Assembly: GCF_014860165.1 (NCBI RefSeq)
Contig: NZ_JACZKG010000015.1
Location: 1-64,000 of the forward strand
Direction of reading: 5' to 3'
Source of the DNA: Devosia sp.
Lineage (GTDB): Bacteria; Pseudomonadota; Alphaproteobacteria; Rhizobiales; Devosiaceae
DNA length: 64,000 nt
Within the stretch, counting starts at the first letter, position 1. Each line of letters starts with the position of its first letter. Below the pieces are notes generated by a model. It saw nothing but the letters and a program-made list of their open reading frames with translations, was not told the origin of the DNA and searched no databases. A program made the translations under genes and the position numbers. Positions 1 to 64,000 of this stretch are shown piece after piece.

Positions 1-1644
1 AAACTCCTCCGCGCCACCGCCGACCTCTACGAAGCCAACCGCCCCGAACTCTTCGCCCTCCTCGCACGCGAGGCCGGCAAGACCTGGGCCGACGCTGTCG
101 CCGAAGTCCGCGAAGCCGTCGACTTCCTGCGCTACTATGCCGAACAGGCCGAGGCCCAAACTCTCGCCGCACCGCTCGGCCCCATCGCCGCCATCTCGCC
201 GTGGAATTTCCCGCTGGCCATCTTCACCGGCCAGATCGCTGCGGCTCTGGTGGCGGGCAACCCTGTCCTCGCCAAGCCGGCCCCGCAGACCCCGCTCATC
301 GCCTACCGCGCCGTCCAGCTGATGCACCAGGCCGGCATCCCCCTCAACGCCATCCAGCTCCTCCCCGGCGCTGGCGACGTTGGCACCGCGCTCACCTCGA
401 ACCCGGCAATTGCCGGCGTCGTCTTCACCGGTTCGCTCCCCACCGCCCGCCGCATCGACCGCGCCATGGCTGCCCACCTCGCCCCCACCGCACCGCTGAT
501 CGCCGAGACCGGCGGCCTCAACGCCATGATCGTTGACTCCACCGCGCTGCCGGAACAGGCCGTGCGCGATATCCTGGCCTCGGCCTTCCAGTCGGCCGGT
601 CAGCGCTGCTCTGCCCTGCGTGTTCTCTACGTGCAGGAAGACGCAGCCGAGCGCACCATCGACATGCTGAAAGGCGCGATGGATGAGCTGACGCTGGGCG
701 ATCCATGGGATCTCGCCACCGATATCGGCCCCGTCATCGACGAAGCCGCCAGGTCAAAAATCCAAGCCCATATCGACACTTACGAGCAGAACGGGAATCT
801 GATTCATCGCTTGAAGGTGCCTGACGTCCTGGGAGAGCCTCATGGTGAGCGTGTCGAACCACGAGAGCCTGCCCTCGGGCCTGACCCGATGGGTTCGGAG
901 CGCAGAACCTTCGTTCTGCCCACCGTCCTCCGCGTCAGCGGAATCGAAGCCCTCAAGGAAGAGATCTTCGGTCCCGTCCTGCACGTCGCCACCTTCCGTG
1001 CCGACGAACTCGATGCAGTGATCGCCGCCATCAACGCGTCGGGCTACGGCCTCACCTTCGGCCTGCACACCCGCATCTCCTCGCGTGTCCGTCAGGTCTC
1101 GAACACCGTTCGCGCGGGCAATATCTACGTCAATCGCAACCAGATCGGCGCCGTGGTCGGCTCCCAGCCCTTCGGTGGCGAAGGCCTATCGGGCACGGGT
1201 CCCAAGGCCGGCGGCCCGCATTACCTGCCGCGCTTCACCCTCGGCCATGGCGAAACCCAGCGCGCTCCTCTGCCGCTGCCGGGGCCAACCGGCGAGAGCA
1301 ATATCATGCATGTGAGCCCGCGCGGCGCCGTCCTCTGCCTCGGCCCATCAGCCGCCGACCAGCAGGCACAGGCCATCATCGCCGCGACGCTGGGCAATAC
1401 GGCCATCCTGGCCGAGCTCGATCTCGATACCCTGGCCCACGCCGACAGCTTTGATGCTGTCGCCTGCTTCGGCGACGACGCCACCCTCCGCGCCATTCGT
1501 ATCGCCCTCAGCGCGCGTGACGGTGCCATCATCCCGCTATTGACCAGCGCGGAGGATGGCGCGCGCCTGCTGGTGGAACGCCATGTCTGCATCGACACCA
1601 CGGCAGCAGGGGGGAATGCCAGCCTGATGGCGCAGGCAGGGTAG
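1..1644 (+). CDS. putA: Bifunctional proline dehydrogenase / L-glutamate gamma-semialdehyde dehydrogenase PutA, 3' part
   Basis: This is the C-terminal 547 residues of PutA; the open frame enters from the left edge, so the proline dehydrogenase half and the start are outside. PutA oxidises proline to glutamate through pyrroline-5-carboxylate. The aldehyde dehydrogenase part is clear: [14 protein letters not shown] near residue 60, the catalytic Cys in [10 protein letters not shown] (about base 608), and [10 protein letters not shown]. After it come the PutA hallmark LPGPTGESN and the usual C-terminal extension. An extra stretch of about 27 residues (bases 826-906), rich in Pro, Arg and Glu, lies between LIHRLKVPD and TFVLPT, where I expect only a short linker; its DNA resembles intergenic palindromes nearby. 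The frame stays open, so the enzyme may still work. Identity is firm. Confidence 0.95.
826..906. repeat. Palindromic repeat inserted in frame in putA
   Basis: Within the coding frame lie GGTGAGCGTGTCGAACCACG (from 844) and CCCTCGGGCCTGACCCGATG (from 872). The first shares GGTGAGC and AACCACGAGA with bases 1661-1679 just after putA. The second matches the intergenic palindrome CCCTCGGG-TCAAG-CCCGAGGG found at 1768-1790 and 8363-8385. The element adds about 27 codons without a stop. Its exact edges are inferred from where normal PutA sequence appears to resume. Confidence 0.6.
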
Positions 1645-1660
1645 GGTGCTTGGACCTCCA

Positions 1661-1793
1661 GGTGAGCCAACCACGAGATAGTGGCACCAAGTCTCCCTCC
1701 CACCGCGCGTCACCCTCGGGCTTGCCCTGAGGGTTCTACACTTGCGGTGAGATCGTTAAGTGAAGGCCCCTCGGGTCAAGCCCGAGGGTGACG
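1661..1793. repeat. Palindromic repeat cluster between convergent genes
   Basis: It starts with GGTGAGCCAACCACGAGA (1661-1678), a shortened relative of the putA insert. Two further copies face each other: CACCCTCGGGCTTG (1711-1724) and CAAGCCCGAGGGTG (1777-1790). They could fold into one long stem-loop. It sits between the convergent 3' ends of putA and the GAF gene, so it may also end transcription from both sides, although no long T run follows. Confidence 0.6.
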
Positions 1794-1811
1794 ACGTGCG
1801 TTATGGAACGC

Positions 1812-2303
1812 CTACCCCCGCGCCACCAGCGCAGCCAACTTCGCCGGCACCGCCAGCACCTCGCGGATAAGGGCCACGCGTTCGGGCGTATAGTAACCCT
1901 CGACATCGAGCATGTTGACGGTTCCCACCAGTTCCCCGCCCAGCACCACCGGCATGTTTACCACCGACTGGCATCCCAGCGAGTCGATCAGCTCATAATC
2001 GGGAAACACCTTGGCGATGTCGGCAATGGTATTGGCGACAAAATACTGCCGCTGCTTGTGGACGATATCGAACCAGGAATCGTAGCGGATCGGCTTGGTC
2101 CCCGACGTCGGATAGTTCGCAGCGTCGCTCGTATAGGCGCGCCGGGCCACCTCGGCCTCCATGTCCACCGTCATGAAAGTGAAGAGCTTCACCCCAACGG
2201 TCTCTTCGGCCAGCGCCTGTAGCGCCGCAAAGGCCGCGTCGGCCCCCTTGGCCTCGGCGATGGCCGCATCGAACCGCGCGATGGCGTCAAAATGCTCAGT
2301 CAT
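1812..2303 (-). CDS. GAF domain protein
   Basis: The 163-residue protein is essentially a single GAF domain (about residues 25-160), a fold that binds small ligands in sensors. Typical landmarks are the segment SLGCQSVVNMPVVLGGELVGTVNML and a C-terminal helix. No output domain is attached, so it may act as a stand-alone binding or sensing subunit. I chose the ATG at 2303 because AAGGA lies about 9 bases upstream. The gene begins 11 bases after the ABC ATPase gene upstream, so it is probably the last gene of the peptide-transporter operon. The ligand is unknown. Confidence 0.75.
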   Translation of the reverse strand: MTEHFDAIARFDAAIAEAKGADAAFAALQALAEETVGVKLFTFMTVDMEAEVARRAYTSDAANYPTSGTKPIRYDSWFDIVHKQRQYFVANTIADIAKVFPDYELIDSLGCQSVVNMPVVLGGELVGTVNMLDVEGYYTPERVALIREVLAVPAKLAALVARG

Positions 2304-2314
2304 CAATAGTGTCC

Positions 2315-3064
2315 TTAGGCAATCACGCCGGCTCGACCTTCCGTGGCCGCCAGCAATTCTCTTGAATAGGGCTCGACGAGCTGGCCGCTGCGCAGCAGGT
2401 CCACATCCGCCACCTCCACCACCCGCCCGTGCCGCATCACGGCCAGCCGGTCGCACAGAAAGCTCACCACCGGCAAGTTGTGCGTCACCAGCAGGAATGT
2501 CAGGCCCTGTTCCCGCCGCAAGCGCTTGAGAAGGTTGAGGATTTCGGCCTGCACCGAAACGTCCAGCGCCGAAGTCGGCTCGTCCAGCAGCAGCACTTTG
2601 GGTTCCAGCATCAGCGCCCGGGCGATCGCCACGCGCTGCCTTTGTCCACCGGAAAGCTGATGCGGAAAGCGGAACCGGAATCGCTGGTCCAGCCCCACGG
2701 CTTTTAGCATAGCCTCGACCCGCTTGCCCCGGTTCCCCACCCCATGGATGGCCAGCGGCTCACTCAGCGTCGCGTCGATGGTCTTGCGCGGATGCAGCGA
2801 GCCATAAGGGTCCTGGAACACCATCTGGCATTGTCGCGCCACCGCGCGATCCACCCCATGGCTGCGCGCCTGGCCGAGCACTGAGATGCCGCCTGTCCAA
2901 TCCGGCGCCAGCCCGGCAATGGCCCGCAATATGGTCGACTTGCCCGAGCCGCTCTCGCCCACCAGGGCAAAGCTTTCGCCCTCGGCGATGTCGAGATTGA
3001 CCCCATGCACCACCTTGGTGTCGCCATAGGAAATATCGAGGTTGGAAAGCCTGATCGCGCTCAT
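2315..3064 (-). CDS. Dipeptide/oligopeptide ABC transporter ATPase (DppF/OppF type)
   Basis: The 249-residue protein is one of two cytoplasmic ATPases that power peptide (or nickel) import. It has Walker A GESGSGKST (about residues 37-45), signature LSGGQRQRVAIARAL, Walker B VLLLDEPTSALD and switch His in VTHN. The ATG at 3064 overlaps the upstream stop as ATGA, which argues for translational coupling and against the in-frame start 12 bases earlier. It is shorter than typical DppF (around 320-330 residues) because it lacks most of the C-terminal oligopeptide-binding-associated region. The substrate is inferred from the partners. Confidence 0.88.
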   Translation of the reverse strand: MSAIRLSNLDISYGDTKVVHGVNLDIAEGESFALVGESGSGKSTILRAIAGLAPDWTGGISVLGQARSHGVDRAVARQCQMVFQDPYGSLHPRKTIDATLSEPLAIHGVGNRGKRVEAMLKAVGLDQRFRFRFPHQLSGGQRQRVAIARALMLEPKVLLLDEPTSALDVSVQAEILNLLKRLRREQGLTFLLVTHNLPVVSFLCDRLAVMRHGRVVEVADVDLLRSGQLVEPYSRELLAATEGRAGVIA

Positions 3065-3894
3065 GTGCCCGCCCATTGGCTGCGGTCCAGCACGGGCAGT
3101 TCATCCCGGCTCTCATCAATGGTCGGCATCGCCGCCAGCAGTCCGCGTGTGTAGGGATGCCGGGCGCTATCGAGTTCGCCCGCCGCGCATTCCTCTACCA
3201 CCGTGCCCGAATTCATCACCAGGATGCGGTCGCAATAGCGGCTGACCAGGTTCAGGTCGTGGCTGATCAGGATCAGCCCCATGCCCTTGGTCGTCACCAG
3301 ATCGTCGATGATGTCGAGCACCTGTGCCTGCACGCTCACGTCGAGCGCCGAAGTCGGTTCGTCGGCGATGAGCAGCTCGGGTCCGGGGATCAGCATCATG
3401 GCGATCATCACCCGCTGCCCCATGCCACCCGAAACCTCATGCGGGTACAGTCCGGCCACGCGCTTCGGATCGTTGATCCGCACTGCTTCCAGCATGGTCA
3501 GGATGCGCTCATTGACTTCGCGCCGCGGCAGCTTCTCATGCGTCACCAAGGCTTCGGCGATCTGCTCGCCGACAGTCATGACCGGGTTCAGCGAGAACTT
3601 GGGGTCCTGCATCACCATCGAAATGCGTGCGCCCCTGATCGAGCGCATCTGCTTCTCGCTCTGGCGGAGAATGTCCACACCCTCGAACGCCAGCCGGTCC
3701 GCCGTCACCAGCCCCGGCTTGCGGATCAGCTTGAGGATAGCCCGGCCCGTCATCGACTTGCCCGACCCACTCTCGCCCACGATCCCCAGGCGTTCCCGCC
3801 CGAGATCGAACGAAATCCCCTTCACCACCTCGACCCGCCCGCGATGGGTGGGGAAGCTGACGCGCAGGTTCTTGACTTCAAGCATGGGCGCCAT
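3061..3894 (-). CDS. Dipeptide/oligopeptide ABC transporter ATPase (DppD/OppD type)
   Basis: The 277-residue protein is the second ATPase of the importer. It has Walker A GESGSGKSM, signature VSGGMGQRVMIAMML, Walker B LLIADEPTSALD and H-loop LISHD; all catalytic residues are present. The MGQR form of the signature is common in DppD proteins. The ATG at 3894 overlaps the upstream permease stop; an in-frame GTG at 3897 is an alternative. It lies inside the tight permease-permease-ATPase-ATPase-GAF operon, where every junction overlaps or nearly so. Confidence 0.9.
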   Translation of the reverse strand: MAPMLEVKNLRVSFPTHRGRVEVVKGISFDLGRERLGIVGESGSGKSMTGRAILKLIRKPGLVTADRLAFEGVDILRQSEKQMRSIRGARISMVMQDPKFSLNPVMTVGEQIAEALVTHEKLPRREVNERILTMLEAVRINDPKRVAGLYPHEVSGGMGQRVMIAMMLIPGPELLIADEPTSALDVSVQAQVLDIIDDLVTTKGMGLILISHDLNLVSRYCDRILVMNSGTVVEECAAGELDSARHPYTRGLLAAMPTIDESRDELPVLDRSQWAGT

Positions 3895-4793
3895 CACTTG
3901 CCCTCGCTCTTGGGGTCAAGCACGTCGCGCAGCCCATCGCCGAGGAAGCAGAACCCGAGGCTGACAATGATGATGGCGAACCCCGGCATCGTCGCCACCC
4001 ACCACTGATCGAGGATGAATGTCCGCCCGCGCGAGATCATCGCGCCCCATTCCGGCAGCGGCGGCTGCGCGCCCAGACCGATAAAGCCCAGGCCCGCGGC
4101 GGTGAGGATTACCCCGGCCATATCGAGCGTCACCCGGATGATCATCGAACTCGTACACAGAGGCAGCACATGCTGCACGATCACCCGTAGCGGGCTCGCG
4201 CCCTGCAGCCGCACTGCGGCAATGAACTCCGCGTTACGGATCGTCAGCGTCTCCGCCCGCGCAATCCGCGCATAGGCTGGCCACGAGGTGATGGCGATGG
4301 CGATGATCGCGTTGTTGATGCCGGGCCCCAACGCCGCCACGAAGGCCAGCGCCAGGATCAGCTTGGGCATCGACAGGAAGATATCGGTGAAGCCCATCAG
4401 CAGCCGGTCGGTCCAGCCGCCGAAATAGCCGGATACGGCGCCGACCAGCAGGCCGAGTGGCGCCGAGATCAGCGCCACCAGCAGCACGATGGTCAGCGTG
4501 ATCTGGCTGCCCCAGATCACCCGCGAAAAGATATCCCGCCCCAGCTCATCGGTGCCCATCCAGTGCAGGCTCGAAGGCGGCGCCAGCCGGTTGGCCAGGT
4601 CCTGCCCGGTGGCGGAGTAGGGCGCCAGCCAGGGCGCAAGGATCGCCGTCAGGATGAGAACGATGATGATCACCCCGCCCACCACCGAAAGCGGATTGCG
4701 GAGGAGAGCGGTAAACACCCGATAAGCCCGCCCGGCATTGGCCTGCCAGCGCGAGGACGGGGAATCGTCGAGCAGCCAGTCGCGTGTTGCCAT
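3894..4793 (-). CDS. Dipeptide/oligopeptide ABC transporter permease (DppC type)
   Basis: The 299-residue inner-membrane permease has an N-terminal cytoplasmic stretch, then TM1 with the DppC motif NPLSVVGG and LAPYS, the loop GTDELGRDIFSRVIWG, about five more TM segments and the EAA ATPase-contact loop near GASPLRVIVQHVLP. The start ATG at 4793 overlaps the stop of the upstream permease, giving the natural family length; a longer in-frame extension to 4946 lies inside the neighbour and is rejected. Confidence 0.92.
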   Translation of the reverse strand: MATRDWLLDDSPSSRWQANAGRAYRVFTALLRNPLSVVGGVIIIVLILTAILAPWLAPYSATGQDLANRLAPPSSLHWMGTDELGRDIFSRVIWGSQITLTIVLLVALISAPLGLLVGAVSGYFGGWTDRLLMGFTDIFLSMPKLILALAFVAALGPGINNAIIAIAITSWPAYARIARAETLTIRNAEFIAAVRLQGASPLRVIVQHVLPLCTSSMIIRVTLDMAGVILTAAGLGFIGLGAQPPLPEWGAMISRGRTFILDQWWVATMPGFAIIIVSLGFCFLGDGLRDVLDPKSEGK

Positions 4794-5866
4794 CACCGCG
4801 CCCTCGGGTCCAGAACGCGATACAGCACGTCGCTGATCTTGTTGATGAAAATGAACACCGCCCCGATGACCAGCGTCGAACCCAGCACCGCATTCATGTC
4901 GGCGTTGAGCAAAGCCGTCGTGAGGTAATTGCCGATCCCCGGCCACGAAAACACCGTCTCGATCATGACCGACCCTTCCAGCAGCCCCGCATAGCTCAGC
5001 CCGATCACCGTGATGAGCGGAACGCGGATGGGATTGAACGCATGCCGCCAGATCACCACGCGCTCCGGCACGCCCTTGACCCGCGCCGTAGTGACGAATT
5101 CCTGGCTGAGCTGGTCGAGCATGAACGACCGCGTCATCCGCGCGATATAGGCCAAGCTGAAAAAGCCCAGCACCGATGCCGGCAGGATCAGGTGATGGAC
5201 CGCATTCCAGAAGATCTCGAACTCGCCCTTGATCAGGCTGTCCACGAGCAGGAGCCCAGTCACCGGCTCGACCAGCCCGTCATAGAAGATGTCCAGCCGT
5301 CCCGGCCCGCCGACCCAGCGCAGCCGCGCATAGAACAGCGCCAGTCCCACCAGCCCCAGCCAGAAGGCCGGCATGGAATAGCCCAATAGCCCCACGACCC
5401 GGATGATCTGGTCGATCACCGAGCCCTGCCGGCTCGCCGCGATCACCCCCAGCGGCACCCCGAGTGCTACCCCGATGATGATGCCGATGGTGGCCATTTC
5501 CAGCGTCGCCGGAAAGAAGCGGCTGAGGTCCTCCACAACCGGCCGTCCGGTGCTGACCGATTGTCCGAGATCGCCCGAGAACACATTGACCACATAGTGG
5601 AAGAACTGAACCGGCAGCGGCTGGTCCAAGCCCATCGCCACCCGCGCCGCCTCATAGACCTCGTTGCTGGCCCTGTCACCGACCACGGCCAGCACCGGGT
5701 CGATCGGGATCACGCGCCCGATGAAGAAGGTGATGGCCAGCAGGCCCAGAAAGGTGAGGAAAACCGTCGCCACAAAGCCCACTGTCGCCGAAAGACCACG
5801 GCCCCACTTGCGCCGGCTAGGCGCAACGGGGGTGGGCGACATGGCAATCTGCGGCTCCAGGCTCAC
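4793..5866 (-). CDS. Dipeptide/oligopeptide ABC transporter permease (DppB type)
   Basis: This roughly 357-residue inner-membrane permease is the first gene of the minus-strand transporter operon. DppB features are IPIDPVLAVVGD after TM1, GLDQPLPVQFFHYV, the segment DLGQSVSTGRPV, LLGYSMPAFWLGL and the EAA loop TTARVKGVPERVVIWRHAF. The start is uncertain: I prefer the GTG at 5866, which has TGGAG about 9 bases upstream; ATG 5842 and TTG 5890 are in-frame alternatives. It is transcribed divergently from the XRE-cupin regulator across a 132-base gap holding an 11-bp inverted repeat. Confidence 0.88.
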   Translation of the reverse strand: MSLEPQIAMSPTPVAPSRRKWGRGLSATVGFVATVFLTFLGLLAITFFIGRVIPIDPVLAVVGDRASNEVYEAARVAMGLDQPLPVQFFHYVVNVFSGDLGQSVSTGRPVVEDLSRFFPATLEMATIGIIIGVALGVPLGVIAASRQGSVIDQIIRVVGLLGYSMPAFWLGLVGLALFYARLRWVGGPGRLDIFYDGLVEPVTGLLLVDSLIKGEFEIFWNAVHHLILPASVLGFFSLAYIARMTRSFMLDQLSQEFVTTARVKGVPERVVIWRHAFNPIRVPLITVIGLSYAGLLEGSVMIETVFSWPGIGNYLTTALLNADMNAVLGSTLVIGAVFIFINKISDVLYRVLDPRAR

Positions 5867-5943
5867 GCGAAAAATCTCCAGAGAAAACAAGACTCTCGGC
5901 CTGCAAGATGACTCTCTCGCAGACTGTGAAGGCCCTCACATTT

Positions 5944-5997
5944 CGCTTCCACCATACAGAAAACTTTGCTTATATCAAAAAAATTTTGGTGGAAGCG
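5944..5997. promoter_or_regulatory. 11-bp inverted repeat between divergent transporter and regulator genes
   Basis: CGCTTCCACCA (5944-5954) and TGGTGGAAGCG (5987-5997) are perfect reverse complements separated by 32 bases of A/T-rich sequence. Arm centres are about 43 bp apart, near four helical turns. The right arm contains the GGTGGAAG ribosome-binding site of the XRE-cupin gene (start 5999). It could be a two-site operator for that regulator, or an mRNA stem that hides the ribosome-binding site if transcription starts upstream of the left arm. Confidence 0.6.
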
Positions 5998-5998
5998 G

Positions 5999-6676
5999 AT
6001 GGCAGGCGAAGCATTGACTAAGGCTGAGACGGAAGGGCACCCCAAGGTGGGCGCCCTGATCCGCGCCCGTCGCCGCCAGCAGCATATGACGCTCGAGGCG
6101 CTGGGCAAGTCTGCCGAAGTCTCCGTTGGCTATCTCAGCCAGGTCGAGCGCGACCACGCCACCCCCTCGCTCGGCACGCTGGCGCAGATTGCCCGCGCGC
6201 TCGGCGTCGGCATCGACTATTTCGTCTCCGCCCCGACGGCGCAGAATGCGCTGACCCGCGCTGGCGAGCGCAACCGCTTCTCCGTCGATGGCTCCTCCAT
6301 CATCTATGAACGTCTGGGCGCCGATTTCCCCGGCAACCAGCTTTCGAGCTTCGTGATGACGGTGCCGCCGGGCTACCGCTCTGAAACAGTGGCGCATGAG
6401 GGCGAGGAAATTCTCTATGTGCTGGAAGGCGCTATCACCCAGCGCCTCGATGGCGAGGAAATGCTGATGCGGGCGGGCGATAGCCTGCATTTCCGCGGCA
6501 ACCGCCCCCATTCATGGTCAAACCACACCGATCAACCGGCGCGCCTTCTCTGGACCGGCACGCTCGCGCTGTTCCGCTCCTCGGCCAAGCCTAGTCGGCA
6601 GGTCGCAGCGGTTGCCAACCCCGGTTTTCCCAAGCCGGCGAAAAACAAGAAAATCGTCAAACAGGAGAAACGCTGA
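5999..6676 (+). CDS. XRE-family regulator with C-terminal cupin domain
   Basis: The 225-residue cytoplasmic regulator has an N-terminal helix-turn-helix (about residues 15-75: VGALIRARRRQQ, LEALGKSAEVSVGYLSQVE) and a C-terminal cupin_2 barrel (about 110-190: LSSFVMTVPPGY, HEGEEILYVLEGAI, AGDSLHFRGNRPHSW), which normally senses a small ligand. The ATG at 5999 follows GGTGGAAG; an upstream in-frame ATG at 5966 would fall in the inverted repeat. Its stop overlaps the start of the binding-protein gene, and it diverges from the permease operon, so it very likely controls this transporter and itself. The ligand could be the imported substrate or its breakdown product. Confidence 0.92.
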   Translation: MAGEALTKAETEGHPKVGALIRARRRQQHMTLEALGKSAEVSVGYLSQVERDHATPSLGTLAQIARALGVGIDYFVSAPTAQNALTRAGERNRFSVDGSSIIYERLGADFPGNQLSSFVMTVPPGYRSETVAHEGEEILYVLEGAITQRLDGEEMLMRAGDSLHFRGNRPHSWSNHTDQPARLLWTGTLALFRSSAKPSRQVAAVANPGFPKPAKNKKIVKQEKR

Positions 6677-8265
6677 TGAAAACGTTCCGTGCCGCCTTGC
6701 TGGCCACGGCGCTGGCCCTGCCTCTGGGCAGTGTCGCCGCCTATGCCGCCACCCCTGCCGATGCCCTGGTCATCGCCCAGAACATCGACGACATCGTCGC
6801 GCTCGACCCGGCCCAGGCCTATGAGTTCACCTCGGGCGAGATCAACACCAACGTCTATGATCGCCTGGTGCAATACGAGGCTGAGGATACAACTACGCTC
6901 GTCGGCGGCCTCGCCTCAGAATGGGTGGCCGACGACGCCGCCAAGACCATCACCTTCACCCTGCGCGATGGCGCGACCTTTGCCTCCGGCAATCCGGTCC
7001 GCCCCGAGGACGTGCTGTTCTCGTTCAAGCGCGTGGTGACGCTCAACCTCACCCCGGCTTTCATCCTGACCCAGCTCGGCTGGACCCCCGAGAATATCGA
7101 CGCCATGGTCACCATTGCCGATGGCAAGGTCGTGGTGAAATACGAGGGCGATTTCTCCTCCGCCTTCGTGCTCAACGTGCTGGCCGCCCGCCCGGCCTCC
7201 ATCGTCGACGAAGTGCTGGTCTCCCAGCATGTCGAGGGCGACGACTGGGGCAATGCCTGGCTCAACACCAACTCGGCCGGCTCCGGCCCCTTCGTGCTGA
7301 CCGATTATCGTCCTGCAGAAATCGTCCGCCTTACCGCGAACCCGACCTATTTCAAGGGCGCGCCGGCCATGGCTTCGGTCATCATCCGCCACGTCGCCGA
7401 AGCCGCCACCCAGCAGCTGCTGCTGACCTCGGGTGACGTCGATATCGCCAAGAACCTGACGCCCGACCAGATCGCCGGCCTCCCGGCGGATACCGTCAAG
7501 GTCGAGACCTATCCGCAGGCCGCCGTCCACTTCCTCTCCTTCAACCAGAAGGAAGAGTCGCTGACCCCGCCGGCCGTCTGGGAAGCCGCCCGTTACCTCG
7601 TCGACTATGACGGGATGACCCAGTCCTTCCTCAAGGGGCAGATGGAAATCCACCAGGCTTTCTGGCCCAAGGGCTTCCCCGGCTCCTATGACGAGACGCC
7701 GTTCACCTACGATGTTGCAAAGGCCAAGCAGATCCTGGCCGATGCCGGCATCACCACGCCGATCGATGTCACCCTCGACGTGATCAACGCCACCCCGTTC
7801 ACCGATATGGCGCAGTCGCTGCAGGCCACCTTTGCCGAAGCCGGCATCAACTTCGAAATCCTGCCCGGCACTGGCGCCCAGGTCATCACCAAATATCGCG
7901 AGCGTACCCACCAGGCCATGCTGCTGTACTGGGGCCCTGACTTCATGGACCCGCATTCCAATGCCAAGGCCTTTGCCTATAACTCCAACAATGCCGATGA
8001 CAATTACACCGCCACCACCACATGGCGGAACGCCTGGGCCGTGCCGGAGGAGCTGAACGCGAAGGTCACCGCTGCCCTCGCCGAACCCGATCAGGCCAAG
8101 CGCAACGAGGCCTATATCGAGATCCAGAAGGAAGCCCAGGCGTCCTCACCGATCGTCATCATGTTCCAGGCCGCACTGACCATTGCCATGGCCAACAATG
8201 TCGAAGGCTACGTCAACGGCGCCACCTCCGACTTCGTGTACTACCGCCTTGTAACTAAGCAATAA
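6676..8265 (+). CDS. Peptide ABC transporter substrate-binding protein (SBP_bac_5 family)
   Basis: The 529-residue periplasmic binding protein is of the DppA/OppA type. A signal peptide covers about the first 25 residues (MKTFRAALLATALALPLGS, then AYA-ATP), and the SBP_bac_5 domain fills the rest (DRLVQYEAEDTTTLVGGLASEW, FTLRDGATFASGNPVRPEDV, AEAATQQLLLTSGDVDIA). It delivers substrate to the permeases encoded on the opposite strand. AGGAG precedes the ATG, which overlaps the regulator stop (TGATG). It lacks an obvious lipobox Cys, so it should be soluble. Confidence 0.93.
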   Translation: MKTFRAALLATALALPLGSVAAYAATPADALVIAQNIDDIVALDPAQAYEFTSGEINTNVYDRLVQYEAEDTTTLVGGLASEWVADDAAKTITFTLRDGATFASGNPVRPEDVLFSFKRVVTLNLTPAFILTQLGWTPENIDAMVTIADGKVVVKYEGDFSSAFVLNVLAARPASIVDEVLVSQHVEGDDWGNAWLNTNSAGSGPFVLTDYRPAEIVRLTANPTYFKGAPAMASVIIRHVAEAATQQLLLTSGDVDIAKNLTPDQIAGLPADTVKVETYPQAAVHFLSFNQKEESLTPPAVWEAARYLVDYDGMTQSFLKGQMEIHQAFWPKGFPGSYDETPFTYDVAKAKQILADAGITTPIDVTLDVINATPFTDMAQSLQATFAEAGINFEILPGTGAQVITKYRERTHQAMLLYWGPDFMDPHSNAKAFAYNSNNADDNYTATTTWRNAWAVPEELNAKVTAALAEPDQAKRNEAYIEIQKEAQASSPIVIMFQAALTIAMANNVEGYVNGATSDFVYYRLVTKQ

Positions 8266-8304
8266 TCCCGCACCGCGGCAGCAAGCCCAAGCTGCTGCCG
8301 CACA

Positions 8305-8346
8305 AGGAGCCGGGTTAGTGTCCCTCCGGCCCGGCTCCTATCTTTC
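8305..8346 (+). terminator. Probable terminator after the binding-protein gene
   Basis: AGGAGCCGGG (8305-8314) pairs perfectly with CCCGGCTCCT (8330-8339), 15-base loop, followed by ATCTTT. A second hairpin (GCGGCAGC with GCTGCTGC) lies just before it at about 8275-8300. The T tract is weak, so termination is likely but not certain. Confidence 0.55.
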
Positions 8347-8359
8347 CGACCCACCGGCC

Positions 8360-8388
8360 GTCACCCTCGGGTCAAGCCCGAGGGTGAC
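8360..8388. repeat. Perfect palindrome of the CCCTCGGG repeat family
   Basis: Twelve-base arms GTCACCCTCGGG and CCCGAGGGTGAC with loop TCAAG. It is the same sequence as the pair at 1709-1793 and resembles part of the putA insert. It lies between the terminator and the M24 peptidase start. Confidence 0.75.
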
Positions 8389-8433
8389 GATCGATTTTGC
8401 TGAACCGCGAAGTCTCCAATCATCCGAGCCCCC

Positions 8434-9531
8434 ATGAACCCCACCCTCACCACTCGCATGGCCAACCTCCGCGCCCGGATGGCTGCCACCAAGACCGATC
8501 TCGTGGTCATCGGACCCTCCAGCCACATGCTCTACCTGGCCGATCTCTCGCCGCACGGCGATGAGCGCCCGGTGCTGCTGATGGTGAGCCCGACCTTCGC
8601 CGGCTTCCTCATGCCCGCACTCAATGTCGACAGCGCCCGCCAGCACACCGATCTGCCCTTCTTCCCATGGGCCGATGCCGACGGTCCCGATGCCGCACTG
8701 GCCGAACTGCTCGCTGCCACCGGAGTGCCGGCTGCCCCTTCCATCGTCCTCGACGAAACCATGCGGACTGATTTCGCGCTGCTCGTACTCGACGCTCTTG
8801 GCGGCGCCACGAGGCGCTTTACCACCGACACCGTCGGCTATCTCCGCTCCCGCAAGGACGATGCCGAATACGATGCGCTCAAGAAGAGCGCCGTCCTCAA
8901 CGATGCCGCCATGGCCGCCGGCTTCGCCGCCCTGCGCCCCGACATTACCGAATACGAAGTCGCCACCGTCATCCGCGATTTTTACAAGGCCAATGGCGCC
9001 ACCACCGAATTCTGCTCGGTCTGCTTCGGTCCCAACGGCGCCTTCCCGCATCACCATACCGGCGAGACCCAGCTCAAGGCCGGCGATGCCGTCCTCATCG
9101 ACACCGGCGGCCGCATCCATGGCTACCCCTCCGACATGACCCGTGTGGGCTATTTCGGCACGGCCCCCGAAGGCTTCGGCCAAATCCACTCGGTCCTCGA
9201 CCGTGCCGTCGAAGCCGCCATCGCCGCCGCCAGGCCCGGCGCAAAAGCCAGGGATGTCGACAAGGCCGCCCGCGACATCATCACCGCGGCTGGCTACGGC
9301 CCCAATTTCCTGCACCGCACCGGCCATGGCCTGGGCATCGACATCCACGAGACGCCCTACATCACCGCGACGTCAGACACAGTGCTCGAAGAGGGTATGG
9401 TCTTCTCCATCGAGCCCGGCATTTACCTGCAGGGCCAGTTCGGCCTGCGCCTGGAAGAGATCGTCATCATTCGCAATGGGGTGGCCGAAATCCTGTCCGA
9501 CATGCCCCGAACGGCGGTCGCGGGCGGTTGA
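8434..9531 (+). CDS. M24 family metallopeptidase (Xaa-Pro dipeptidase/aminopeptidase type)
   Basis: The 365-residue cytoplasmic enzyme has a creatinase-like N-terminal domain and a pita-bread catalytic domain from about residue 145. All five metal ligands can be placed: Asp223 in DTGG, Asp234 in SDMTR, His298 in TGHGLG, Glu327 in SIEPG and Glu341 in LEE. Such enzymes cleave Xaa-Pro bonds in peptides; other M24 members act on different substrates, so the specificity is inferred. It sits downstream of the peptide-binding protein, and putA lies at the other end of the cluster, fitting a peptide-import and proline-use role. Confidence 0.88.
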   Translation: MNPTLTTRMANLRARMAATKTDLVVIGPSSHMLYLADLSPHGDERPVLLMVSPTFAGFLMPALNVDSARQHTDLPFFPWADADGPDAALAELLAATGVPAAPSIVLDETMRTDFALLVLDALGGATRRFTTDTVGYLRSRKDDAEYDALKKSAVLNDAAMAAGFAALRPDITEYEVATVIRDFYKANGATTEFCSVCFGPNGAFPHHHTGETQLKAGDAVLIDTGGRIHGYPSDMTRVGYFGTAPEGFGQIHSVLDRAVEAAIAAARPGAKARDVDKAARDIITAAGYGPNFLHRTGHGLGIDIHETPYITATSDTVLEEGMVFSIEPGIYLQGQFGLRLEEIVIIRNGVAEILSDMPRTAVAGG

Positions 9532-9551
9532 CAGATCTGGGCGAAAATCTC

Positions 9552-10085
9552 ATGGCGAGCCGCACGACCGCGCCCGTTCTGACGACTGACCGCCTCGTGC
9601 TCCGCGCCCACGCGGCCGCCGACTTCCCTGCCTGCTGCACGCTCTGGGCTGACCCTGATGTGACGCGCTACATTGGCGGCCGTCCCAGCACGCCCGAAGA
9701 AGTCTGGTCCCGCCTCCTGCGCTATGCTGGTCATTGGCAGCTACTTGGTTACGGCTATTTCCTCGCCACGGACCGGGCGACAGGCGAACTTGTCGGCGAA
9801 TTCGGCCTCGCCGATTTTCACCGGGACATCGAACCATCCCAGGGCGATGCCCCCGAGGCGGGCTGGGCCATGCTGCCGCAATTCCAGGGCAGGGGACTGG
9901 CCCAGGAGGCGCTCAGCTCTGTCCTCGATTGGGCCGACCAGTCCATGCCCCGCACCGTCTGCCTGATTGATCCAGACAATGCACCATCACTGCGGCTGGC
10001 CGCGCGGCTCGGCTACACCGAATATGCCCGCACGACCTACAAGGAACGCCCCTCGATCCTGTTCGAGCGCCCTTCCGCGCGTTGA
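9552..10085 (+). CDS. GNAT acetyltransferase (RimJ/RimL type)
   Basis: The 177-residue protein carries a GNAT fold: TTDRLVLRAHAAADF at the start, then WADPDVTRYIGGRPS, the acetyl-CoA loop region with QFQGRGLAQEALSSVL, and DNAPSLRLAARLGY near the end. It would acetylate an amino group of a protein or small molecule; the substrate is not predictable. The ATG at 9552 lies 20 bases after the peptidase stop; a TTG at 9528 overlapping that stop is an alternative. It is probably co-transcribed with the peptidase. Confidence 0.85.
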   Translation: MASRTTAPVLTTDRLVLRAHAAADFPACCTLWADPDVTRYIGGRPSTPEEVWSRLLRYAGHWQLLGYGYFLATDRATGELVGEFGLADFHRDIEPSQGDAPEAGWAMLPQFQGRGLAQEALSSVLDWADQSMPRTVCLIDPDNAPSLRLAARLGYTEYARTTYKERPSILFERPSAR

Positions 10086-11036
10086 TCAGGCCCTGAGCAG
10101 CGCCATTCCGGCCGGCACATCTCGCTCGAACACCAGCACGCCGTCCACCACGGTCAACCGCCCCTGGTGCACTGCCGTCTTGCGCGCCGCCACATCCGGC
10201 GGCCCGGCCTTGTCGCGCGTCTCTTCCCATTCGGGGTGGGTGAAATAATACATCGCCGCGTGGTCGCCCACGACCACCACATCGGCATGCCGGGCAAACC
10301 GGCGGTCCATCGGGTCGGCCCCCGGCTGGTCCGCGATCAGCCCCTGCCGCGTCCAATTCACGGCATCGTTCGACCGGTACACGCCCTGGCCACGCCACTC
10401 ATCGACGATCAGCCAATGCCACCCGCCCAGCACGAACACATTGGGCCCTTCATGCGGCGGCCCGTCCGGCGAGCCGGGCAATACCAACCCCTCCTGCCGC
10501 CATTCATACAGGTCCGTGCTGACAGCACTCCAGGTGCTCGAACCGGCATCCTCGTCCTTGTACCACATGCGCCACAGCCCATCCGGGCACTTGAGCACGC
10601 AGGCATCGATCACCCTTGGCCCGTTGAGCACCAGCGGTCCAACCCGCGTCCAGTTCTCGAGGTCGGGACTGGTAAAATGCGTGATCGTGCGCGGCACGCC
10701 GGGCCAGTTGTCCGGCACGCCCGGAATGTAGCTGAGCCACATGTGATACTGGCCTTCCGCCCAGATCACCTCCGGCGCCCAGTGCGTATTGCGCTGTCCG
10801 GCATCCCTGGGATCGTCCAGCCCTGCCACCGTGCCGCGATAATGCCAGCTCGCGCCGTCATCGGTGCTTACGGCTACACCGATCGGCGAGCCATGTATCC
10901 AGGTAAACAGGGGGCCGTCCGCCGCGGGCTGGCGATTGGTGTAGAACATCCACCACTCGTGGGTGCCCTGCTTGCGGATCACGGTGGGGTCCGCTGCCCC
11001 GTCGGCAATCGGATCGCGGTAAATTGGTGCTGACAT
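10086..11036 (-). CDS. GH43-like five-bladed propeller glycosidase
   Basis: The 316-residue protein resembles the GH43/GH32/GH117 propeller group. Repeated blades with W and Y (WWMFYTNR, YHMWLSYI, LWRMWYKDE) are visible, with candidate catalytic acids Asp in RDPIADGAADPTV, Asp in VIDACVLK and Glu in HEGPNVF. No signal peptide is seen, so it should act in the cytoplasm on oligosaccharides. ATG 11036 was chosen because the frame upstream to 11183 lacks propeller features and reaches into the divergent gene. It ends next to the acetyltransferase stop (convergent) and is divergent from the GH2 gene; the two may share a promoter region and a substrate. Confidence 0.75.
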   Translation of the reverse strand: MSAPIYRDPIADGAADPTVIRKQGTHEWWMFYTNRQPAADGPLFTWIHGSPIGVAVSTDDGASWHYRGTVAGLDDPRDAGQRNTHWAPEVIWAEGQYHMWLSYIPGVPDNWPGVPRTITHFTSPDLENWTRVGPLVLNGPRVIDACVLKCPDGLWRMWYKDEDAGSSTWSAVSTDLYEWRQEGLVLPGSPDGPPHEGPNVFVLGGWHWLIVDEWRGQGVYRSNDAVNWTRQGLIADQPGADPMDRRFARHADVVVVGDHAAMYYFTHPEWEETRDKAGPPDVAARKTAVHQGRLTVVDGVLVFERDVPAGMALLRA

Positions 11037-11121
11037 GGCGATATGTCTATCAGCAATTCCGGCTGGATCAACGGTCCGGTTGCGGTCTTGTATGTAAGCG
11101 CCGGCCGTTGCTAAGTAGCTG

Positions 11122-13926
11122 ATGGCTTTTGAATTTGGCGAGGATGGGATGGAGCACGCGGTGCCGGCAGGAGTAGCGGACACGGAAACGGGTGCACGTC
11201 GCCGCCTGTGGCTGGATGGGGTCTGGCAGTTCCGGCACGAGGACGGACCGTGGCGCGAGGCGCATGTGCCCGGTCCGTGGCAGGCGGAGTTTTCGGACCT
11301 CGTCGATACCAGCGGGCGCGCCGTCTACAAGCGCAGCTTTGCCCTGCCCCAGGGCTGGGACAGCCAGGAACTGGCGCTGCAGTTCGGGGCCGTCAGCTAT
11401 TTCTGCGAAGTGCTGCTGAATGGTCAGCCCGTCGGCAGCCATGAGGGTGCCTTCCTGCCGTTCGAAATCGTGCTGCCGGCTTCGGCGCTCAGGGCGCAGA
11501 ATGAGCTCGAAATGCGCGTCACCATGCCGTCGGCCGATCACCGCGCCTATCCCGACCATCCCTTCGGCGAAGTTCCACACGGCAAGATGAGCTGGTATGG
11601 CCGCATCGGTGGCCTGTGGCAGTCGGTGATGCTGGAGGCGCGCGATCCGCGCCATGTCGAGGACGTGGCGATCGTTGCCGGGATGGACGGCAAGGTGTTC
11701 GTCGACCTGGCCCTTTCGGCCCCGAGCGTCGGCATGCCCGTGCAACTTTCGGTGCTCGATGCGGATGGAGCCGTCGTGGCGAAGGCCAGCGCGACGGCCG
11801 GTAGCCAGGTCTCCGCCACCCTGTCCGTAGCCGGCCCCAGGCTCTGGTCCCCCGATACACCGAACCTCTATTCGCTCGTTGTCGATATGGGCACCGACAA
11901 GGTGATCGAGACCTTCGGCTTCCGCACCATCGAGGCCAAGGGCGGCCAGGTGCTGCTCAATGGCGAGGCGATCTACCTCCGTGGCGCCCTAGACCAGGAC
12001 TATTATCCCGATGGCATCTACACGCCGCCCTCGCTGGAATTCCTGGAAGATCAGGCCCGCAGGGCCAAGCATCTCGGCCTCAATCTGCTGCGCTGCCACA
12101 TCAAGGTGCCGGACCCGCGCTATTATGACGTCGCCGACCGGCTGGGCCTGCTGGTCTGGACCGAAGTGCCCAACGTTGCCAGCTTCACCAGCAAGTCGGC
12201 CGATCGCATGCGCGAGACCATGCAAGGCATTCTCAAGCGCGACCGCAATCATCCCTCGATCATCGCGTGGACGCTGATCAACGAGGATTGGGGCACGCGG
12301 CTGGTGGAGAATGCCGAGCACCGCCAATGGCTCAAGGACAGCTACGACTGGCTCAAGGCTGAAGACCCGACTCGCCTGGTGGTCGACAACTCGGCCTGCT
12401 TCCCCAATTTCCACATGAAGACCGACCTCAACGACTATCACTATTACCGGTCGGTACCCGAGCGCCGCCAGGAATGGGACGACATCACCGCCCAATTCGC
12501 TGCCGGCGCTGACTGGACCTTTTCGCCACTCGGCGACGCCGAACGGCGCGGCGACGAGCCGCTGGTCGTCTCCGAATTCGGCGTCTGGGGCCTGCCTGAC
12601 CCCAAGAAGCTCCGCCGCGCAGACGGCGGCGAGCCCAACTGGTTCGAAACCGGTTCGCTCTGGGGCGACGGCGTGGCGCTGCCGCACGGCATCGAGGAGC
12701 GCTTCGCCGCGCTCGACCTCGACCGCACCTTCGGCTCGTTCGATGGCTTCATCGAAAACGTGCAGTGGTACCAATTCATGAACCTGCGCTACCAGATCGA
12801 GCAGATGCGGCTGCATCCCTCGATCATGGGCTATGTCATCACCGAACTGACCGACGTCCACTGGGAGGCCAATGGCCTGATGGACATCGAACGCAATCCG
12901 CGCGTGTTCCACGACGTCTTCGCCCAGATCAATACCGACATGGTCATTGTGCCGCGGCCAAAACGCTATTCGGCCTATCTCGACGAAACGCTCGATATTG
13001 ACATCAGCGTGGCCACGGGTGGCAATGCTCTGCCGGCAGGCGCCATCCTGCGCTGGAGCGGCGACGCGACGGGATCGATAGCCGTCCCGGCCGCTGGCCC
13101 GGTCTCGGTCACCAGCCCCGGCACGCTCGGGCTCGACCTCCCGGCCACCGGCGCGAGCCGCATGGCAAGGCTCGACTTCGTGCTCGAGGCCGGTGGCTCG
13201 GTCGTCGCGCGCAACGCCTGTGATATCGCCCTCTATGCGAGGCGCGACACGGCAGGCCTGCCGAGCATCGCCGCGGCAGATGCCGGCCTGGCCGCCTATG
13301 CTTCCGACTTGGGCTACCGCGTCGTTCCGGCCGGCGAGGCGGACATCGTGCTCTGCCATGCCGCCGATGGCGCCGATGTCGAGGTGATGAAGGCGGGCGG
13401 GCGCTTCCTCATCCTTGCCGATGGCTCCGTCAGAACCAACTGGAACCTGCGCACCGACATGCCCGATGGCGAACTGCCGCATCGCAGCATTGTCGCCGAT
13501 GGCAGGAAATTCCGTCCCAGCCTCGATCAGCATCTGCCGGGCATAAGCCTGGTGGAACGCGAAGGAACCATCTGGCGTGGCGACTGGATCGCGGGTTTCT
13601 CCTGGATCCGCCGCGATGGTCCCTTTGCCGGCATTCCCGGTGGCCCGATCCTTGACCTGAGCTTCTCGGGCGTCGTGCCGCACCACCTGCTGACGGGCTT
13701 CCGGCCTTGGGAATTCGGCAACAACGTCCACGCCGGCGTAGTTGTGGGCTGGGTGCATAAGCCGGCGGCGATCATCGGCGAGAAGCGGGTCGGCCGGGGC
13801 GGGGTGGTCGCCACCACCTTCCGCCTGACGCGGGAAGCGCCGGGCGCCGATCCGGTCGCGGCGGCCCTGTTCGACGCCCTGGTGATGGCGACCACGCAAT
13901 TGCCGGTGGACAGGGGCGGATTCTAG
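11122..13926 (+). CDS. Glycoside hydrolase family 2 protein (beta-glucuronidase/galactosidase type)
   Basis: The 934-residue enzyme has the GH2 sugar-binding domain (about 25-185, LDGVWQFRHEDGPW and WYGRIGGLWQSVMLE), an Ig-like domain, and a TIM barrel from about 280. The probable acid/base is Glu in IIAWTLINEDW and the nucleophile Glu in VVSEFGVWG. A C-terminal region (from about 700) resembles a glutamine-amidotransferase-like fold seen in some large glycosidases. No signal peptide is visible, so it should act in the cytoplasm. ATG 11149 is an alternative start. No sugar transporter or regulator is adjacent; only the divergent GH43-like gene is. Confidence 0.87.
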   Translation: MAFEFGEDGMEHAVPAGVADTETGARRRLWLDGVWQFRHEDGPWREAHVPGPWQAEFSDLVDTSGRAVYKRSFALPQGWDSQELALQFGAVSYFCEVLLNGQPVGSHEGAFLPFEIVLPASALRAQNELEMRVTMPSADHRAYPDHPFGEVPHGKMSWYGRIGGLWQSVMLEARDPRHVEDVAIVAGMDGKVFVDLALSAPSVGMPVQLSVLDADGAVVAKASATAGSQVSATLSVAGPRLWSPDTPNLYSLVVDMGTDKVIETFGFRTIEAKGGQVLLNGEAIYLRGALDQDYYPDGIYTPPSLEFLEDQARRAKHLGLNLLRCHIKVPDPRYYDVADRLGLLVWTEVPNVASFTSKSADRMRETMQGILKRDRNHPSIIAWTLINEDWGTRLVENAEHRQWLKDSYDWLKAEDPTRLVVDNSACFPNFHMKTDLNDYHYYRSVPERRQEWDDITAQFAAGADWTFSPLGDAERRGDEPLVVSEFGVWGLPDPKKLRRADGGEPNWFETGSLWGDGVALPHGIEERFAALDLDRTFGSFDGFIENVQWYQFMNLRYQIEQMRLHPSIMGYVITELTDVHWEANGLMDIERNPRVFHDVFAQINTDMVIVPRPKRYSAYLDETLDIDISVATGGNALPAGAILRWSGDATGSIAVPAAGPVSVTSPGTLGLDLPATGASRMARLDFVLEAGGSVVARNACDIALYARRDTAGLPSIAAADAGLAAYASDLGYRVVPAGEADIVLCHAADGADVEVMKAGGRFLILADGSVRTNWNLRTDMPDGELPHRSIVADGRKFRPSLDQHLPGISLVEREGTIWRGDWIAGFSWIRRDGPFAGIPGGPILDLSFSGVVPHHLLTGFRPWEFGNNVHAGVVVGWVHKPAAIIGEKRVGRGGVVATTFRLTREAPGADPVAAALFDALVMATTQLPVDRGGF

Positions 13927-14023
13927 GGCCGCAATCGGCCGTCCCGGTACCGCCCGGGTGATTTGGCGCGGGCTGGATTATGTGGGAAGAACAGGGGGAA
14001 CCGCCCCGCAGGAGATGGCCAGA

Positions 14024-14506
14024 GTGAGCGTAGCCTTTACCAAGGAAGACAGTGCCGAAACGGCCGCGGAAACCCAGTTGCCCGATCGCCCGATTTCCGT
14101 GCACCCGAACCTGGTGACGGCAGCAGGCATGAAGGCGCTTGCGCAGCAACTCGACCAGGCTCGCCAGGCCTATGAAGCCGCATCGCTCGTCGAGGATGTG
14201 AATGAGCGGCGGCGGCAGGCAGCGGGCCCGCTACGTGACCTGCGCTATCTGACCGAAAGACTCAGGACCGCCCAGCTTGTGCCCGCACCGACGGGCGACA
14301 CAGTGGCTTTCGGCGCCGAGGTCACCTTCACGCGCGACGGCGGTCGCAGGCAAACTTATCGTATCGTGGGGGAGGACGAAGCGGACCCCGCAGCCGGTTC
14401 AATCTCCTATGTATCACCTATCGCCAGAGCCCTCGCGGGCAAGGCCGTGGGCGACAGCGTGACCCTGGGCGAGCAGGATCTCGAGATCGTGGACATTTCG
14501 CAATGA
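14024..14506 (+). CDS. GreA/GreB-family transcription elongation factor-like protein
   Basis: The 160-residue protein has a GreA/GreB C-terminal domain (about 95-158: GDTVAFGAEVTFTRDG, SPIARALAGKAVGDSVTL) preceded by a helical stretch with many Arg and Gln, a shortened coiled coil. Gre factors bind the RNA polymerase secondary channel and rescue stalled complexes; nucleoside-diphosphate-kinase regulator (Rnk) proteins share the fold. The GTG at 14024 has AGGAG 9 bases upstream and yields MSVAFTKEDSAE; ATG 14015 is too close to that site. Its end overlaps the next gene by ATGA. Confidence 0.8.
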   Translation: MSVAFTKEDSAETAAETQLPDRPISVHPNLVTAAGMKALAQQLDQARQAYEAASLVEDVNERRRQAAGPLRDLRYLTERLRTAQLVPAPTGDTVAFGAEVTFTRDGGRRQTYRIVGEDEADPAAGSISYVSPIARALAGKAVGDSVTLGEQDLEIVDISQ

Positions 14507-15258
14507 AGAGAATTGCCGTGGCGCTCGGCGCCCTGTTGCTGCTTAGCCAGAATGCGGCGGCCGGCTGGTATCGCGTGGAGAACTACCAGGGGGCGGTCGG
14601 GCCGGCCGTGGTTCACCTGTCGCTGCAGATCTACGAGTTCGGCAGCGGCATCACGGTCGAGGGTAGCTACTTTGTCGAAGGCGAGAACAAGCCGGTGGTC
14701 ATCTATGGCCACAACCGCGACGGCAGGCTTGAGCTTTGCGAGATAGAGGACGACGCGGAATTCGAGAGGATACTGGTCCAGGGATCAGCAACCCCAGTCG
14801 ATACGTCTGGTTGCCCCATTGTCCTCGATATCGACCTGCGCAACGTCAGCGGCACCTGGCAGGTCGGCGGCGAAAGCCATTCCGTCAAGCTGAAGCAGGT
14901 TGCCAGCCTTGACGACACCGGAGCGGGCGCCATTACCGGAACGGTCGCCATCCCGTTCTGGCACGCCACCACTTCCCACAGGTTCTCAGGTCTCTATACG
15001 CAGACCGATGCAGGCATCTGCATGGAACGACTGCAGGTCATCAACCGGGCCACGGCGCAGGTCGATCAGGAGATCGCATTCGCGGATGATGATCTCTGCA
15101 GTGCCGGCGCTGTCATGACGCAGATATACCAGAATGTCGAAGCCTACCGCGACGGCGACGCAGACATAGTCTCCGTCAATTTTGCCGACGGCAGAATGGG
15201 TTACGCCGTGGACTACCTGGTGGATCCCGTAACCGGATTGCTATCGCCGCTGCGGTAG
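14503..15258 (+). CDS. Secreted protein of unknown function
   Basis: The 251-residue protein begins with a clear signal peptide (MKRIAVALGALLLLSQNAAAG) and should be periplasmic. The mature part is beta-rich with four Cys (CEIEDD, GCPIV, GICME, DDLCS) that could form two disulfides. I recognise no family. Its start overlaps the stop of the Gre-like gene by four bases, so the two are translated from one message, which is odd for an elongation factor and an exported protein. Confidence 0.7.
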   Translation: MKRIAVALGALLLLSQNAAAGWYRVENYQGAVGPAVVHLSLQIYEFGSGITVEGSYFVEGENKPVVIYGHNRDGRLELCEIEDDAEFERILVQGSATPVDTSGCPIVLDIDLRNVSGTWQVGGESHSVKLKQVASLDDTGAGAITGTVAIPFWHATTSHRFSGLYTQTDAGICMERLQVINRATAQVDQEIAFADDDLCSAGAVMTQIYQNVEAYRDGDADIVSVNFADGRMGYAVDYLVDPVTGLLSPLR

Positions 15259-15309
15259 CCGCGCTCACAGCCGGGTGAGTGTTGGCCACGAAATCCTTGC
15301 CGCCACGCC

Positions 15310-15714
15310 TCAGTTGGCGAATGCCCGCAATGCCGTATAGCCGGCAACGGCAGCAACGGCGCTGACCGTAATGCCCCAGACCAAGTCGACGATACTGACC
15401 AAAAGCGGCCAGTCGCGCATGGTCGACAGGTTGGTGAAATCGTAGGTTCCATAGGCAACCAGCCCCAGTAGCGCTCCCAGGCCCAGCGCGGTCAGCCAGG
15501 AACCCGATGCGTTGGCGGGCAGCACGGCAAAGACGACCAGTCCCACCACATAGACCAGGTAGAAGGCGGCCGCGACCGGCAGGTTCGGGCTGTCGCGCAG
15601 CATTGTACCCAATAGTGGCTTGTAGAGGCGCGGCACGGCCAGGCTCAGCCAGATGAAGTCCAGCGCAAAGAAGGCAGCGGCTGAGCCGAGATAGGCAATG
15701 ACGGGATGAGGCAT
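15310..15714 (-). CDS. DUF2177 membrane protein
   Basis: The 134-residue protein has four TM segments and the DUF2177 marks: ALDFIWLSLAVPRLYKPLL at the first helix, YLVYVVGLVVFAV, the glycine-rich LGLGALLGLVAYGTYDFTNL, and VDLVWG. The function is unknown. The ATG at 15714 gives the normal family length. It is divergent from the COG2907 flavoprotein gene; these families often occur together with DUF1365 and fatty-acyl methyltransferase genes, suggesting a role in membrane lipid modification. Confidence 0.85.
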   Translation of the reverse strand: MPHPVIAYLGSAAAFFALDFIWLSLAVPRLYKPLLGTMLRDSPNLPVAAAFYLVYVVGLVVFAVLPANASGSWLTALGLGALLGLVAYGTYDFTNLSTMRDWPLLVSIVDLVWGITVSAVAAVAGYTALRAFAN

Positions 15715-15877
15715 GGTTTCGCTCCGGATATCGGCAGGGTCATGCTCGCATGAGGCGGGTAGAGGGCCAACCGAACAATCCGACACAAACCGGCAAAACA
15801 AGGCCGAAACTCTGAAACTCGGCAAGGGCGCGCTTCGTAGCTTGTTCCACAATACTCCGAACAGGATTGCCCTCACC

Positions 15878-17221
15878 GTGCAGCACACCCAGCGTCCCGA
15901 TCTCACCCACAATCGTCGTATCGCCGTGATCGGGGCTGGCATTGCCGGCCTGTCGGCTGCCTGGCTGCTGAGCCGGCAGCACGAGGTGACGCTGTATGAA
16001 AGGGAGGCTCGGCTGGGCGGCCACGCCAATACCGTGAACGTGGAAACGCCGGCGGGCAGGTTGGCCGTGGATACCGGGTTCATTGTCTATAACGAAGCGA
16101 ACTATCCCAACTTCGTGGCGATGCTCGATCACCTCAACGTCCCCAGCGTGAGCACGCACATGTCCTTCGCGGCTTCAGTGGGCGAGGGGCAGTTCGAATA
16201 TTCGAGTGACCTGCGGGGACTTGTCGGCCAGAAGCGCAACCTGGCCCGGCCCGGCTACTGGCAGATGCTGACCGATATCATGCGCTTCTACGGCCACGCC
16301 GAGAGCCTGCTGGACAGTCCTGAAATCGAGGGAATGACGCTGGGCGAGTTCCTGTCGCTGCATGGCTATTCCGAAGATCTGGTCGACCTGCACGTGCTGC
16401 CCATGTGCGCGGCAATCTGGTCCAGCTCGGCCGAGGCGATCCGCGGCTTTCCCATGCAGGCTTTCGTACGGTTCTTTTCGAGCCACGAACTGTTCAAGGT
16501 CGGTCGCCGCAGGCTTTGGCGCACCGTCAAGGGCGGCAGCCGCAGCTATGTGGCCGCGCTGATGCACGATTTCGGCGACCGGGTCACGGTGGCGCAGGAG
16601 GCGCGCAGCGTGCATCGCCAGGGCGGGCTGGTCACGATCGAAGACGTGAACGGCAATCGCGACGTCTTCACCGACGTGGTGATCGCCACCCATGCCGACC
16701 AGGCCCTGCGCCTGCTGGACAACCCGGACGCCGATGAGCGCCAGGTGCTGGGCGCCTTCTCCTACACCGCCAACCGCGCCGTGCTGCATGACGACGTGAC
16801 GCTGATGCCCAAGCGCCGTCATGTCTGGGCCAGCTGGAACTATATCGGAGCTGCGAGAGGGTCGGATGACCACGCCCTCTGCGTGACCTATTGGATGAAC
16901 CGGCTGCAGAATCTCGATCGCCGTCACCCGGTATTCGTGACCCTCAATCCGCATCGCGAGCCCCGCTCGCAGAGCATCATGCGGACATTCGACTATGAAC
17001 ATCCGCTCTTCAACCAGCAGGCGCTGAGCGCACAGAATGACCTCTGGAAGCTCCAGGGCCGGCACGGCACCTGGTTCTGCGGCAGCTACTTCGGCTATGG
17101 GTTCCACGAGGATGCGCTGCAATCGGGTCTGGCCGTCGCCGAGCGCTTCGGCGTCACGCGGCCCTGGCAGGCGCCCGCCGGGCGCATCGCCGCGCCTCCC
17201 ATGCTGCTGGCCGCCGAATGA
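15878..17221 (+). CDS. COG2907-type FAD-dependent amine-oxidase-like protein
   Basis: The roughly 447-residue flavoprotein has an N-terminal FAD-binding motif VIGAGIAGLSAAWLLS with LYEREARLGGHANTV, then VDTGFIVYNEANYP, and a C-terminal CGSYFGYGFHEDALQSG that closes the FAD site. It belongs to the group found beside DUF1365 and cyclopropane fatty acid synthase-like genes, thought to act on unsaturated or methylated acyl chains. The GTG at 15878 follows CAGGAT and gives the usual length; the frame is open back to 15713 but that part overlaps the DUF2177 start. It overlaps DUF1365 by ATGA. Confidence 0.87.
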   Translation: MQHTQRPDLTHNRRIAVIGAGIAGLSAAWLLSRQHEVTLYEREARLGGHANTVNVETPAGRLAVDTGFIVYNEANYPNFVAMLDHLNVPSVSTHMSFAASVGEGQFEYSSDLRGLVGQKRNLARPGYWQMLTDIMRFYGHAESLLDSPEIEGMTLGEFLSLHGYSEDLVDLHVLPMCAAIWSSSAEAIRGFPMQAFVRFFSSHELFKVGRRRLWRTVKGGSRSYVAALMHDFGDRVTVAQEARSVHRQGGLVTIEDVNGNRDVFTDVVIATHADQALRLLDNPDADERQVLGAFSYTANRAVLHDDVTLMPKRRHVWASWNYIGAARGSDDHALCVTYWMNRLQNLDRRHPVFVTLNPHREPRSQSIMRTFDYEHPLFNQQALSAQNDLWKLQGRHGTWFCGSYFGYGFHEDALQSGLAVAERFGVTRPWQAPAGRIAAPPMLLAAE

Positions 17222-17931
17222 GAGCGAGCGCCATCTATGATGGAGTAGTCGCCCACAAGCGGCTTCGTCCCAGGCGACACCGGCTGAGCTACCGCGTGTT
17301 TTCGCTGCTGCTCGACCTCGACGAATTGCCCGCGCTGTCGCTGCGCCTGCTCAAGATCAACCGGCCGGGCCTGATGAGCTTCCGGGAAGCCGACCATGGT
17401 GATGGCGGCAAGCTGCGGCCCTGGGTGGGAGCCCGCCTGGCCGAGGCCGGGCTGGCCGCCGACGGCCCCATCCGCATCCTCTGCTATCCGCGCATGCTGG
17501 GCTATGTATTCAACCCACTGACGGTCTATTTCTGCCACCGCGCCGACGAGACGCTGGCCGCCATCATCTATGAGGTCCACAACACCCATGGCGAGCGGCA
17601 TGCCTATGTGCTGCCGGGCGGGGAGGGCGTGGTGCGCCACAGCTGCGACAAGCGCTTCTTCGTTTCGCCCTTCATGCCGATGGACTGCGTTTACAACTTC
17701 ACCATCAGCCCGCCCGGCGAGACGGTAAGCGTCGGCATTGTCGAGCGGGACGGGGAAGGCACGCTGCTCACCGCATCCTTTGCCGGTGCCCGGGCGCCGC
17801 TGACCGATGGCGCGCTGGCGCGGGCCCTGCTGGCCCACCCGCTGATGACCCTAAAGGTAACGGCTGCCATCCATTGGGAGGCGATCCGGTTATTGCTCAA
17901 GGGCCTGCGCGTCTATCCCCACCGGCGATAG
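17218..17931 (+). CDS. DUF1365 protein
   Basis: The 237-residue protein shows DUF1365 features: HKRLRPRRHRLSYRVFSLLLDLDEL, SFREADHGDG, CYPRMLGYVFNPLTVYFC, YEVHNTHGERHAY and FFVSPFMPMD. The biochemical role is not established; it almost always travels with the COG2907 flavoprotein, as here by a four-base overlap. The next expected partner, a cyclopropane fatty acid synthase-like methyltransferase, is missing, and an SDR gene follows on the opposite strand six bases away. Confidence 0.9.
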   Translation: MRASAIYDGVVAHKRLRPRRHRLSYRVFSLLLDLDELPALSLRLLKINRPGLMSFREADHGDGGKLRPWVGARLAEAGLAADGPIRILCYPRMLGYVFNPLTVYFCHRADETLAAIIYEVHNTHGERHAYVLPGGEGVVRHSCDKRFFVSPFMPMDCVYNFTISPPGETVSVGIVERDGEGTLLTASFAGARAPLTDGALARALLAHPLMTLKVTAAIHWEAIRLLLKGLRVYPHRR

Positions 17932-17937
17932 CAGCCA

Positions 17938-18711
17938 TCATAGGCGGCGCACCATACGCCGGGTGACGGCAAAGAACGGCGCATAGGGCAGGATGCCCAG
18001 CAGCTTCATCAGGATCGACATCTGCCAGGGAAAGACGATCTCGAAACGGTCGCGCTCCAGGCCATGGATAATGCTGCGGACCGCCTCGTCCGCGTCGATC
18101 ATGAACGGCATGGGGAAGGTGTTGCGCCGGGTCAGCGGCGTATCCACGAAGCCGGGATTGATCAGCGTCATCTCGACGCCTTCCCCCTCCAGCTCAGGCT
18201 TGAGCGCTTCGGTGAGCGCGATGAGAGCCGCCTTGCTGGCGCTATAGGCACCTGAAGTTGGCAGGCCGCGATACCCCGCCACTGAGGAAACCACGGCGAT
18301 GCGGCCCGAGCGTCGCGCGCGCATTGCCGGCAGCAGTGCGCCAAGGCAATAGACGGCCCCCATCAGGTTGGTATTGATCACGCGCGTGAACTCGACCGTA
18401 TCGAACTTCTGCGCGCTGACCTCGCTATGGGTTCCGGCATTGAGGATGGCGAGTGCGATTGGTCCCGCCTCCGTTTCGATGTGGGCGACGGCCGCCTGCA
18501 CCGCTGCTTCGTTGGTAACGTCGAGCGGCACGGGAATGATACGGCCCGGCCCCTCTGCGGCCTCGGCCGCAAGCGAGGCCAGGTCGGCTTCCGTGCGGGC
18601 ACTGGCCACCACCGTCATGCCGCGGGCCGCCAGAGCGAGGGCAAGCGCCCGCCCGATGCCGGTGCCCGCGCCGGTTATCCATGCCGTTCCCGCCCAGATA
18701 TTCTTGGTCAT
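17938..18711 (-). CDS. SDR-family NAD(P)-dependent oxidoreductase
   Basis: The 257-residue Rossmann enzyme has the cofactor motif TGAGTGIGR (about residues 13-21), LNAG (about 91), catalytic Ser in VVSSVAG and YSASK (about 158). The tail LLGILPYAPFFAVTRRMVRR is hydrophobic and basic, suggesting a membrane-associated enzyme acting on lipid or fatty-acyl substrates. It converges on DUF1365, so it may belong to the same functional cluster; the substrate is unknown. Confidence 0.88.
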   Translation of the reverse strand: MTKNIWAGTAWITGAGTGIGRALALALAARGMTVVASARTEADLASLAAEAAEGPGRIIPVPLDVTNEAAVQAAVAHIETEAGPIALAILNAGTHSEVSAQKFDTVEFTRVINTNLMGAVYCLGALLPAMRARRSGRIAVVSSVAGYRGLPTSGAYSASKAALIALTEALKPELEGEGVEMTLINPGFVDTPLTRRNTFPMPFMIDADEAVRSIIHGLERDRFEIVFPWQMSILMKLLGILPYAPFFAVTRRMVRRL

Positions 18712-18956
18712 GCGATCGCTTTCTATAGGTGTCCCACTAGATACGGGCTAAGTGACGAAAAGTTCTCGCAAATCCGGACGAATTGGCGTGACCGGCAGAT
18801 GGGCCGGTCGTGCAAGCGCGCGTTCTCAGCGCCACCGCACTGACAGCGATTCCCTCGTTGGCTCATACCACTTGCGGAATTGGTTCGCTTGCGGGAGAAT
18901 TCAAAGAAAAACGAAAGACTGATCCTGAGCATGACCGGGATTGGCGGGGAGGCACG

Positions 18957-19733
18957 ATGTTCGACGGGCGGCGAGGCGAAATTGTGGAACTGGCCCGGCA
19001 GGACGGCCAGGTGACCGTGGAGGCTCTGGCCGCCAGGTTCAGTGTCTCGGCGCAGACAATCCGCAAGGACCTCAACGAACTATGCGACCATGGCGTGCTG
19101 ACGCGCACGCATGGCGGCGCCGTGTTTCCTTCCGGGGTCGAGAATGTCGAATACGAAGCGCGCCGGCGGATAGCCGCGCCCGAGAAGGCAGCCATTGGCG
19201 ATGCGACAGCCGCCCTGATCCCGTCCAACGCCTCGCTCTTCATCAATATCGGCACCACGACAGAGGCCGTGAGCCAGGCGCTGCTGAATCACTCCGGACT
19301 GATGGTGATCACCAATAACATCAATGTTGCCAACAGGATGCGCATCTATCGCGGCATCGAGGTGGTGATCGCCGGTGGGGTGGTGCGAGGCTCGGATGGC
19401 GGCGTGGTCGGCGAGGCCGCGGTCGACTTCATCAAGCAGTTCAAGGTCGACTATGCGGTGATCGGCACCTCGGCGATCGACGCGGACGGAGCGCTGTTGG
19501 ACTTCGACTATCGCGAGGTGAAAGTCGCTCAGGCCATCATCGAAAATGCCCGTCACGTCATCCTGGTAGCCGACTCGACCAAGTTCGAACGAACCGCGCC
19601 CGTACGCATCGCCCATCTTTCGCAGGTCGATACCTTTGTCACCGACCGCTGCGCGCTGGACGCAGTGCGCGCGATTGCGGCCGCGTCCGGCGTTCGCCTG
19701 ATCGAGACATCCGCGGCGGCGCAAGATTTTTGA
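18957..19733 (+). CDS. glpR: GlpR, DeoR-family repressor of glycerol use
   Basis: The 258-residue regulator has a DeoR helix-turn-helix (about 5-60: RRGEIVELARQDGQVTVEALAARFSVSAQTIRKDL) and a DeoRC sugar-phosphate sensor domain (about 75-235: INIGTTTEAV, TNNINVANRM, DFDYREVKVAQAI). GlpR proteins are released from DNA by glycerol-3-phosphate. The ATG at 18957 has GGGGAGG upstream; the open frame to 18810 has no DeoR sequence. It precedes the glp operon in the same direction with a 129-base gap holding a promoter with TTCG repeats. Confidence 0.93.
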   Translation: MFDGRRGEIVELARQDGQVTVEALAARFSVSAQTIRKDLNELCDHGVLTRTHGGAVFPSGVENVEYEARRRIAAPEKAAIGDATAALIPSNASLFINIGTTTEAVSQALLNHSGLMVITNNINVANRMRIYRGIEVVIAGGVVRGSDGGVVGEAAVDFIKQFKVDYAVIGTSAIDADGALLDFDYREVKVAQAIIENARHVILVADSTKFERTAPVRIAHLSQVDTFVTDRCALDAVRAIAAASGVRLIETSAAAQDF

Positions 19734-19785
19734 GTGCTGTGTCAGTAGCTTGGTAATGAATGACTGAGGCGCGCTTCTTCTTCGA

Positions 19786-19814
19786 TTGACATTCGTTTCG
19801 GTTTCGCTCTAGCC
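19786..19814 (+). promoter_or_regulatory. Putative glp operon promoter with embedded GlpR-like sites
   Basis: TTGACA (19786-19791), a 17-base spacer and CTAGCC (19809-19814) look like a housekeeping promoter. The spacer contains TTCG at 19792, 19797 and 19803, and further TTCG copies flank it at 19781 and 19815. DeoR/GlpR-type repressors bind TTCG-containing half-sites, so GlpR could occlude this promoter. Spacing and identity are read by eye only. Confidence 0.55.
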
Positions 19815-19862
19815 TTCGATCGTTCTTGTAGACCGGAAAACCGGCGACCGGGACGGGAGGAA

Positions 19863-21392
19863 ATGTTGGGCAGTGCGCGCATCCACGACATCGTGGTGAT
19901 CGGAGGAGGCATCAACGGCTGCGGCATCGCTCGCGATGCAGCTGGCCGGGGATACGATGTCCTGCTGGCCGAAAAGGATGATCTGGCGAGCGGCACCTCT
20001 TCAGCCGCCACCAAGCTCATCCATGGCGGGCTGCGTTACCTCGAACACTACGAATTTCGCCTGGTGCAGGAGGCGCTCGCCGAGCGCGAAGTGCTCTGGG
20101 CCGCTGCGCCCCATATCATCTGGCCGCTGCGGCTGGTGCTGCCGCATCACAAGGGGCTCCGCCCGGCCTGGCTGCTTCGGCTTGGCTTGTTCATCTACGA
20201 TCACCTGGGCGGCCGCAAGCTGCTGCCGGCAACCCGCACCCTCGATCTGCGCACCGATCCGGCTGGTGCGCCGCTGAAACCCCTGTTCAGGCGCGCCTTC
20301 GAATATTCCGACTGCTGGGTCAACGATGCGCGGCTGGTGGCACTGACCGCACGGGACGCGGCGGACCGCGGCGCCACCATTCGCACCCGCACCGCGGTGG
20401 TCTCCGCCCGGCCGGAGGGAGCACTCTGGCATGTGGTGATTCGTGACGGGCTGAGCGGGGCAACCGAAACCGTGCAGGCGCGGCTGGTGATCAACGCCGC
20501 GGGTCCTTGGGTCGACCAGGTGCTGACCGGAGCGCTGGGTGACAATGGCGCCCGCAATGTGCGGTTGGTGCAGGGCAGCCACATCGTGGTGCGCAAGCTC
20601 TACGAACACGACCGTTGCTACATGTTCCAGAATAGCGACGGCCGCATCATCTTCGCCATCCCCTACGAGACCGACTACACGCTGATCGGCACCACCGACT
20701 TGGACTATCAGGGCGACCCTGGGGATGTTCGCATCAGCGATGCAGAAGTCAGCTACCTCACCGAGGCCGCCAGCGAGTATTTCGCCCGGCCGGTAACGCG
20801 CGACGACATCGTCTGGAGCTATTCCGGCGTGCGACCGCTGTTTGACGATGGTGCAAGCAGCGCCCAGGAGGCAACGCGGGACTATGTGCTCAAGAGCGCC
20901 GGGGGTGACGGCAAGGCCGCGCTGATCAACGTCTTTGGCGGCAAGCTGACCACCTTCCGGCGCCTGGCCGAGTCGACGCTCGAACAAGTGGAAGCGCTGA
21001 TCGGTGCGCGCGGCAAACCCTGGACCCGGCGCGTCGCTTTGCCGGGCGGAGACTTCCCGCCCACTGGTTTTGGCGACCTGGTTGCCGGCATCAGGCAGCG
21101 CTATGCATTCCTCGACCAGGCACATGCCACGCGGCTGGCCCGCCTTTACGGCACCCGGGCCGAGCAGATCCTGAACGGTGCCGCGAGCCATGCCGATCTC
21201 GGCCGCCACTTTGGCGCCGACCTCTACGAAGCCGAAGTCCGCTACCTGGTGGACCACGAATGGGCCGTCACCAGCGACGATATCCTGTGGCGCCGGACCA
21301 AGCGGGGCCTGCTGGGCAGCGCCATCGCCAAGGCCGATCTCGACAGCTTTCTTGCCACCCTCATGCCCCAGCCCGTCGCGGCGGCCGGATAG
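19863..21392 (+). CDS. glpD: Glycerol-3-phosphate dehydrogenase GlpD
   Basis: The 509-residue membrane-associated flavoenzyme oxidises glycerol-3-phosphate to dihydroxyacetone phosphate and passes electrons to quinone. It has the FAD motif VVIGGGINGCGIARDAAGRG, the GlpD signature ASGTSSAATKLIHGGLRYLE, VLPHHKGLRPAWLLRLGL, and SGVRPLFDDG with FGGKLTTFRRLAE. A C-terminal DAO_C helical domain covers about 395-500. GGGAGGA precedes the ATG. It is the first gene of the operon, so imported glycerol (after phosphorylation by a kinase not in this window) or glycerol-3-phosphate is oxidised here. Confidence 0.97.
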   Translation: MLGSARIHDIVVIGGGINGCGIARDAAGRGYDVLLAEKDDLASGTSSAATKLIHGGLRYLEHYEFRLVQEALAEREVLWAAAPHIIWPLRLVLPHHKGLRPAWLLRLGLFIYDHLGGRKLLPATRTLDLRTDPAGAPLKPLFRRAFEYSDCWVNDARLVALTARDAADRGATIRTRTAVVSARPEGALWHVVIRDGLSGATETVQARLVINAAGPWVDQVLTGALGDNGARNVRLVQGSHIVVRKLYEHDRCYMFQNSDGRIIFAIPYETDYTLIGTTDLDYQGDPGDVRISDAEVSYLTEAASEYFARPVTRDDIVWSYSGVRPLFDDGASSAQEATRDYVLKSAGGDGKAALINVFGGKLTTFRRLAESTLEQVEALIGARGKPWTRRVALPGGDFPPTGFGDLVAGIRQRYAFLDQAHATRLARLYGTRAEQILNGAASHADLGRHFGADLYEAEVRYLVDHEWAVTSDDILWRRTKRGLLGSAIAKADLDSFLATLMPQPVAAAG

Positions 21393-21400
21393 GAGAATCC

Positions 21401-22483
21401 ATGCTCGAGCTGCGTAACATCACCAAACAGGTCGGCGCCGAGACCCATCTCAGCGACATCTCGCTGCGGCTCGAGCGCGGTACGCTCAACGTGCTCCTGG
21501 GACCGACGCTATCGGGCAAGACCAGCCTGATGCGCATCATGGCGGGGCTCGATCGGCCAAGCAGCGGCACCATCCATGTCGATGGCGTCGATGTCACCGG
21601 CGTGTCGCCGCAGAAGCGCGACGTGGCCATGGTGTTCCAGCAGTTCATCAACTACCCGTCCATGACGGTCTACGATAACATCGCTTCGCCCATGCGGGTG
21701 GCGGGGGCGGATCGCCAGAGCATCGATGAGGCCGTGCAGCGCGCCGCGACGCTGATGAAGCTGACACCCTATCTCGACCGAACCCCGCTGAACCTGTCGG
21801 GAGGGCAGCAGCAGCGAACGGCTCTGGCCCGGGCCATCGTCAAGAATGCCGGACTAGTGCTGCTCGACGAGCCGCTAGCCAATCTCGACTACAAGCTGCG
21901 CGAGGAGTTGCGCGCCGAACTGCCACGCATCTTCGCCGAGAGCGGCACCATCTTTGTGTACGCAACTACCGAACCCTCCGAGGCCCTGCTGCTGGGCGGC
22001 AATACGGCGACTTTGTCGGAAGGGCGCGTCACCCAATTTGGCCGCACCATCGAGGTTTTCCGCCGCCCGGCCGACCTGATCACCGCGCGAACCTTTTCCG
22101 ATCCGCCGCTCAACACCGTGGCGATGCACAAATCGAACGGTGCCTTCTCACTTGAGGGTGGTGTCAGCTTCCCGGCCACCGATGCCCTGCATGCTATCGC
22201 CGATGGCGCATACACCATGGGTTTCCAGCCTCACCACCTGTCGCTCAGCCGGACGGCTCCCGATGCCGTGGCGCTGCGAGCAGTGGTGACGGCGCTCGAA
22301 ATCACCGGATCGGAAAGTTTTGTCCATCTCCGCTTTGCCGGCGCCGACTGGATCATGCTGACACCGGGCGTGCAGAATTACGCCGTGGGCGAGGAGATTG
22401 AGGTGTTTCTAGATCCGCGCCTGCTGATGGTGTTCGACGGTGCAGGTCGCGCCGTGGGGCAGGCAACGGCAATGGCGGCGTAG
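21401..22483 (+). CDS. glpS: Glycerol ABC transporter ATPase GlpS
   Basis: The 360-residue ATPase belongs to the CUT1-like group. It has Walker A GPTLSGKT (34-41), signature LSGGQ (132-136), Walker B with catalytic Glu in LLDEP (about 154-158), and a C-terminal TOBE-like domain. The switch His is missing: the H-loop reads YATTEPSEA, with Thr190 where its partner has His199. It probably pairs with GlpT, the next gene, whose signature is degenerate instead. AGGAG precedes the ATG at 21401, eight bases after glpD. Confidence 0.92.
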   Translation: MLELRNITKQVGAETHLSDISLRLERGTLNVLLGPTLSGKTSLMRIMAGLDRPSSGTIHVDGVDVTGVSPQKRDVAMVFQQFINYPSMTVYDNIASPMRVAGADRQSIDEAVQRAATLMKLTPYLDRTPLNLSGGQQQRTALARAIVKNAGLVLLDEPLANLDYKLREELRAELPRIFAESGTIFVYATTEPSEALLLGGNTATLSEGRVTQFGRTIEVFRRPADLITARTFSDPPLNTVAMHKSNGAFSLEGGVSFPATDALHAIADGAYTMGFQPHHLSLSRTAPDAVALRAVVTALEITGSESFVHLRFAGADWIMLTPGVQNYAVGEEIEVFLDPRLLMVFDGAGRAVGQATAMAA

Positions 22484-22493
22484 GAGCACAACA

Positions 22494-23564
22494 ATGGCCC
22501 GTATCGTTCTCGATCACATCCGTCACTCCTACTTGTCCAACCCCGTGCGGGACGAGGATTACGCGCTCAAGGAAGTGCATCACACCTTCGCCGATGGCGG
22601 CGCCTATGCACTGCTCGGGCCATCCGGCTGCGGCAAGACCAGCCTGCTCAACATCATCTCGGGCCTGGTCGCCCCCTCGCGCGGCCGCATCCTGTTCGGC
22701 GACCAGGATGTGACCGACCTGCCCACGGAACGTCGCAACATCGCCCAGGTGTTCCAGTTTCCGGTGGTCTACGACACCATGTCGGTATTCGACAACATGG
22801 CCTTCCCGCTGCGCAACCGCGGCGTCGACGAGGCCGATATTCAGCGGCGCGTCACCGAGACCCTCGAAATAATCGGCCTGGCCGACCGGGCACACAAGCG
22901 GGCCCGCGGACTGACCGCCGACCAGAAGCAGAAGATTTCGCTCGGTCGCGGCCTGGTTCGGCAGGACGTCAACGCCATTCTGTTCGACGAGCCGCTGACC
23001 GTCATCGACCCACACATGAAGTGGGTGCTGCGCAGCCAGCTAAAGGAGCTGCACAAGCGCTTTGGCTACACCATGGTCTATGTCACCCACGACCAGACTG
23101 AGGCGCTGACCTTTGCCCAGACGGTGGTGGTGATGTTCGAGGGTCAGATCGTGCAGATCGGCACCCCCGCAGAGCTGTTCGAGCGCCCCAGCCATACCTT
23201 CGTGGGCTATTTCATCGGCTCGCCCGGCATGAACGTGATGCCGGTGACGCTCGACGGCGCCACCGCGCATCTGGGGTCCCAAACCATAGCCCTGCCGGGC
23301 GCGGCATCGCCCGCGAACGCCACCCGCATCGAGCTGGGGGTTCGTCCCGAATATGTCCGCGTCGGCCGCGAGGGCATGCCGATGCAGGTGCGGACGGTGG
23401 AGGATATCGGCCGCCACCGCATCGTGCGCGGGACCCTGGAGGGCAGCGAAATTGCCGCCATCTTGCCCGAACACGACGAGCTGCCCGCGGAGCCCCGCGT
23501 ATCCTTTGATCCCAGGGGCATCAACATCTATGCCGACTCGTGGCGCCAGGTATTGGGAGCGTAA
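22494..23564 (+). CDS. glpT: Glycerol ABC transporter ATPase GlpT
   Basis: The 356-residue ATPase has Walker A GPSGCGKT (42-49), catalytic Glu in LFDEP (163-167) and an intact H-loop VTHDQTEA (His199). Its signature is degenerate: GLTADQKQKISLGR (from 139) in place of LSGGQ. A TOBE-like regulatory domain follows from about 235. With GlpS it should form a heterodimer in which GlpT walkers plus the GlpS signature make the working site. Here glpT means the ABC ATPase of the Rhizobium nomenclature, not the E. coli antiporter. Confidence 0.92.
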   Translation: MARIVLDHIRHSYLSNPVRDEDYALKEVHHTFADGGAYALLGPSGCGKTSLLNIISGLVAPSRGRILFGDQDVTDLPTERRNIAQVFQFPVVYDTMSVFDNMAFPLRNRGVDEADIQRRVTETLEIIGLADRAHKRARGLTADQKQKISLGRGLVRQDVNAILFDEPLTVIDPHMKWVLRSQLKELHKRFGYTMVYVTHDQTEALTFAQTVVVMFEGQIVQIGTPAELFERPSHTFVGYFIGSPGMNVMPVTLDGATAHLGSQTIALPGAASPANATRIELGVRPEYVRVGREGMPMQVRTVEDIGRHRIVRGTLEGSEIAAILPEHDELPAEPRVSFDPRGINIYADSWRQVLGA

Positions 23565-23566
23565 CC

Positions 23567-25329
<1,763 letters not shown>

Positions 25330-25341
25330 GGGAGCAAGGTC

Positions 25342-25623
25342 ATGAACTTTTCATGGATGGCGTGGACCTGGCCGACGGCGGCCTTCTTCGGCACCATCGC
25401 GCTGATGCTGGTGGGCATGGCGATCTGGGAGTGGCGCGTGCCCGGAGGCAGCCCGCGCGTGGGCATCCTTCGCTTCGAGACGACGCGCGGCGATCGCCTC
25501 TTCGTCTCGCTGCTCGGCAGCGCTTTCATCAATCTTGCATGGCTGGGGCTGGTCGGGCCCGAGCTGTGGTGGAGTCTCGCCCTATCGGTGGTCTACGCAA
25601 TCTGCGTGTTCCGCTTCGTCTAG
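25342..25623 (+). CDS. glpU: DUF2160 small membrane protein GlpU
   Basis: The 93-residue protein has two or three TM segments (AAFFGTIALMLVGMAIWEW, and two near the end) with the DUF2160 core RVGILRFETTRGDRLFVSLLGSA. It occurs in glycerol ABC operons of Rhizobiales under the name glpU; its exact role is unknown. It sits 12 bases after glpQ and before the binding protein. Confidence 0.88.
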   Translation: MNFSWMAWTWPTAAFFGTIALMLVGMAIWEWRVPGGSPRVGILRFETTRGDRLFVSLLGSAFINLAWLGLVGPELWWSLALSVVYAICVFRFV

Positions 25624-25702
25624 GGGAGTTTAGGCCGGGGGAGGCGGCGAACCAGTCCCTCCTCCGTATCGCAAGAATGCAATCCAAAGGGAGGATTCTA
25701 GA

Positions 25703-27445
<1,743 letters not shown>

Positions 27446-27467
27446 CTAAGCCTTCCCAACGAACTGG

Positions 27468-27496
27468 CGCCGGGGTGATGAGCCCCGGCGTTTTTT
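27468..27496 (+). terminator. Rho-independent terminator of the glp operon
   Basis: CGCCGGGG (27468-27475) pairs with CCCCGGCG (27483-27490), 7-base loop, followed by six T. It lies 22 bases after the glpV stop. Confidence 0.9.
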
Positions 27497-27849
27497 CTTT
27501 GTGCGCCACGCTCACCATTTTTGGCCCCGTCAGGGGCTTGTCGCCAGACCATCCAGCAGGAAACGCGCATCTCGCTCACGCCCCCGGAAGTGCCTCTTGA
27601 GCGGCCTTCCATCGTGCCGGGGTGAACAGCTTCGTTTGCATCTCCCATCAGCAGCCCTGATTGAGCCGCATGTGCTCAATATGGTTCGGTCACTTGATCC
27701 AGGACAATGAGGCCGGGGGCTGCTGCTGGATGCTGTGGCAACCATTCGGGTTGTGGCGCACTTTAGTCAGGCAGACCGCGAGGTCTCTGCCGCTCCAGGT
27801 TGCAACCGGCAGCATCGGGCAGATTTCACCAGCCACCAGGAGACTCCGC
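27497..27849. other. Intergenic stretch without a recognised gene
   Basis: About 350 bases between the glp terminator and the host-attachment gene. Short open frames exist on both strands, but none has a recognisable family, start site or codon pattern. I see no repeat family member here. It probably holds the promoter of the following small operon, near 27700-27840. Confidence 0.5.
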
Positions 27850-28251
27850 ATGATGCTTGCAAAGGGCACGACAATCGCCGTTGCCGACGGCGAAAAATTC
27901 AACCTGTTCCGCAACGCCGGTGACGAGGCCGACCTCAAGCTCCAGGCCTTGCCGCGCCAGGCGATCGACAGTACCGCCAACACAAGCGGTGGGCACCAGA
28001 GCAGTTCGGGTAACCCTGACCACGGCCAGGCGGGGGAAGACGGATTCTCGGCCGGCCTGGTCGATTACCTCAACAAGCAGGTGCTGGGCGGCGCCATCGA
28101 GGGACTGGTCATCATAGCCGCGCCGCGCGCACTGGGCGAAATGCGCAAGCACTACCACAAGACGCTGTCGGCGTTGCTCAAGGCGGAGATCGCCAAGGAT
28201 CTCACAGGGCATTCCATGACAGAGGTTGAGAGCGCGATCGTGTCGGCATGA
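27850..28251 (+). CDS. Host attachment family protein
   Basis: The 133-residue soluble protein matches the family annotated as required for attachment to host cells: N-terminal KGTTIAVADGEKFNLFRNAG, a Gly/Ser/Asp-rich middle, and C-terminal LVIIAAPRALGEMRKHYH with AKDLTGHSM. The fold resembles RNA release-factor-like domains, and the real activity is unclear. GGAG stands before the ATG at 27850; the frame is open upstream to 27661 but without homology. It overlaps the cytochrome gene by ATGA. Confidence 0.85.
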   Translation: MMLAKGTTIAVADGEKFNLFRNAGDEADLKLQALPRQAIDSTANTSGGHQSSSGNPDHGQAGEDGFSAGLVDYLNKQVLGGAIEGLVIIAAPRALGEMRKHYHKTLSALLKAEIAKDLTGHSMTEVESAIVSA

Positions 28252-28619
28252 ACCGCCTCACCATATCGACGCTGGCACTCATGCTCTTGACCATCGCTCC
28301 GGCCCCGGCAGATGACGTTGTAGAAGCGGGTCGAGCGCTGGTGCAGATGTACTGCACCGACTGCCACGCGACCGAAATGACCGGCGAGAGCCCGCTGGCG
28401 ATTGCGCCCAGATTTCGTGACCTCCACCTGCGCTACAATGTCGAACACCTGGCCGAAGCGCTTGTTGAAGGCATCGTCACAGCGCATCCCGAAATGCCGC
28501 AGTTCGAGTTCGACCCCGATCAGGCGGCCGCCATCATCGCCTATCTGAAGACGCTCGAGCCGGGACAGGGCGGAGGTCGCGCGGTCGACACGGATCAGCA
28601 GGAAGGACTGAGTCGATGA
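28248..28619 (+). CDS. Small c-type cytochrome
   Basis: The 123-residue protein has a signal peptide (MNRLTISTLALMLLTIAPAPA) and one haem c site CTDCH (about residues 36-40), with a plausible distal Met in HPEMPQF. It should be a periplasmic electron carrier or sensor of class I type. It overlaps the host-attachment gene upstream and the SDR remnant downstream by four bases each, so these formed a three-gene operon before the SDR decayed. Confidence 0.85.
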   Translation: MNRLTISTLALMLLTIAPAPADDVVEAGRALVQMYCTDCHATEMTGESPLAIAPRFRDLHLRYNVEHLAEALVEGIVTAHPEMPQFEFDPDQAAAIIAYLKTLEPGQGGGRAVDTDQQEGLSR

Positions 28620-28749
28620 GCAAGAGATTTGAGGCAAAGGTCGCCCTGGTCACCGGCGGCGCCTCTGGTCTTGGCGAAGGCCCTGCAACTCGGCAGGGAG
28701 AGAGCCAAGGTCGTCGTGGCTGACAAGGACGCATCTGGCACCACGGCAC
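28616..28749 (+). pseudogene. SDR oxidoreductase 5' remnant, frameshifted and truncated
   Basis: The reading frame starts MSKRFEAKVALVTGGASGLG, an SDR N terminus with the TGGASGLG cofactor motif. After GEG it runs to a stop at 28723. In the other frame the SDR sequence continues: ALQLGRERAKVVVADKDASG. So a small deletion shifted the frame near 28678, and the gene then breaks off at about 28749, where unrelated sequence begins. The ATG overlaps the cytochrome stop. The rest of the SDR (YxxxK region) is absent. Confidence 0.8.
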
Positions 28750-28928
28750 AGTTGCCTGATCCGCTGACCACCACCGCTGGAACTGATGCGGCGGCTTCGG
28801 GCGGATCATTCACCGCCCTGACGTCAGACTCCGGCGCTGGGCAACTGCAGAACGATGGCGGCGGTGGCGCTCACAACAATCTGCAGCCCACGTTCATCCT
28901 CAACAAAATCATTTACGCTGGGGCTTAG
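28750..28928 (+). pseudogene. Phage tail-collar protein 3' remnant
   Basis: In the frame that continues the SDR fragment, the DNA encodes LPDPLTTTAGTDAAASGG, then DGGGGAHNNLQPTFILNKII and a stop at 28928. The AHNNLQPTFILNKII ending is typical of tail-collar/microcystin-dependent-like proteins of phages and tailocins. Only about 58 residues remain and no start of its own is visible. It marks a past phage-derived insertion or recombination. Confidence 0.7.
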
Positions 28929-29147
28929 GAGATCAGCTATGGGCGGGGGGCATGTGAATGTTCGCCAATCTGCGCCCCCTCGGACCCACAGGGCCCTCAT
29001 AGAGAGGTTTTTTCCTCTGGTGGAAGTTTGCAGGTGCAAACCACTTCTGCGAGTCGCTCTAAGCCATTGATTTAGCGCAATATCGCGTTCGCAATTCGCA
29101 CTGGTTCGCACGAAAAGTACGCAGGTGGTTGAGGTATCCGTGTGCCC

Positions 29148-29975
29148 TCAATTCTCAGGCTTGGGAAGCGCCGCTTGCGCATTTCGCTGCTCGATCCCCT
29201 TCAGCTTCTCTGGCGGCAGTTTCGAGTACAGCTCTGCGATGCGCTTAGGCTGAGTTATCATCATCTCAACGATGACGTTCACCAGCCCAAAAAGCTCTTC
29301 CGCAGTGGCGCGGTCATCCTTCATGTCCATTTTGCCGGGGTGAACGGACTCATTTCCAACGACCCGAACAATGTCTAACGCCATCTCGACGCGCTTATCG
29401 AGGCCGCGAGACACCAGGGTTGCAATGTCTTTGTCGATCGTGTCCTTGGCATCGTCGCCTAGCAGGAACCTGCAGAGCTTTTGGACGCATAAGCGCAACA
29501 GGGCAGCCGCACCCCTTGGCGATGCGCCTAGAATGCTCCCTGCCTCCATGTAGTCCGCGACTATTTCCTCCGGCATATCCGCAGCCGGTTCAGGGGCTTC
29601 ATTTTCTTGCGGCCAGATGATCCGATCGTAAAGCCACACCGCTAACTTGCCGCACTCATCACACTTTGTGACGCTTAGGTTGTAGACCGTGTATTCGGAG
29701 CCCTCATAAGATCCACGTGAGAGGAACGGTAGGCCGAGGGCGCGCTTTTCAATGTGTTCCATAAGGGTGTCGGAGACTACCTTCTCTCCCTCACCCTTCT
29801 TCTCCTCCCACTTTTCCCGCATCTCAGCGGCGCGTTCAGGCGTCCAAACGCCAGGCGCCCCCTTCTGTTCGCGCGCCTGATAAACGTACCAACGCTGCGC
29901 AGTAAGAGTGCCGCAATGCGGGCAACTGAAGGCTGTTTCGTCAACCGCCGGAGCTACATAGCGACCCTTCGCCAT
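29148..29975 (-). CDS. DUF4145 protein with zinc ribbon
   Basis: The 275-residue protein has two CxxC pairs, FSCPHCGTLT (about residue 16) and TKCDECGK (about 103), forming a probable zinc ribbon, then a helical DUF4145 domain (about 150-235: RGAAALLRLCVQKLCRFL, NESVHPG, ATAEELFGLVNVIVEMM). DUF4145 occurs alone or fused to nuclease and defence proteins; the function here is unknown. AGGAGGG lies six bases before the ATG at 29975, which settles the start. Base composition is lower in GC than the neighbours (52% in 29341-29400), and a tRNA is 158 bases away, so it is probably acquired. Confidence 0.8.
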   Translation of the reverse strand: MAKGRYVAPAVDETAFSCPHCGTLTAQRWYVYQAREQKGAPGVWTPERAAEMREKWEEKKGEGEKVVSDTLMEHIEKRALGLPFLSRGSYEGSEYTVYNLSVTKCDECGKLAVWLYDRIIWPQENEAPEPAADMPEEIVADYMEAGSILGASPRGAAALLRLCVQKLCRFLLGDDAKDTIDKDIATLVSRGLDKRVEMALDIVRVVGNESVHPGKMDMKDDRATAEELFGLVNVIVEMMITQPKRIAELYSKLPPEKLKGIEQRNAQAALPKPEN

Positions 29976-30133
29976 CTTGGCCCTCCTTGTCGCATCCATG
30001 TCGCACGGATTCGCGGAGTGTGTCGAGAAAGGCCCGGAAATGCTGGGGACTGCCGCGCAACATAAACGCGACATGGTCCAGACTCTATATTTGAGCCTTG
30101 GCGCTCAAGTAGTTTATTTGTTGAGGAAGTTTT

Positions 30134-30207
30134 TGGCTGGGGAACCTGGATTCGAACCAAGATTGACGGAGTCAGAGTCCGCTGTTCTACCGTTGAACTA
30201 TTCCCCA
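30134..30207 (-). tRNA. tRNA-Gln (anticodon CUG)
   Basis: Read on the minus strand, a 74-base cloverleaf is visible: acceptor TGGGGAA pairs with TTCCCCA, the anticodon loop is CTCTGAC (anticodon CTG, reading CAG), the T arm contains GGTTCGAATCC, the discriminator is G, and CCA is encoded. Its 3' end faces the DUF4145 gene. Confidence 0.95.
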
Positions 30208-30269
30208 GCAAGGGAGCCGGAACGGGACCGGCGCAGCAGCGGGACGGCGAAGCGTCCGGCGCGGGCACT

Positions 30270-30298
30270 GCATAGACAATGCGGATGGAGATTGCAAG
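30270..30298 (-). promoter_or_regulatory. Possible promoter of tRNA-Gln
   Basis: On the minus strand CTTGCA (30298-30293) and CTATGC (30275-30270) are separated by 17 bases, a fair match to a sigma-70 promoter, about 63 bases before the tRNA. Visual match only. Confidence 0.35.
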
Positions 30299-30443
30299 CG
30301 CCTCCGACATCGCTGCTGCGCATGACGGCAGCATTGCGCTTGTCGCCCCCTTGCACTACCGTCACCGGCGACACGCAATGAACAGTGCGCCCGGGCGCCA
30401 CTGGCTAGGCCAGTTCGGCGACCGCGCACGACAGGAGACTATC

Positions 30444-31628
30444 GTGACCGATTCCGATCGGTCCGCTGCCGGGCTCGCGTCACCTGACGAGCCGGCTATC
30501 CGTGCCCCATCCGGTCCAGCACCGGCGGGGAGGGCAGGGGGCCATGCGCCCTTGCCCGCAGCGGACAAGCGGACGCCAGCCGCCCCGAATCCGCGCAAGC
30601 ATCGGGGCCCCATCTATGCGGCGCTGGACCTGGGGACCAACAATTGCCGGCTGCTGATCGCGCGCCCGCATGATCATGGCTTTCGCGTGCTCGATGGCTT
30701 TACCCGCATCGTCCGCCTGGGCGAGGGCGTTTCGGTCACCGGTCGGCTGAGCGATGCGGCCATGGAACGCACCATGGAAGCGCTGCGCCAGTGCCGCAAC
30801 AAGCTGCGCGAGCACCAGCCCACCCGCATGCGGCTGATCGCCACCGAGGCCTGCCGCGCCGCCGAGAACGGCCCGGCCTTTCTCGCGCGGGTGAAAGAGG
30901 AACTGGGGCTCGATCTCGAAATCGTCGATCGCCGCACCGAGGCCGAGCTGGCGGTCACCGGCTGTGCCGACCTCATCGAGGGTACGGCTGCCGGGGCGCT
31001 GATGTTCGATATCGGCGGCGGCTCGTCCGAACTCGCCTGGCTCGATTTCCGCGGTGGCCGCCCCAAATCGCAGGGACGCATGTCCGCTTCGATCCGCTCC
31101 TGGCAGTCGCTGCCAGTGGGCGTGGTCTCCATCGCCGAACGATTCGGCGGCGTTGACGTGACCCGCGACGTGTTCGAGGCCATGGTCGGTTTTGTCTCCG
31201 AACACCTGCGCCAGTTCCGCGGCCGCGAAAAGCTGCGCCAGATGATCGCCAATCACCCCGTGCATCTGATCGGCACATCGGGGACAGTGACCACGCTGGC
31301 TGGGCTGCATCTGGGCCTTGAGCGCTACGAGCGGCAGAAGGTCGATGGGCTGTGGATGAAGCGCGGCGAGGTCGATGACACCATGAAGGTGCTGCTGGCC
31401 ATGCCCTTCGACCGCCGCGTCGCCCATCCCTGCATCGGCCGCGACCGCGCCGACCTGGTGCTGCCCGGCTGCGCCATCTTCGAGGCAATCCGCCGCGAAT
31501 GGCCGACCGAACGGGTCCGTGTCGCCGATCGCGGCCTGCGCGAAGGCATCCTGATTTCGCTGATGGACGCCGACCGCGCCCAGAGCCGCACGTCGCGCTA
31601 TCCGAGGAGGAATGGCAATGGTGGATAA
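30444..31628 (+). CDS. Ppx/GppA family exopolyphosphatase/guanosine pentaphosphatase
   Basis: The 394-residue cytoplasmic enzyme has the ASKHA-fold phosphate loops: [16 protein letters not shown] (about 55-70), ATEACRAA, and [12 protein letters not shown], plus [10 protein letters not shown] later. Such enzymes remove phosphate from polyphosphate or pppGpp. The GTG at 30444 follows AGGAG with seven bases spacing; in-frame upstream starts lack a binding site. A Pro/Ala-rich leader of about 50 residues precedes the domain. Its end overlaps the start of rlmE by 11 bases, a pairing common in Rhizobiales. Confidence 0.9.
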
Positions 31629-32358
31629 AGCCCTCGGCACTGGTGGCCGCAAGTCCGACAAGGATCTCAAGATCCGCGTCAAATCCGCCAAGGGCCGCAA
31701 GGTCAGCTCGACCAAGTGGCTGGAGCGCCAGCTCAACGACCCCTATGTCGCCCGCGCCCGCGCCGAAGGCTATCGCTCGCGCGCCGCCTTCAAGATCCGC
31801 GAGATGGACGAGAAGTATAAGCTCTTCCGCAAGGGCATGCGCGTCGTCGATCTCGGCGCGGCGCCTGGCGGCTGGGCCCAGGTTGCCGCCAAGGCGACAG
31901 GTTCGACCTCGGCCAATCCGCTGATCGTTGGCATCGATTACCTTGAGATGGACCCCATTCCCGGCGTCATCCTGCTGCAGAAGGATTTCACCGACGACGA
32001 CGCGCCGGCCATGCTGATCGAGGCGATGGGCGGCAAGAAGGCCGATATCGTGATGAGCGACATGGCCTGGCCCACCACCGGCCACCGCCCCACCGATCAC
32101 CTGCGCATCGTGCAACTGATCGAAGTGGCGGCAGCCTTTGCGCTGGATGTGCTCTCGCCGGGCGGCACCTTCGTCGCCAAGGTGTTCCAGGGCGGCACCG
32201 AGCATGAGCTGCTGCACATGCTCAAGCGCCACTTCAAGACGACGTTCCACGCCAAGCCCCCGTCCAGCCGGCAGGATTCGGCGGAGGCCTACCTCATCGC
32301 CAAGGGCTTCAAGGGCAGCAACGATACCGTTCCCGGCGAGGGCGACTACGACCGCTGA
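31618..32358 (+). CDS. rlmE: 23S rRNA 2'-O-methyltransferase RlmE (FtsJ)
   Basis: The 246-residue enzyme methylates U2552 of 23S rRNA using S-adenosylmethionine. [17 protein letters not shown] contains the first catalytic Lys; [15 protein letters not shown] is the cofactor loop; [14 protein letters not shown] holds the catalytic Asp; and [13 protein letters not shown] the second Lys. It has a basic N-terminal extension. AGGAGG is seven bases before the ATG at 31618; an ATG six bases upstream is too close to it. It is translationally coupled to the Ppx/GppA gene. Confidence 0.95.
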
Positions 32359-32361
32359 GGT

Positions 32362-33747
32362 CTAGTGCGCGTGCGGCTCGCGCGTCAGCTGCTGGCCCGC
32401 ATTGGCGGGCAGGCGCATGAACATCGCCGTCGAAATGGCGCAGATCGCCCCGACGATAAAGAAGGCCAGGTGGAAATCCGACAGCAGCAGCTCTCCCCCG
32501 CCGCGCATGGCGTGTGCCGCCTCCAGCACCCCGCCGCCCACGGCCACGCCCAGCGCCATGGTCAGCTGGCCGGTCACCTGGCTGATGACGTTGGCCTGGC
32601 CGGCTTCCTTGTCGTCGACATCGGCGAACACAAACACGCTTGATCCGGTCCAGAAGGTCGAGTTCCAGAAGCCGGTAAAGACCAGGATCGAGATCATCAA
32701 CGGCACCGGGGTTTCGGGCGTATAGAACCCCATGATCAGGATGCCGATGGCCGAGATGCCAGTCGACACGATCAGCGAAATCTTGAAGCCGAGTCGCTTG
32801 AAGATCCAGCTGGCGAAGAACTTGGCGACGATCGCGCCCAGCGCCCCGGCAAAGGTCACCATGCCCGATTGGAAAGGCGTCATGCCGAAGATCAGCTGCA
32901 GCATCAGCGGAAACAGGAACGGCGTCGCGCCTTGCCCCAGCCGGAACGCCGCGCCGGCCACCACCGAGCTGCGGAAATAGGGCAGGCGAAACAGGCGCAG
33001 GTCGAGCAGCGGATACTCGGTGCGCAGCGCGTGGCGCACATAGAGCGCGCCGATCCCAATGCCGATGGCGGTGGCGATTATGCCCACGATGGGCGGCAGG
33101 GCCGGCAGGCTGATCACCGAGGTGCCGAAGGCGAACAGCGCGAAGGCGGTGCCGGCCAGCACGAAGCCCCCCAGGTCGATCCGCCGCGGCGCGTTGCGCT
33201 GCGTTTCGGGCAGGAACCGCCCCACCAGCACCACGCCGGCTATGCCGATGGGCACGTTGATCAGGAAGATCCAGTGCCAGCTGAAGAAGGTGGTGAGAAA
33301 GCCGCCAAAGGGCGGCCCCATGATCGGGCCGATCAGGCCCGGCACGGTCAGCCAGGCCATGGCATTGACCAGCTCGTGGCGCGGCGTCGCCCGCACCAGC
33401 ACCAGGCGCGCCACCGGCGTCATCATCGCCCCGCCCATGCCCTGCACGAAGCGCGCCACCACGAAAGCCAGCAGCGACCCCGACATTGCGCAGGCGATCG
33501 AGCCGATCATGAACACGACCATGGCGATGCGGAATACGTTGCGGGCACCAAAGCGGTCCGCCATCCAGCTCGAAATCGGCACGAAGATGGCCAGGGCGAC
33601 CAGGTAGGCGGTCAGCGCCAGCTTGAGCGAGATCGGGTCGGTGCCAATATCGGCGGCGATGGCCGCCAGTGATGTGGCAATGACTGTCGCGTCCATGTTT
33701 TCCATGAACAGCGCGGTGGCTAGGATGAGGGGGACAACTCGCGACAC
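32362..33747 (-). CDS. MFS exporter (drug:H+ antiporter family), copy 2
   Basis: The roughly 461-residue inner-membrane transporter has 12-14 TM segments. It shows MFS motif A in WMADRFGARNVFR, the motif-C-like GLIGPIMGPPFGGFL and ENMDATVIATSL in TM1. It would expel drugs or metabolites. I chose the GTG at 33747 because it aligns with the start of the upstream paralogue (VSRVVPLILATALF against MIRVTPLILAVALF); a GTG at 33774 overlapping the previous stop is an alternative. It is convergent with rlmE with only three bases between stops. Confidence 0.88.
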   Translation of the reverse strand: MSRVVPLILATALFMENMDATVIATSLAAIAADIGTDPISLKLALTAYLVALAIFVPISSWMADRFGARNVFRIAMVVFMIGSIACAMSGSLLAFVVARFVQGMGGAMMTPVARLVLVRATPRHELVNAMAWLTVPGLIGPIMGPPFGGFLTTFFSWHWIFLINVPIGIAGVVLVGRFLPETQRNAPRRIDLGGFVLAGTAFALFAFGTSVISLPALPPIVGIIATAIGIGIGALYVRHALRTEYPLLDLRLFRLPYFRSSVVAGAAFRLGQGATPFLFPLMLQLIFGMTPFQSGMVTFAGALGAIVAKFFASWIFKRLGFKISLIVSTGISAIGILIMGFYTPETPVPLMISILVFTGFWNSTFWTGSSVFVFADVDDKEAGQANVISQVTGQLTMALGVAVGGGVLEAAHAMRGGGELLLSDFHLAFFIVGAICAISTAMFMRLPANAGQQLTREPHAH

Positions 33748-33770
33748 GGCATCTGCCGGGAAATTCCCGG

Positions 33771-35165
33771 TCACTCCTTCCGCATGGTGACGGCCCCGTG
33801 GCCCGAGACATTGCTGCCCGCATCGGCCGGCAGGCGCCAATAGATGATGCCGGCAAGGGCGCTGAGGCCCCCGACGACGAAAAACGCGATCTGGAAATCG
33901 ACCAGCGCCAGTTCGGCGCCGCGCAGCCTTGTGCTGGCTTCGAGAATGGCGCCGGCCACCGCCACGCCAAAAGCCACGCTCAACTGCTGGCCCACCGCGA
34001 CGATTGCCGTGGCCTGGCTAGCCTCTTCATCGTCGACATCGGCATAGCCGATAGCGTTGGACCCGGTGAAGAACACCGAGCGCAGGATGCCGCCCAACAA
34101 CAACACGGCCATGATCAGCGGCACCGGTGTCGCGACGTCGAACAGACCCTGGACCGCGATCAGCAAGCCGCCGAAGAACGAGGCAAAGCCAAGCGTGCGC
34201 GGAAAACCGAAGCGGGCATAGACGCGTTCGGCGATGAACTTGCTGGCAATGGCGCCCAGCGCCGAAACGAAAGTGATGGCCCCGGACTGGAAGGGCGAGA
34301 GACCGAAGCCCAGTTGCAGCATCAACGGCAGCAGGAACGGCACCGCGCCCACCCCGATGCGGAACATGGAGCCGCCAGTGATCGACGAGCGGAACAGCTT
34401 GTGCCGGAACAGGGCGGGGTCGAGCAGGGGAAAGCTCGTCCGCCGCGCATGCAGCAGGTAGAGCACACCGGACGTAACCCCCACGGCCAGCGTCAGATAG
34501 CCATAGATGAGCGGCAGAGCCGGCAGGCTCACCACCGAAAGCCCGAACACCGTGCCCGAAAACGCCACGCCGGCGAGCACGAAGCCTACCATGTCGATGG
34601 GTCGCGGATTGCGCGCGTCCGGCACGTTGAGGAAGATGCCGGCGAGGATGATCCCGGCAATGCCGATGGGAATATTGATCCAGAAGATCCAGTGCCAGCT
34701 GAGATAGGTGGTGAGAAACCCGCCGATCAGCGGTCCGGTCAGCGGGCCGATCAGCGCCGGCACGGTCAGCCACGCCATCGCCGATACGAGCTCGTTTCGC
34801 GGCGTCGAGCGCACCAGCAGCAGGCGCCCCACTGGGGTCATCATCGAACTGCCTATGCCTTGAAAGAAGCGCGACGCAACGAAGGTTTCGAGCGAGAACG
34901 AGAACGAGCAGGCCAGCGAGCCCAGCATGAACACGAAGATCGCCAGCCGGAAGATGTTCTTGGCGCCAAATCGGTCCGCCATCCAGCCGCTGATCGGGAT
35001 GAAGATCGCCAGAGCCACGAAATAGGCGGTCAGCGCCAGTTTGAGGGCAATCGGTTCGGATCCGATATCCAAGGCGATCGCCGGCAGCGACGTCGCGATG
35101 ACGGTCGAATCCATCTGTTCCATGAACAGGGCGACCGCCAGGATAAGGGGGGTAACGCGGATCAC
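33771..35165 (-). CDS. MFS exporter (drug:H+ antiporter family), copy 1
   Basis: The 464-residue paralogue of the next gene shares nearly every motif: EQMDSTVIATSLPAIALDI, WMADRFGAKNIFRLA, SWHWIFWINIPIGIAGI, FADVDDKE-like YADVDDEEASQA. The start codon is a GTG at 35165. The two copies are in tandem and overlap or nearly so, meaning an old duplication kept as an operon. No regulator is adjacent. Substrate unknown. Confidence 0.88.
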   Translation of the reverse strand: MIRVTPLILAVALFMEQMDSTVIATSLPAIALDIGSEPIALKLALTAYFVALAIFIPISGWMADRFGAKNIFRLAIFVFMLGSLACSFSFSLETFVASRFFQGIGSSMMTPVGRLLLVRSTPRNELVSAMAWLTVPALIGPLTGPLIGGFLTTYLSWHWIFWINIPIGIAGIILAGIFLNVPDARNPRPIDMVGFVLAGVAFSGTVFGLSVVSLPALPLIYGYLTLAVGVTSGVLYLLHARRTSFPLLDPALFRHKLFRSSITGGSMFRIGVGAVPFLLPLMLQLGFGLSPFQSGAITFVSALGAIASKFIAERVYARFGFPRTLGFASFFGGLLIAVQGLFDVATPVPLIMAVLLLGGILRSVFFTGSNAIGYADVDDEEASQATAIVAVGQQLSVAFGVAVAGAILEASTRLRGAELALVDFQIAFFVVGGLSALAGIIYWRLPADAGSNVSGHGAVTMRKE

Positions 35166-35269
35166 GAGGGTGGGACCGGAGAGGAATCGTGGAAGCCGCG
35201 GACGCGGCTGACATGACTATGACGATCAGCGCGGCCCGTGAAAAGTAAAGTTATGCCTTGTATGGAAGT

Positions 35270-35788
35270 TTAGTTGGCCCAGGCCAAGGGTTTGCAGGCT
35301 TTGCCGCTGGCAGGCGACAGCAGGAATTCCTTGTCGTCCTTCCCGGCCTCCAGGGCGAAGCCGTCCTCTTCGTCCTCGCCGCAGCTATTGGTCATGCGGA
35401 TATAGCCGTACTCGCTCAGGTCCAGCAGGACCTTGCCATCGGCGCCATGACTCAGGATGACCCCTCCACCGTCGCAATCGACGCCGCAGGACACGACCCC
35501 CTCATGCTCCGAGCAGGCACCTGCAGCGCGGCCCGATTGCCCGCCGCGAAGATCGGCGGTGAGCTCGAAGTAGTGAAATTCCCCATCGAACTGCATGGTG
35601 AAATCCATTGCCGTCACGAGCTGGTCCGGATGGGCAGCCAGGTGTTCGGCGCTATATTGGCGGCTCCAGCACCCGCGCGCGCCCTTCTGCGCGTCCACGA
35701 AGCTGGTCAATTCCCCCGCTGCCACCGATGTTGCCGCCATCGCCGCCCCTGTCGCCCACGCGATCCGCGCCAACCCTCTCAAACCCAT
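35270..35788 (-). CDS. Secreted protein of unknown function
   Basis: The 172-residue protein has a signal peptide (MGLRGLARIAWATGAAMAAT, cleaved near VAAG-EL). The mature part has six or more Cys (GCWSR, GACSEHE, SCGVDCDG, NSCGED, KACKPL), so disulfides are likely in the periplasm. I recognise no family. The ATG at 35788 follows GGGAGA. It diverges from guaB. Confidence 0.65.
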   Translation of the reverse strand: MGLRGLARIAWATGAAMAATSVAAGELTSFVDAQKGARGCWSRQYSAEHLAAHPDQLVTAMDFTMQFDGEFHYFELTADLRGGQSGRAAGACSEHEGVVSCGVDCDGGGVILSHGADGKVLLDLSEYGYIRMTNSCGEDEEDGFALEAGKDDKEFLLSPASGKACKPLAWAN

Positions 35789-35900
35789 CTCGCTCTCCCG
35801 TGCCAGCACGTCCACTTATGCAGCGCCGCCCTGCATGCGGCAAGCGCCCGAACCCCTATGCAAGTTGTCCTGCCGGTGCTATTGACCCTCGCCAACCTGA

Positions 35901-37475
<1,575 letters not shown>

Positions 37476-37498
37476 CGGCAGCATCTCCGGAAAACAGA

Positions 37499-37526
37499 AA
37501 ACCCGCGGCTTCCACCGCGGGTTTTT
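37499..37526. terminator. Bidirectional terminator between guaB and der
   Basis: CCCGCGG (37502-37508) pairs with CCGCGGG (37515-37521), flanked by AAA on the left and TTTTT on the right, so it works in both directions for the two convergent genes. Confidence 0.88.
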
Positions 37527-37528
37527 CG

Positions 37529-38989
37529 TTATCCCATCTTGCGCTTGTGCTTGTCGTTGTAGGGGTTCTCGCTGCCCCCGCGCACCCAGAGGCGGATCGG
37601 CGTGCCCTTGATGTTGAACGCCTCGCGCAGCCCGTTGACCAGGTAGCGCTGATAGGCCATCGGCAGCACGTCAGGCCGCGATGCGAAGAGGATGAAGCTC
37701 GGCGGCCGTGTCTTGGCCTGCGTCATGTAGCGCAGCTTGAGGCGGCGGCCCGAGACGGCCGGAGGCGGATGTCCATCGACCATGCCAGCCAGCCAGCGAT
37801 TGAGCCGCGCCGTCGACACATGCGAATTCCAGCTCCGCTCGATGGTGAAGATGGCTTCCATCAGCTTGTCGATATTCTTGCCGGTCAGGCCCGACAGCGT
37901 CACCAGCGGCACGCCGCGCAGCTGCGGCAGCAGCCGGTCGCATTCCTCGCGCAGCATCTTGAGCGTTTCGTTCTTGTCCTCGATCAGGTCCCACTTGTTG
38001 ACCGCGATGACCAGCGCACGCCCCTCGCGCTCGACGAGGTCCGCCAGGGCCAGATCCTGCTTCTCGAACGGAATGGTGGCGTCGAGCATCAGCACGACGA
38101 CTTCGGCATATTGGATCGAGCGCAGGCTGTCGCCCACGGCAAGCTTTTCCAACTTCTCGGTGACGCGGGAGCGGCGACGAATGCCCGCGGTATCGACCAG
38201 GTTGATTACCCGGCCCTCCCATTCCCACGGCACCAGGATCGAGTCGCGGGTAATGCCGGCCTCGGGGCCGACCAGCACGCGGTCTTCGCCCACCATGCGG
38301 TTGATCAGCGTCGACTTGCCGGCATTGGGGCGGCCGACAATGGCCACGTTGAGGTAGCGCTTGGGGTTCCAGCGCAGCGTTGCCTCGTCGCCCTCGCCCT
38401 CGAGCATGTCCTCGGTGATATCGACATCCACCTCTGGCAGGGCGTCGATGTCGTCGATATTGGCCGCGTCGGCGGCCTCCTTGTCGGCCGCCGCCTTGTC
38501 GATGGCAGCCGAGACGATGGAGTAGAGTTCCGACAGGCCAAGCCCATGCTCGGCGGATAGCGCAATCGCTTCGCCGAAGCCGAGCTTGAACGCCTCAACC
38601 AGCCCGGCTTCTGCCGCGCCGCTTTCGGCCTTGTTGCCCACCAGATGCACGTCCTTGCCGGCCTTGCGCAACACCTGCGCGAAGCGCTGGTCGAGCGGCA
38701 CCACGCCGGCGCGGGCATCGATCATGAACAGGATGACGTCGGCTTCCTTGATCGCCATCTCGGTCTGCTGGCGCATCCGGTCTTCGAGGCTGCCATCCTT
38801 GACGTCCTCATAGCCGGCCGTATCGAGAATGCGGAAGGTCAGGTCGGCAATGCGGCCCTCGGCCTCGCGCCGGTCGCGGGTGACGCCCGGCGTGTCGTCG
38901 ACCAGCGCGATCTTGCGACCGACTAGGCGATTGAACAGCGTGGATTTGCCGACATTGGGACGACCGACAATGGCAACGGTGACGGTCAT
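37529..38989 (-). CDS. der: Ribosome biogenesis GTPase Der (EngA)
   Basis: The 486-residue protein has two GTPase domains, each with G1 (GRPNVGKST near residue 9 and GRPNAGKST near 212), G3 (DTAGYE and DTAGIRR) and G4 (NKAE and NKWD), then a KH-like domain. Der is needed for 50S subunit assembly. An acidic linker joins the two domains. The ATG at 38989 is chosen by homology ([11 protein letters not shown]). The YfgM-like gene follows upstream on the same strand, about 40 bases away. Confidence 0.97.
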
Positions 38990-39028
38990 GCGTGTGTATT
39001 CCAATCCGGCGTGAGGCAGAGGCAGCCG

Positions 39029-39826
39029 CTATTGCGCGGCCGGCTGGGCCTCGGTGGTGGCGGCGGGAGCATCCGCTGCGGGGGTCTCTGCAACGGGAGC
39101 TTCGTCGCTGACGATCTCGTCGATGGCGCTTGCTGCGGCTTCCGCGGCATCGGTTGCCGGCTCCGCAGCGATGGCGCCTTGCGACAGCAGCTGGGCCAGG
39201 TAGTAGCCCATGCGGTTGCGCACGGTGCTCTGGGCCAGGGGGTCGTTGACCACGGCCTCGAAGCTTGCCTGTGCGGCGGCAAAGTCGCCTGCCTTGTACT
39301 GGGCGAGGCCGAGGGCCTCGCGTGCGGCATTGCGCAGGGGGCTGCCTTCGACGGCAATGCTGCCGACGCGCGATTCGACATCGGCCAGGGTGCCGGCATC
39401 GACCATCAGCGTGCCACCGAGCACCAGCGCCAGCTCGCGCAGGCGGGGATTGGACTGCGTATTGGCCAGCGCATCATAGGCGGCCACGGCATCGGCAATG
39501 GCGCCTTCCTTGACCAGCACGCCCGCCTTGCGGAACTGCGCCAGCACCGGATAGCTGCCCGAGCCGTCCGCAATCAGCGCGTCCAGCTGCGACTGTGCGG
39601 CCGGCAGGTCGCCGCCATCGATCAGCTCGAACGCCGCATAGAGCTCGTCCGACGACTTGGCGGCATTGTTGGCGTGATACCAGGTCCAGCCCTCGTTGGC
39701 GGCCACGACCAGCACAACGCCGACCGCGGCGCCGATCACATAGGGCGCAAAGCGGCGCCACAGGGCGCGCATGCGATCGCTGCGCAGCTCCTCGTCGACT
39801 TCGCGGAAGATATTCTGTTCGGACAT
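39029..39826 (-). CDS. YfgM-like TPR membrane protein
   Basis: The 265-residue protein has a short cytoplasmic N terminus with FREVDEELRSDRMRALWRRF, a single TM segment (YVIGAAVGVVLVVAANEGW) and a periplasmic TPR-like helical domain (DELYAAFELIDGG, AREALGLAQYKAGDFAAAQASFEA). The C terminus is an Ala/Glu/Pro-rich tail. It belongs to the YfgM/DUF2133-like group linked to envelope protein folding. It lies directly before der, a common arrangement in alphaproteobacteria. Confidence 0.82.
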   Translation of the reverse strand: MSEQNIFREVDEELRSDRMRALWRRFAPYVIGAAVGVVLVVAANEGWTWYHANNAAKSSDELYAAFELIDGGDLPAAQSQLDALIADGSGSYPVLAQFRKAGVLVKEGAIADAVAAYDALANTQSNPRLRELALVLGGTLMVDAGTLADVESRVGSIAVEGSPLRNAAREALGLAQYKAGDFAAAQASFEAVVNDPLAQSTVRNRMGYYLAQLLSQGAIAAEPATDAAEAAASAIDEIVSDEAPVAETPAADAPAATTEAQPAAQ

Positions 39827-39947
39827 GGCCTGCCTAAGGTCACCAGTGAATTCGGGCGCACGTTTAGCATGCTGCCCGGCGAAAGCAAACGCCCGGCGAC
39901 CCGGTGGATTGCCGCAAGCATGCTGGCAGATTTCTGGCGATTAGCCG

Positions 39948-41519
39948 CTATTCCCACTCGATCGTGCCGGGCGGCTTGCTGGTCACGTCATAGACGACGC
40001 GATTGATGCCGCGCACTTCGTTGATGATGCGGGTGGCGGTCTTGCCCAGGAAGTTCATGTCGAACTGGTAGAAGTCGGCCGTCATGCCATCCACCGACGT
40101 CACGGCACGCAGGGCGCAGACGAATTCGTACGTCCGCCCATCGCCCATCACGCCCACGGTCTGCACCGGCAGCAGCACCGCAAAGGCCTGCCAGATCTTG
40201 TCATATTGGCCCGACTTGCGGATTTCATCTAGGTAGATGGCATCGGCCTGGCGCAGGATGTCCAGCTTTTCGGGCGTGATGCCGCCCGGGCAGCGGATGG
40301 CGAGGCCTGGGCCGGGGAAGGGGTGGCGGCCGATGAAGCTCTCGGGCAGGCCCAGTTCGCGGCCCAGCGCGCGCACTTCGTCCTTGAACAGCTCGCGCAG
40401 CGGCTCGACGAGTTGCATGTTCATGCGCTCGGGCAGCCCGCCCACATTGTGGTGACTCTTGATGGTGACCGAGGGGCCACCGGTGAAGGACACGGACTCG
40501 ATGACATCAGGGTAGAGGGTCCCCTGGGCGAGGAACTGCGCGCCACCGAGCTTCTTCGCTTCTTCCTCGAACGTCTCGATGAACAGCCGGCCGATGATCT
40601 TGCGCTTGGTCTCGGGGTCGGACTGACCGTCCAGCTCGCGCAGAAACACCTTGGACGCATCCACATGCACCAGCGGGATATTGTACTGGTCGCGGAACAT
40701 GGTGACGACCTGCTCGCTCTCATTGAGCCGCATCAGCCCGTGATCGACATAGATGCAGGTGAGCTGGTCGCCGATCGCCTCGTGGATCAGCACGGCAGCT
40801 ACCGATGAATCAACGCCACCGGAAAGTCCGCAGATTACCTTGCCCGTACCCACCTGCGCCCGGATCTTCTCGATCATCTTCTGGCGATAGGCATGCATGT
40901 TCCAGTCGGACTCAAGCCCGACGATCTTGTGCACGAAATTGGCCAGCAGCTTCCCGCCATCGGGCGTGTGCACGACCTCGGGGTGGAACATGGTGGTGTA
41001 ACGCTTGCGGGCTTCGTCGCCGGCAATGGCGAAGGGCGCATTGGGCGATGTCGCCATGACCTTGAAGCCCTCAGGCAGTTCGGTCACGCGGTCGCCATGG
41101 CTCATCCAGACCGGATATTTGCCGCCGACATCCCAGATGCCCTCATAGAGCGCGCTGGGCTCCAGCACTTCAACATCGGCGCGGCCGAATTCGCGATGGT
41201 GCCCGCCTTCGACCTTGCCGCCCAACTGCAGGCAGAGCGTTTGCTGGCCGTAGCAGATGGCCAGGATCGGCAGGCCGGAATCGATGATCTCCCGCGGCGC
41301 CCTAGGGCTGCCTTCATCGGTCACCGAAGCAGGCCCGCCCGAGAAGATCACGCCCTGGGGCTGCATCGCCGCGAAGGCGGCTTCTGCCTTGTTGAAGGGG
41401 TGCACTTCGCAATAGACGCCCGTCTCGCGAATACGGCGCGCGATAAGCTGTGTGACTTGCGATCCGAAGTCGACGATCAGGATCGATTGCGGGCGGTCGG
41501 CAGTGTCTGGGCTTTGCAT
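39948..41519 (-). CDS. guaA: GMP synthase (glutamine-hydrolysing) GuaA
   Basis: The 523-residue enzyme makes GMP from XMP, ATP and glutamine. The class I amidotransferase domain (about 12-205) has nucleophile Cys89 in LAICYGQQ and the His/Glu pair in FHPEVVHT. The ATP pyrophosphatase domain has the P-loop [11 protein letters not shown] (about 233), and the C-terminal dimerisation domain ends KPPGTIEWE. Full length, no defect. With guaB nearby it covers both steps from IMP to GMP. Confidence 0.97.
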
Positions 41520-41559
41520 GGCGAGCCCTTATCGCCGCCGCGAAGATTCCGCAAGCGGC

Positions 41560-44337
41560 TTAGGTTGCAGGACTGGGTTGCTGATCGGGTTTTCGGCCCA
41601 GCCCGAAGACGAAGCGGGCATAGAGCCAGCTGATGGCGAGGAAGCTGAGGCCCATGCCGAGGAAGCTCAGCACGCGCCACAGCCCTTCGAGGTCTGCCGC
41701 ATCGAACAGGAAGACCTTGATCGTCGCGGCCAGCACGAAGACGAAGGACAGCGCCCGGGCGCCCAGGTTCTGGATGGCGACGCCGATGATCAGCAGCGCC
41801 GCACCGAAGGCGAGCATGCCAATCGAGTAGGTGTAGGACTCGGCGTCGGAGGTCAGGCCCTGCAGGTCGAGCGGGTGGAAGGCGTGGCGGATGTCGAGCA
41901 CCATCAGGGTGAACAGCACGAATACTGCGGCGATGGAGAGGCCAATCCCGGTCCTGGCAATGGTGGTGCGGCCGTCCTGCCGAACGAACCAGCCGATGGC
42001 AAGCAGTGCCAGGGCCGGCAGGCCGAGCGAAAGCAGGGCGATATTGAAGACGGGCGGCCCCATCAACTCGTAGCCGGGCCAGAACGTATAGAGCGGCAGC
42101 ACCGCCGCTTCAGCCATGCCCAGCACGGTGAGGACCGCCAGTCCGAGGCCGGACAGGTAGAATGTGGGTCGCTGCCAGCGCCGTCCGACATAGAGCGCCG
42201 CCGCGGCCAGTGCGAGTTCGGGCAGGGCAATCCGGGCGACGGTGCCATGGGCGGAGGCGAACGCCATGCTGTCTACCCCACCCAGCACCAAGAGGCCGAA
42301 TGCCGCCAGGGCCAGGCCGCCGACATCGAGGCAATCGGCGAAGGTATCGGCGGGCTGGCGGCGGAACAGGTAGCCGGCGCCCAGGAAGGCAAGGCCGGGC
42401 AGGATCAGCAGCACCCATGGCGCGTCCGACAGGGAGGGTGTGAAGGCATAGGTCGGATCGAAGCTGAGGGCCGAAGCGAAGCCGTTGGCATTGATGGCAC
42501 CAAGGATCAGCAGCGCATAAATCGCCGACAACCACGTGGCGACGATACGGAGTGCACCGACCCCGGTGCGACGATGCACATAGGCCAACCCCACCACCTG
42601 CAGCGCAGCGGCAGCCGGATAGTAGAGTGGGTCGAGCTCAAGCACGATGACCAGCGACACGAAGGCGGTGACCGCCGAGCCGAGGATGGCATAGACGCGG
42701 TCGCGCTCTGCCTCGCCGGCAATGGCAGGTCCAAAGCGCCACAGCAGGGCCAGCAGCCCCACCGCGAGCACCAGCGCACCAAGCGCCCATAGATGCGGCT
42801 CGTCCAGCGCTGCCTGCCAACCTGCGGCCTTGCCGAGCCCGGCCAAGTAGAAGAATAGAGCGACGAAGGCGACGGTGCCAGCCGCCAGCACTCGCGCCTG
42901 CATGCGGCGGAACTGGTCGAGCGCGAAGAAGCCGAACATCGCCGCAAAGATGGGAATGAGTACAGCCGCCGCTTCCGGCTCCGAATTGTCCCAGCCCAGG
43001 ATCGCCAGTGCCGTGGCCGCCAATGGCGCGAGCGGCAGATGGCGCAAGGCAACCGGCGCGGCGAAGGCCAGCGCTACGATCAGCCCGGAATAGGCAAGCA
43101 TGCCCTGCCAGAACGGCATGGCGAAGCCCGACTGCGACAGCAGCATGAGAAAGCCCAGGCTGCTCAGCACCACCGCCGCAACGACGGTCTGCGCCTCGGC
43201 ACGATTGTCTCCCGCCATCCCCGTGGTGGCCAGCGGCTGCCGCGCCGCCGACCATGTCGGATGGGCCGCTACCAGCACCACCACCGCAATGCTGATCAGG
43301 AAGGCCGTGCCCCAGACATGATCCGCTTCAAACCCGGGCAGGGTGCTCCACGCAACGACCCACGCGGCCGGCCCGAGCAACACCACGAGCCCGATGTTCC
43401 ACCAGTTCTTCAGCCGGATGACGACGAACATGCCGATGAGGATCGCCGTGAGATAGCCGAACAGCACTGCGGCCGAGGGCTGGTCGCTCGGAATAAGGGC
43501 CGGCGTCACGTAGCCGCCCAACATGCCGACAATGGCCACCGTGCGGCCGAAGACCAGGGCAATACCGATGCCGATGACCGTTGTCGCCGCCATGGCGACG
43601 AAGCCCGCCGAAAGCGGCACGAGGTCATAGACAACCGAAGCCAGGTAGGCGGTGGCAAACAGTGTGGCAACGCCCGCCGCCGCCAGCGCGGCCGCAATGG
43701 CCGGCCCGTTGTCGGCGGTGACCCGCCGGCGCACGACCTCGGCGCCAACCAGGAAGCCGAAGGCTGCCAGCAGCGCGGCAAAGACACGGAACGCCGGCGT
43801 CAGCAGGCCCGCCTCGATGGAGTAGCGGACAAAGAAGAAGCCTGCCAGCGACAGCGCCAGGGCGCCCAGCCAGACCGGCAGGCGTACTCCGATGAAGCGT
43901 TCCCAGTCGAATGGCGGTCGCGGCTTGGGTGGCGTTGGCGGCGCCAGATCGAGCTCGGCCTCGGTCAGGCCCTCGGCCCATTCACCATGGGTCGGATCGT
44001 CTTCTTCCTCGTCCCCGTCCTGATCCCCGATATCGACCTCGCCCTCGGCGTCGCTTGTCGGGGGAGGGGCGCCCTCAGAGGCGGCAGGAGCAGCAGGCGC
44101 GGCGGCCGGCCGGACAATATCCTGGCTTTCGGCCGGCGGCGGCGTCTCCACCGTCTGCGGCGCAGCGGCGCTGGGCGCCCGTCGCTCCAGGTTTTCTAGG
44201 CGCACGCGCAGACTGGCATTCTCGCTGGCCAGGCGGGCGACACGGCCGGATTGGCCCACGGCCATGACCAGCGCCACGATCGGGGCGATCAGATAGAACG
44301 CGCCCAGCAATACGGCGAATGCGACAAGTCCGTCCAT
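41560..44337 (-). CDS. DUF2339 large polytopic membrane protein
   Basis: The 925-residue protein has one N-terminal TM helix, a coiled segment (RVARLASENASLRVRLENLE), an acidic Pro-rich linker (about 50-150) with DDPTHGEWAEGL, then more than twenty TM segments beginning RFIGVRLPVWLGALALSLAGFF. This matches DUF2339, a family of unknown function in the inner membrane. The ATG at 44337 follows GGGGGG. It is divergent from the first acyltransferase across 164 bases. Confidence 0.88.
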   Translation of the reverse strand: MDGLVAFAVLLGAFYLIAPIVALVMAVGQSGRVARLASENASLRVRLENLERRAPSAAAPQTVETPPPAESQDIVRPAAAPAAPAASEGAPPPTSDAEGEVDIGDQDGDEEEDDPTHGEWAEGLTEAELDLAPPTPPKPRPPFDWERFIGVRLPVWLGALALSLAGFFFVRYSIEAGLLTPAFRVFAALLAAFGFLVGAEVVRRRVTADNGPAIAAALAAAGVATLFATAYLASVVYDLVPLSAGFVAMAATTVIGIGIALVFGRTVAIVGMLGGYVTPALIPSDQPSAAVLFGYLTAILIGMFVVIRLKNWWNIGLVVLLGPAAWVVAWSTLPGFEADHVWGTAFLISIAVVVLVAAHPTWSAARQPLATTGMAGDNRAEAQTVVAAVVLSSLGFLMLLSQSGFAMPFWQGMLAYSGLIVALAFAAPVALRHLPLAPLAATALAILGWDNSEPEAAAVLIPIFAAMFGFFALDQFRRMQARVLAAGTVAFVALFFYLAGLGKAAGWQAALDEPHLWALGALVLAVGLLALLWRFGPAIAGEAERDRVYAILGSAVTAFVSLVIVLELDPLYYPAAAALQVVGLAYVHRRTGVGALRIVATWLSAIYALLILGAINANGFASALSFDPTYAFTPSLSDAPWVLLILPGLAFLGAGYLFRRQPADTFADCLDVGGLALAAFGLLVLGGVDSMAFASAHGTVARIALPELALAAAALYVGRRWQRPTFYLSGLGLAVLTVLGMAEAAVLPLYTFWPGYELMGPPVFNIALLSLGLPALALLAIGWFVRQDGRTTIARTGIGLSIAAVFVLFTLMVLDIRHAFHPLDLQGLTSDAESYTYSIGMLAFGAALLIIGVAIQNLGARALSFVFVLAATIKVFLFDAADLEGLWRVLSFLGMGLSFLAISWLYARFVFGLGRKPDQQPSPAT

Positions 44338-44501
44338 GATGCCCCCCGGGCGCAAGAGGCCACGCGCATTTGGGGCCGTCAAGAGCCCGGCGGCTCAGAC
44401 GCCCTTTGACCATCGCCCAAGCGGCCCGCTTGCGGTCCAGCCCCGGCAATGGCACCTGTACCCTGCCGACGAATGCCGAACGGTGCGTCGCGAGGACCAA
44501 G

Positions 44502-45725
44502 ATGACCACGAACACGACTCGCCTCTACGGTGCCGACTTCATACGCGCCAGCGCCTGCTTCATCGTGCTCTTCCATCATCTGGCCCAACGCGTCGATGTC
44601 CGCAGCGAGTTCGGCTCCAACGCCTTCATACATGTGTTCAACAGTGCCGGCGGCTTTGGCGTTGCCATGTTCTTCGTGCTGAGTGGCTTCCTGCTGGCCC
44701 GGCCGTTCTGGCAGGCGCTCGACGCCGGCGAACCCGTGCCGTCCCTCCGCATCTATGCCTTGCGCCGAGCCGCGCGCATCGTGCCCGGCTTCTGGCTGGC
44801 GCTGACGGCCACCTTCATCTTCAGCGTGACGGTCTTCGGCGCCGTGCTCGATGGCTGGCTGTGGCTGCGCTATGCCGCCGGTCTGCTGCTGGTCAGCGAT
44901 TGGCACTGGACCACCCTGTTCCCGGTTGAGGTCAATGGTCCGCTCTGGTCCATCGGCTTCGAGGTCAGCTCTTACGTTATGCTGCCGCTCGGCTTTCTCG
45001 CCATCTTTGCCTTGGGGAAGGGGCGGCTGCACGGCTGGCCAGCCCGCCTGGCCTGGCTGGTTGTCCTTGCCGCCGCCCTCGGTGCCCATTGGTTGTTCTA
45101 CAGCAATGTAGAGGTCGATTCCGTCCGCCGTGGCTGGAACTATGGCCTGCAGGGCGGCGCCAAGCTCTGGATGCCCTGGTTCAATCCCTTTGGCTTCTTC
45201 GCCATGTTTGCCACCGGCGCGCTGGCCGCCGGCATCCAGGTGGCCGTTGCGCGGTTTCGTTCGATCCTGTTTGACGTCGTGGCGGTTGGGGCCCTGGTAA
45301 TTGCAGGTTGGGCCATGTGGGTCATGGGCCTGCGGGGCGGTGGCGAGTTCTATGGCTGGTTGCAGGTGCCCTACCAGTTTCCGACCTTTCACGTGATGAT
45401 CGGGTTGGCGCTCGCCGCAGCGCCGTCGAGCCTGCTCGTCGGGCGCATCCTCGACAACCCCCTGGTGTCGTGGCTCGCCCGCATCTCCTTCGGCATCTAT
45501 GTCTGGCACTATCTTGTGCTCGAACTGGTTCGCCACTATTGGGTGCCGGAAATGGACCACAGCACCATGAGCGATCCCACCAAGTTTCTCGTGGCCAGCG
45601 CGATCATTTCGGTCATCACCCTGGTCATCGCCACGCTGTCCTGGCGTTGGCTGGAACTGCCCATGATCAACTGGGCCCGCGGGCTGGAGCGTCGCAAGCC
45701 ACTCGAGCAGCGCATGCCTGCCTGA
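44502..45725 (+). CDS. Acyltransferase family 3 (OafA/YrhL-like), copy 1
   Basis: The 407-residue inner-membrane enzyme has about ten TM segments. Acyltransferase_3 motifs are the N-terminal RLYGADFIRASACFIVLFHH with the catalytic His region, FFVLSGFLLARPFW, and Arg-rich YALRRAARIVPGFW. Members O-acetylate or acylate sugars of the envelope or exported glycans. The ATG at 44502 follows GAGGA. A close paralogue lies 56 bases downstream. Confidence 0.88.
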   Translation: MTTNTTRLYGADFIRASACFIVLFHHLAQRVDVRSEFGSNAFIHVFNSAGGFGVAMFFVLSGFLLARPFWQALDAGEPVPSLRIYALRRAARIVPGFWLALTATFIFSVTVFGAVLDGWLWLRYAAGLLLVSDWHWTTLFPVEVNGPLWSIGFEVSSYVMLPLGFLAIFALGKGRLHGWPARLAWLVVLAAALGAHWLFYSNVEVDSVRRGWNYGLQGGAKLWMPWFNPFGFFAMFATGALAAGIQVAVARFRSILFDVVAVGALVIAGWAMWVMGLRGGGEFYGWLQVPYQFPTFHVMIGLALAAAPSSLLVGRILDNPLVSWLARISFGIYVWHYLVLELVRHYWVPEMDHSTMSDPTKFLVASAIISVITLVIATLSWRWLELPMINWARGLERRKPLEQRMPA

Positions 45726-45781
45726 CCGCAACGAACGACACAGCAGGCACGTTTGCACCGCAAACCGCACAGGATTTCCGC

Positions 45782-46984
45782 TTGACCCATCAGCGACTGC
45801 TTGGTGCAGATTTCCTGCGTGCCATCGCCTGCGTGATGGTGCTCCTGCACCATCTGGTCTTCCGCATGGACCTCAGCAGGGCTCCCGATATGGCCGAGCC
45901 GATCATGCTCTTCCTCGTCATGGGCAGCTTCGGGGTCTCCATCTTCTTCGTGCTCAGCGGCTTCCTCCTGGCCCGGCCGTTCTGGCTGGCGCTCGATCGC
46001 GGCGAGCCCATGCCCTCGCTGCGCATCTACGCCCTGCGCCGCGCGGCGCGCATCCTGCCCGGCTTCTGGGTCGCGCTCACCGTGAGCCTGGTTTTCAGCA
46101 TCACCGTCAGCGGCTCACCACTTGATGCCGAACACATCCTCCGCTTCCTCGCGGGATTCCTGCTGGTCAGCGACTGGCACTGGCTGACGCTGTTCCCAGT
46201 CGACAATAACGGTCCCCTCTGGTCCATCGGCTTCGAGGTTACGTCCTATCTGCTGTTGCCATTCTGCCTCGCGATCCTCTTTGCCCTCCGCCTGCGCGCC
46301 TTGCCGGCACGGCTTGCATGGCTTGGCATCATTCTGGCTGTGCTTGCTCTTCACTGGCTAGTGGTGCAGTGGGCGCCAATTGATGAGGTCGAACGTGGTT
46401 GGAAGCACGGGCTGCTCGGCGGGGCCAAGGCCTGGATGCCACGCTTCAATCCGATCGGCTTCTTCGGTATTTTCGCCCTGGGCGCGCTCGCCGCTGGCAT
46501 TCAGGTTCGGCTGGCGGCCTTGCGCCATTGGGCATTTGACGGGCTTGGCCTGCTGGCACTCGCCGCTGTCGGCGGCACAATGGCCGTCTACGTCGGCAGG
46601 CCGACCGAAGGCTTTGGCCTCCTCGGCATTCCCTATGGTTTTCCCGTGGTACCCATTGCCATCGGGCTAGCGCTGGTGGCCCTGCCATCCTCCGTATTGG
46701 CGGGCCGCTTGCTCGACAACAGGATTGCCCGGTTCATCGCCAAGATTTCGTTCGGCATCTATATCTGGCACTTCCTCATCATTGTCCTGATGGTGCGCCT
46801 GCTGCCGCCCAGTTTCCAGACAGGCGGCGAGCATGGCTGGAGCATCTGGCTGTGGTCGAGCGCCACGGTCATCATCCTCAGCATCGCCCTGGCGACGCTA
46901 AGCTTCCACCTGCTGGAGCAGCCGGTGGTGCGCTGGGCCCGCCGGCTGGAGAAGCGCGAGCGCCTCGAGCCGGCGCCGGCCTAG
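45782..46984 (+). CDS. Acyltransferase family 3 (OafA/YrhL-like), copy 2
   Basis: The roughly 400-residue paralogue of the previous gene matches along the whole length: QRLLGADFLRAIACVMVLLHH, IFFVLSGFLLARPFWLALDRGEPMPSLR, YALRRAARILPGFW, NGPLWSIGFEVTSYL. The TTG at 45782 follows AGGAT and aligns with the paralogue start. The frame is open for another 474 bases upstream, but that part is the shadow of copy 1. Its TAG stop shares CTAG with the convergent TspO gene. Confidence 0.86.
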   Translation: MTHQRLLGADFLRAIACVMVLLHHLVFRMDLSRAPDMAEPIMLFLVMGSFGVSIFFVLSGFLLARPFWLALDRGEPMPSLRIYALRRAARILPGFWVALTVSLVFSITVSGSPLDAEHILRFLAGFLLVSDWHWLTLFPVDNNGPLWSIGFEVTSYLLLPFCLAILFALRLRALPARLAWLGIILAVLALHWLVVQWAPIDEVERGWKHGLLGGAKAWMPRFNPIGFFGIFALGALAAGIQVRLAALRHWAFDGLGLLALAAVGGTMAVYVGRPTEGFGLLGIPYGFPVVPIAIGLALVALPSSVLAGRLLDNRIARFIAKISFGIYIWHFLIIVLMVRLLPPSFQTGGEHGWSIWLWSSATVIILSIALATLSFHLLEQPVVRWARRLEKRERLEPAPA

Positions 46985-47466
46985 TTCAAGGCGGCGATGG
47001 AAAAGTTGAGCAGCGACGCGAAGCTGACCCAGGCCAGATAGGGCGCGAACAGCCATGCGGCGATCTTATCGTATTTCCGTGCCACGACGATAAAGGCCAC
47101 GATCAGCGCCAGCAGGGCGACGATGACAGCAAAGGCCGGCCACAGCATCTGCCCGATGAACCAGACCGGCGACCAGGCCCAATTGAGCGCCATCTGCGCA
47201 AACCAGATTTTCATGGCGCCGCTATGCGGATCCACCATCCAGATGCGCCAGCCGGCAACGGCGATCATCACATAAAGCGTGAACCAGACAGGCCCGAAAA
47301 TCCAGTTCGGCGGATTGAACGGTGGCTTGGCGAGGCTTTGATACCATTCGCCCGGGATCGACTGCGTCCCGATCAGGGCACCGACGCCAATGACCACGAC
47401 GAGAAAGATGCCCAGGGTCAGCCATGGGCGGGGCGTCTTGTAGTCGGCGAGGGAGGGGACGGTCAT
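46981..47466 (-). CDS. tspO: TspO/MBR family tryptophan-rich sensory protein
   Basis: The roughly 161-residue protein has five TM segments. TspO marks are GEWYQSLAKPPFNPPNW, IFGPVWFTLYVMIAVAGW, and FAQMALNWAWSPVWF. TspO binds porphyrins and steroids and modulates tetrapyrrole and stress responses. The start is unsure: ATG 47466 gives the normal length; a GTG at 47529 directly follows the previous stop. It converges with the second acyltransferase on a shared CTAG. Confidence 0.9.
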   Translation of the reverse strand: MTVPSLADYKTPRPWLTLGIFLVVVIGVGALIGTQSIPGEWYQSLAKPPFNPPNWIFGPVWFTLYVMIAVAGWRIWMVDPHSGAMKIWFAQMALNWAWSPVWFIGQMLWPAFAVIVALLALIVAFIVVARKYDKIAAWLFAPYLAWVSFASLLNFSIAALN

Positions 47467-47529
47467 GGCGGTCACGCTGGTTCCAGGGGCACTGCTAGCT
47501 GAACGTGACAACTGTCGTCCGAGTTTCAC

Positions 47530-47922
47530 TTATTGCGTGATTATGCAGTCGGTACGCTCGATTGTCAGCGAACCGGTGCCGCCGTCTTGTGCCACGTAGC
47601 TCAGCACGACCCTCGACTCGTCCGCCGACCAGGCTGCCGTGACCTCGTGAAAGAGCGGCTGGTTGCCCGTCAGCGTCAATGGGCAACCGGTCCGGACGCC
47701 ACCTGCATCGAGGATGGCGACGCGGTCGCAACCGGCATCGCCGCACAGTTCCCCCAGTTCGATCCGTGCCGCGCCGGAAGGCGACACCAGGTCATGCCGG
47801 GTGTCGGGCGCAGGGAACATGACCCAAACCGCGGCAAATGCCGCCGCGATCAGCACGGCGGCGCCGGCGACGAAACCCCAGAGCGGGACGCCGCTCTCCT
47901 GATTGTCCGGCGCCAGCGTCAT
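47530..47922 (-). CDS. Membrane-anchored protein of unknown function
   Basis: The 130-residue protein has one TM helix near the N terminus (LWGFVAGAAVLIAAAFAAVWVMF) and a small periplasmic domain with Cys residues (ELCGDAGCDR, GCPLTL, TDCIITQ). I recognise no family. Its ATG at 47922 overlaps the rsmB-like stop (ATGA), so it is coupled to it. Confidence 0.65.
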   Translation of the reverse strand: MTLAPDNQESGVPLWGFVAGAAVLIAAAFAAVWVMFPAPDTRHDLVSPSGAARIELGELCGDAGCDRVAILDAGGVRTGCPLTLTGNQPLFHEVTAAWSADESRVVLSYVAQDGGTGSLTIERTDCIITQ

Positions 47923-49211
47923 GCGACCCGCCGCAAGGCGTTGAAATAGAAGCCATCCGTGCCGGTCAGCCGCGGCGTCAGCGCAATCCCGCCCTGGCTG
48001 GTTTGGAGACCTGCGGGCAGGGCAGTGCCGAAGGCCGACTGCCACAGCTCGTCGGCCTCAACCGAGACAAAGCCGGGATGGGCCGCGATGAAAGCCGCGA
48101 CCTGATCGTCATTCTCCTCGGGCAGGATCGAGCAGGTGATGTAGATCAGCGTGCCACCGGGCTTGAGGTAGCGCTGGCCTTCGCCGAGAATGGCCGCCTG
48201 TTCGCCCATGCGCTGGGCCAGCAGGTCCGGCGTCAGTTTCCACTTGGTGTCCGGCCGCCGCCGCCAGGTGCCTGTGCCGGTGCAGGGTGCGTCGATCACC
48301 ACGCGATCCATCTTGCCCGCCAGATCGTCGAGCGCCCCGGGCTGCGGCGCGCGGACCTGCACGTTACGGGCCCCATTGCGCTTCAGACGGTCATAGATCG
48401 GCGCCAGCCGGTTGCGGTCGCTGTCATAGGCAAAGATCTGGCCCTTGTTCATCATCGCCGCTGCCAGCGCCAGCGTCTTGCCGCCGGCCCCCGCGCAGAG
48501 GTCCAGCACCTGCTCACCGGGACGTGCCCCGGCTAATGCCGCCACGATCTGGCTGCCCTGGTCCTGTACTTCGAACCAGCCCTTGAGATAGCCCTCGTCC
48601 GTGGTGACATTGGGAGTGCGCGCATCGCGCGGCCCGGCCGGCATGGTCACGCCAACAGGCGAGATGGCGGTTTCCGACGGTTCGAACCGCGCCAGCGATT
48701 TCATCACCCGCTCGCGGGTCGCCTTGAGCGTGTTGGTGCGCAGGTCCAGCGATGGCCTTCCGGCCATGTCCTGGCCCTCGGCGATCCAGTTGTCGCCAAA
48801 GCTGCGCTGCAGCGACGGCGCCAGCCATTCCGGCACATCCGCCAGTACCCAGCCGGGTGTGTCGTCGCCCAACTGGCCCACGGCGCGGGCCATCTCCTCG
48901 TCGCTCAGGGCTTCCGGAGCGTGGCTGTCGCTGGCGAAGCTCTCGTTGAGCGCGGCCGGGTCCTCATGCCAGTCGCGCACAGCCACAGCCAGCACCAATG
49001 CCCGCGGGCTGTCGCTACCCATGGCTGCGGCATGCGAAGCGCGGCGGCGCAGCGCGTCATAGACCAGGTTGCCGATGGCGGCACGGTCACCGGCACCGGC
49101 GAACCGATTGTTCAACCCCCAGGCCTTGAGCGCCTCCGATACCGGCCGCTTGCGCGTCTCGACATCTGACAGGACGGCGATGGCGGCGGACAGGCGGCCG
49201 GGAAGGCGCAT
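47919..49211 (-). CDS. RsmB/NOP family rRNA (cytosine-C5) methyltransferase
   Basis: The 430-residue enzyme has an N-terminal NusB-like helical region (about 1-130) and a SAM-dependent domain with VLDLCAGAGGKTLALAA. Both catalytic cysteines of the m5C family are present: DAPCTGTGTWRRRPDTKW (motif IV) and LIYITCSILPEEN (motif VI). It methylates cytosine in rRNA; the exact position cannot be told. It begins directly after the MAPEG stop. Confidence 0.9.
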   Translation of the reverse strand: MRLPGRLSAAIAVLSDVETRKRPVSEALKAWGLNNRFAGAGDRAAIGNLVYDALRRRASHAAAMGSDSPRALVLAVAVRDWHEDPAALNESFASDSHAPEALSDEEMARAVGQLGDDTPGWVLADVPEWLAPSLQRSFGDNWIAEGQDMAGRPSLDLRTNTLKATRERVMKSLARFEPSETAISPVGVTMPAGPRDARTPNVTTDEGYLKGWFEVQDQGSQIVAALAGARPGEQVLDLCAGAGGKTLALAAAMMNKGQIFAYDSDRNRLAPIYDRLKRNGARNVQVRAPQPGALDDLAGKMDRVVIDAPCTGTGTWRRRPDTKWKLTPDLLAQRMGEQAAILGEGQRYLKPGGTLIYITCSILPEENDDQVAAFIAAHPGFVSVEADELWQSAFGTALPAGLQTSQGGIALTPRLTGTDGFYFNALRRVA

Positions 49212-49649
49212 TCAGACACTCGGGGCTAGGATGACAAGTCGCAGCACGAGCCATAGCCACAGAAGCGCCAGCACCACAAGACCCGCGCAATAGACGGCGA
49301 AGCGCCGGTAGACCCGGTTGGTGGTCACATGGATCGCCGCGTGGACATATCGAAGGGCCACGAACAGCCCGGCCAGCACCACCTCGACCCATCCCGCGCC
49401 GCCGGACCACAAGGTCAGTAATGCCGCCACATAGAACAGGGCGGGCAGCTGAAACTGATTGTCGAAGCTGTTGGACAGCAGTCGCGCCTTGAGGGGATAG
49501 GCATCGCGATCCACGGCAATGTCCCTGACGGCGATCTCGCCGCGCGCCACCCGCGGCACGCGTTCAACGCCCATCCAGACCAGGAGGCCCATGGTCAGCA
49601 GCACCTGCAGCACAATAGCCAGGATCAGCAATTTTTCGGTCAGCGGCAT
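49212..49649 (-). CDS. MAPEG family membrane protein
   Basis: The 145-residue protein has four TM segments with the pattern of MAPEG proteins (glutathione-linked membrane enzymes): NSFDNQFQLPALFYVAALLT and ALRYVHAAIHVTTNRVYRRF. The bacterial substrate is unknown. Its stop abuts the RsmB start, so the genes are probably co-transcribed. Confidence 0.83.
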   Translation of the reverse strand: MPLTEKLLILAIVLQVLLTMGLLVWMGVERVPRVARGEIAVRDIAVDRDAYPLKARLLSNSFDNQFQLPALFYVAALLTLWSGGAGWVEVVLAGLFVALRYVHAAIHVTTNRVYRRFAVYCAGLVVLALLWLWLVLRLVILAPSV

Positions 49650-49827
49650 CTCGGTCTCCAGGGGTGCGGCGCAGTCCTAGCGCATTCGGGGCCATACCGG
49701 CGTGTGAAATTGCAGGCAGGCGTTGAGACCCTGCTGCCTGCAAGAGATCGCCAATGGCAACATATTTTCCACAGCCATGGCGCAACCGATTGCATTGCCC
49801 CTATATTGTCCCGGCATAAGCGACCCG

Positions 49828-51141
49828 ATGCTGAGAGCGGGGCCGCATTCCCATGAAAAGACCTTGTTCGCAGAAATATTGATCGTCGTCGTCCTGACCA
49901 TCGTCAACGGCCTGTTGGCGATGTCGGAGCTAGCAGTCGTTTCCGCCCGCCCCGCTCGCCTCCGCAACATGGCGGATCAGGGCAACAAGGGCGCCGCTAC
50001 CGCCATCGAACTAGCCGAAGACCCGGGCAAGTTCCTGTCCTCGGTGCAGATCGGCATCACCCTTGTCGGCATCCTCTCGGGCGCCTTCTCGGGCGCTACG
50101 CTGGGCCTGCGCCTGACCGTCTGGCTCGAATCGATCGGCGTGGCGGACAATATCGCCGACGTGCTGGGTGTCGGCGTCGTGGTGGTGCTCATCACCTATA
50201 TTTCGCTGATCATCGGTGAACTGGTGCCCAAGCAGATCGCCCTGCGCGATGCCGAGGGGGTGGCGGCGCGCGTCGCTCCGGCGATGAAGCTGCTGGCCGC
50301 CATCGGTTCCCCCATCGTCTGGATTCTCGATGTCTCCGGCAAGTTGGTGCTGCGCGTGCTGGGGCAGGGCGGGGAATCCGAGGAGCGGGTGACCGAGGAA
50401 GAGGTCAAGACCATCATTGCCGAGGCCACCACGGCCGGTGTGATCGAGAGCGACGAGCATTCGATGATATCGGGGGTGATGCGCCTTGCCGATCGCTCCG
50501 CGCGCGGCCTGATGACGCCGCGCCTCGACGTCGATGTGGTCGACCTGTCGGACGAGAGCGACGAAATCCGCCGCACCATCCTCAGCACCCACCGCTCGCG
50601 ACTGCTGGTGCAGGATGGTGACGCCGATTCCATCATCGGCGTGGTGGCGATCAAGGACATTATCGGCGTCTTCGCCAACGGATTGCCGCTGGAAATCCGC
50701 AGATTCGTGCAGCCGGTTCCCGTCGTCATGGACCATGCCGACGCGCTGGACGTGGTGCGCGCTATCCGCAATTCCACCGTTCACATGGCCCTGGTCGTGG
50801 ACGAATACGGCCATTTCGAAGGCATCGTGACCTCGGGCGATATCCTTGAGGTCATTACCGGCGTGTTCCAGGAGGAGACCGGCGACGATCCGGCTTTGGT
50901 CAAGCGCGAGGACGGGTCATACCTGGTGGCCGGCTGGATGCCTGTCGACGAATTCGGCGACAAGCTCAAGATCGCCATTCCGCGCGAGGCCAAATACGAA
51001 ACCGTCGCCGGCTACGTGCTCTCCATCATCAACCGCCTGCCGGCAGTCGGGGAAACCTTCGAGTACAATGGCTGGAAATTCGAGGTGATGGACCTGGACG
51101 GCCGCCGCATCGACAAGGTGCTGATGACGCGGCTCGACTAG
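49828..51141 (+). CDS. CNNM/CorC hemolysin-family protein
   Basis: The roughly 437-residue membrane protein has a DUF21 domain with about four TM segments (FAEILIVVVLTIVNGLLAMSE, and IGITLVGILSGAFSGATLG), a CBS pair (about 215-335: GLMTPRLDVDVVDL, MALVVDEYGHFEGIVT) and a C-terminal CorC_HlyC domain. The family is linked to magnesium and cobalt efflux. The start is uncertain: ATG 49828 or TTG 49864 with FAEILIVVV right after it. It shares the CTAG stop with the convergent GNAT gene. Confidence 0.9.
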   Translation: MLRAGPHSHEKTLFAEILIVVVLTIVNGLLAMSELAVVSARPARLRNMADQGNKGAATAIELAEDPGKFLSSVQIGITLVGILSGAFSGATLGLRLTVWLESIGVADNIADVLGVGVVVVLITYISLIIGELVPKQIALRDAEGVAARVAPAMKLLAAIGSPIVWILDVSGKLVLRVLGQGGESEERVTEEEVKTIIAEATTAGVIESDEHSMISGVMRLADRSARGLMTPRLDVDVVDLSDESDEIRRTILSTHRSRLLVQDGDADSIIGVVAIKDIIGVFANGLPLEIRRFVQPVPVVMDHADALDVVRAIRNSTVHMALVVDEYGHFEGIVTSGDILEVITGVFQEETGDDPALVKREDGSYLVAGWMPVDEFGDKLKIAIPREAKYETVAGYVLSIINRLPAVGETFEYNGWKFEVMDLDGRRIDKVLMTRLD

Positions 51142-51731
51142 AGCGGCATTCCGAACCAGACCGCGCCTTCCGTGCGCAGCGGTGTGAAGCTCTTGCTCCA
51201 GAACGCGATACCGCCCGTATTGGTCGGGCTGGCGCCAAGGTGAATGCCCGCAACGCCGGCACCCCTCGCTTGGTCGATCCAGCGCTGCAGCAAGCCCGTG
51301 CCGATCCGCTGGCCACGCAGGCGCGGCAGCAGGTTCATGTGGATATGCGCCGGATACTGCGCCACGATATCAGCCGGCGTGACATGCGGCTCGCGGATAA
51401 CCTCGATGCGCTGGCGGTCGGCCGGCGTCAGGTCGGCATCGGGAACCTGCGCGTAGCGTTCGCGCAGGGCGGGCCACCACTCGCGCTCCAGGCGGGCTGA
51501 GAAGGCGTCGGTGTCATGGGTGCCCACCACATAGCCGGCGATGCCCTCGTCATCTTCGGCGACGAACACGTTTGACGGCTCCAGCACGCAATAGGGCGCT
51601 ACATAGATATGGCCGATCAACTGCCCGTGCTTGTGCAGCGGAGTTGCATCCTGGCCGGAATCGCCAGTGCGCAGGCAGATATCGTAGAGCGCGTCGAGAT
51701 CGCCCTGGCGGTAGGCACGCAGCTCGACCAT
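51138..51731 (-). CDS. GNAT family acetyltransferase
   Basis: The 197-residue protein is a GNAT enzyme: VELRAYRQGDLDALYDIC at the start, NVFVAEDDEGIAGYVVGTHD, HIHMNLLPRLRGQRIGTGLL as the acetyl-CoA loop, and GVAGIHLGASPTNTGGIAFW at the end. The substrate is unknown. Its ATG overlaps the SDR stop (TGATG), so it is the last gene of the purF-SDR-GNAT chain. Confidence 0.87.
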   Translation of the reverse strand: MVELRAYRQGDLDALYDICLRTGDSGQDATPLHKHGQLIGHIYVAPYCVLEPSNVFVAEDDEGIAGYVVGTHDTDAFSARLEREWWPALRERYAQVPDADLTPADRQRIEVIREPHVTPADIVAQYPAHIHMNLLPRLRGQRIGTGLLQRWIDQARGAGVAGIHLGASPTNTGGIAFWSKSFTPLRTEGAVWFGMPL

Positions 51732-52483
51732 CAGATATCCTCGAAAGCGCCGGTCTCGACGTTGAAGAGCCTGCCGTTTTCCTTCACCGACGGGCTGACC
51801 AGGTCGATCAGTTGCGGCGCGATATCGTCGGGCTTGGGCAGCGTCTCGGGGTTCTCCCCGGGCATGGCCTTGGCCCGCATCGCCGTACGCACCGCGCCCG
51901 GATAGAACACGTTGACCTTGACCTTGGTCTGCGCCACTTCGCCGGCATAGGCCTTGGCCATGGCGTCCACCGCGGCCTTGCTGGCAGCATAAAGCCCCCA
52001 GAACGGCCGCGCCGACCGGGCGGAGGATGACGAGACGAACACCACCCGGCCCGCCGCCGATTGCCGCAGCAACAGGTCGGTGGCGCGCAGCAGGCGATAA
52101 TTGGCCGTTACGTTGACGGCCATTACCTTGTCGAAGTCTTCCGGCTTCACATGGGGCAGGGGGCTGAGGACGCCCAGTTGCCCGGCATTGGCGACCAGCC
52201 CGTCCAGCATGCCCCAGCGCTCGAAGATAGCCGCGCCGAGCCTGTCGATGGCATCGCCGTCGCGCAGGTCGAGCGGCACCAGCGTAGCTGAAGAGCCCAG
52301 ATCCTGGATTTCGTCATCGAGTTCCTCGAGCCCGCCCACGGTGCGGGCCACGGCCACCACATGGGCGCCGCGCCGGGCCGCCTCGATGGCGGCGGCATAG
52401 CCGATGCCCCGCGAGGCGCCGGTGACGAGGACGACCTTGCCGGCCAGATCCTGGCCGGTTCGATCCTGTGTTCCAGCAGCCAT
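51731..52483 (-). CDS. SDR-family oxidoreductase
   Basis: The 250-residue Rossmann enzyme has TGASRGIG (about residues 21-28), NAGQLG, catalytic Ser in FVSSSSA and YAASKAAVD. It is the SDR that regularly follows purF in Rhizobiales. The ATG at 52483 overlaps the purF stop (TAATG). The frame is open to 53197 through purF, but that is a shadow. Substrate unknown. Confidence 0.9.
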   Translation of the reverse strand: MAAGTQDRTGQDLAGKVVLVTGASRGIGYAAAIEAARRGAHVVAVARTVGGLEELDDEIQDLGSSATLVPLDLRDGDAIDRLGAAIFERWGMLDGLVANAGQLGVLSPLPHVKPEDFDKVMAVNVTANYRLLRATDLLLRQSAAGRVVFVSSSSARSARPFWGLYAASKAAVDAMAKAYAGEVAQTKVKVNVFYPGAVRTAMRAKAMPGENPETLPKPDDIAPQLIDLVSPSVKENGRLFNVETGAFEDI

Positions 52484-53988
52484 TAACCGGCCTCTTTGAG
52501 CAGGGAAACTTGTTTCGGCTCGTTCTTGGCGCGGCCGTTGAGATCGGTCAACTGCGTCGGATAGTCGCCCGTAAAATAGTGGTCGGTGAACTGCGGTGCC
52601 ACATTGTTGCGCTTCTCGCCACCGACCGCCTCGTAGAGTCCGTCGATCGACAGGAAGGCAAGCGAGTCCGCGCCGATGAATTCGCACATCGACTGCAGGC
52701 TCTTGTGCTGGTTGGCCAGCAGCTTTTCCGGGTCTGGCGTGTCGATGCCATAGTAATCCGAATAATAGATCATCGGGCTGGCGACGCGGATATGCACTTC
52801 CGTCGCCCCTGCGTCGCGGATCATCTGCACGATCTTGAGCGACGTGGTGCCGCGCACGATGGAATCGTCGATCAGCACCACGCGCTTGCCCGCGATCTCC
52901 GCCCGGTTGGCCGAATGCTTGAGCTTGACGCCAAAGGCGCGGATCGACTGCGTGGGCTCGATGAAGGTGCGGCCCACATAGTGGTTGCGGATGATGCCCA
53001 ATTCGAACGGGATGCCGCTGGCCTGGGCGTAGCCGATGGCCGCCGGCGTGCCGCCATCGGGCACCGGCACGACCACGTCGGCCTCGACGGGCGCTTCCTT
53101 GGCGAGGTTCATGCCCATGCGCTTGCGCGCCGCATAGACGCTGCGGCCGGCCACCATGGAGTCGGGGCGGGCGAAATAGACATACTCGAACAGGCACGGC
53201 CGTTCCGGCTGCGGCCGCGCTGGCTTGCGCGCCTCGATGGTGATCGAGCCATCGGGCTGCAATTCGCAGACCACGACCTCGCCGTTTTCGACGTCCCGGA
53301 TGTACTTGGCGCCGATCATGTCGAGCGCGCAGGTCTCCGAGCAGAAGATCGGCTTGCCGTCGAGTTCGCCCATTACCAGCGGGCGGATGCCGATCGGGTC
53401 GCGCGCCGCAATCAGCTTGGTGCGTGTCATCGCCAGCATGGCATAGCCACCCTCCATCTGCCTGATGGCATCGATGAAGCGGTCGGTTGAGGATGTGTGG
53501 CGCGAACGCGCCACCAGGTGCAGCACCACCTCGGTATCCGACGTCGACTGGCAGATGGCGCCGGTGGCGATGATCTGCCGGCGCAGCGTCAGCCCGTTGG
53601 TGAAATTGCCATTGTGGGCAATGGCAATGCCGCCATCTTCGAGCTCCGCGAATAGCGGCTGCACATTGCGCAGCGCCACTTCGCCGGTGGTCGAATAGCG
53701 CGTGTGGCCCATCGCCATCGAGCCGGGCAGCTTGGCCAGCAAAGCCGGGTCCGTATAGTGGTCGCCCACCAGGCCCATGCGCTTTTCGGTAAAGAACTGG
53801 CGCCCGTCAAAGCTGACGATGCCAGCCGCCTCCTGCCCGCGATGCTGCAGGGCATGCAGGCCCAGCGCCGTCAGCGTCGAGGCGTCGCTATGCCCCAGAA
53901 TGCCAAACACGCCGCACTCTTCGTGCAGCGTGTCGCCTTCAAGATCATCGAAAGAATCATCGCTCGGATGGTTCACCGGGCTCTCCAT
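52483..53988 (-). CDS. purF: Amidophosphoribosyltransferase PurF
   Basis: The 501-residue enzyme catalyses the first step of purine synthesis, PRPP plus glutamine to phosphoribosylamine. The N-terminal nucleophile is Cys25 in HEECGVFGILG, so a propeptide of about 24 residues must be removed. The PRTase domain carries VVLIDDSIVRGTTS. Length is normal. It lies after cvpA, the standard order, here with a repeat in between. Confidence 0.97.
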   Translation of the reverse strand: MESPVNHPSDDSFDDLEGDTLHEECGVFGILGHSDASTLTALGLHALQHRGQEAAGIVSFDGRQFFTEKRMGLVGDHYTDPALLAKLPGSMAMGHTRYSTTGEVALRNVQPLFAELEDGGIAIAHNGNFTNGLTLRRQIIATGAICQSTSDTEVVLHLVARSRHTSSTDRFIDAIRQMEGGYAMLAMTRTKLIAARDPIGIRPLVMGELDGKPIFCSETCALDMIGAKYIRDVENGEVVVCELQPDGSITIEARKPARPQPERPCLFEYVYFARPDSMVAGRSVYAARKRMGMNLAKEAPVEADVVVPVPDGGTPAAIGYAQASGIPFELGIIRNHYVGRTFIEPTQSIRAFGVKLKHSANRAEIAGKRVVLIDDSIVRGTTSLKIVQMIRDAGATEVHIRVASPMIYYSDYYGIDTPDPEKLLANQHKSLQSMCEFIGADSLAFLSIDGLYEAVGGEKRNNVAPQFTDHYFTGDYPTQLTDLNGRAKNEPKQVSLLKEAG

Positions 53989-54013
53989 GCCAATGCTGCC
54001 TCAACCGCAGGCT

Positions 54014-54063
54014 AGAGCGTTTTCAGCAAAAGTGGACACCACTTCTGCGTTCGAAAACGCGCC
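54014..54063. repeat. Alphaproteobacterial palindrome upstream of purF
   Basis: GCGTTTTC-AGCAAAAGTGG, then ACA, then CCACTTCTGC-G and GAAAACGC form an imperfect palindrome. Elements with this sequence are widely scattered in Rhizobiales genomes. It stands 26 bases upstream of the purF start, between cvpA and purF. Confidence 0.7.
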
Positions 54064-54203
54064 TCACAAATGCGCGCCGCCAATGGCGACGGGGCCATGA
54101 TGTGAGTGGGTTTACCACCCCATAGCCCATTTTTCGGTTCCAGACCAATGCCTCGCAAGGCGGTCAGGGTTGTGGCGAGCGCGGCGCGCTCACCACTTTA
54201 TGA

Positions 54204-54845
54204 TCAGGTCTGCGTCGCAGGGACGGCCGCGGGGGGCGTCGGCACCGCGGCCGGCTGCTCGATCGTGCCGTCCTCCGTGGCGTCCGTACCTTCTTCGACC
54301 GGCACGGCTGGCGACTCGGCATCATCGGTCAGGCCCGTACCACCCTGCAGCATGTCGGTGACCTGCTGTTCCAAGCCCTCGGGCAGCAGCGAAATCAGTG
54401 TCTGGCCCATGCTCTGCAAGTGCGGCAGCGTCTGCGACTGCGCCGCCCAGCTCGGCAGGTTGTTGGGCAACAACCATGTGCCGAAAATAGTGATGACGAT
54501 GGCGATCAGGATGCCGCGCAACACCCCGAACACGAAACCGAGCGTCCGGTCGATCGGGCCGACGCGGCTGTCGACGACGAAATCGGCAATGCGCATGGTG
54601 AGCAGGTGCAGCACGATCAGCGCCACGATGAAGGTCACTACGACCGTCGCGATATCGGCCACGATCTGCTCGGCGATATACTGTCGGGCGATATCGGGGT
54701 GATACTGCCACATATAGATGGCGATGGCGGCCGAGCCGGCCCAGGTGGCCAGCGACAGCACTTCACGGGTCAGGCCGCGCGCGGTGGCGAGAATCGCCGA
54801 AATCAAGACAAGAACGCCGACGCCGACGTCGAATGCGGTCAACAT
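54204..54845 (-). CDS. CvpA family membrane protein
   Basis: The 213-residue protein has four TM segments: FDVGVGVLVLISAILATARGL, then ATWAGSAAIAIYM, VTFIVALIVLHLL and FGVLRGILIAIVITIFG. This is the colicin V production protein family, found next to purF. The C-terminal tail (from about 160) is acidic and Pro-rich. The ATG at 54845 gives MLTAFDVGVG. Confidence 0.9.
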   Translation of the reverse strand: MLTAFDVGVGVLVLISAILATARGLTREVLSLATWAGSAAIAIYMWQYHPDIARQYIAEQIVADIATVVVTFIVALIVLHLLTMRIADFVVDSRVGPIDRTLGFVFGVLRGILIAIVITIFGTWLLPNNLPSWAAQSQTLPHLQSMGQTLISLLPEGLEQQVTDMLQGGTGLTDDAESPAVPVEEGTDATEDGTIEQPAAVPTPPAAVPATQT

Positions 54846-55071
54846 GGATCTGGGCCCGCCCAATGCAAGTTCTGCCCCCGTTTAGCCGCTTCTGCCGTCA
54901 AAGCCAAGCGGTGCGGGGATGAAGCGACCGCGATGTTCACGAAAACGATAAACGCGACACACGGCCCCTTGTCATTTTAGGCGATTGCCCGGTCCTGGAC
55001 CATCTCACCAGACCCCGGAGTCGCCCGGCCAAGGCTGGCAATAACCGGTGCCCTTGCGCTAGACTGGCGGC

Positions 55072-55443
55072 ATGAACAGCAAGAACAACCAGCGCCTTTA
55101 CGCCATGAGCGTGGCCAGCGTTTATCGCCTCTACCTGGAGAAGGTGGAGAGAAAAGGCCGGACCAAGGCCGAGGTCGATGAAGTCATTCGCTGGCTCACC
55201 GGCCACTCCCAGGAGTCGCTGGACCGCGAACTGGCCAACAAGACCACGTTCACCGACTTCTTCGCTCAGGCACCGCGACTGAATCGGGCGCGGTCCCTCA
55301 TTACCGGAGTCATTTGCGGCGTCCGTATCGAGGAGATCGACGAGCCGCTGATGAAAGAGATCCGCTATCTCGACAAGCTGATCGATGAGTTGGCCAAGGG
55401 CCGTCCCATGGCCAAGATCCTGCGCCAGCCGGTAGAGACTTAA
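55072..55443 (+). CDS. DUF2200 protein
   Basis: The 123-residue soluble helical protein matches DUF2200: [48 protein letters not shown] and [20 protein letters not shown]. Its function is unknown. It is inserted between cvpA and radA on the opposite strand to the backbone genes. Confidence 0.88.
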
Positions 55444-55495
55444 CGTCGATTATCGCGCCGATCGTGCGCGCCTTCCGGGCTATCCGTCATCGTCA

Positions 55496-55572
55496 TCACC
55501 CGGCTTGTCCGGGTGATCCATCTCTCGGCATGAGTGGAGGCGGTGGATTGCCCGGACAAGCCGGGCAATGAC
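55496..55572. repeat. Double palindrome of the CCGGCTTGTCCGG family, copy 1
   Basis: Two hairpins: TCACCCGG-CTTGT-CCGGGTGA (55496-55516) and ATTGCCCGG-ACAAG-CCGGGCAAT (55547-55569), 30 bases apart. The second is the inverse form of the first. It lies between the convergent 3' ends of DUF2200 and radA. A very similar copy is at 61227-61295. Confidence 0.85.
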
Positions 55573-55608
55573 GGCGGAGCTATGGATGGGGTTGGAGGAA
55601 GGGGCCGC

Positions 55609-57018
55609 CTACCATTCGTCCCGTTCCGGCTCGCGGGGCGTCCCGGCCGCCGCTATCCGCCCCACCAGTTCGGACAGGGTGCTGAACTCGGAGACGTCGA
55701 GCCCCGACGTCCGGTCCGCCGTGCCCAGCCGGCCCGTCGACACCGATTTGAACCCCAGCTTCTGCGCCTCGCGCAGCCGCAGCGAGCCATGCGCCACCGG
55801 CCGGATACCGCCCGCCAGCGAAATCTCGCCGAAATAGACCGCATCGGTCGGCAGCGGCGAATTGGACAGCGACGAGATCAGCGCCGCCGCCACCGCCAGG
55901 TCTGCTGCCGGCTCGTTGATCTTCAGCCCGCCCGCCACGTTGAGATAGATGTCGTTGGCGCCGATCCGGACGCCGCAGCGCGTTTCGAGCACGGCCAGCA
56001 CCATCGAGAGGCGCGAGCTATCCCAGCCCACCACGGCGCGCCGCGGCGTGCCCAGGGGAGAGGGCGCCACCAGCGCCTGGATTTCGATGAGCAGGGGACG
56101 GGTCCCCTCCATGCCGGCAAACACCGCCGAGCCGGCCGCGCCTTCGTCGCGCTGGTCGAGAAACAGCGCCGAGGGGTTGGCGACCTGTTCGAGCCCCAGT
56201 TCGGTCATGGCGAAGACGCCGATCTCGTCGGTAGCGCCATAGCGGTTCTTGACGCCGCGCAGGATGCGGAAGGTATGGCTGGCATCGCCCTCGAAATAGA
56301 GCACGGCGTCCACCATGTGCTCGACCACGCGTGGCCCGGCGATCTGCCCGTCCTTGGTCACATGTCCCACCAGCACCACGGCCGCGCCACTCTTCTTGGC
56401 AAAGCGCGTCAGCGCCTGTGCCGAGGTGCGCACCTGCGTCACCGTGCCGGGCGCGCTGTCCACCCGGTCGGTCCACAGCGTCTGGATGGAATCGATGATC
56501 ACGAGGTCCGGGGCAGGGCCGTTCTCGAGCGTGGCGAGAATGATCTCCACATTGGTCTCTGCCGCCAGCATCACATTGGCTTCGCCCAGCCCCAGCCGCT
56601 GCGCCCGAAGCCGCACCTGCGCCACCGCCTCTTCGCCCGAGACATAGACGACCCGCTTGCCCTTGTTGGCCAGGGCGGCCGCCGATTGCAGCAGCAGCGT
56701 CGATTTGCCGATCCCCGGATCGCCACCCACCAGCAGGGCCGAGCCCTTGACGAACCCGCCGCCGGTCACCCGGTCGAGTTCGCTGAGGCCGGTAACAACG
56801 CGCGCGGCGCTCTCGGTCTCGCCCGAGAGCGGCACCAAATTGGTCGGACGGCCATTGGCCTTGGCAGATTTGGGCCCCGCGCCAACACCGCTATCGGTGA
56901 TTTCCTCGACAATGGTGTTCCAGTCGCCGCAGGCGTCACAGCGCCCCTGCCACTGCATGGTGACCGCACCACAGGCCTGGCAGATAAAAGAGGATTTGGA
57001 TTTGGCCAAGGCGGACAC
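55609..57018 (-). CDS. radA: DNA repair protein RadA
   Basis: The roughly 469-residue protein has a zinc finger (CQACG and CDACGDW), a RecA-like core with Walker A GGDPGIGKST, the RadA motif KNRYG (usually KNRFG), and a Lon-like C-terminal domain. RadA promotes branch migration in recombination. The start is unclear: GTG 57018 has GAGGTGAG upstream; TTG 57009 would give MAKSKSSF. It lies in the expected place between cvpA and alr. Confidence 0.94.
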   Translation of the reverse strand: MSALAKSKSSFICQACGAVTMQWQGRCDACGDWNTIVEEITDSGVGAGPKSAKANGRPTNLVPLSGETESAARVVTGLSELDRVTGGGFVKGSALLVGGDPGIGKSTLLLQSAAALANKGKRVVYVSGEEAVAQVRLRAQRLGLGEANVMLAAETNVEIILATLENGPAPDLVIIDSIQTLWTDRVDSAPGTVTQVRTSAQALTRFAKKSGAAVVLVGHVTKDGQIAGPRVVEHMVDAVLYFEGDASHTFRILRGVKNRYGATDEIGVFAMTELGLEQVANPSALFLDQRDEGAAGSAVFAGMEGTRPLLIEIQALVAPSPLGTPRRAVVGWDSSRLSMVLAVLETRCGVRIGANDIYLNVAGGLKINEPAADLAVAAALISSLSNSPLPTDAVYFGEISLAGGIRPVAHGSLRLREAQKLGFKSVSTGRLGTADRTSGLDVSEFSTLSELVGRIAAAGTPREPERDEW

Positions 57019-57123
57019 TCGTGGGAGACTCACCTCTGTGTAGTTGAGGCGGGGCAGGGGTTCAAGAACAAAAAGAGAACCTCCCGCTCCTGCCTCCGCC
57101 GCGGTATGAGGTGAAGACGGGCG

Positions 57124-57660
57124 CTAGCCTACGCGCGCCGCGGCTTTCTCCGCCAGTCCGCGCACAGTGTTCCAGTTGCGGGCGGTCACTGTGCCCGATT
57201 TCTTTTCGATGATGACGGGCAGGCGCGACGACGATACCGGGGTGATATAGTCAACGATCAGATGCGTGCCCTCGACATGGATCGTCTCCGGCCCCGCATA
57301 GTCGCCGATCCACCCGAAGTCCGGTCGCGCTTTGGCGAAGAAATACACGGCGAGCGCCTGCGGGTTGGCGACGGCAGCGTCGGGCAGCGGGTTGGCGGCG
57401 AGCAATCGCTGCATTTGCCGCGCTGTGCGGACGACGGCCGTATTGCCCGGCCCGAGGCCAAGTCCGATGACGATTTCGTTCATCCTGCCCGACACGTCGG
57501 CGATGCCAAGCTCGCTCTCGACGATCATATTGCCCGTGGCGACATAGGTTTCAGGGTTGATGAATCCAGCAGCGGTGACCGCCTCGCGCCACTGCGCCAT
57601 CGACATGATCTTGTGCGTTATCGGGCCGATGGCGCGGAGCAGAACGACGTAGGTGGTCAT
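57124..57660 (-). CDS. DUF1697 protein
   Basis: The 178-residue protein matches DUF1697: TTYVVLLRAIGPITHKIMSM, TYVATGNMIVES, and C-terminal RNWNTVRGLAE. Function unknown. The ATG at 57660 is nine bases after the alr stop, so it is probably co-transcribed with alr, as an insertion between alr and radA. Confidence 0.9.
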   Translation of the reverse strand: MTTYVVLLRAIGPITHKIMSMAQWREAVTAAGFINPETYVATGNMIVESELGIADVSGRMNEIVIGLGLGPGNTAVVRTARQMQRLLAANPLPDAAVANPQALAVYFFAKARPDFGWIGDYAGPETIHVEGTHLIVDYITPVSSSRLPVIIEKKSGTVTARNWNTVRGLAEKAAARVG

Positions 57661-57668
57661 TGCCAAAG

Positions 57669-58802
57669 CTACCCCGGCGGCAGGTTTCCGTCGCCGACAT
57701 AGTTCCGGCTGTACCGCCCCTTGAGCGAGGTCAGGATTTCGTAGCCGATCGTGCCGCCAGCATCGGCCAGGTCATCCACGCCCAGCAGGTTACCCAGCAC
57801 TTCGGCGCCTTCGCCGGGATTGGGGATGTTGTCCGGCCCCAGTTCGGTAATGTCCACCGTCACCTGGTCCATCGACACCTTTCCGATCACCGGGCACACC
57901 TTGCCGCGGATCACCACCTTGCCGCCCGGCCGGGTATTGCTGGCCGAGAGCGAGCGCAGGAAGCCGTCGGCATAGCCGTGGGACAGGATGGCCAGCCGGC
58001 TGTCGCGCGACAGGGCATGGCTGGCGCCATAGCCCACGGTTTCCCCGGTGCGCGCTTCCTTCACCTGCACGATCGGTACATGCAGCGTCACCACCGGCGC
58101 CATCGGGTTCTTGCGGCCATTCACGGCTCGCCCGCCATAGAGGGCGATGCCCGGGCGCACCATCTGGAAATGATAGTCCCGGCCGGTCATCATCCCGGCC
58201 GAATTGGCAAGCGAGGCCGGAATGCCGGGGAACTGGGTCATCACCGAGCCGAACAGCGCCAGTTGCGTCCGGTTCTTCTCATGGCTGGGCTGGTCGGCAC
58301 AGGCCAGGTGGCTCATCACCATCTGCGGCGCATAGCCGAGGGCCTGGATACGGTCGCGCACTAGGGTCGCCTCGTTGAGGCGGAAGCCCAGCCGGTTCAT
58401 GCCGGTGTCGAAGTGGAAGGCGGAAGGATAGGCCTCGTTGCGCTCAAGGCACTTGGCCAGCCATTCCTCCAGCATCGCCATCGAGGAGATGATCGGCATC
58501 AGGTTTTGCCGGATATAGAGGTTGGCCGCGCCCGGATAGAGCCCGTTGAGAATGAAGATGTGGGCATCGGGCACCGCCGCGCGCACCGCCATGCCTTCGT
58601 CGGGCGTCGCGGTGAAGAAGAAGCGCGCGCCGGCAGCATGCAGGGCCTTTGATGCCATGGTGATGCCGGTGCCATAGGCGTCGGCCTTGACCACGGCACC
58701 TGTCAGCGCTCCGGCGCTCACCTTGTCCAGGGCCCGCCAGTTCCGGGCCAGAGCCCCGAGATCGATACTGAGTTGCCCCCCGAGGCCGGACGTCAGCGCC
58801 AT
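57669..58802 (-). CDS. alr: Alanine racemase
   Basis: The 377-residue PLP enzyme makes D-alanine for peptidoglycan. The PLP-binding Lys is in AVVKADAYGTG (about residue 39); the second catalytic Tyr is in VGYGASHAL; and MDQVTVDITELG is near the active site. It starts two bases after the dnaB stop. Confidence 0.95.
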   Translation of the reverse strand: MALTSGLGGQLSIDLGALARNWRALDKVSAGALTGAVVKADAYGTGITMASKALHAAGARFFFTATPDEGMAVRAAVPDAHIFILNGLYPGAANLYIRQNLMPIISSMAMLEEWLAKCLERNEAYPSAFHFDTGMNRLGFRLNEATLVRDRIQALGYAPQMVMSHLACADQPSHEKNRTQLALFGSVMTQFPGIPASLANSAGMMTGRDYHFQMVRPGIALYGGRAVNGRKNPMAPVVTLHVPIVQVKEARTGETVGYGASHALSRDSRLAILSHGYADGFLRSLSASNTRPGGKVVIRGKVCPVIGKVSMDQVTVDITELGPDNIPNPGEGAEVLGNLLGVDDLADAGGTIGYEILTSLKGRYSRNYVGDGNLPPG

Positions 58803-58804
58803 GC

Positions 58805-60289
58805 CTATTCCATGCGCTCGGGGAGGTATTCGGCGCGTGCGAGGTTGCCGAAGCGCGTGAACTGCGCCTCAAAGCTCAGCTGCACGGTGCCGGTGGGGCC
58901 GTGGCGCTGCTTGGCGATGATGACTTCGGCCTTGCCGTGCACCTTTTCCATTTCCCCTTGCCAGGTCATGTGCTCTGGCGTGCCCTCTTTGGGCTCCTTG
59001 TTCTTGAGATAGTACTCTTCGCGATAAACGAAAAGCACCACGTCGGCGTCCTGCTCGATAGAGCCCGATTCGCGCAAGTCTGCCAGTTGCGGATGCTTGT
59101 CGTCGCGCGCTTCCACCTGACGCGACAGCTGGGATAGCGCCACAATGGGCACTTCCAGTTCCTTGGCCAGGGCCTTGAGCGTGGTGGTGATTTCGGTCAG
59201 CTCCTGCACGCGGTTCTGGCTCGAAGCCTTGGACGAGCCGCTCAGCAGTTGCAGGTAGTCGATGACCAGGAAATCCAGGCCCTTCTGCCGCTTCAGCCGT
59301 CGTGCACGGGCCGCCAGCTGCGCCACGCTGATGCCGCCGGTATCGTCGATATAGAGTGGCAGCTTGCTCATCATGTTGGAGACGTCGACCAGCTTGGAGA
59401 ACTGGCTGTCGTGGATGCGGCCACGCCGGATATCGGAAGAAGAAATCTCGGCCTGTTCTGCCAGAATTCGTGTCGCGAGCTGCTCGGAGCTCATTTCCAG
59501 GCTGAAGAAGCCAACAATGCCACCATTGACGGTCTTGTTGTGCCCGTCCGGCGTCACCTCCCCCTTCCAGGATTTGGCGACATTGAACGCGATATTGGTG
59601 GCCAGCGACGTCTTGCCCATGGCGGGGCGGCCGGCCAGGATGATCAAGTCCGACTTCTGCAACCCGCCCATCTGCCGGTCGAGGTCGTCAAGCAGCGTGG
59701 CGACACCCGAAAGGCCGCCATCGCGCTGATAGGCTTCGCCGGCCATCTGGATCGAGGCACTAAGGGCGCTGGAAAAATTCTGGAAACCGCCATCGTAGCG
59801 GCCTTTTTCGGCCAGCTGGAACAGCTCGCCTTCAACCTTCTCGATCTGCTTGACCGGCGTCATCTCGACGTCGGATTCATAGGCGACCTGCACCATTTCC
59901 TCGCCGACGAGGATCAGGTTGCGGCGGATGGCCAGATCGTAGATGGCCTGCCCGTAATCGGCCGCGTTGAGCACGGTGGTGGCTTCAGCCGCCAGTCGCG
60001 CCAGATATTGCGCCATGGTGACATCGGGCAGCAACTGGTCGGGCAGGTGGGTCTTGATCGTGGTCGGATCGGCCGATTTGCCGGCGCGGATGATCTTGCC
60101 CGCCAGCTCGTAGATATCGCGGTGGATGGGCTCGTAGAAATGCACCGGCTCGAGGAAATCGGACACCCGGTAGAAGGCGTCGTTGTTCAGCAGAATCGCG
60201 CCCAGCAGCGCCTGCTCCGCCTCAACGTTGTGAGGGGCCAGACGAAATGATTTGTCTTCGGCCGGATGGAGCCGCGCGATCTCTGCCAT
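58805..60289 (-). CDS. dnaB: Replicative DNA helicase DnaB
   Basis: The 494-residue protein has the N-terminal DnaB domain (about 25-125, PHNVEAEQALLGAILLNNDAF) and a RecA-like helicase domain with Walker A GRPAMGKTS (Ala instead of the usual Ser), Walker B LDFLVIDYLQLLSG and QNRVQELTEITTTLKALAKEL. Length is normal. It shares the operon with alr. The upstream region holds three TTAAC half-sites. Confidence 0.97.
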   Translation of the reverse strand: MAEIARLHPAEDKSFRLAPHNVEAEQALLGAILLNNDAFYRVSDFLEPVHFYEPIHRDIYELAGKIIRAGKSADPTTIKTHLPDQLLPDVTMAQYLARLAAEATTVLNAADYGQAIYDLAIRRNLILVGEEMVQVAYESDVEMTPVKQIEKVEGELFQLAEKGRYDGGFQNFSSALSASIQMAGEAYQRDGGLSGVATLLDDLDRQMGGLQKSDLIILAGRPAMGKTSLATNIAFNVAKSWKGEVTPDGHNKTVNGGIVGFFSLEMSSEQLATRILAEQAEISSSDIRRGRIHDSQFSKLVDVSNMMSKLPLYIDDTGGISVAQLAARARRLKRQKGLDFLVIDYLQLLSGSSKASSQNRVQELTEITTTLKALAKELEVPIVALSQLSRQVEARDDKHPQLADLRESGSIEQDADVVLFVYREEYYLKNKEPKEGTPEHMTWQGEMEKVHGKAEVIIAKQRHGPTGTVQLSFEAQFTRFGNLARAEYLPERME

Positions 60290-60475
60290 GATGCCTCTGG
60301 GAACCGTTAACCTTTCTTAACCACGCGACGCGGGCCAGAGTCTTGGCCTATCCGCCCGGTAGTTAACGTCAGCTGACCGGCCCCTGTGAACACTGTGGAC
60401 AACGGGGAATGTGACAGCCTGACCTTGCATGTCAGCAAGGCAGGAGAATGGCGCGAGTCGCCGGCTCACCCAAAC

Positions 60476-60502
60476 AAAAAAGGCCGGGCACAGGGCCCGG
60501 CC
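60476..60502 (-). terminator. Rho-independent terminator of rplI
   Basis: On the minus strand GGCCGGGC (60502-60495) pairs with GCCCGGCC (60489-60482), followed by a run of six T (60481-60476). It follows rplI, so dnaB is transcribed from its own promoter. Confidence 0.9.
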
Positions 60503-60526
60503 TCTTCAATCCAGTAACGGGATGGC

Positions 60527-61102
60527 TCAGACGGCTTCGTCGTCGAAGCGGTCGTCCTGGCGGGCATCCTGCTGGCCGGCAGCGAAGTCGCCTTCGACGT
60601 CGTCGTCATACTGGGTGACCGTGACGTCTTCACCGGCGCTCTGGCGCGCGGCCTCGTCGGTCGAGCGAGCGACGTTGACGGTGATCGACACGGCGACTTC
60701 GGCATGCAGGTTCAGCGCGACGGTGTGGACGCCAACCGACTTGATCGGATCGGCGAGGTCGACCTGCGAGCGCTGGATGGTGAAACCATCGGCGGCCAGG
60801 GCTTCCACGACGTCGCGCGAGGCGACCGAGCCGTAGAGCTGGCCGGTTTCGCCGGCCTGGCGGATGATCACGACTTCGCGGCCATTGAGGCCTTCGGCAA
60901 TGCCGGCAGCTTCGTTGCGGCGATCGTCGTTGCGCTTCTCGATGTGAGCGCGCTCGGCTTCGAACTTCTTGCGGTTGGCTTCGGTGGCGCGGAGCGCCTT
61001 GCCCTGCGGCAGCAGGTAGTTACGGGCGAACCCGTCCTTGACTGCAACTTCGTCGCCGATCGAGCCGGTACGGCCCACGCGCTCGAGGAGAATGACTTTC
61101 AT
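60527..61102 (-). CDS. rplI: 50S ribosomal protein L9
   Basis: The 191-residue protein has the L9 start [32 protein letters not shown], a long connecting helix and the C-terminal domain. A C-terminal acidic tail of about 30 residues (after VARSTDEA) makes it longer than the usual 148, as in related Rhizobiales. Confidence 0.97.
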
Positions 61103-61222
61103 TTCGAAATTCCTTGTGGCTGTCCCGTCTCATGGACGGTTAGGAGAAGCGGACCATCCGCTTCCCCAGCGATTTTTTGCCTGAGGGGCATGGTGGTGTG
61201 GCGCGCTGCACCTCGTTCCACC

Positions 61223-61299
61223 GTCACCACCCGGCTTGTCCGGGTGGTCCATTCTTGGCTCCGAGCCCGTGGATTGCCCGGACAAGCCGGGCAATGACG
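61223..61299. repeat. Double palindrome of the CCGGCTTGTCCGG family, copy 2
   Basis: CCACCCGG-CTTGT-CCGGGTGG (61227-61247) and ATTGCCCGG-ACAAG-CCGGGCAAT (61273-61295) match copy 1 at 55496 nearly base for base. It lies between rpsR and rplI, inside what should be one ribosomal protein operon, in a gap of 215 bases. Confidence 0.85.
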
Positions 61300-61317
61300 A
61301 GTTGGGGCTATGCGAGC

Positions 61318-61572
61318 TTACTGCACGGCGTAGGGCATGATGCCGATGAAGCGGGCGCGCTTGATGGCCTGGGCCAGTTCACGCTGCTTCTTGGCCGAAA
61401 CGGCCGTGATGCGGCTCGGCACGATCTTGCCGCGCTCCGAAACGTAGCGGCTGAGCAGGCGCACGTCCTTGTAGTCGATCTTTGGCGCGCCTTCGCCCGA
61501 GAACGGGCAGGTCTTGCGGCGACGCTGGAACGGACGGCGGGCCTGGGCGGTGGTAAGGTCTTTGATTGCCAT
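61318..61572 (-). CDS. rpsR: 30S ribosomal protein S18
   Basis: The 84-residue protein has the S18 core [13 protein letters not shown] and [22 protein letters not shown], ending [14 protein letters not shown]. It starts 18 bases after rpsF and is co-transcribed with it. It binds 16S rRNA with S6. Confidence 0.97.
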
Positions 61573-61590
61573 AGCTTTTATGTCCTTGAA

Positions 61591-62010
61591 TTAGAAACGA
61601 CGCGGACGGCGTTCGCCGCCGAAGCCACCACGGTCGCCGCCGCGATCCGGACGCCCGCCTGCGCGGTCGCCATCACGGTCGTCGCGATCGCGCTTCTGCA
61701 TCATCGCCGACGGGCCTTCTTCCAGCTCGTCCACGCGGACGGTCATGAAGCGCAGGATGTCTTCGTTGATGCGCATCTGGCGTTCCATTTCGGCAACGGC
61801 CTGGGGCGCTGCGTCGATGTTCAGCAGGGTGTAGTGCGCCTTGCGGTTCTTGCGGATGCGGTAGGAGAGACCCTTGAGGCCCCAATATTCGTTCTTGGTA
61901 ACCTTGCCGCCGCCATTGGCGAGGACTTCGGTCAGCGCAGCGGTCAGTTCCTCGACCTGCTGCTGGGAAACGTCCTGGCGAGCCAGGTAGATATGTTCGT
62001 AGAGGGCCAT
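61591..62010 (-). CDS. rpsF: 30S ribosomal protein S6
   Basis: The 139-residue protein has the S6 fold ([37 protein letters not shown]) and an Arg/Gly/Asp-rich C-terminal tail (about 112-139) common in alphaproteobacteria. AAGGAAGG lies before the ATG at 62010; the open frame to 62040 is not S6-like. It heads the rpsF-rpsR-rplI group. Confidence 0.97.
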
Positions 62011-62307
62011 GAATGCGCCTTCCTTCGTGGTTTCAAACACAGCAATGCCTGGCGCGGAGCCTCCTTGAAGCCGGAAAGGGCATCAAAGCAGTCTTGCAAA
62101 GAGCGGGAACACGGGAGGCCGGGCAATTGCCCTATTCATCGTTCATTCAAACGACAAACCCTCCGTTCAGCCCCCGGCCAAACGAATTGCTGGCGCGGCT
62201 ATAGGTCAAACTGCCGGCAAAGGCAAGCGCGAGCGGCAATTGATCTGGCGCAAGCCGCGAGGAGCAGGGCGCGTTAACATCGCGACACATCGCCGAAAGG
62301 ACGCCGA

Positions 62308-62511
62308 ATGGGCAAGATCAACGTCTCCTGGCACGAGGCCCACAAGATGCCGGACAACCCGTCCGAACAGCAGCGCGCCGAGTGGCACTACGGCCACGCG
62401 CTCAACTGCGGCTGCCGCAAGGTCACGCCATCCATTCAGGCCTTGCTCGACAGCCATGGCTACACGCTGCCGGCGGACGCGCCGGGTCTTGCATCTGGCG
62501 TACAGCACTGA
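62308..62511 (+). CDS. Small protein of unknown function (67 residues)
   Basis: It starts MGKINVSWHEAHKMPDNPS, has EQQRAEWHYGHALNCGCR with a Cys-Gly-Cys pair and several His, and looks soluble. AAAGGA stands before the ATG. It diverges from rpsF. I recognise no family, but the codon use and ribosome-binding site suggest a real gene. Confidence 0.65.
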   Translation: MGKINVSWHEAHKMPDNPSEQQRAEWHYGHALNCGCRKVTPSIQALLDSHGYTLPADAPGLASGVQH

Positions 62512-62589
62512 AGTCCTGCGCCCGGGTTTGGTCTGGCGAACGAAAGCCGGGCAGGTGGCACGCTAGCCCGGCTCACTGGTGCTGGTGGA

Positions 62590-62970
62590 TCAGTTCGGCT
62601 CGTCGCCGACGGCCAGGATATTGCCTTCGGAATCCTTGAACCAGGCGGCGTGGAACTGCCCCATCGTTGCGATGCCGTTGACGGTCTTGAGACCAGGCAT
62701 GTCGTAGTCCTCGAACTTCACGCCATGCCGGCGCAGGTCCTGCACTTCGGCCTCCACGTCGTCGGTGGCGAAGGACAGCAGCGTATTGGGCGCCTTGCCC
62801 GCATTGGGCGTGGGATACAGCAGGAAGCTGGTGCCGCCGCCGAGCTTGTACATGCAGCCCATCTCGTCTTCCATTGCCGGGGTGAGGCCGAGCTTGTCGC
62901 GATACCAGGATTTTGCACGGTTCATGTCTGCAGCCGGGATGGTTGCGTAGGCACGATGATCTGTGAGCAT
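62590..62970 (-). CDS. VOC family protein (glyoxalase-like)
   Basis: The 126-residue protein is one VOC domain: AYATIPAADMNRAKSWYRDKLGLTP, then GGGTSFLLYPTPNAG, a VEAEVQDLRRHGV helix, and AAWFKDSEGNILAVG with the C-terminal metal-site Glu replaced or shifted. Such proteins bind metals or small molecules; no specific function can be given. Confidence 0.85.
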   Translation of the reverse strand: MLTDHRAYATIPAADMNRAKSWYRDKLGLTPAMEDEMGCMYKLGGGTSFLLYPTPNAGKAPNTLLSFATDDVEAEVQDLRRHGVKFEDYDMPGLKTVNGIATMGQFHAAWFKDSEGNILAVGDEPN

Positions 62971-63049
62971 AACTTCCTCCCTTTCTGAGAGCCTGTCACA
63001 TCCGGGAAAATACGCCTCCGCCGGGCGCGTGTAAAACGCAAAGAGCCCT

Positions 63050-64000
63050 CTACCGGCCCATCATCCGACGTTCGATGAAGTCCATCGCATCCTCCACGCC
63101 GCGCTCGCTGCGGATGGCGGCTCCAAGCTCGGCAGCTCGCTGTCGCATGGTCGGTGCCTCCATGGCCCGAAACGCGCCGGCAAGGTCGTCCACAGTCATC
63201 TTGCGCTTGTCCAGCGCCGACGGACCGACGCCGAGCTCCGTGACGCGCCGTGCCCAGAATGGCTGGTCCCCAATGAATGGCACGATCGCGGTGGGCTTGC
63301 CGGCGCGCAAGGCCGCTCCCGTCGTTCCGGCGCCTCCATGATGCAGCGTTGCCTGCATCAGCGGAAACAGGCGGTCATGTGGTGCGCCGGCAATGAAGTG
63401 CATGTCTGCCAGCCCCTCCAGCCGTTGCAGGGCGCCACCCGCCGTGGCGATCAGCCCGCGCTTGCCCGCCTGCCGCAGGCCCTCGACCACCATTGCCGTC
63501 AATTGCTCGGGCGCCACACCCGGCATGCTGCCGAACCCGACATAGACGGGCGCGTCGCCTGCGGCGAGGAAAGCGGCTAGTTCTGCATCAGGCTTCCAGT
63601 CCAGGCTGTCGAGAAACCAGTAGCCGGTGACATCAACATCGGTCCCCCAGTCATCCGGCCTGGGCAGGACATGCTGGCTATAGGCGTAGAGGGTTCCGGT
63701 CAGAAGCGGCAGCGTCCCCTTCCTGGGCAGGCCGAGCGTGGTTTCGCGCCAGGCGCCGACCGTGCTCGAAAACAACGCATTGCCGCCATGGATCATCAAT
63801 GCATGGCTTGGCCGGTTGAGTGGCCCCAGATTGGCAAATGGCAGGATCGGCGTGGGGAAGGCTGCGGTTGGCGTGAAGCCGGGCAGGGGAGAGGCCAGCA
63901 GCCGCGCCGCCCCCAGTCTGGCCGCAATATGCGGCGCCCCCAGTGCCTTGGGGTGGTAGAGGATCGCGTCGGGCCTGAATTCGCTAGCCGCCGCCCATTC
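63050..64000 (-). CDS. Glycosyltransferase family 1 (UGT/MGT-like), 5' end beyond the window
   Basis: The open frame runs off the right edge; about 316 residues are visible. It is a GT-B glycosyltransferase of the macrolide/UDP-glucuronosyl type: PVYVGFGSMPG starts the C-terminal domain and HHGGAGTTGAALRAGKP is the nucleotide-sugar-binding motif. The N-terminal part includes DAILYHPKALGAPHIAARL. It would glycosylate a small molecule or lipid; the acceptor is unknown. Confidence 0.85.
   Translation of the reverse strand, partial: EWAAASEFRPDAILYHPKALGAPHIAARLGAARLLASPLPGFTPTAAFPTPILPFANLGPLNRPSHALMIHGGNALFSSTVGAWRETTLGLPRKGTLPLLTGTLYAYSQHVLPRPDDWGTDVDVTGYWFLDSLDWKPDAELAAFLAAGDAPVYVGFGSMPGVAPEQLTAMVVEGLRQAGKRGLIATAGGALQRLEGLADMHFIAGAPHDRLFPLMQATLHHGGAGTTGAALRAGKPTAIVPFIGDQPFWARRVTELGVGPSALDKRKMTVDDLAGAFRAMEAPTMRQRAAELGAAIRSERGVEDAMDFIERRMMGR

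Follow-up and report, generated by a model that had tools for sequence, protein, structure and literature searches.

The locus analysed in this study lies in a 64,000-nucleotide stretch of a Devosia sp. genome (the window) and consists of two divergent transcription units facing away from a common intergenic gap. On the plus strand, the gene at 5999–6676 (start ATG 5999) encodes a 225-aa transcription regulator and is followed by genes for an SBP_bac_5 solute-binding protein (6676–8265), probably in the regulator's operon, and an M24 family peptidase (8434–9531). The regulator carries HTH_3 (1.5e-13, residues 21–75) and Cupin_2 (2.4e-20, residues 118–186) domains, both above the gathering cut-off, and so has the XRE-cupin architecture of an N-terminal XRE-type helix-turn-helix and a C-terminal cupin. 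The minus strand carries an ABC operon, comprising a first permease (4793–5842, ATG 5842), a second permease of the OppC type (3894–4799), two ABC ATPases (3061–3897 and 2315–3076), and a GAF-domain protein (1812–2303), which is probably the closing gene. The first permease gene may in fact begin at a GTG at 5866, which is preceded by GGAG; the plus-strand CA at 5864–5865, belonging to this GTG, is invariant in a 54-sequence Devosia alignment.

The gene order, with the ABC operon on one side and the XRE-cupin, solute-binding protein and M24 peptidase genes on the other, is common in Devosia, Mesorhizobium, Aminobacter, Phyllobacterium, Roseibium, and others. Among 30 non-Devosia loci with at least 56% identity (L093–L117 and L119–L123), 25 had a divergent permease next to the XRE-cupin gene. 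In five Maritalea loci (L113, L114, L116, L119, and L120), a GAF homologue was found divergent from the XRE-cupin gene, and ABC genes were absent within the fetched 10 kb. This conserved gene order fits a PsdR-like local repressor of peptide uptake.

Two other kinds of repeats were observed in the window. A 25-base palindrome, CACCCTCGGG-TCAAG-CCCGAGGGTG, lies at 8362–8386 between the solute-binding protein and peptidase genes; it is REP-like and has five exact-armed copies in the genome. A further repeated element, with the ends CCCGGCTTGTC...GACAAGCCGGG and a variable middle, occurs at 55499–55565 and 61230–61291, the two window members of seven genome copies.

The intergenic gap contains an 11-bp inverted repeat, whose left arm CGCTTCCACCA (5944–5954) and right arm TGGTGGAAGCG (5987–5997) are perfect reverse complements separated by a 32-base loop. 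An earlier reading of the DNA letters (the sequence-only reading) had drawn attention to this repeat, had regarded the gap as the regulatory region between the divergent ABC operon and its XRE-cupin regulator, and had taken the right arm as the Shine-Dalgarno of the regulator gene. The repeat and its spacing were confirmed, the gap does look like a regulatory region, and GGTGG at 5988–5992 (plus strand), of which 5988–5991 is conserved, is the likely Shine-Dalgarno before the ATG at 5999. The exact arm pair, with a spacing of 25–40 bases, was found at a single place in the 4.46-Mb assembly. The window held six inverted repeats with perfect arms of 11 bp or more and loops of 3–60, compared with a mean of 1.7 (range 0–6) in 30 first-order Markov shuffles; when the 156 bases around the repeat were Markov-shuffled, 0.2% of the shuffles contained such a repeat. 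The repeat is thus improbable locally, yet one or two per 64-kb window are expected by chance.

For comparison within the genus, 75 genomes were searched; 62 gave a regulator match of any kind at E 0.001 and 55, counting that of the window, had a close ortholog of about 75% identity or more. Upstream DNA was aligned for 54 Devosia sequences, again including the window's own. The full 11-bp Watson-Crick repeat was present in one of the 54, namely the window itself; it was missing even from L003, the closest relative, whose protein is about 95% identical. A shorter core, in which TGGTG comes 26–30 bases after CACCATA, was found in 45 of the 54.

What was conserved across these sequences is a 58-bp block at 5934–5991, and not the repeat. 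The block was found upstream of 54 of the 55 close Devosia orthologs, the window included. Identity was 96–100% at every position of 5965–5985 and at least 87% over 5934–5964, except at the weaker positions 5939, 5945, 5949, 5959, and 5960; position 5986 varied as well. The 22-mer core CTTTGCTTATATCAAAAAAATT, with up to three mismatches, was detected in 54 of the 75 genomes searched, which corresponded to 54 of the 55 genomes with a close ortholog and none of the 20 without one. In the window's own genome, a 21-mer core occurred once within three mismatches. In D. geojensis (L053/L090), the block was absent from about 105 contig bases upstream of the regulator, a length that should have sufficed, and the 22-mer core was not found elsewhere in that assembly either.

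The block also extends beyond Devosia: of 44 orthologs tested from other genera, 31 had it, 28 of these being distinct. This count excluded L118 and L174, which are Devosia, L124–L134, which had 36% identity or less or were not found, and L179, L189, L190, and L191; L179, a 65% ortholog, had no visible block. Thirteen of the 44 lacked the block by rule, and diverged versions were recognised by eye in L187/L188 and L117. By the same rule, the block was kept in 24 of the 25 non-Devosia loci with a divergent permease and in none of the five Maritalea loci without ABC genes. The non-Devosia consensus is gCTTGGAc.ATACAaa.aatTtTGcTTa.ATCAAAaAAATTTTg.Tggga, and the Devosia sequences L048 and L055 also carry CTTGGAGCATA. 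Outside Devosia, the left arm mostly reads CTTGGAnnATA and the right arm mostly GATGGGAG (TTTg.Tggga), while the block between them persists; on these alignments, the 11-bp symmetry is confined to Devosia.

These comparisons bear directly on the two functions that the sequence-only reading had offered for the repeat. One was a paired operator, in which the regulator would bind both arms, about four helical turns apart, and loop the DNA. XRE proteins do bind palindromes, the arm centres are 43 bp apart, and the left arm, whose loss in close relatives had been named as speaking against a function of the repeat, is conserved in Devosia (mostly CGCTTyCACCA). The right arm did not follow: conservation over the 54 Devosia sequences was 94–100% at TGGTG (5987–5991) and 39–59% at 5992–5997, where little more than purine richness is kept. 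Conservation of both arms, which had been suggested as a check, thus held for the left arm and for the inner part of the right arm. Since the two arms also differ in sequence in other genera and the DNA between them contains a better palindrome, operators at the arms were rejected, and this explanation appears highly improbable.

The other proposal was an RNA switch, in which a transcript containing both arms would fold and the left arm would thereby mask the Shine-Dalgarno of the regulator gene. The window RNA does fold into the arm hairpin (-22.2 kcal/mol, z -2.96, with 1 of 200 shuffles as stable) and, when G-U pairs are allowed, many Devosia sequences keep about eight consecutive pairs, with L046 and L051 pairing at all 11 positions besides the window. 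Per-sequence pairing, however, revealed no covariation, because the arms were paired in 78.2% of cells compared with 78.1% in shuffled controls (222 of 500 as high; 52 distinct sequences). This is the chance level for two independently conserved stretches, one pyrimidine-rich and the other purine-rich. T5947 and T5948 are invariant while their partners drift, leaving 11 of the 52 distinct sequences unpaired at each, and outside Devosia 169 of 280 cells (60%) at the same arm positions are paired, the arms differing there while the block stays. With the full repeat restricted to one sequence and the predicted forward start falling between the arms, a switch that hides the Shine-Dalgarno was rejected and is considered very unlikely, if slightly less so than the looping arrangement.

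Instead, the block looks like a compact divergent promoter-operator, which probably serves both the ABC operon and the regulator. A consensus scan of 5800–6100 with an E. coli-type model gave a single promoter (0.1 expected), located on the minus strand at 5978–5951 and reading TTGATA-N16-TATGGT. The predicted reverse elements of the ABC operon are a -35 at 5974–5979 (TTTGAT, or TTGATA in the E. coli register), conserved in other genera, and a -10 at 5951–5956, which reads TATGGT here and often TATAGT outside Devosia. The same scan of 5800–6100 did not report a forward promoter, whose -35 is degenerate in the window. Alphaproteobacterial promoters prefer CTTGAC-N17-CTATAT, and with this preference as a guide a forward -35 is predicted at 5947–5952 (TTCCAC here; TTGGAC/G/T in other genera) and, after a 17-bp spacer, a -10 at 5970–5975 (TTATAT; mostly TTAGAT or TTACAT in other genera). 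The forward -35 of most Devosia (TTTCAC/TTCCAC) matches the consensus poorly. Other genera have CTTGGA at the -35 and TTa.AT at the -10, and in L183 CTTGAC appears shifted by one base. Across genera, the patterns read TTGGAC-N17-TTa.AT in the forward direction and TTTGAT-N17-TATAGT or TATGGT (TATGCT or TATGAT in some) in the reverse direction. Transcription is predicted to start at about 5981–5984 on the plus strand, between the arms, and at 5943–5945 on the minus strand.

The promoter map also offers an account of the repeat itself. The left arm is probably conserved because the forward -35 and the reverse -10 lie there, and the right arm would combine an operator edge with the Shine-Dalgarno in its inner half and be chance sequence in its outer half. 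Read in this way, and as probable as the promoter-operator reading of which it forms a part, the repeat is mostly a coincidence of one genome, which would mean that a strikingly perfect inverted repeat in a single genome can arise from a promoter element and a Shine-Dalgarno coinciding.

Concerning the operator, dyad symmetry was scored over 73 distinct blocks from Devosia and other genera. The strongest dyad was centred at 5982 (81% symmetric), followed by one at 5972 (73%); when columns of the A+T-rich part were shuffled, in a test run on every third block, 2 of 300 shuffles reached the 5982 dyad and 6 of 300 the 5972 dyad. The top dyad defines the operator candidate O2, CAAAA-AAA-TTTTG at 5976–5988, which overlies the start predicted for the forward promoter and touches the predicted reverse -35. 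A second, tentative operator, O1 (CAGAAAACTTTG; CAAAAAATTTTG-like in some other genera), lies at 5957–5968, centred at about 5962.5 and about two helical turns from O2. Its palindrome is clear by look in some Aminobacter and others, where it is CAAAAAATTTTG-like, and its dyad is weak by score (54% overall, 60% in other genera), being outscored by the competing dyad at 5972.

With up to two mismatches, the 14-mer O2 TCAAAAAAATTTTG occurred at three further places in the genome, each with two mismatches. One copy, TCAAGAAACTTTTG, is on the minus strand at L192:1073–1086 (G000:C80:41472–41485), shortly before an ORF that encodes a small protein rich in Met and His; it may be chance or a further target. 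Another, in L193, falls within a gap, and the next listed ORF begins over 300 bases further on. These two of the three O2-like places were inspected; both are in or near intergenic gaps, neither has an evident partner gene, and they may be further targets. In the 52% identity orthologs L187 and L188, CAAAATTTT and CAAAGAAATTTTG are kept about 20 bp apart and the rest of the block has diverged, as if the operator outlasted the promoter letters.

The block might also be a mere bidirectional sigma-70 promoter, or the site of another regulator, with the XRE-cupin protein acting elsewhere. Promoter elements do account for part of the conservation, and a palindrome, TGTGA-N6-TCACA at 5925–5940, which we take to be CRP-like, abuts the block and is exact in 15 of the 54 Devosia sequences. 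It is the sole exact copy in the 64-kb window and is located just upstream of the predicted forward -35. On the other hand, the near-invariant run at 5965–5985 exceeds what promoter hexamers need, the block has a symmetry centre at 5982, and its distribution within the genus follows that of the regulator gene; this explanation was judged unlikely, although less remote than either function of the arms.

Based on this evidence, we propose that one 58-bp block would carry two interlocked sigma-70-type promoters, the forward one for the regulator, solute-binding protein and M24 peptidase genes, and the reverse one for the ABC operon. An XRE-cupin dimer most likely binds CAAAA-AAA-TTTTG (5976–5988), perhaps with a second site two turns upstream at 5957–5968. 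The bound regulator would lie over the forward start as well as the reverse -35 and would thereby shut off both units until the cupin domain senses its ligand, probably a peptide or a breakdown product. The proposed repression of both units follows from the position of O2 over these predicted elements and from the precedent of XRE-cupin regulators in Pseudomonas aeruginosa. In this model, the conservation, the unique occurrence, the symmetry, the synteny, and the absence of a pairing constraint are observed; we infer the promoters, start sites, binding, repression and ligand, and give the model as a whole a probability of roughly 0.78. In place of the guess based on the 11-bp repeat, it would map the operator and promoters of a peptide-uptake regulator that is conserved across Hyphomicrobiales.

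In Devosia, the ABC operon may have an additional layer of control at the level of its mRNA leader. A stem-loop at 5901–5922 on the minus strand, with a 7-bp stem (5901–5907 with 5916–5922), lies after the predicted start of the ABC transcript and before the Shine-Dalgarno and shows compensatory changes in all seven pairs. Over 51 distinct sequences, the stem was paired in 90.9% of cells compared with 76.8% after shuffling, with 50 double-changed cells compared with 17.6 in the shuffles (0 of 500 as high). Thus, one shuffle test rejects the repeat hairpin yet accepts the leader stem-loop. G-U cells outnumbered A-C cells (44 versus 12), which points to minus-strand RNA rather than a DNA palindrome. 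Compared with mononucleotide shuffles, 45-base leader pieces had a mean z of -2.5, with 45 of 54 below -1, whereas the 103-base leader of the window was not more stable overall than dinucleotide shuffles (z 0.16), although the stem was still in the fold; an outer helix was partial (65.7% of cells). The stem was not evident at 24 loci outside Devosia (mean z -0.8, mononucleotide shuffles), and the claim is therefore limited to Devosia. A search of 5700–6200 with Rfam 15 covariance models gave four matches up to E 1, none at the gathering score. A T-rich stretch, TTGTTTT, lies downstream of the stem-loop, which is possibly a stabiliser or an attenuator.

A more tentative extension concerns the promoter geometry. 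The two divergent promoters might be interlocked on 33 bp, each -35 overlapping the other's -10, so that RNA polymerase at one promoter would exclude the other and one repressor site would arbitrate; this layout would be kept across Hyphomicrobiales families, with the Devosia leader stem-loop adding RNA-level control of the ABC operon. We regard this combined arrangement as doubtful at present, although if true it would be a compact natural case of polymerase competition under one repressor.

Among known regulators, PuuR of Escherichia coli, an XRE-cupin protein for putrescine, is the closest NCBIfam model to the regulator. The score against the PuuR equivalog model NF007408, however, was 57.9 bits, below the cut-off of 211, and whereas the PuuR gene sits with putrescine genes, the neighbours here are peptide-type ABC genes.

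XRE regulators are usually autoregulatory and have palindromic motifs, as outlined in the available part of PMC12565409, whose main text contains no word starting with Devosia or Rhizobi. No publication on this Devosia/Hyphomicrobiales locus appeared among the matches listed, although one may exist outside them. The available part of PMC12825309 deals with bidirectional promoters whose two directions use a single shared -10; in the five tested, the starts were 10–23 bp apart. Like these, one short stretch at our locus would serve two divergent starts, so that polymerases compete (PMC12825309). Unlike these, the two predicted -10s (5951–5956 and 5970–5975) are separate, with 13 bp between them, each predicted -35 overlaps the other's -10 by two bases, and the predicted starts are about 38 bp apart.

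A close parallel is found in P. aeruginosa, in which an eight-member XRE-cupin family, with regulons defined for six, is reported to inhibit neighbouring genes from sites that mostly fall in core promoters; the motifs of PsdR, PauR, and ErfA are palindromic (PMC7901475, in the part available). PsdR represses dppA3, encoding a peptide-binding protein, and mdpA, encoding a metallodipeptidase, both for small-peptide uptake and use (PMC7901475). The present regulator resembles PsdR, as far as that text describes it, in its XRE-cupin architecture, its linked peptide-binding protein and peptidase genes and its apparently few targets, and also in its palindromic promoter sites, a likeness by description, apart from the operator letters, and with the sites predicted here (PMC7901475). 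It differs in that the linked peptidase is of the M24 family, and in that PsdR has two sites surrounding psdR, whereas at the present locus a single intergenic block would control both a full ABC operon and the regulator's own operon (PMC7901475).
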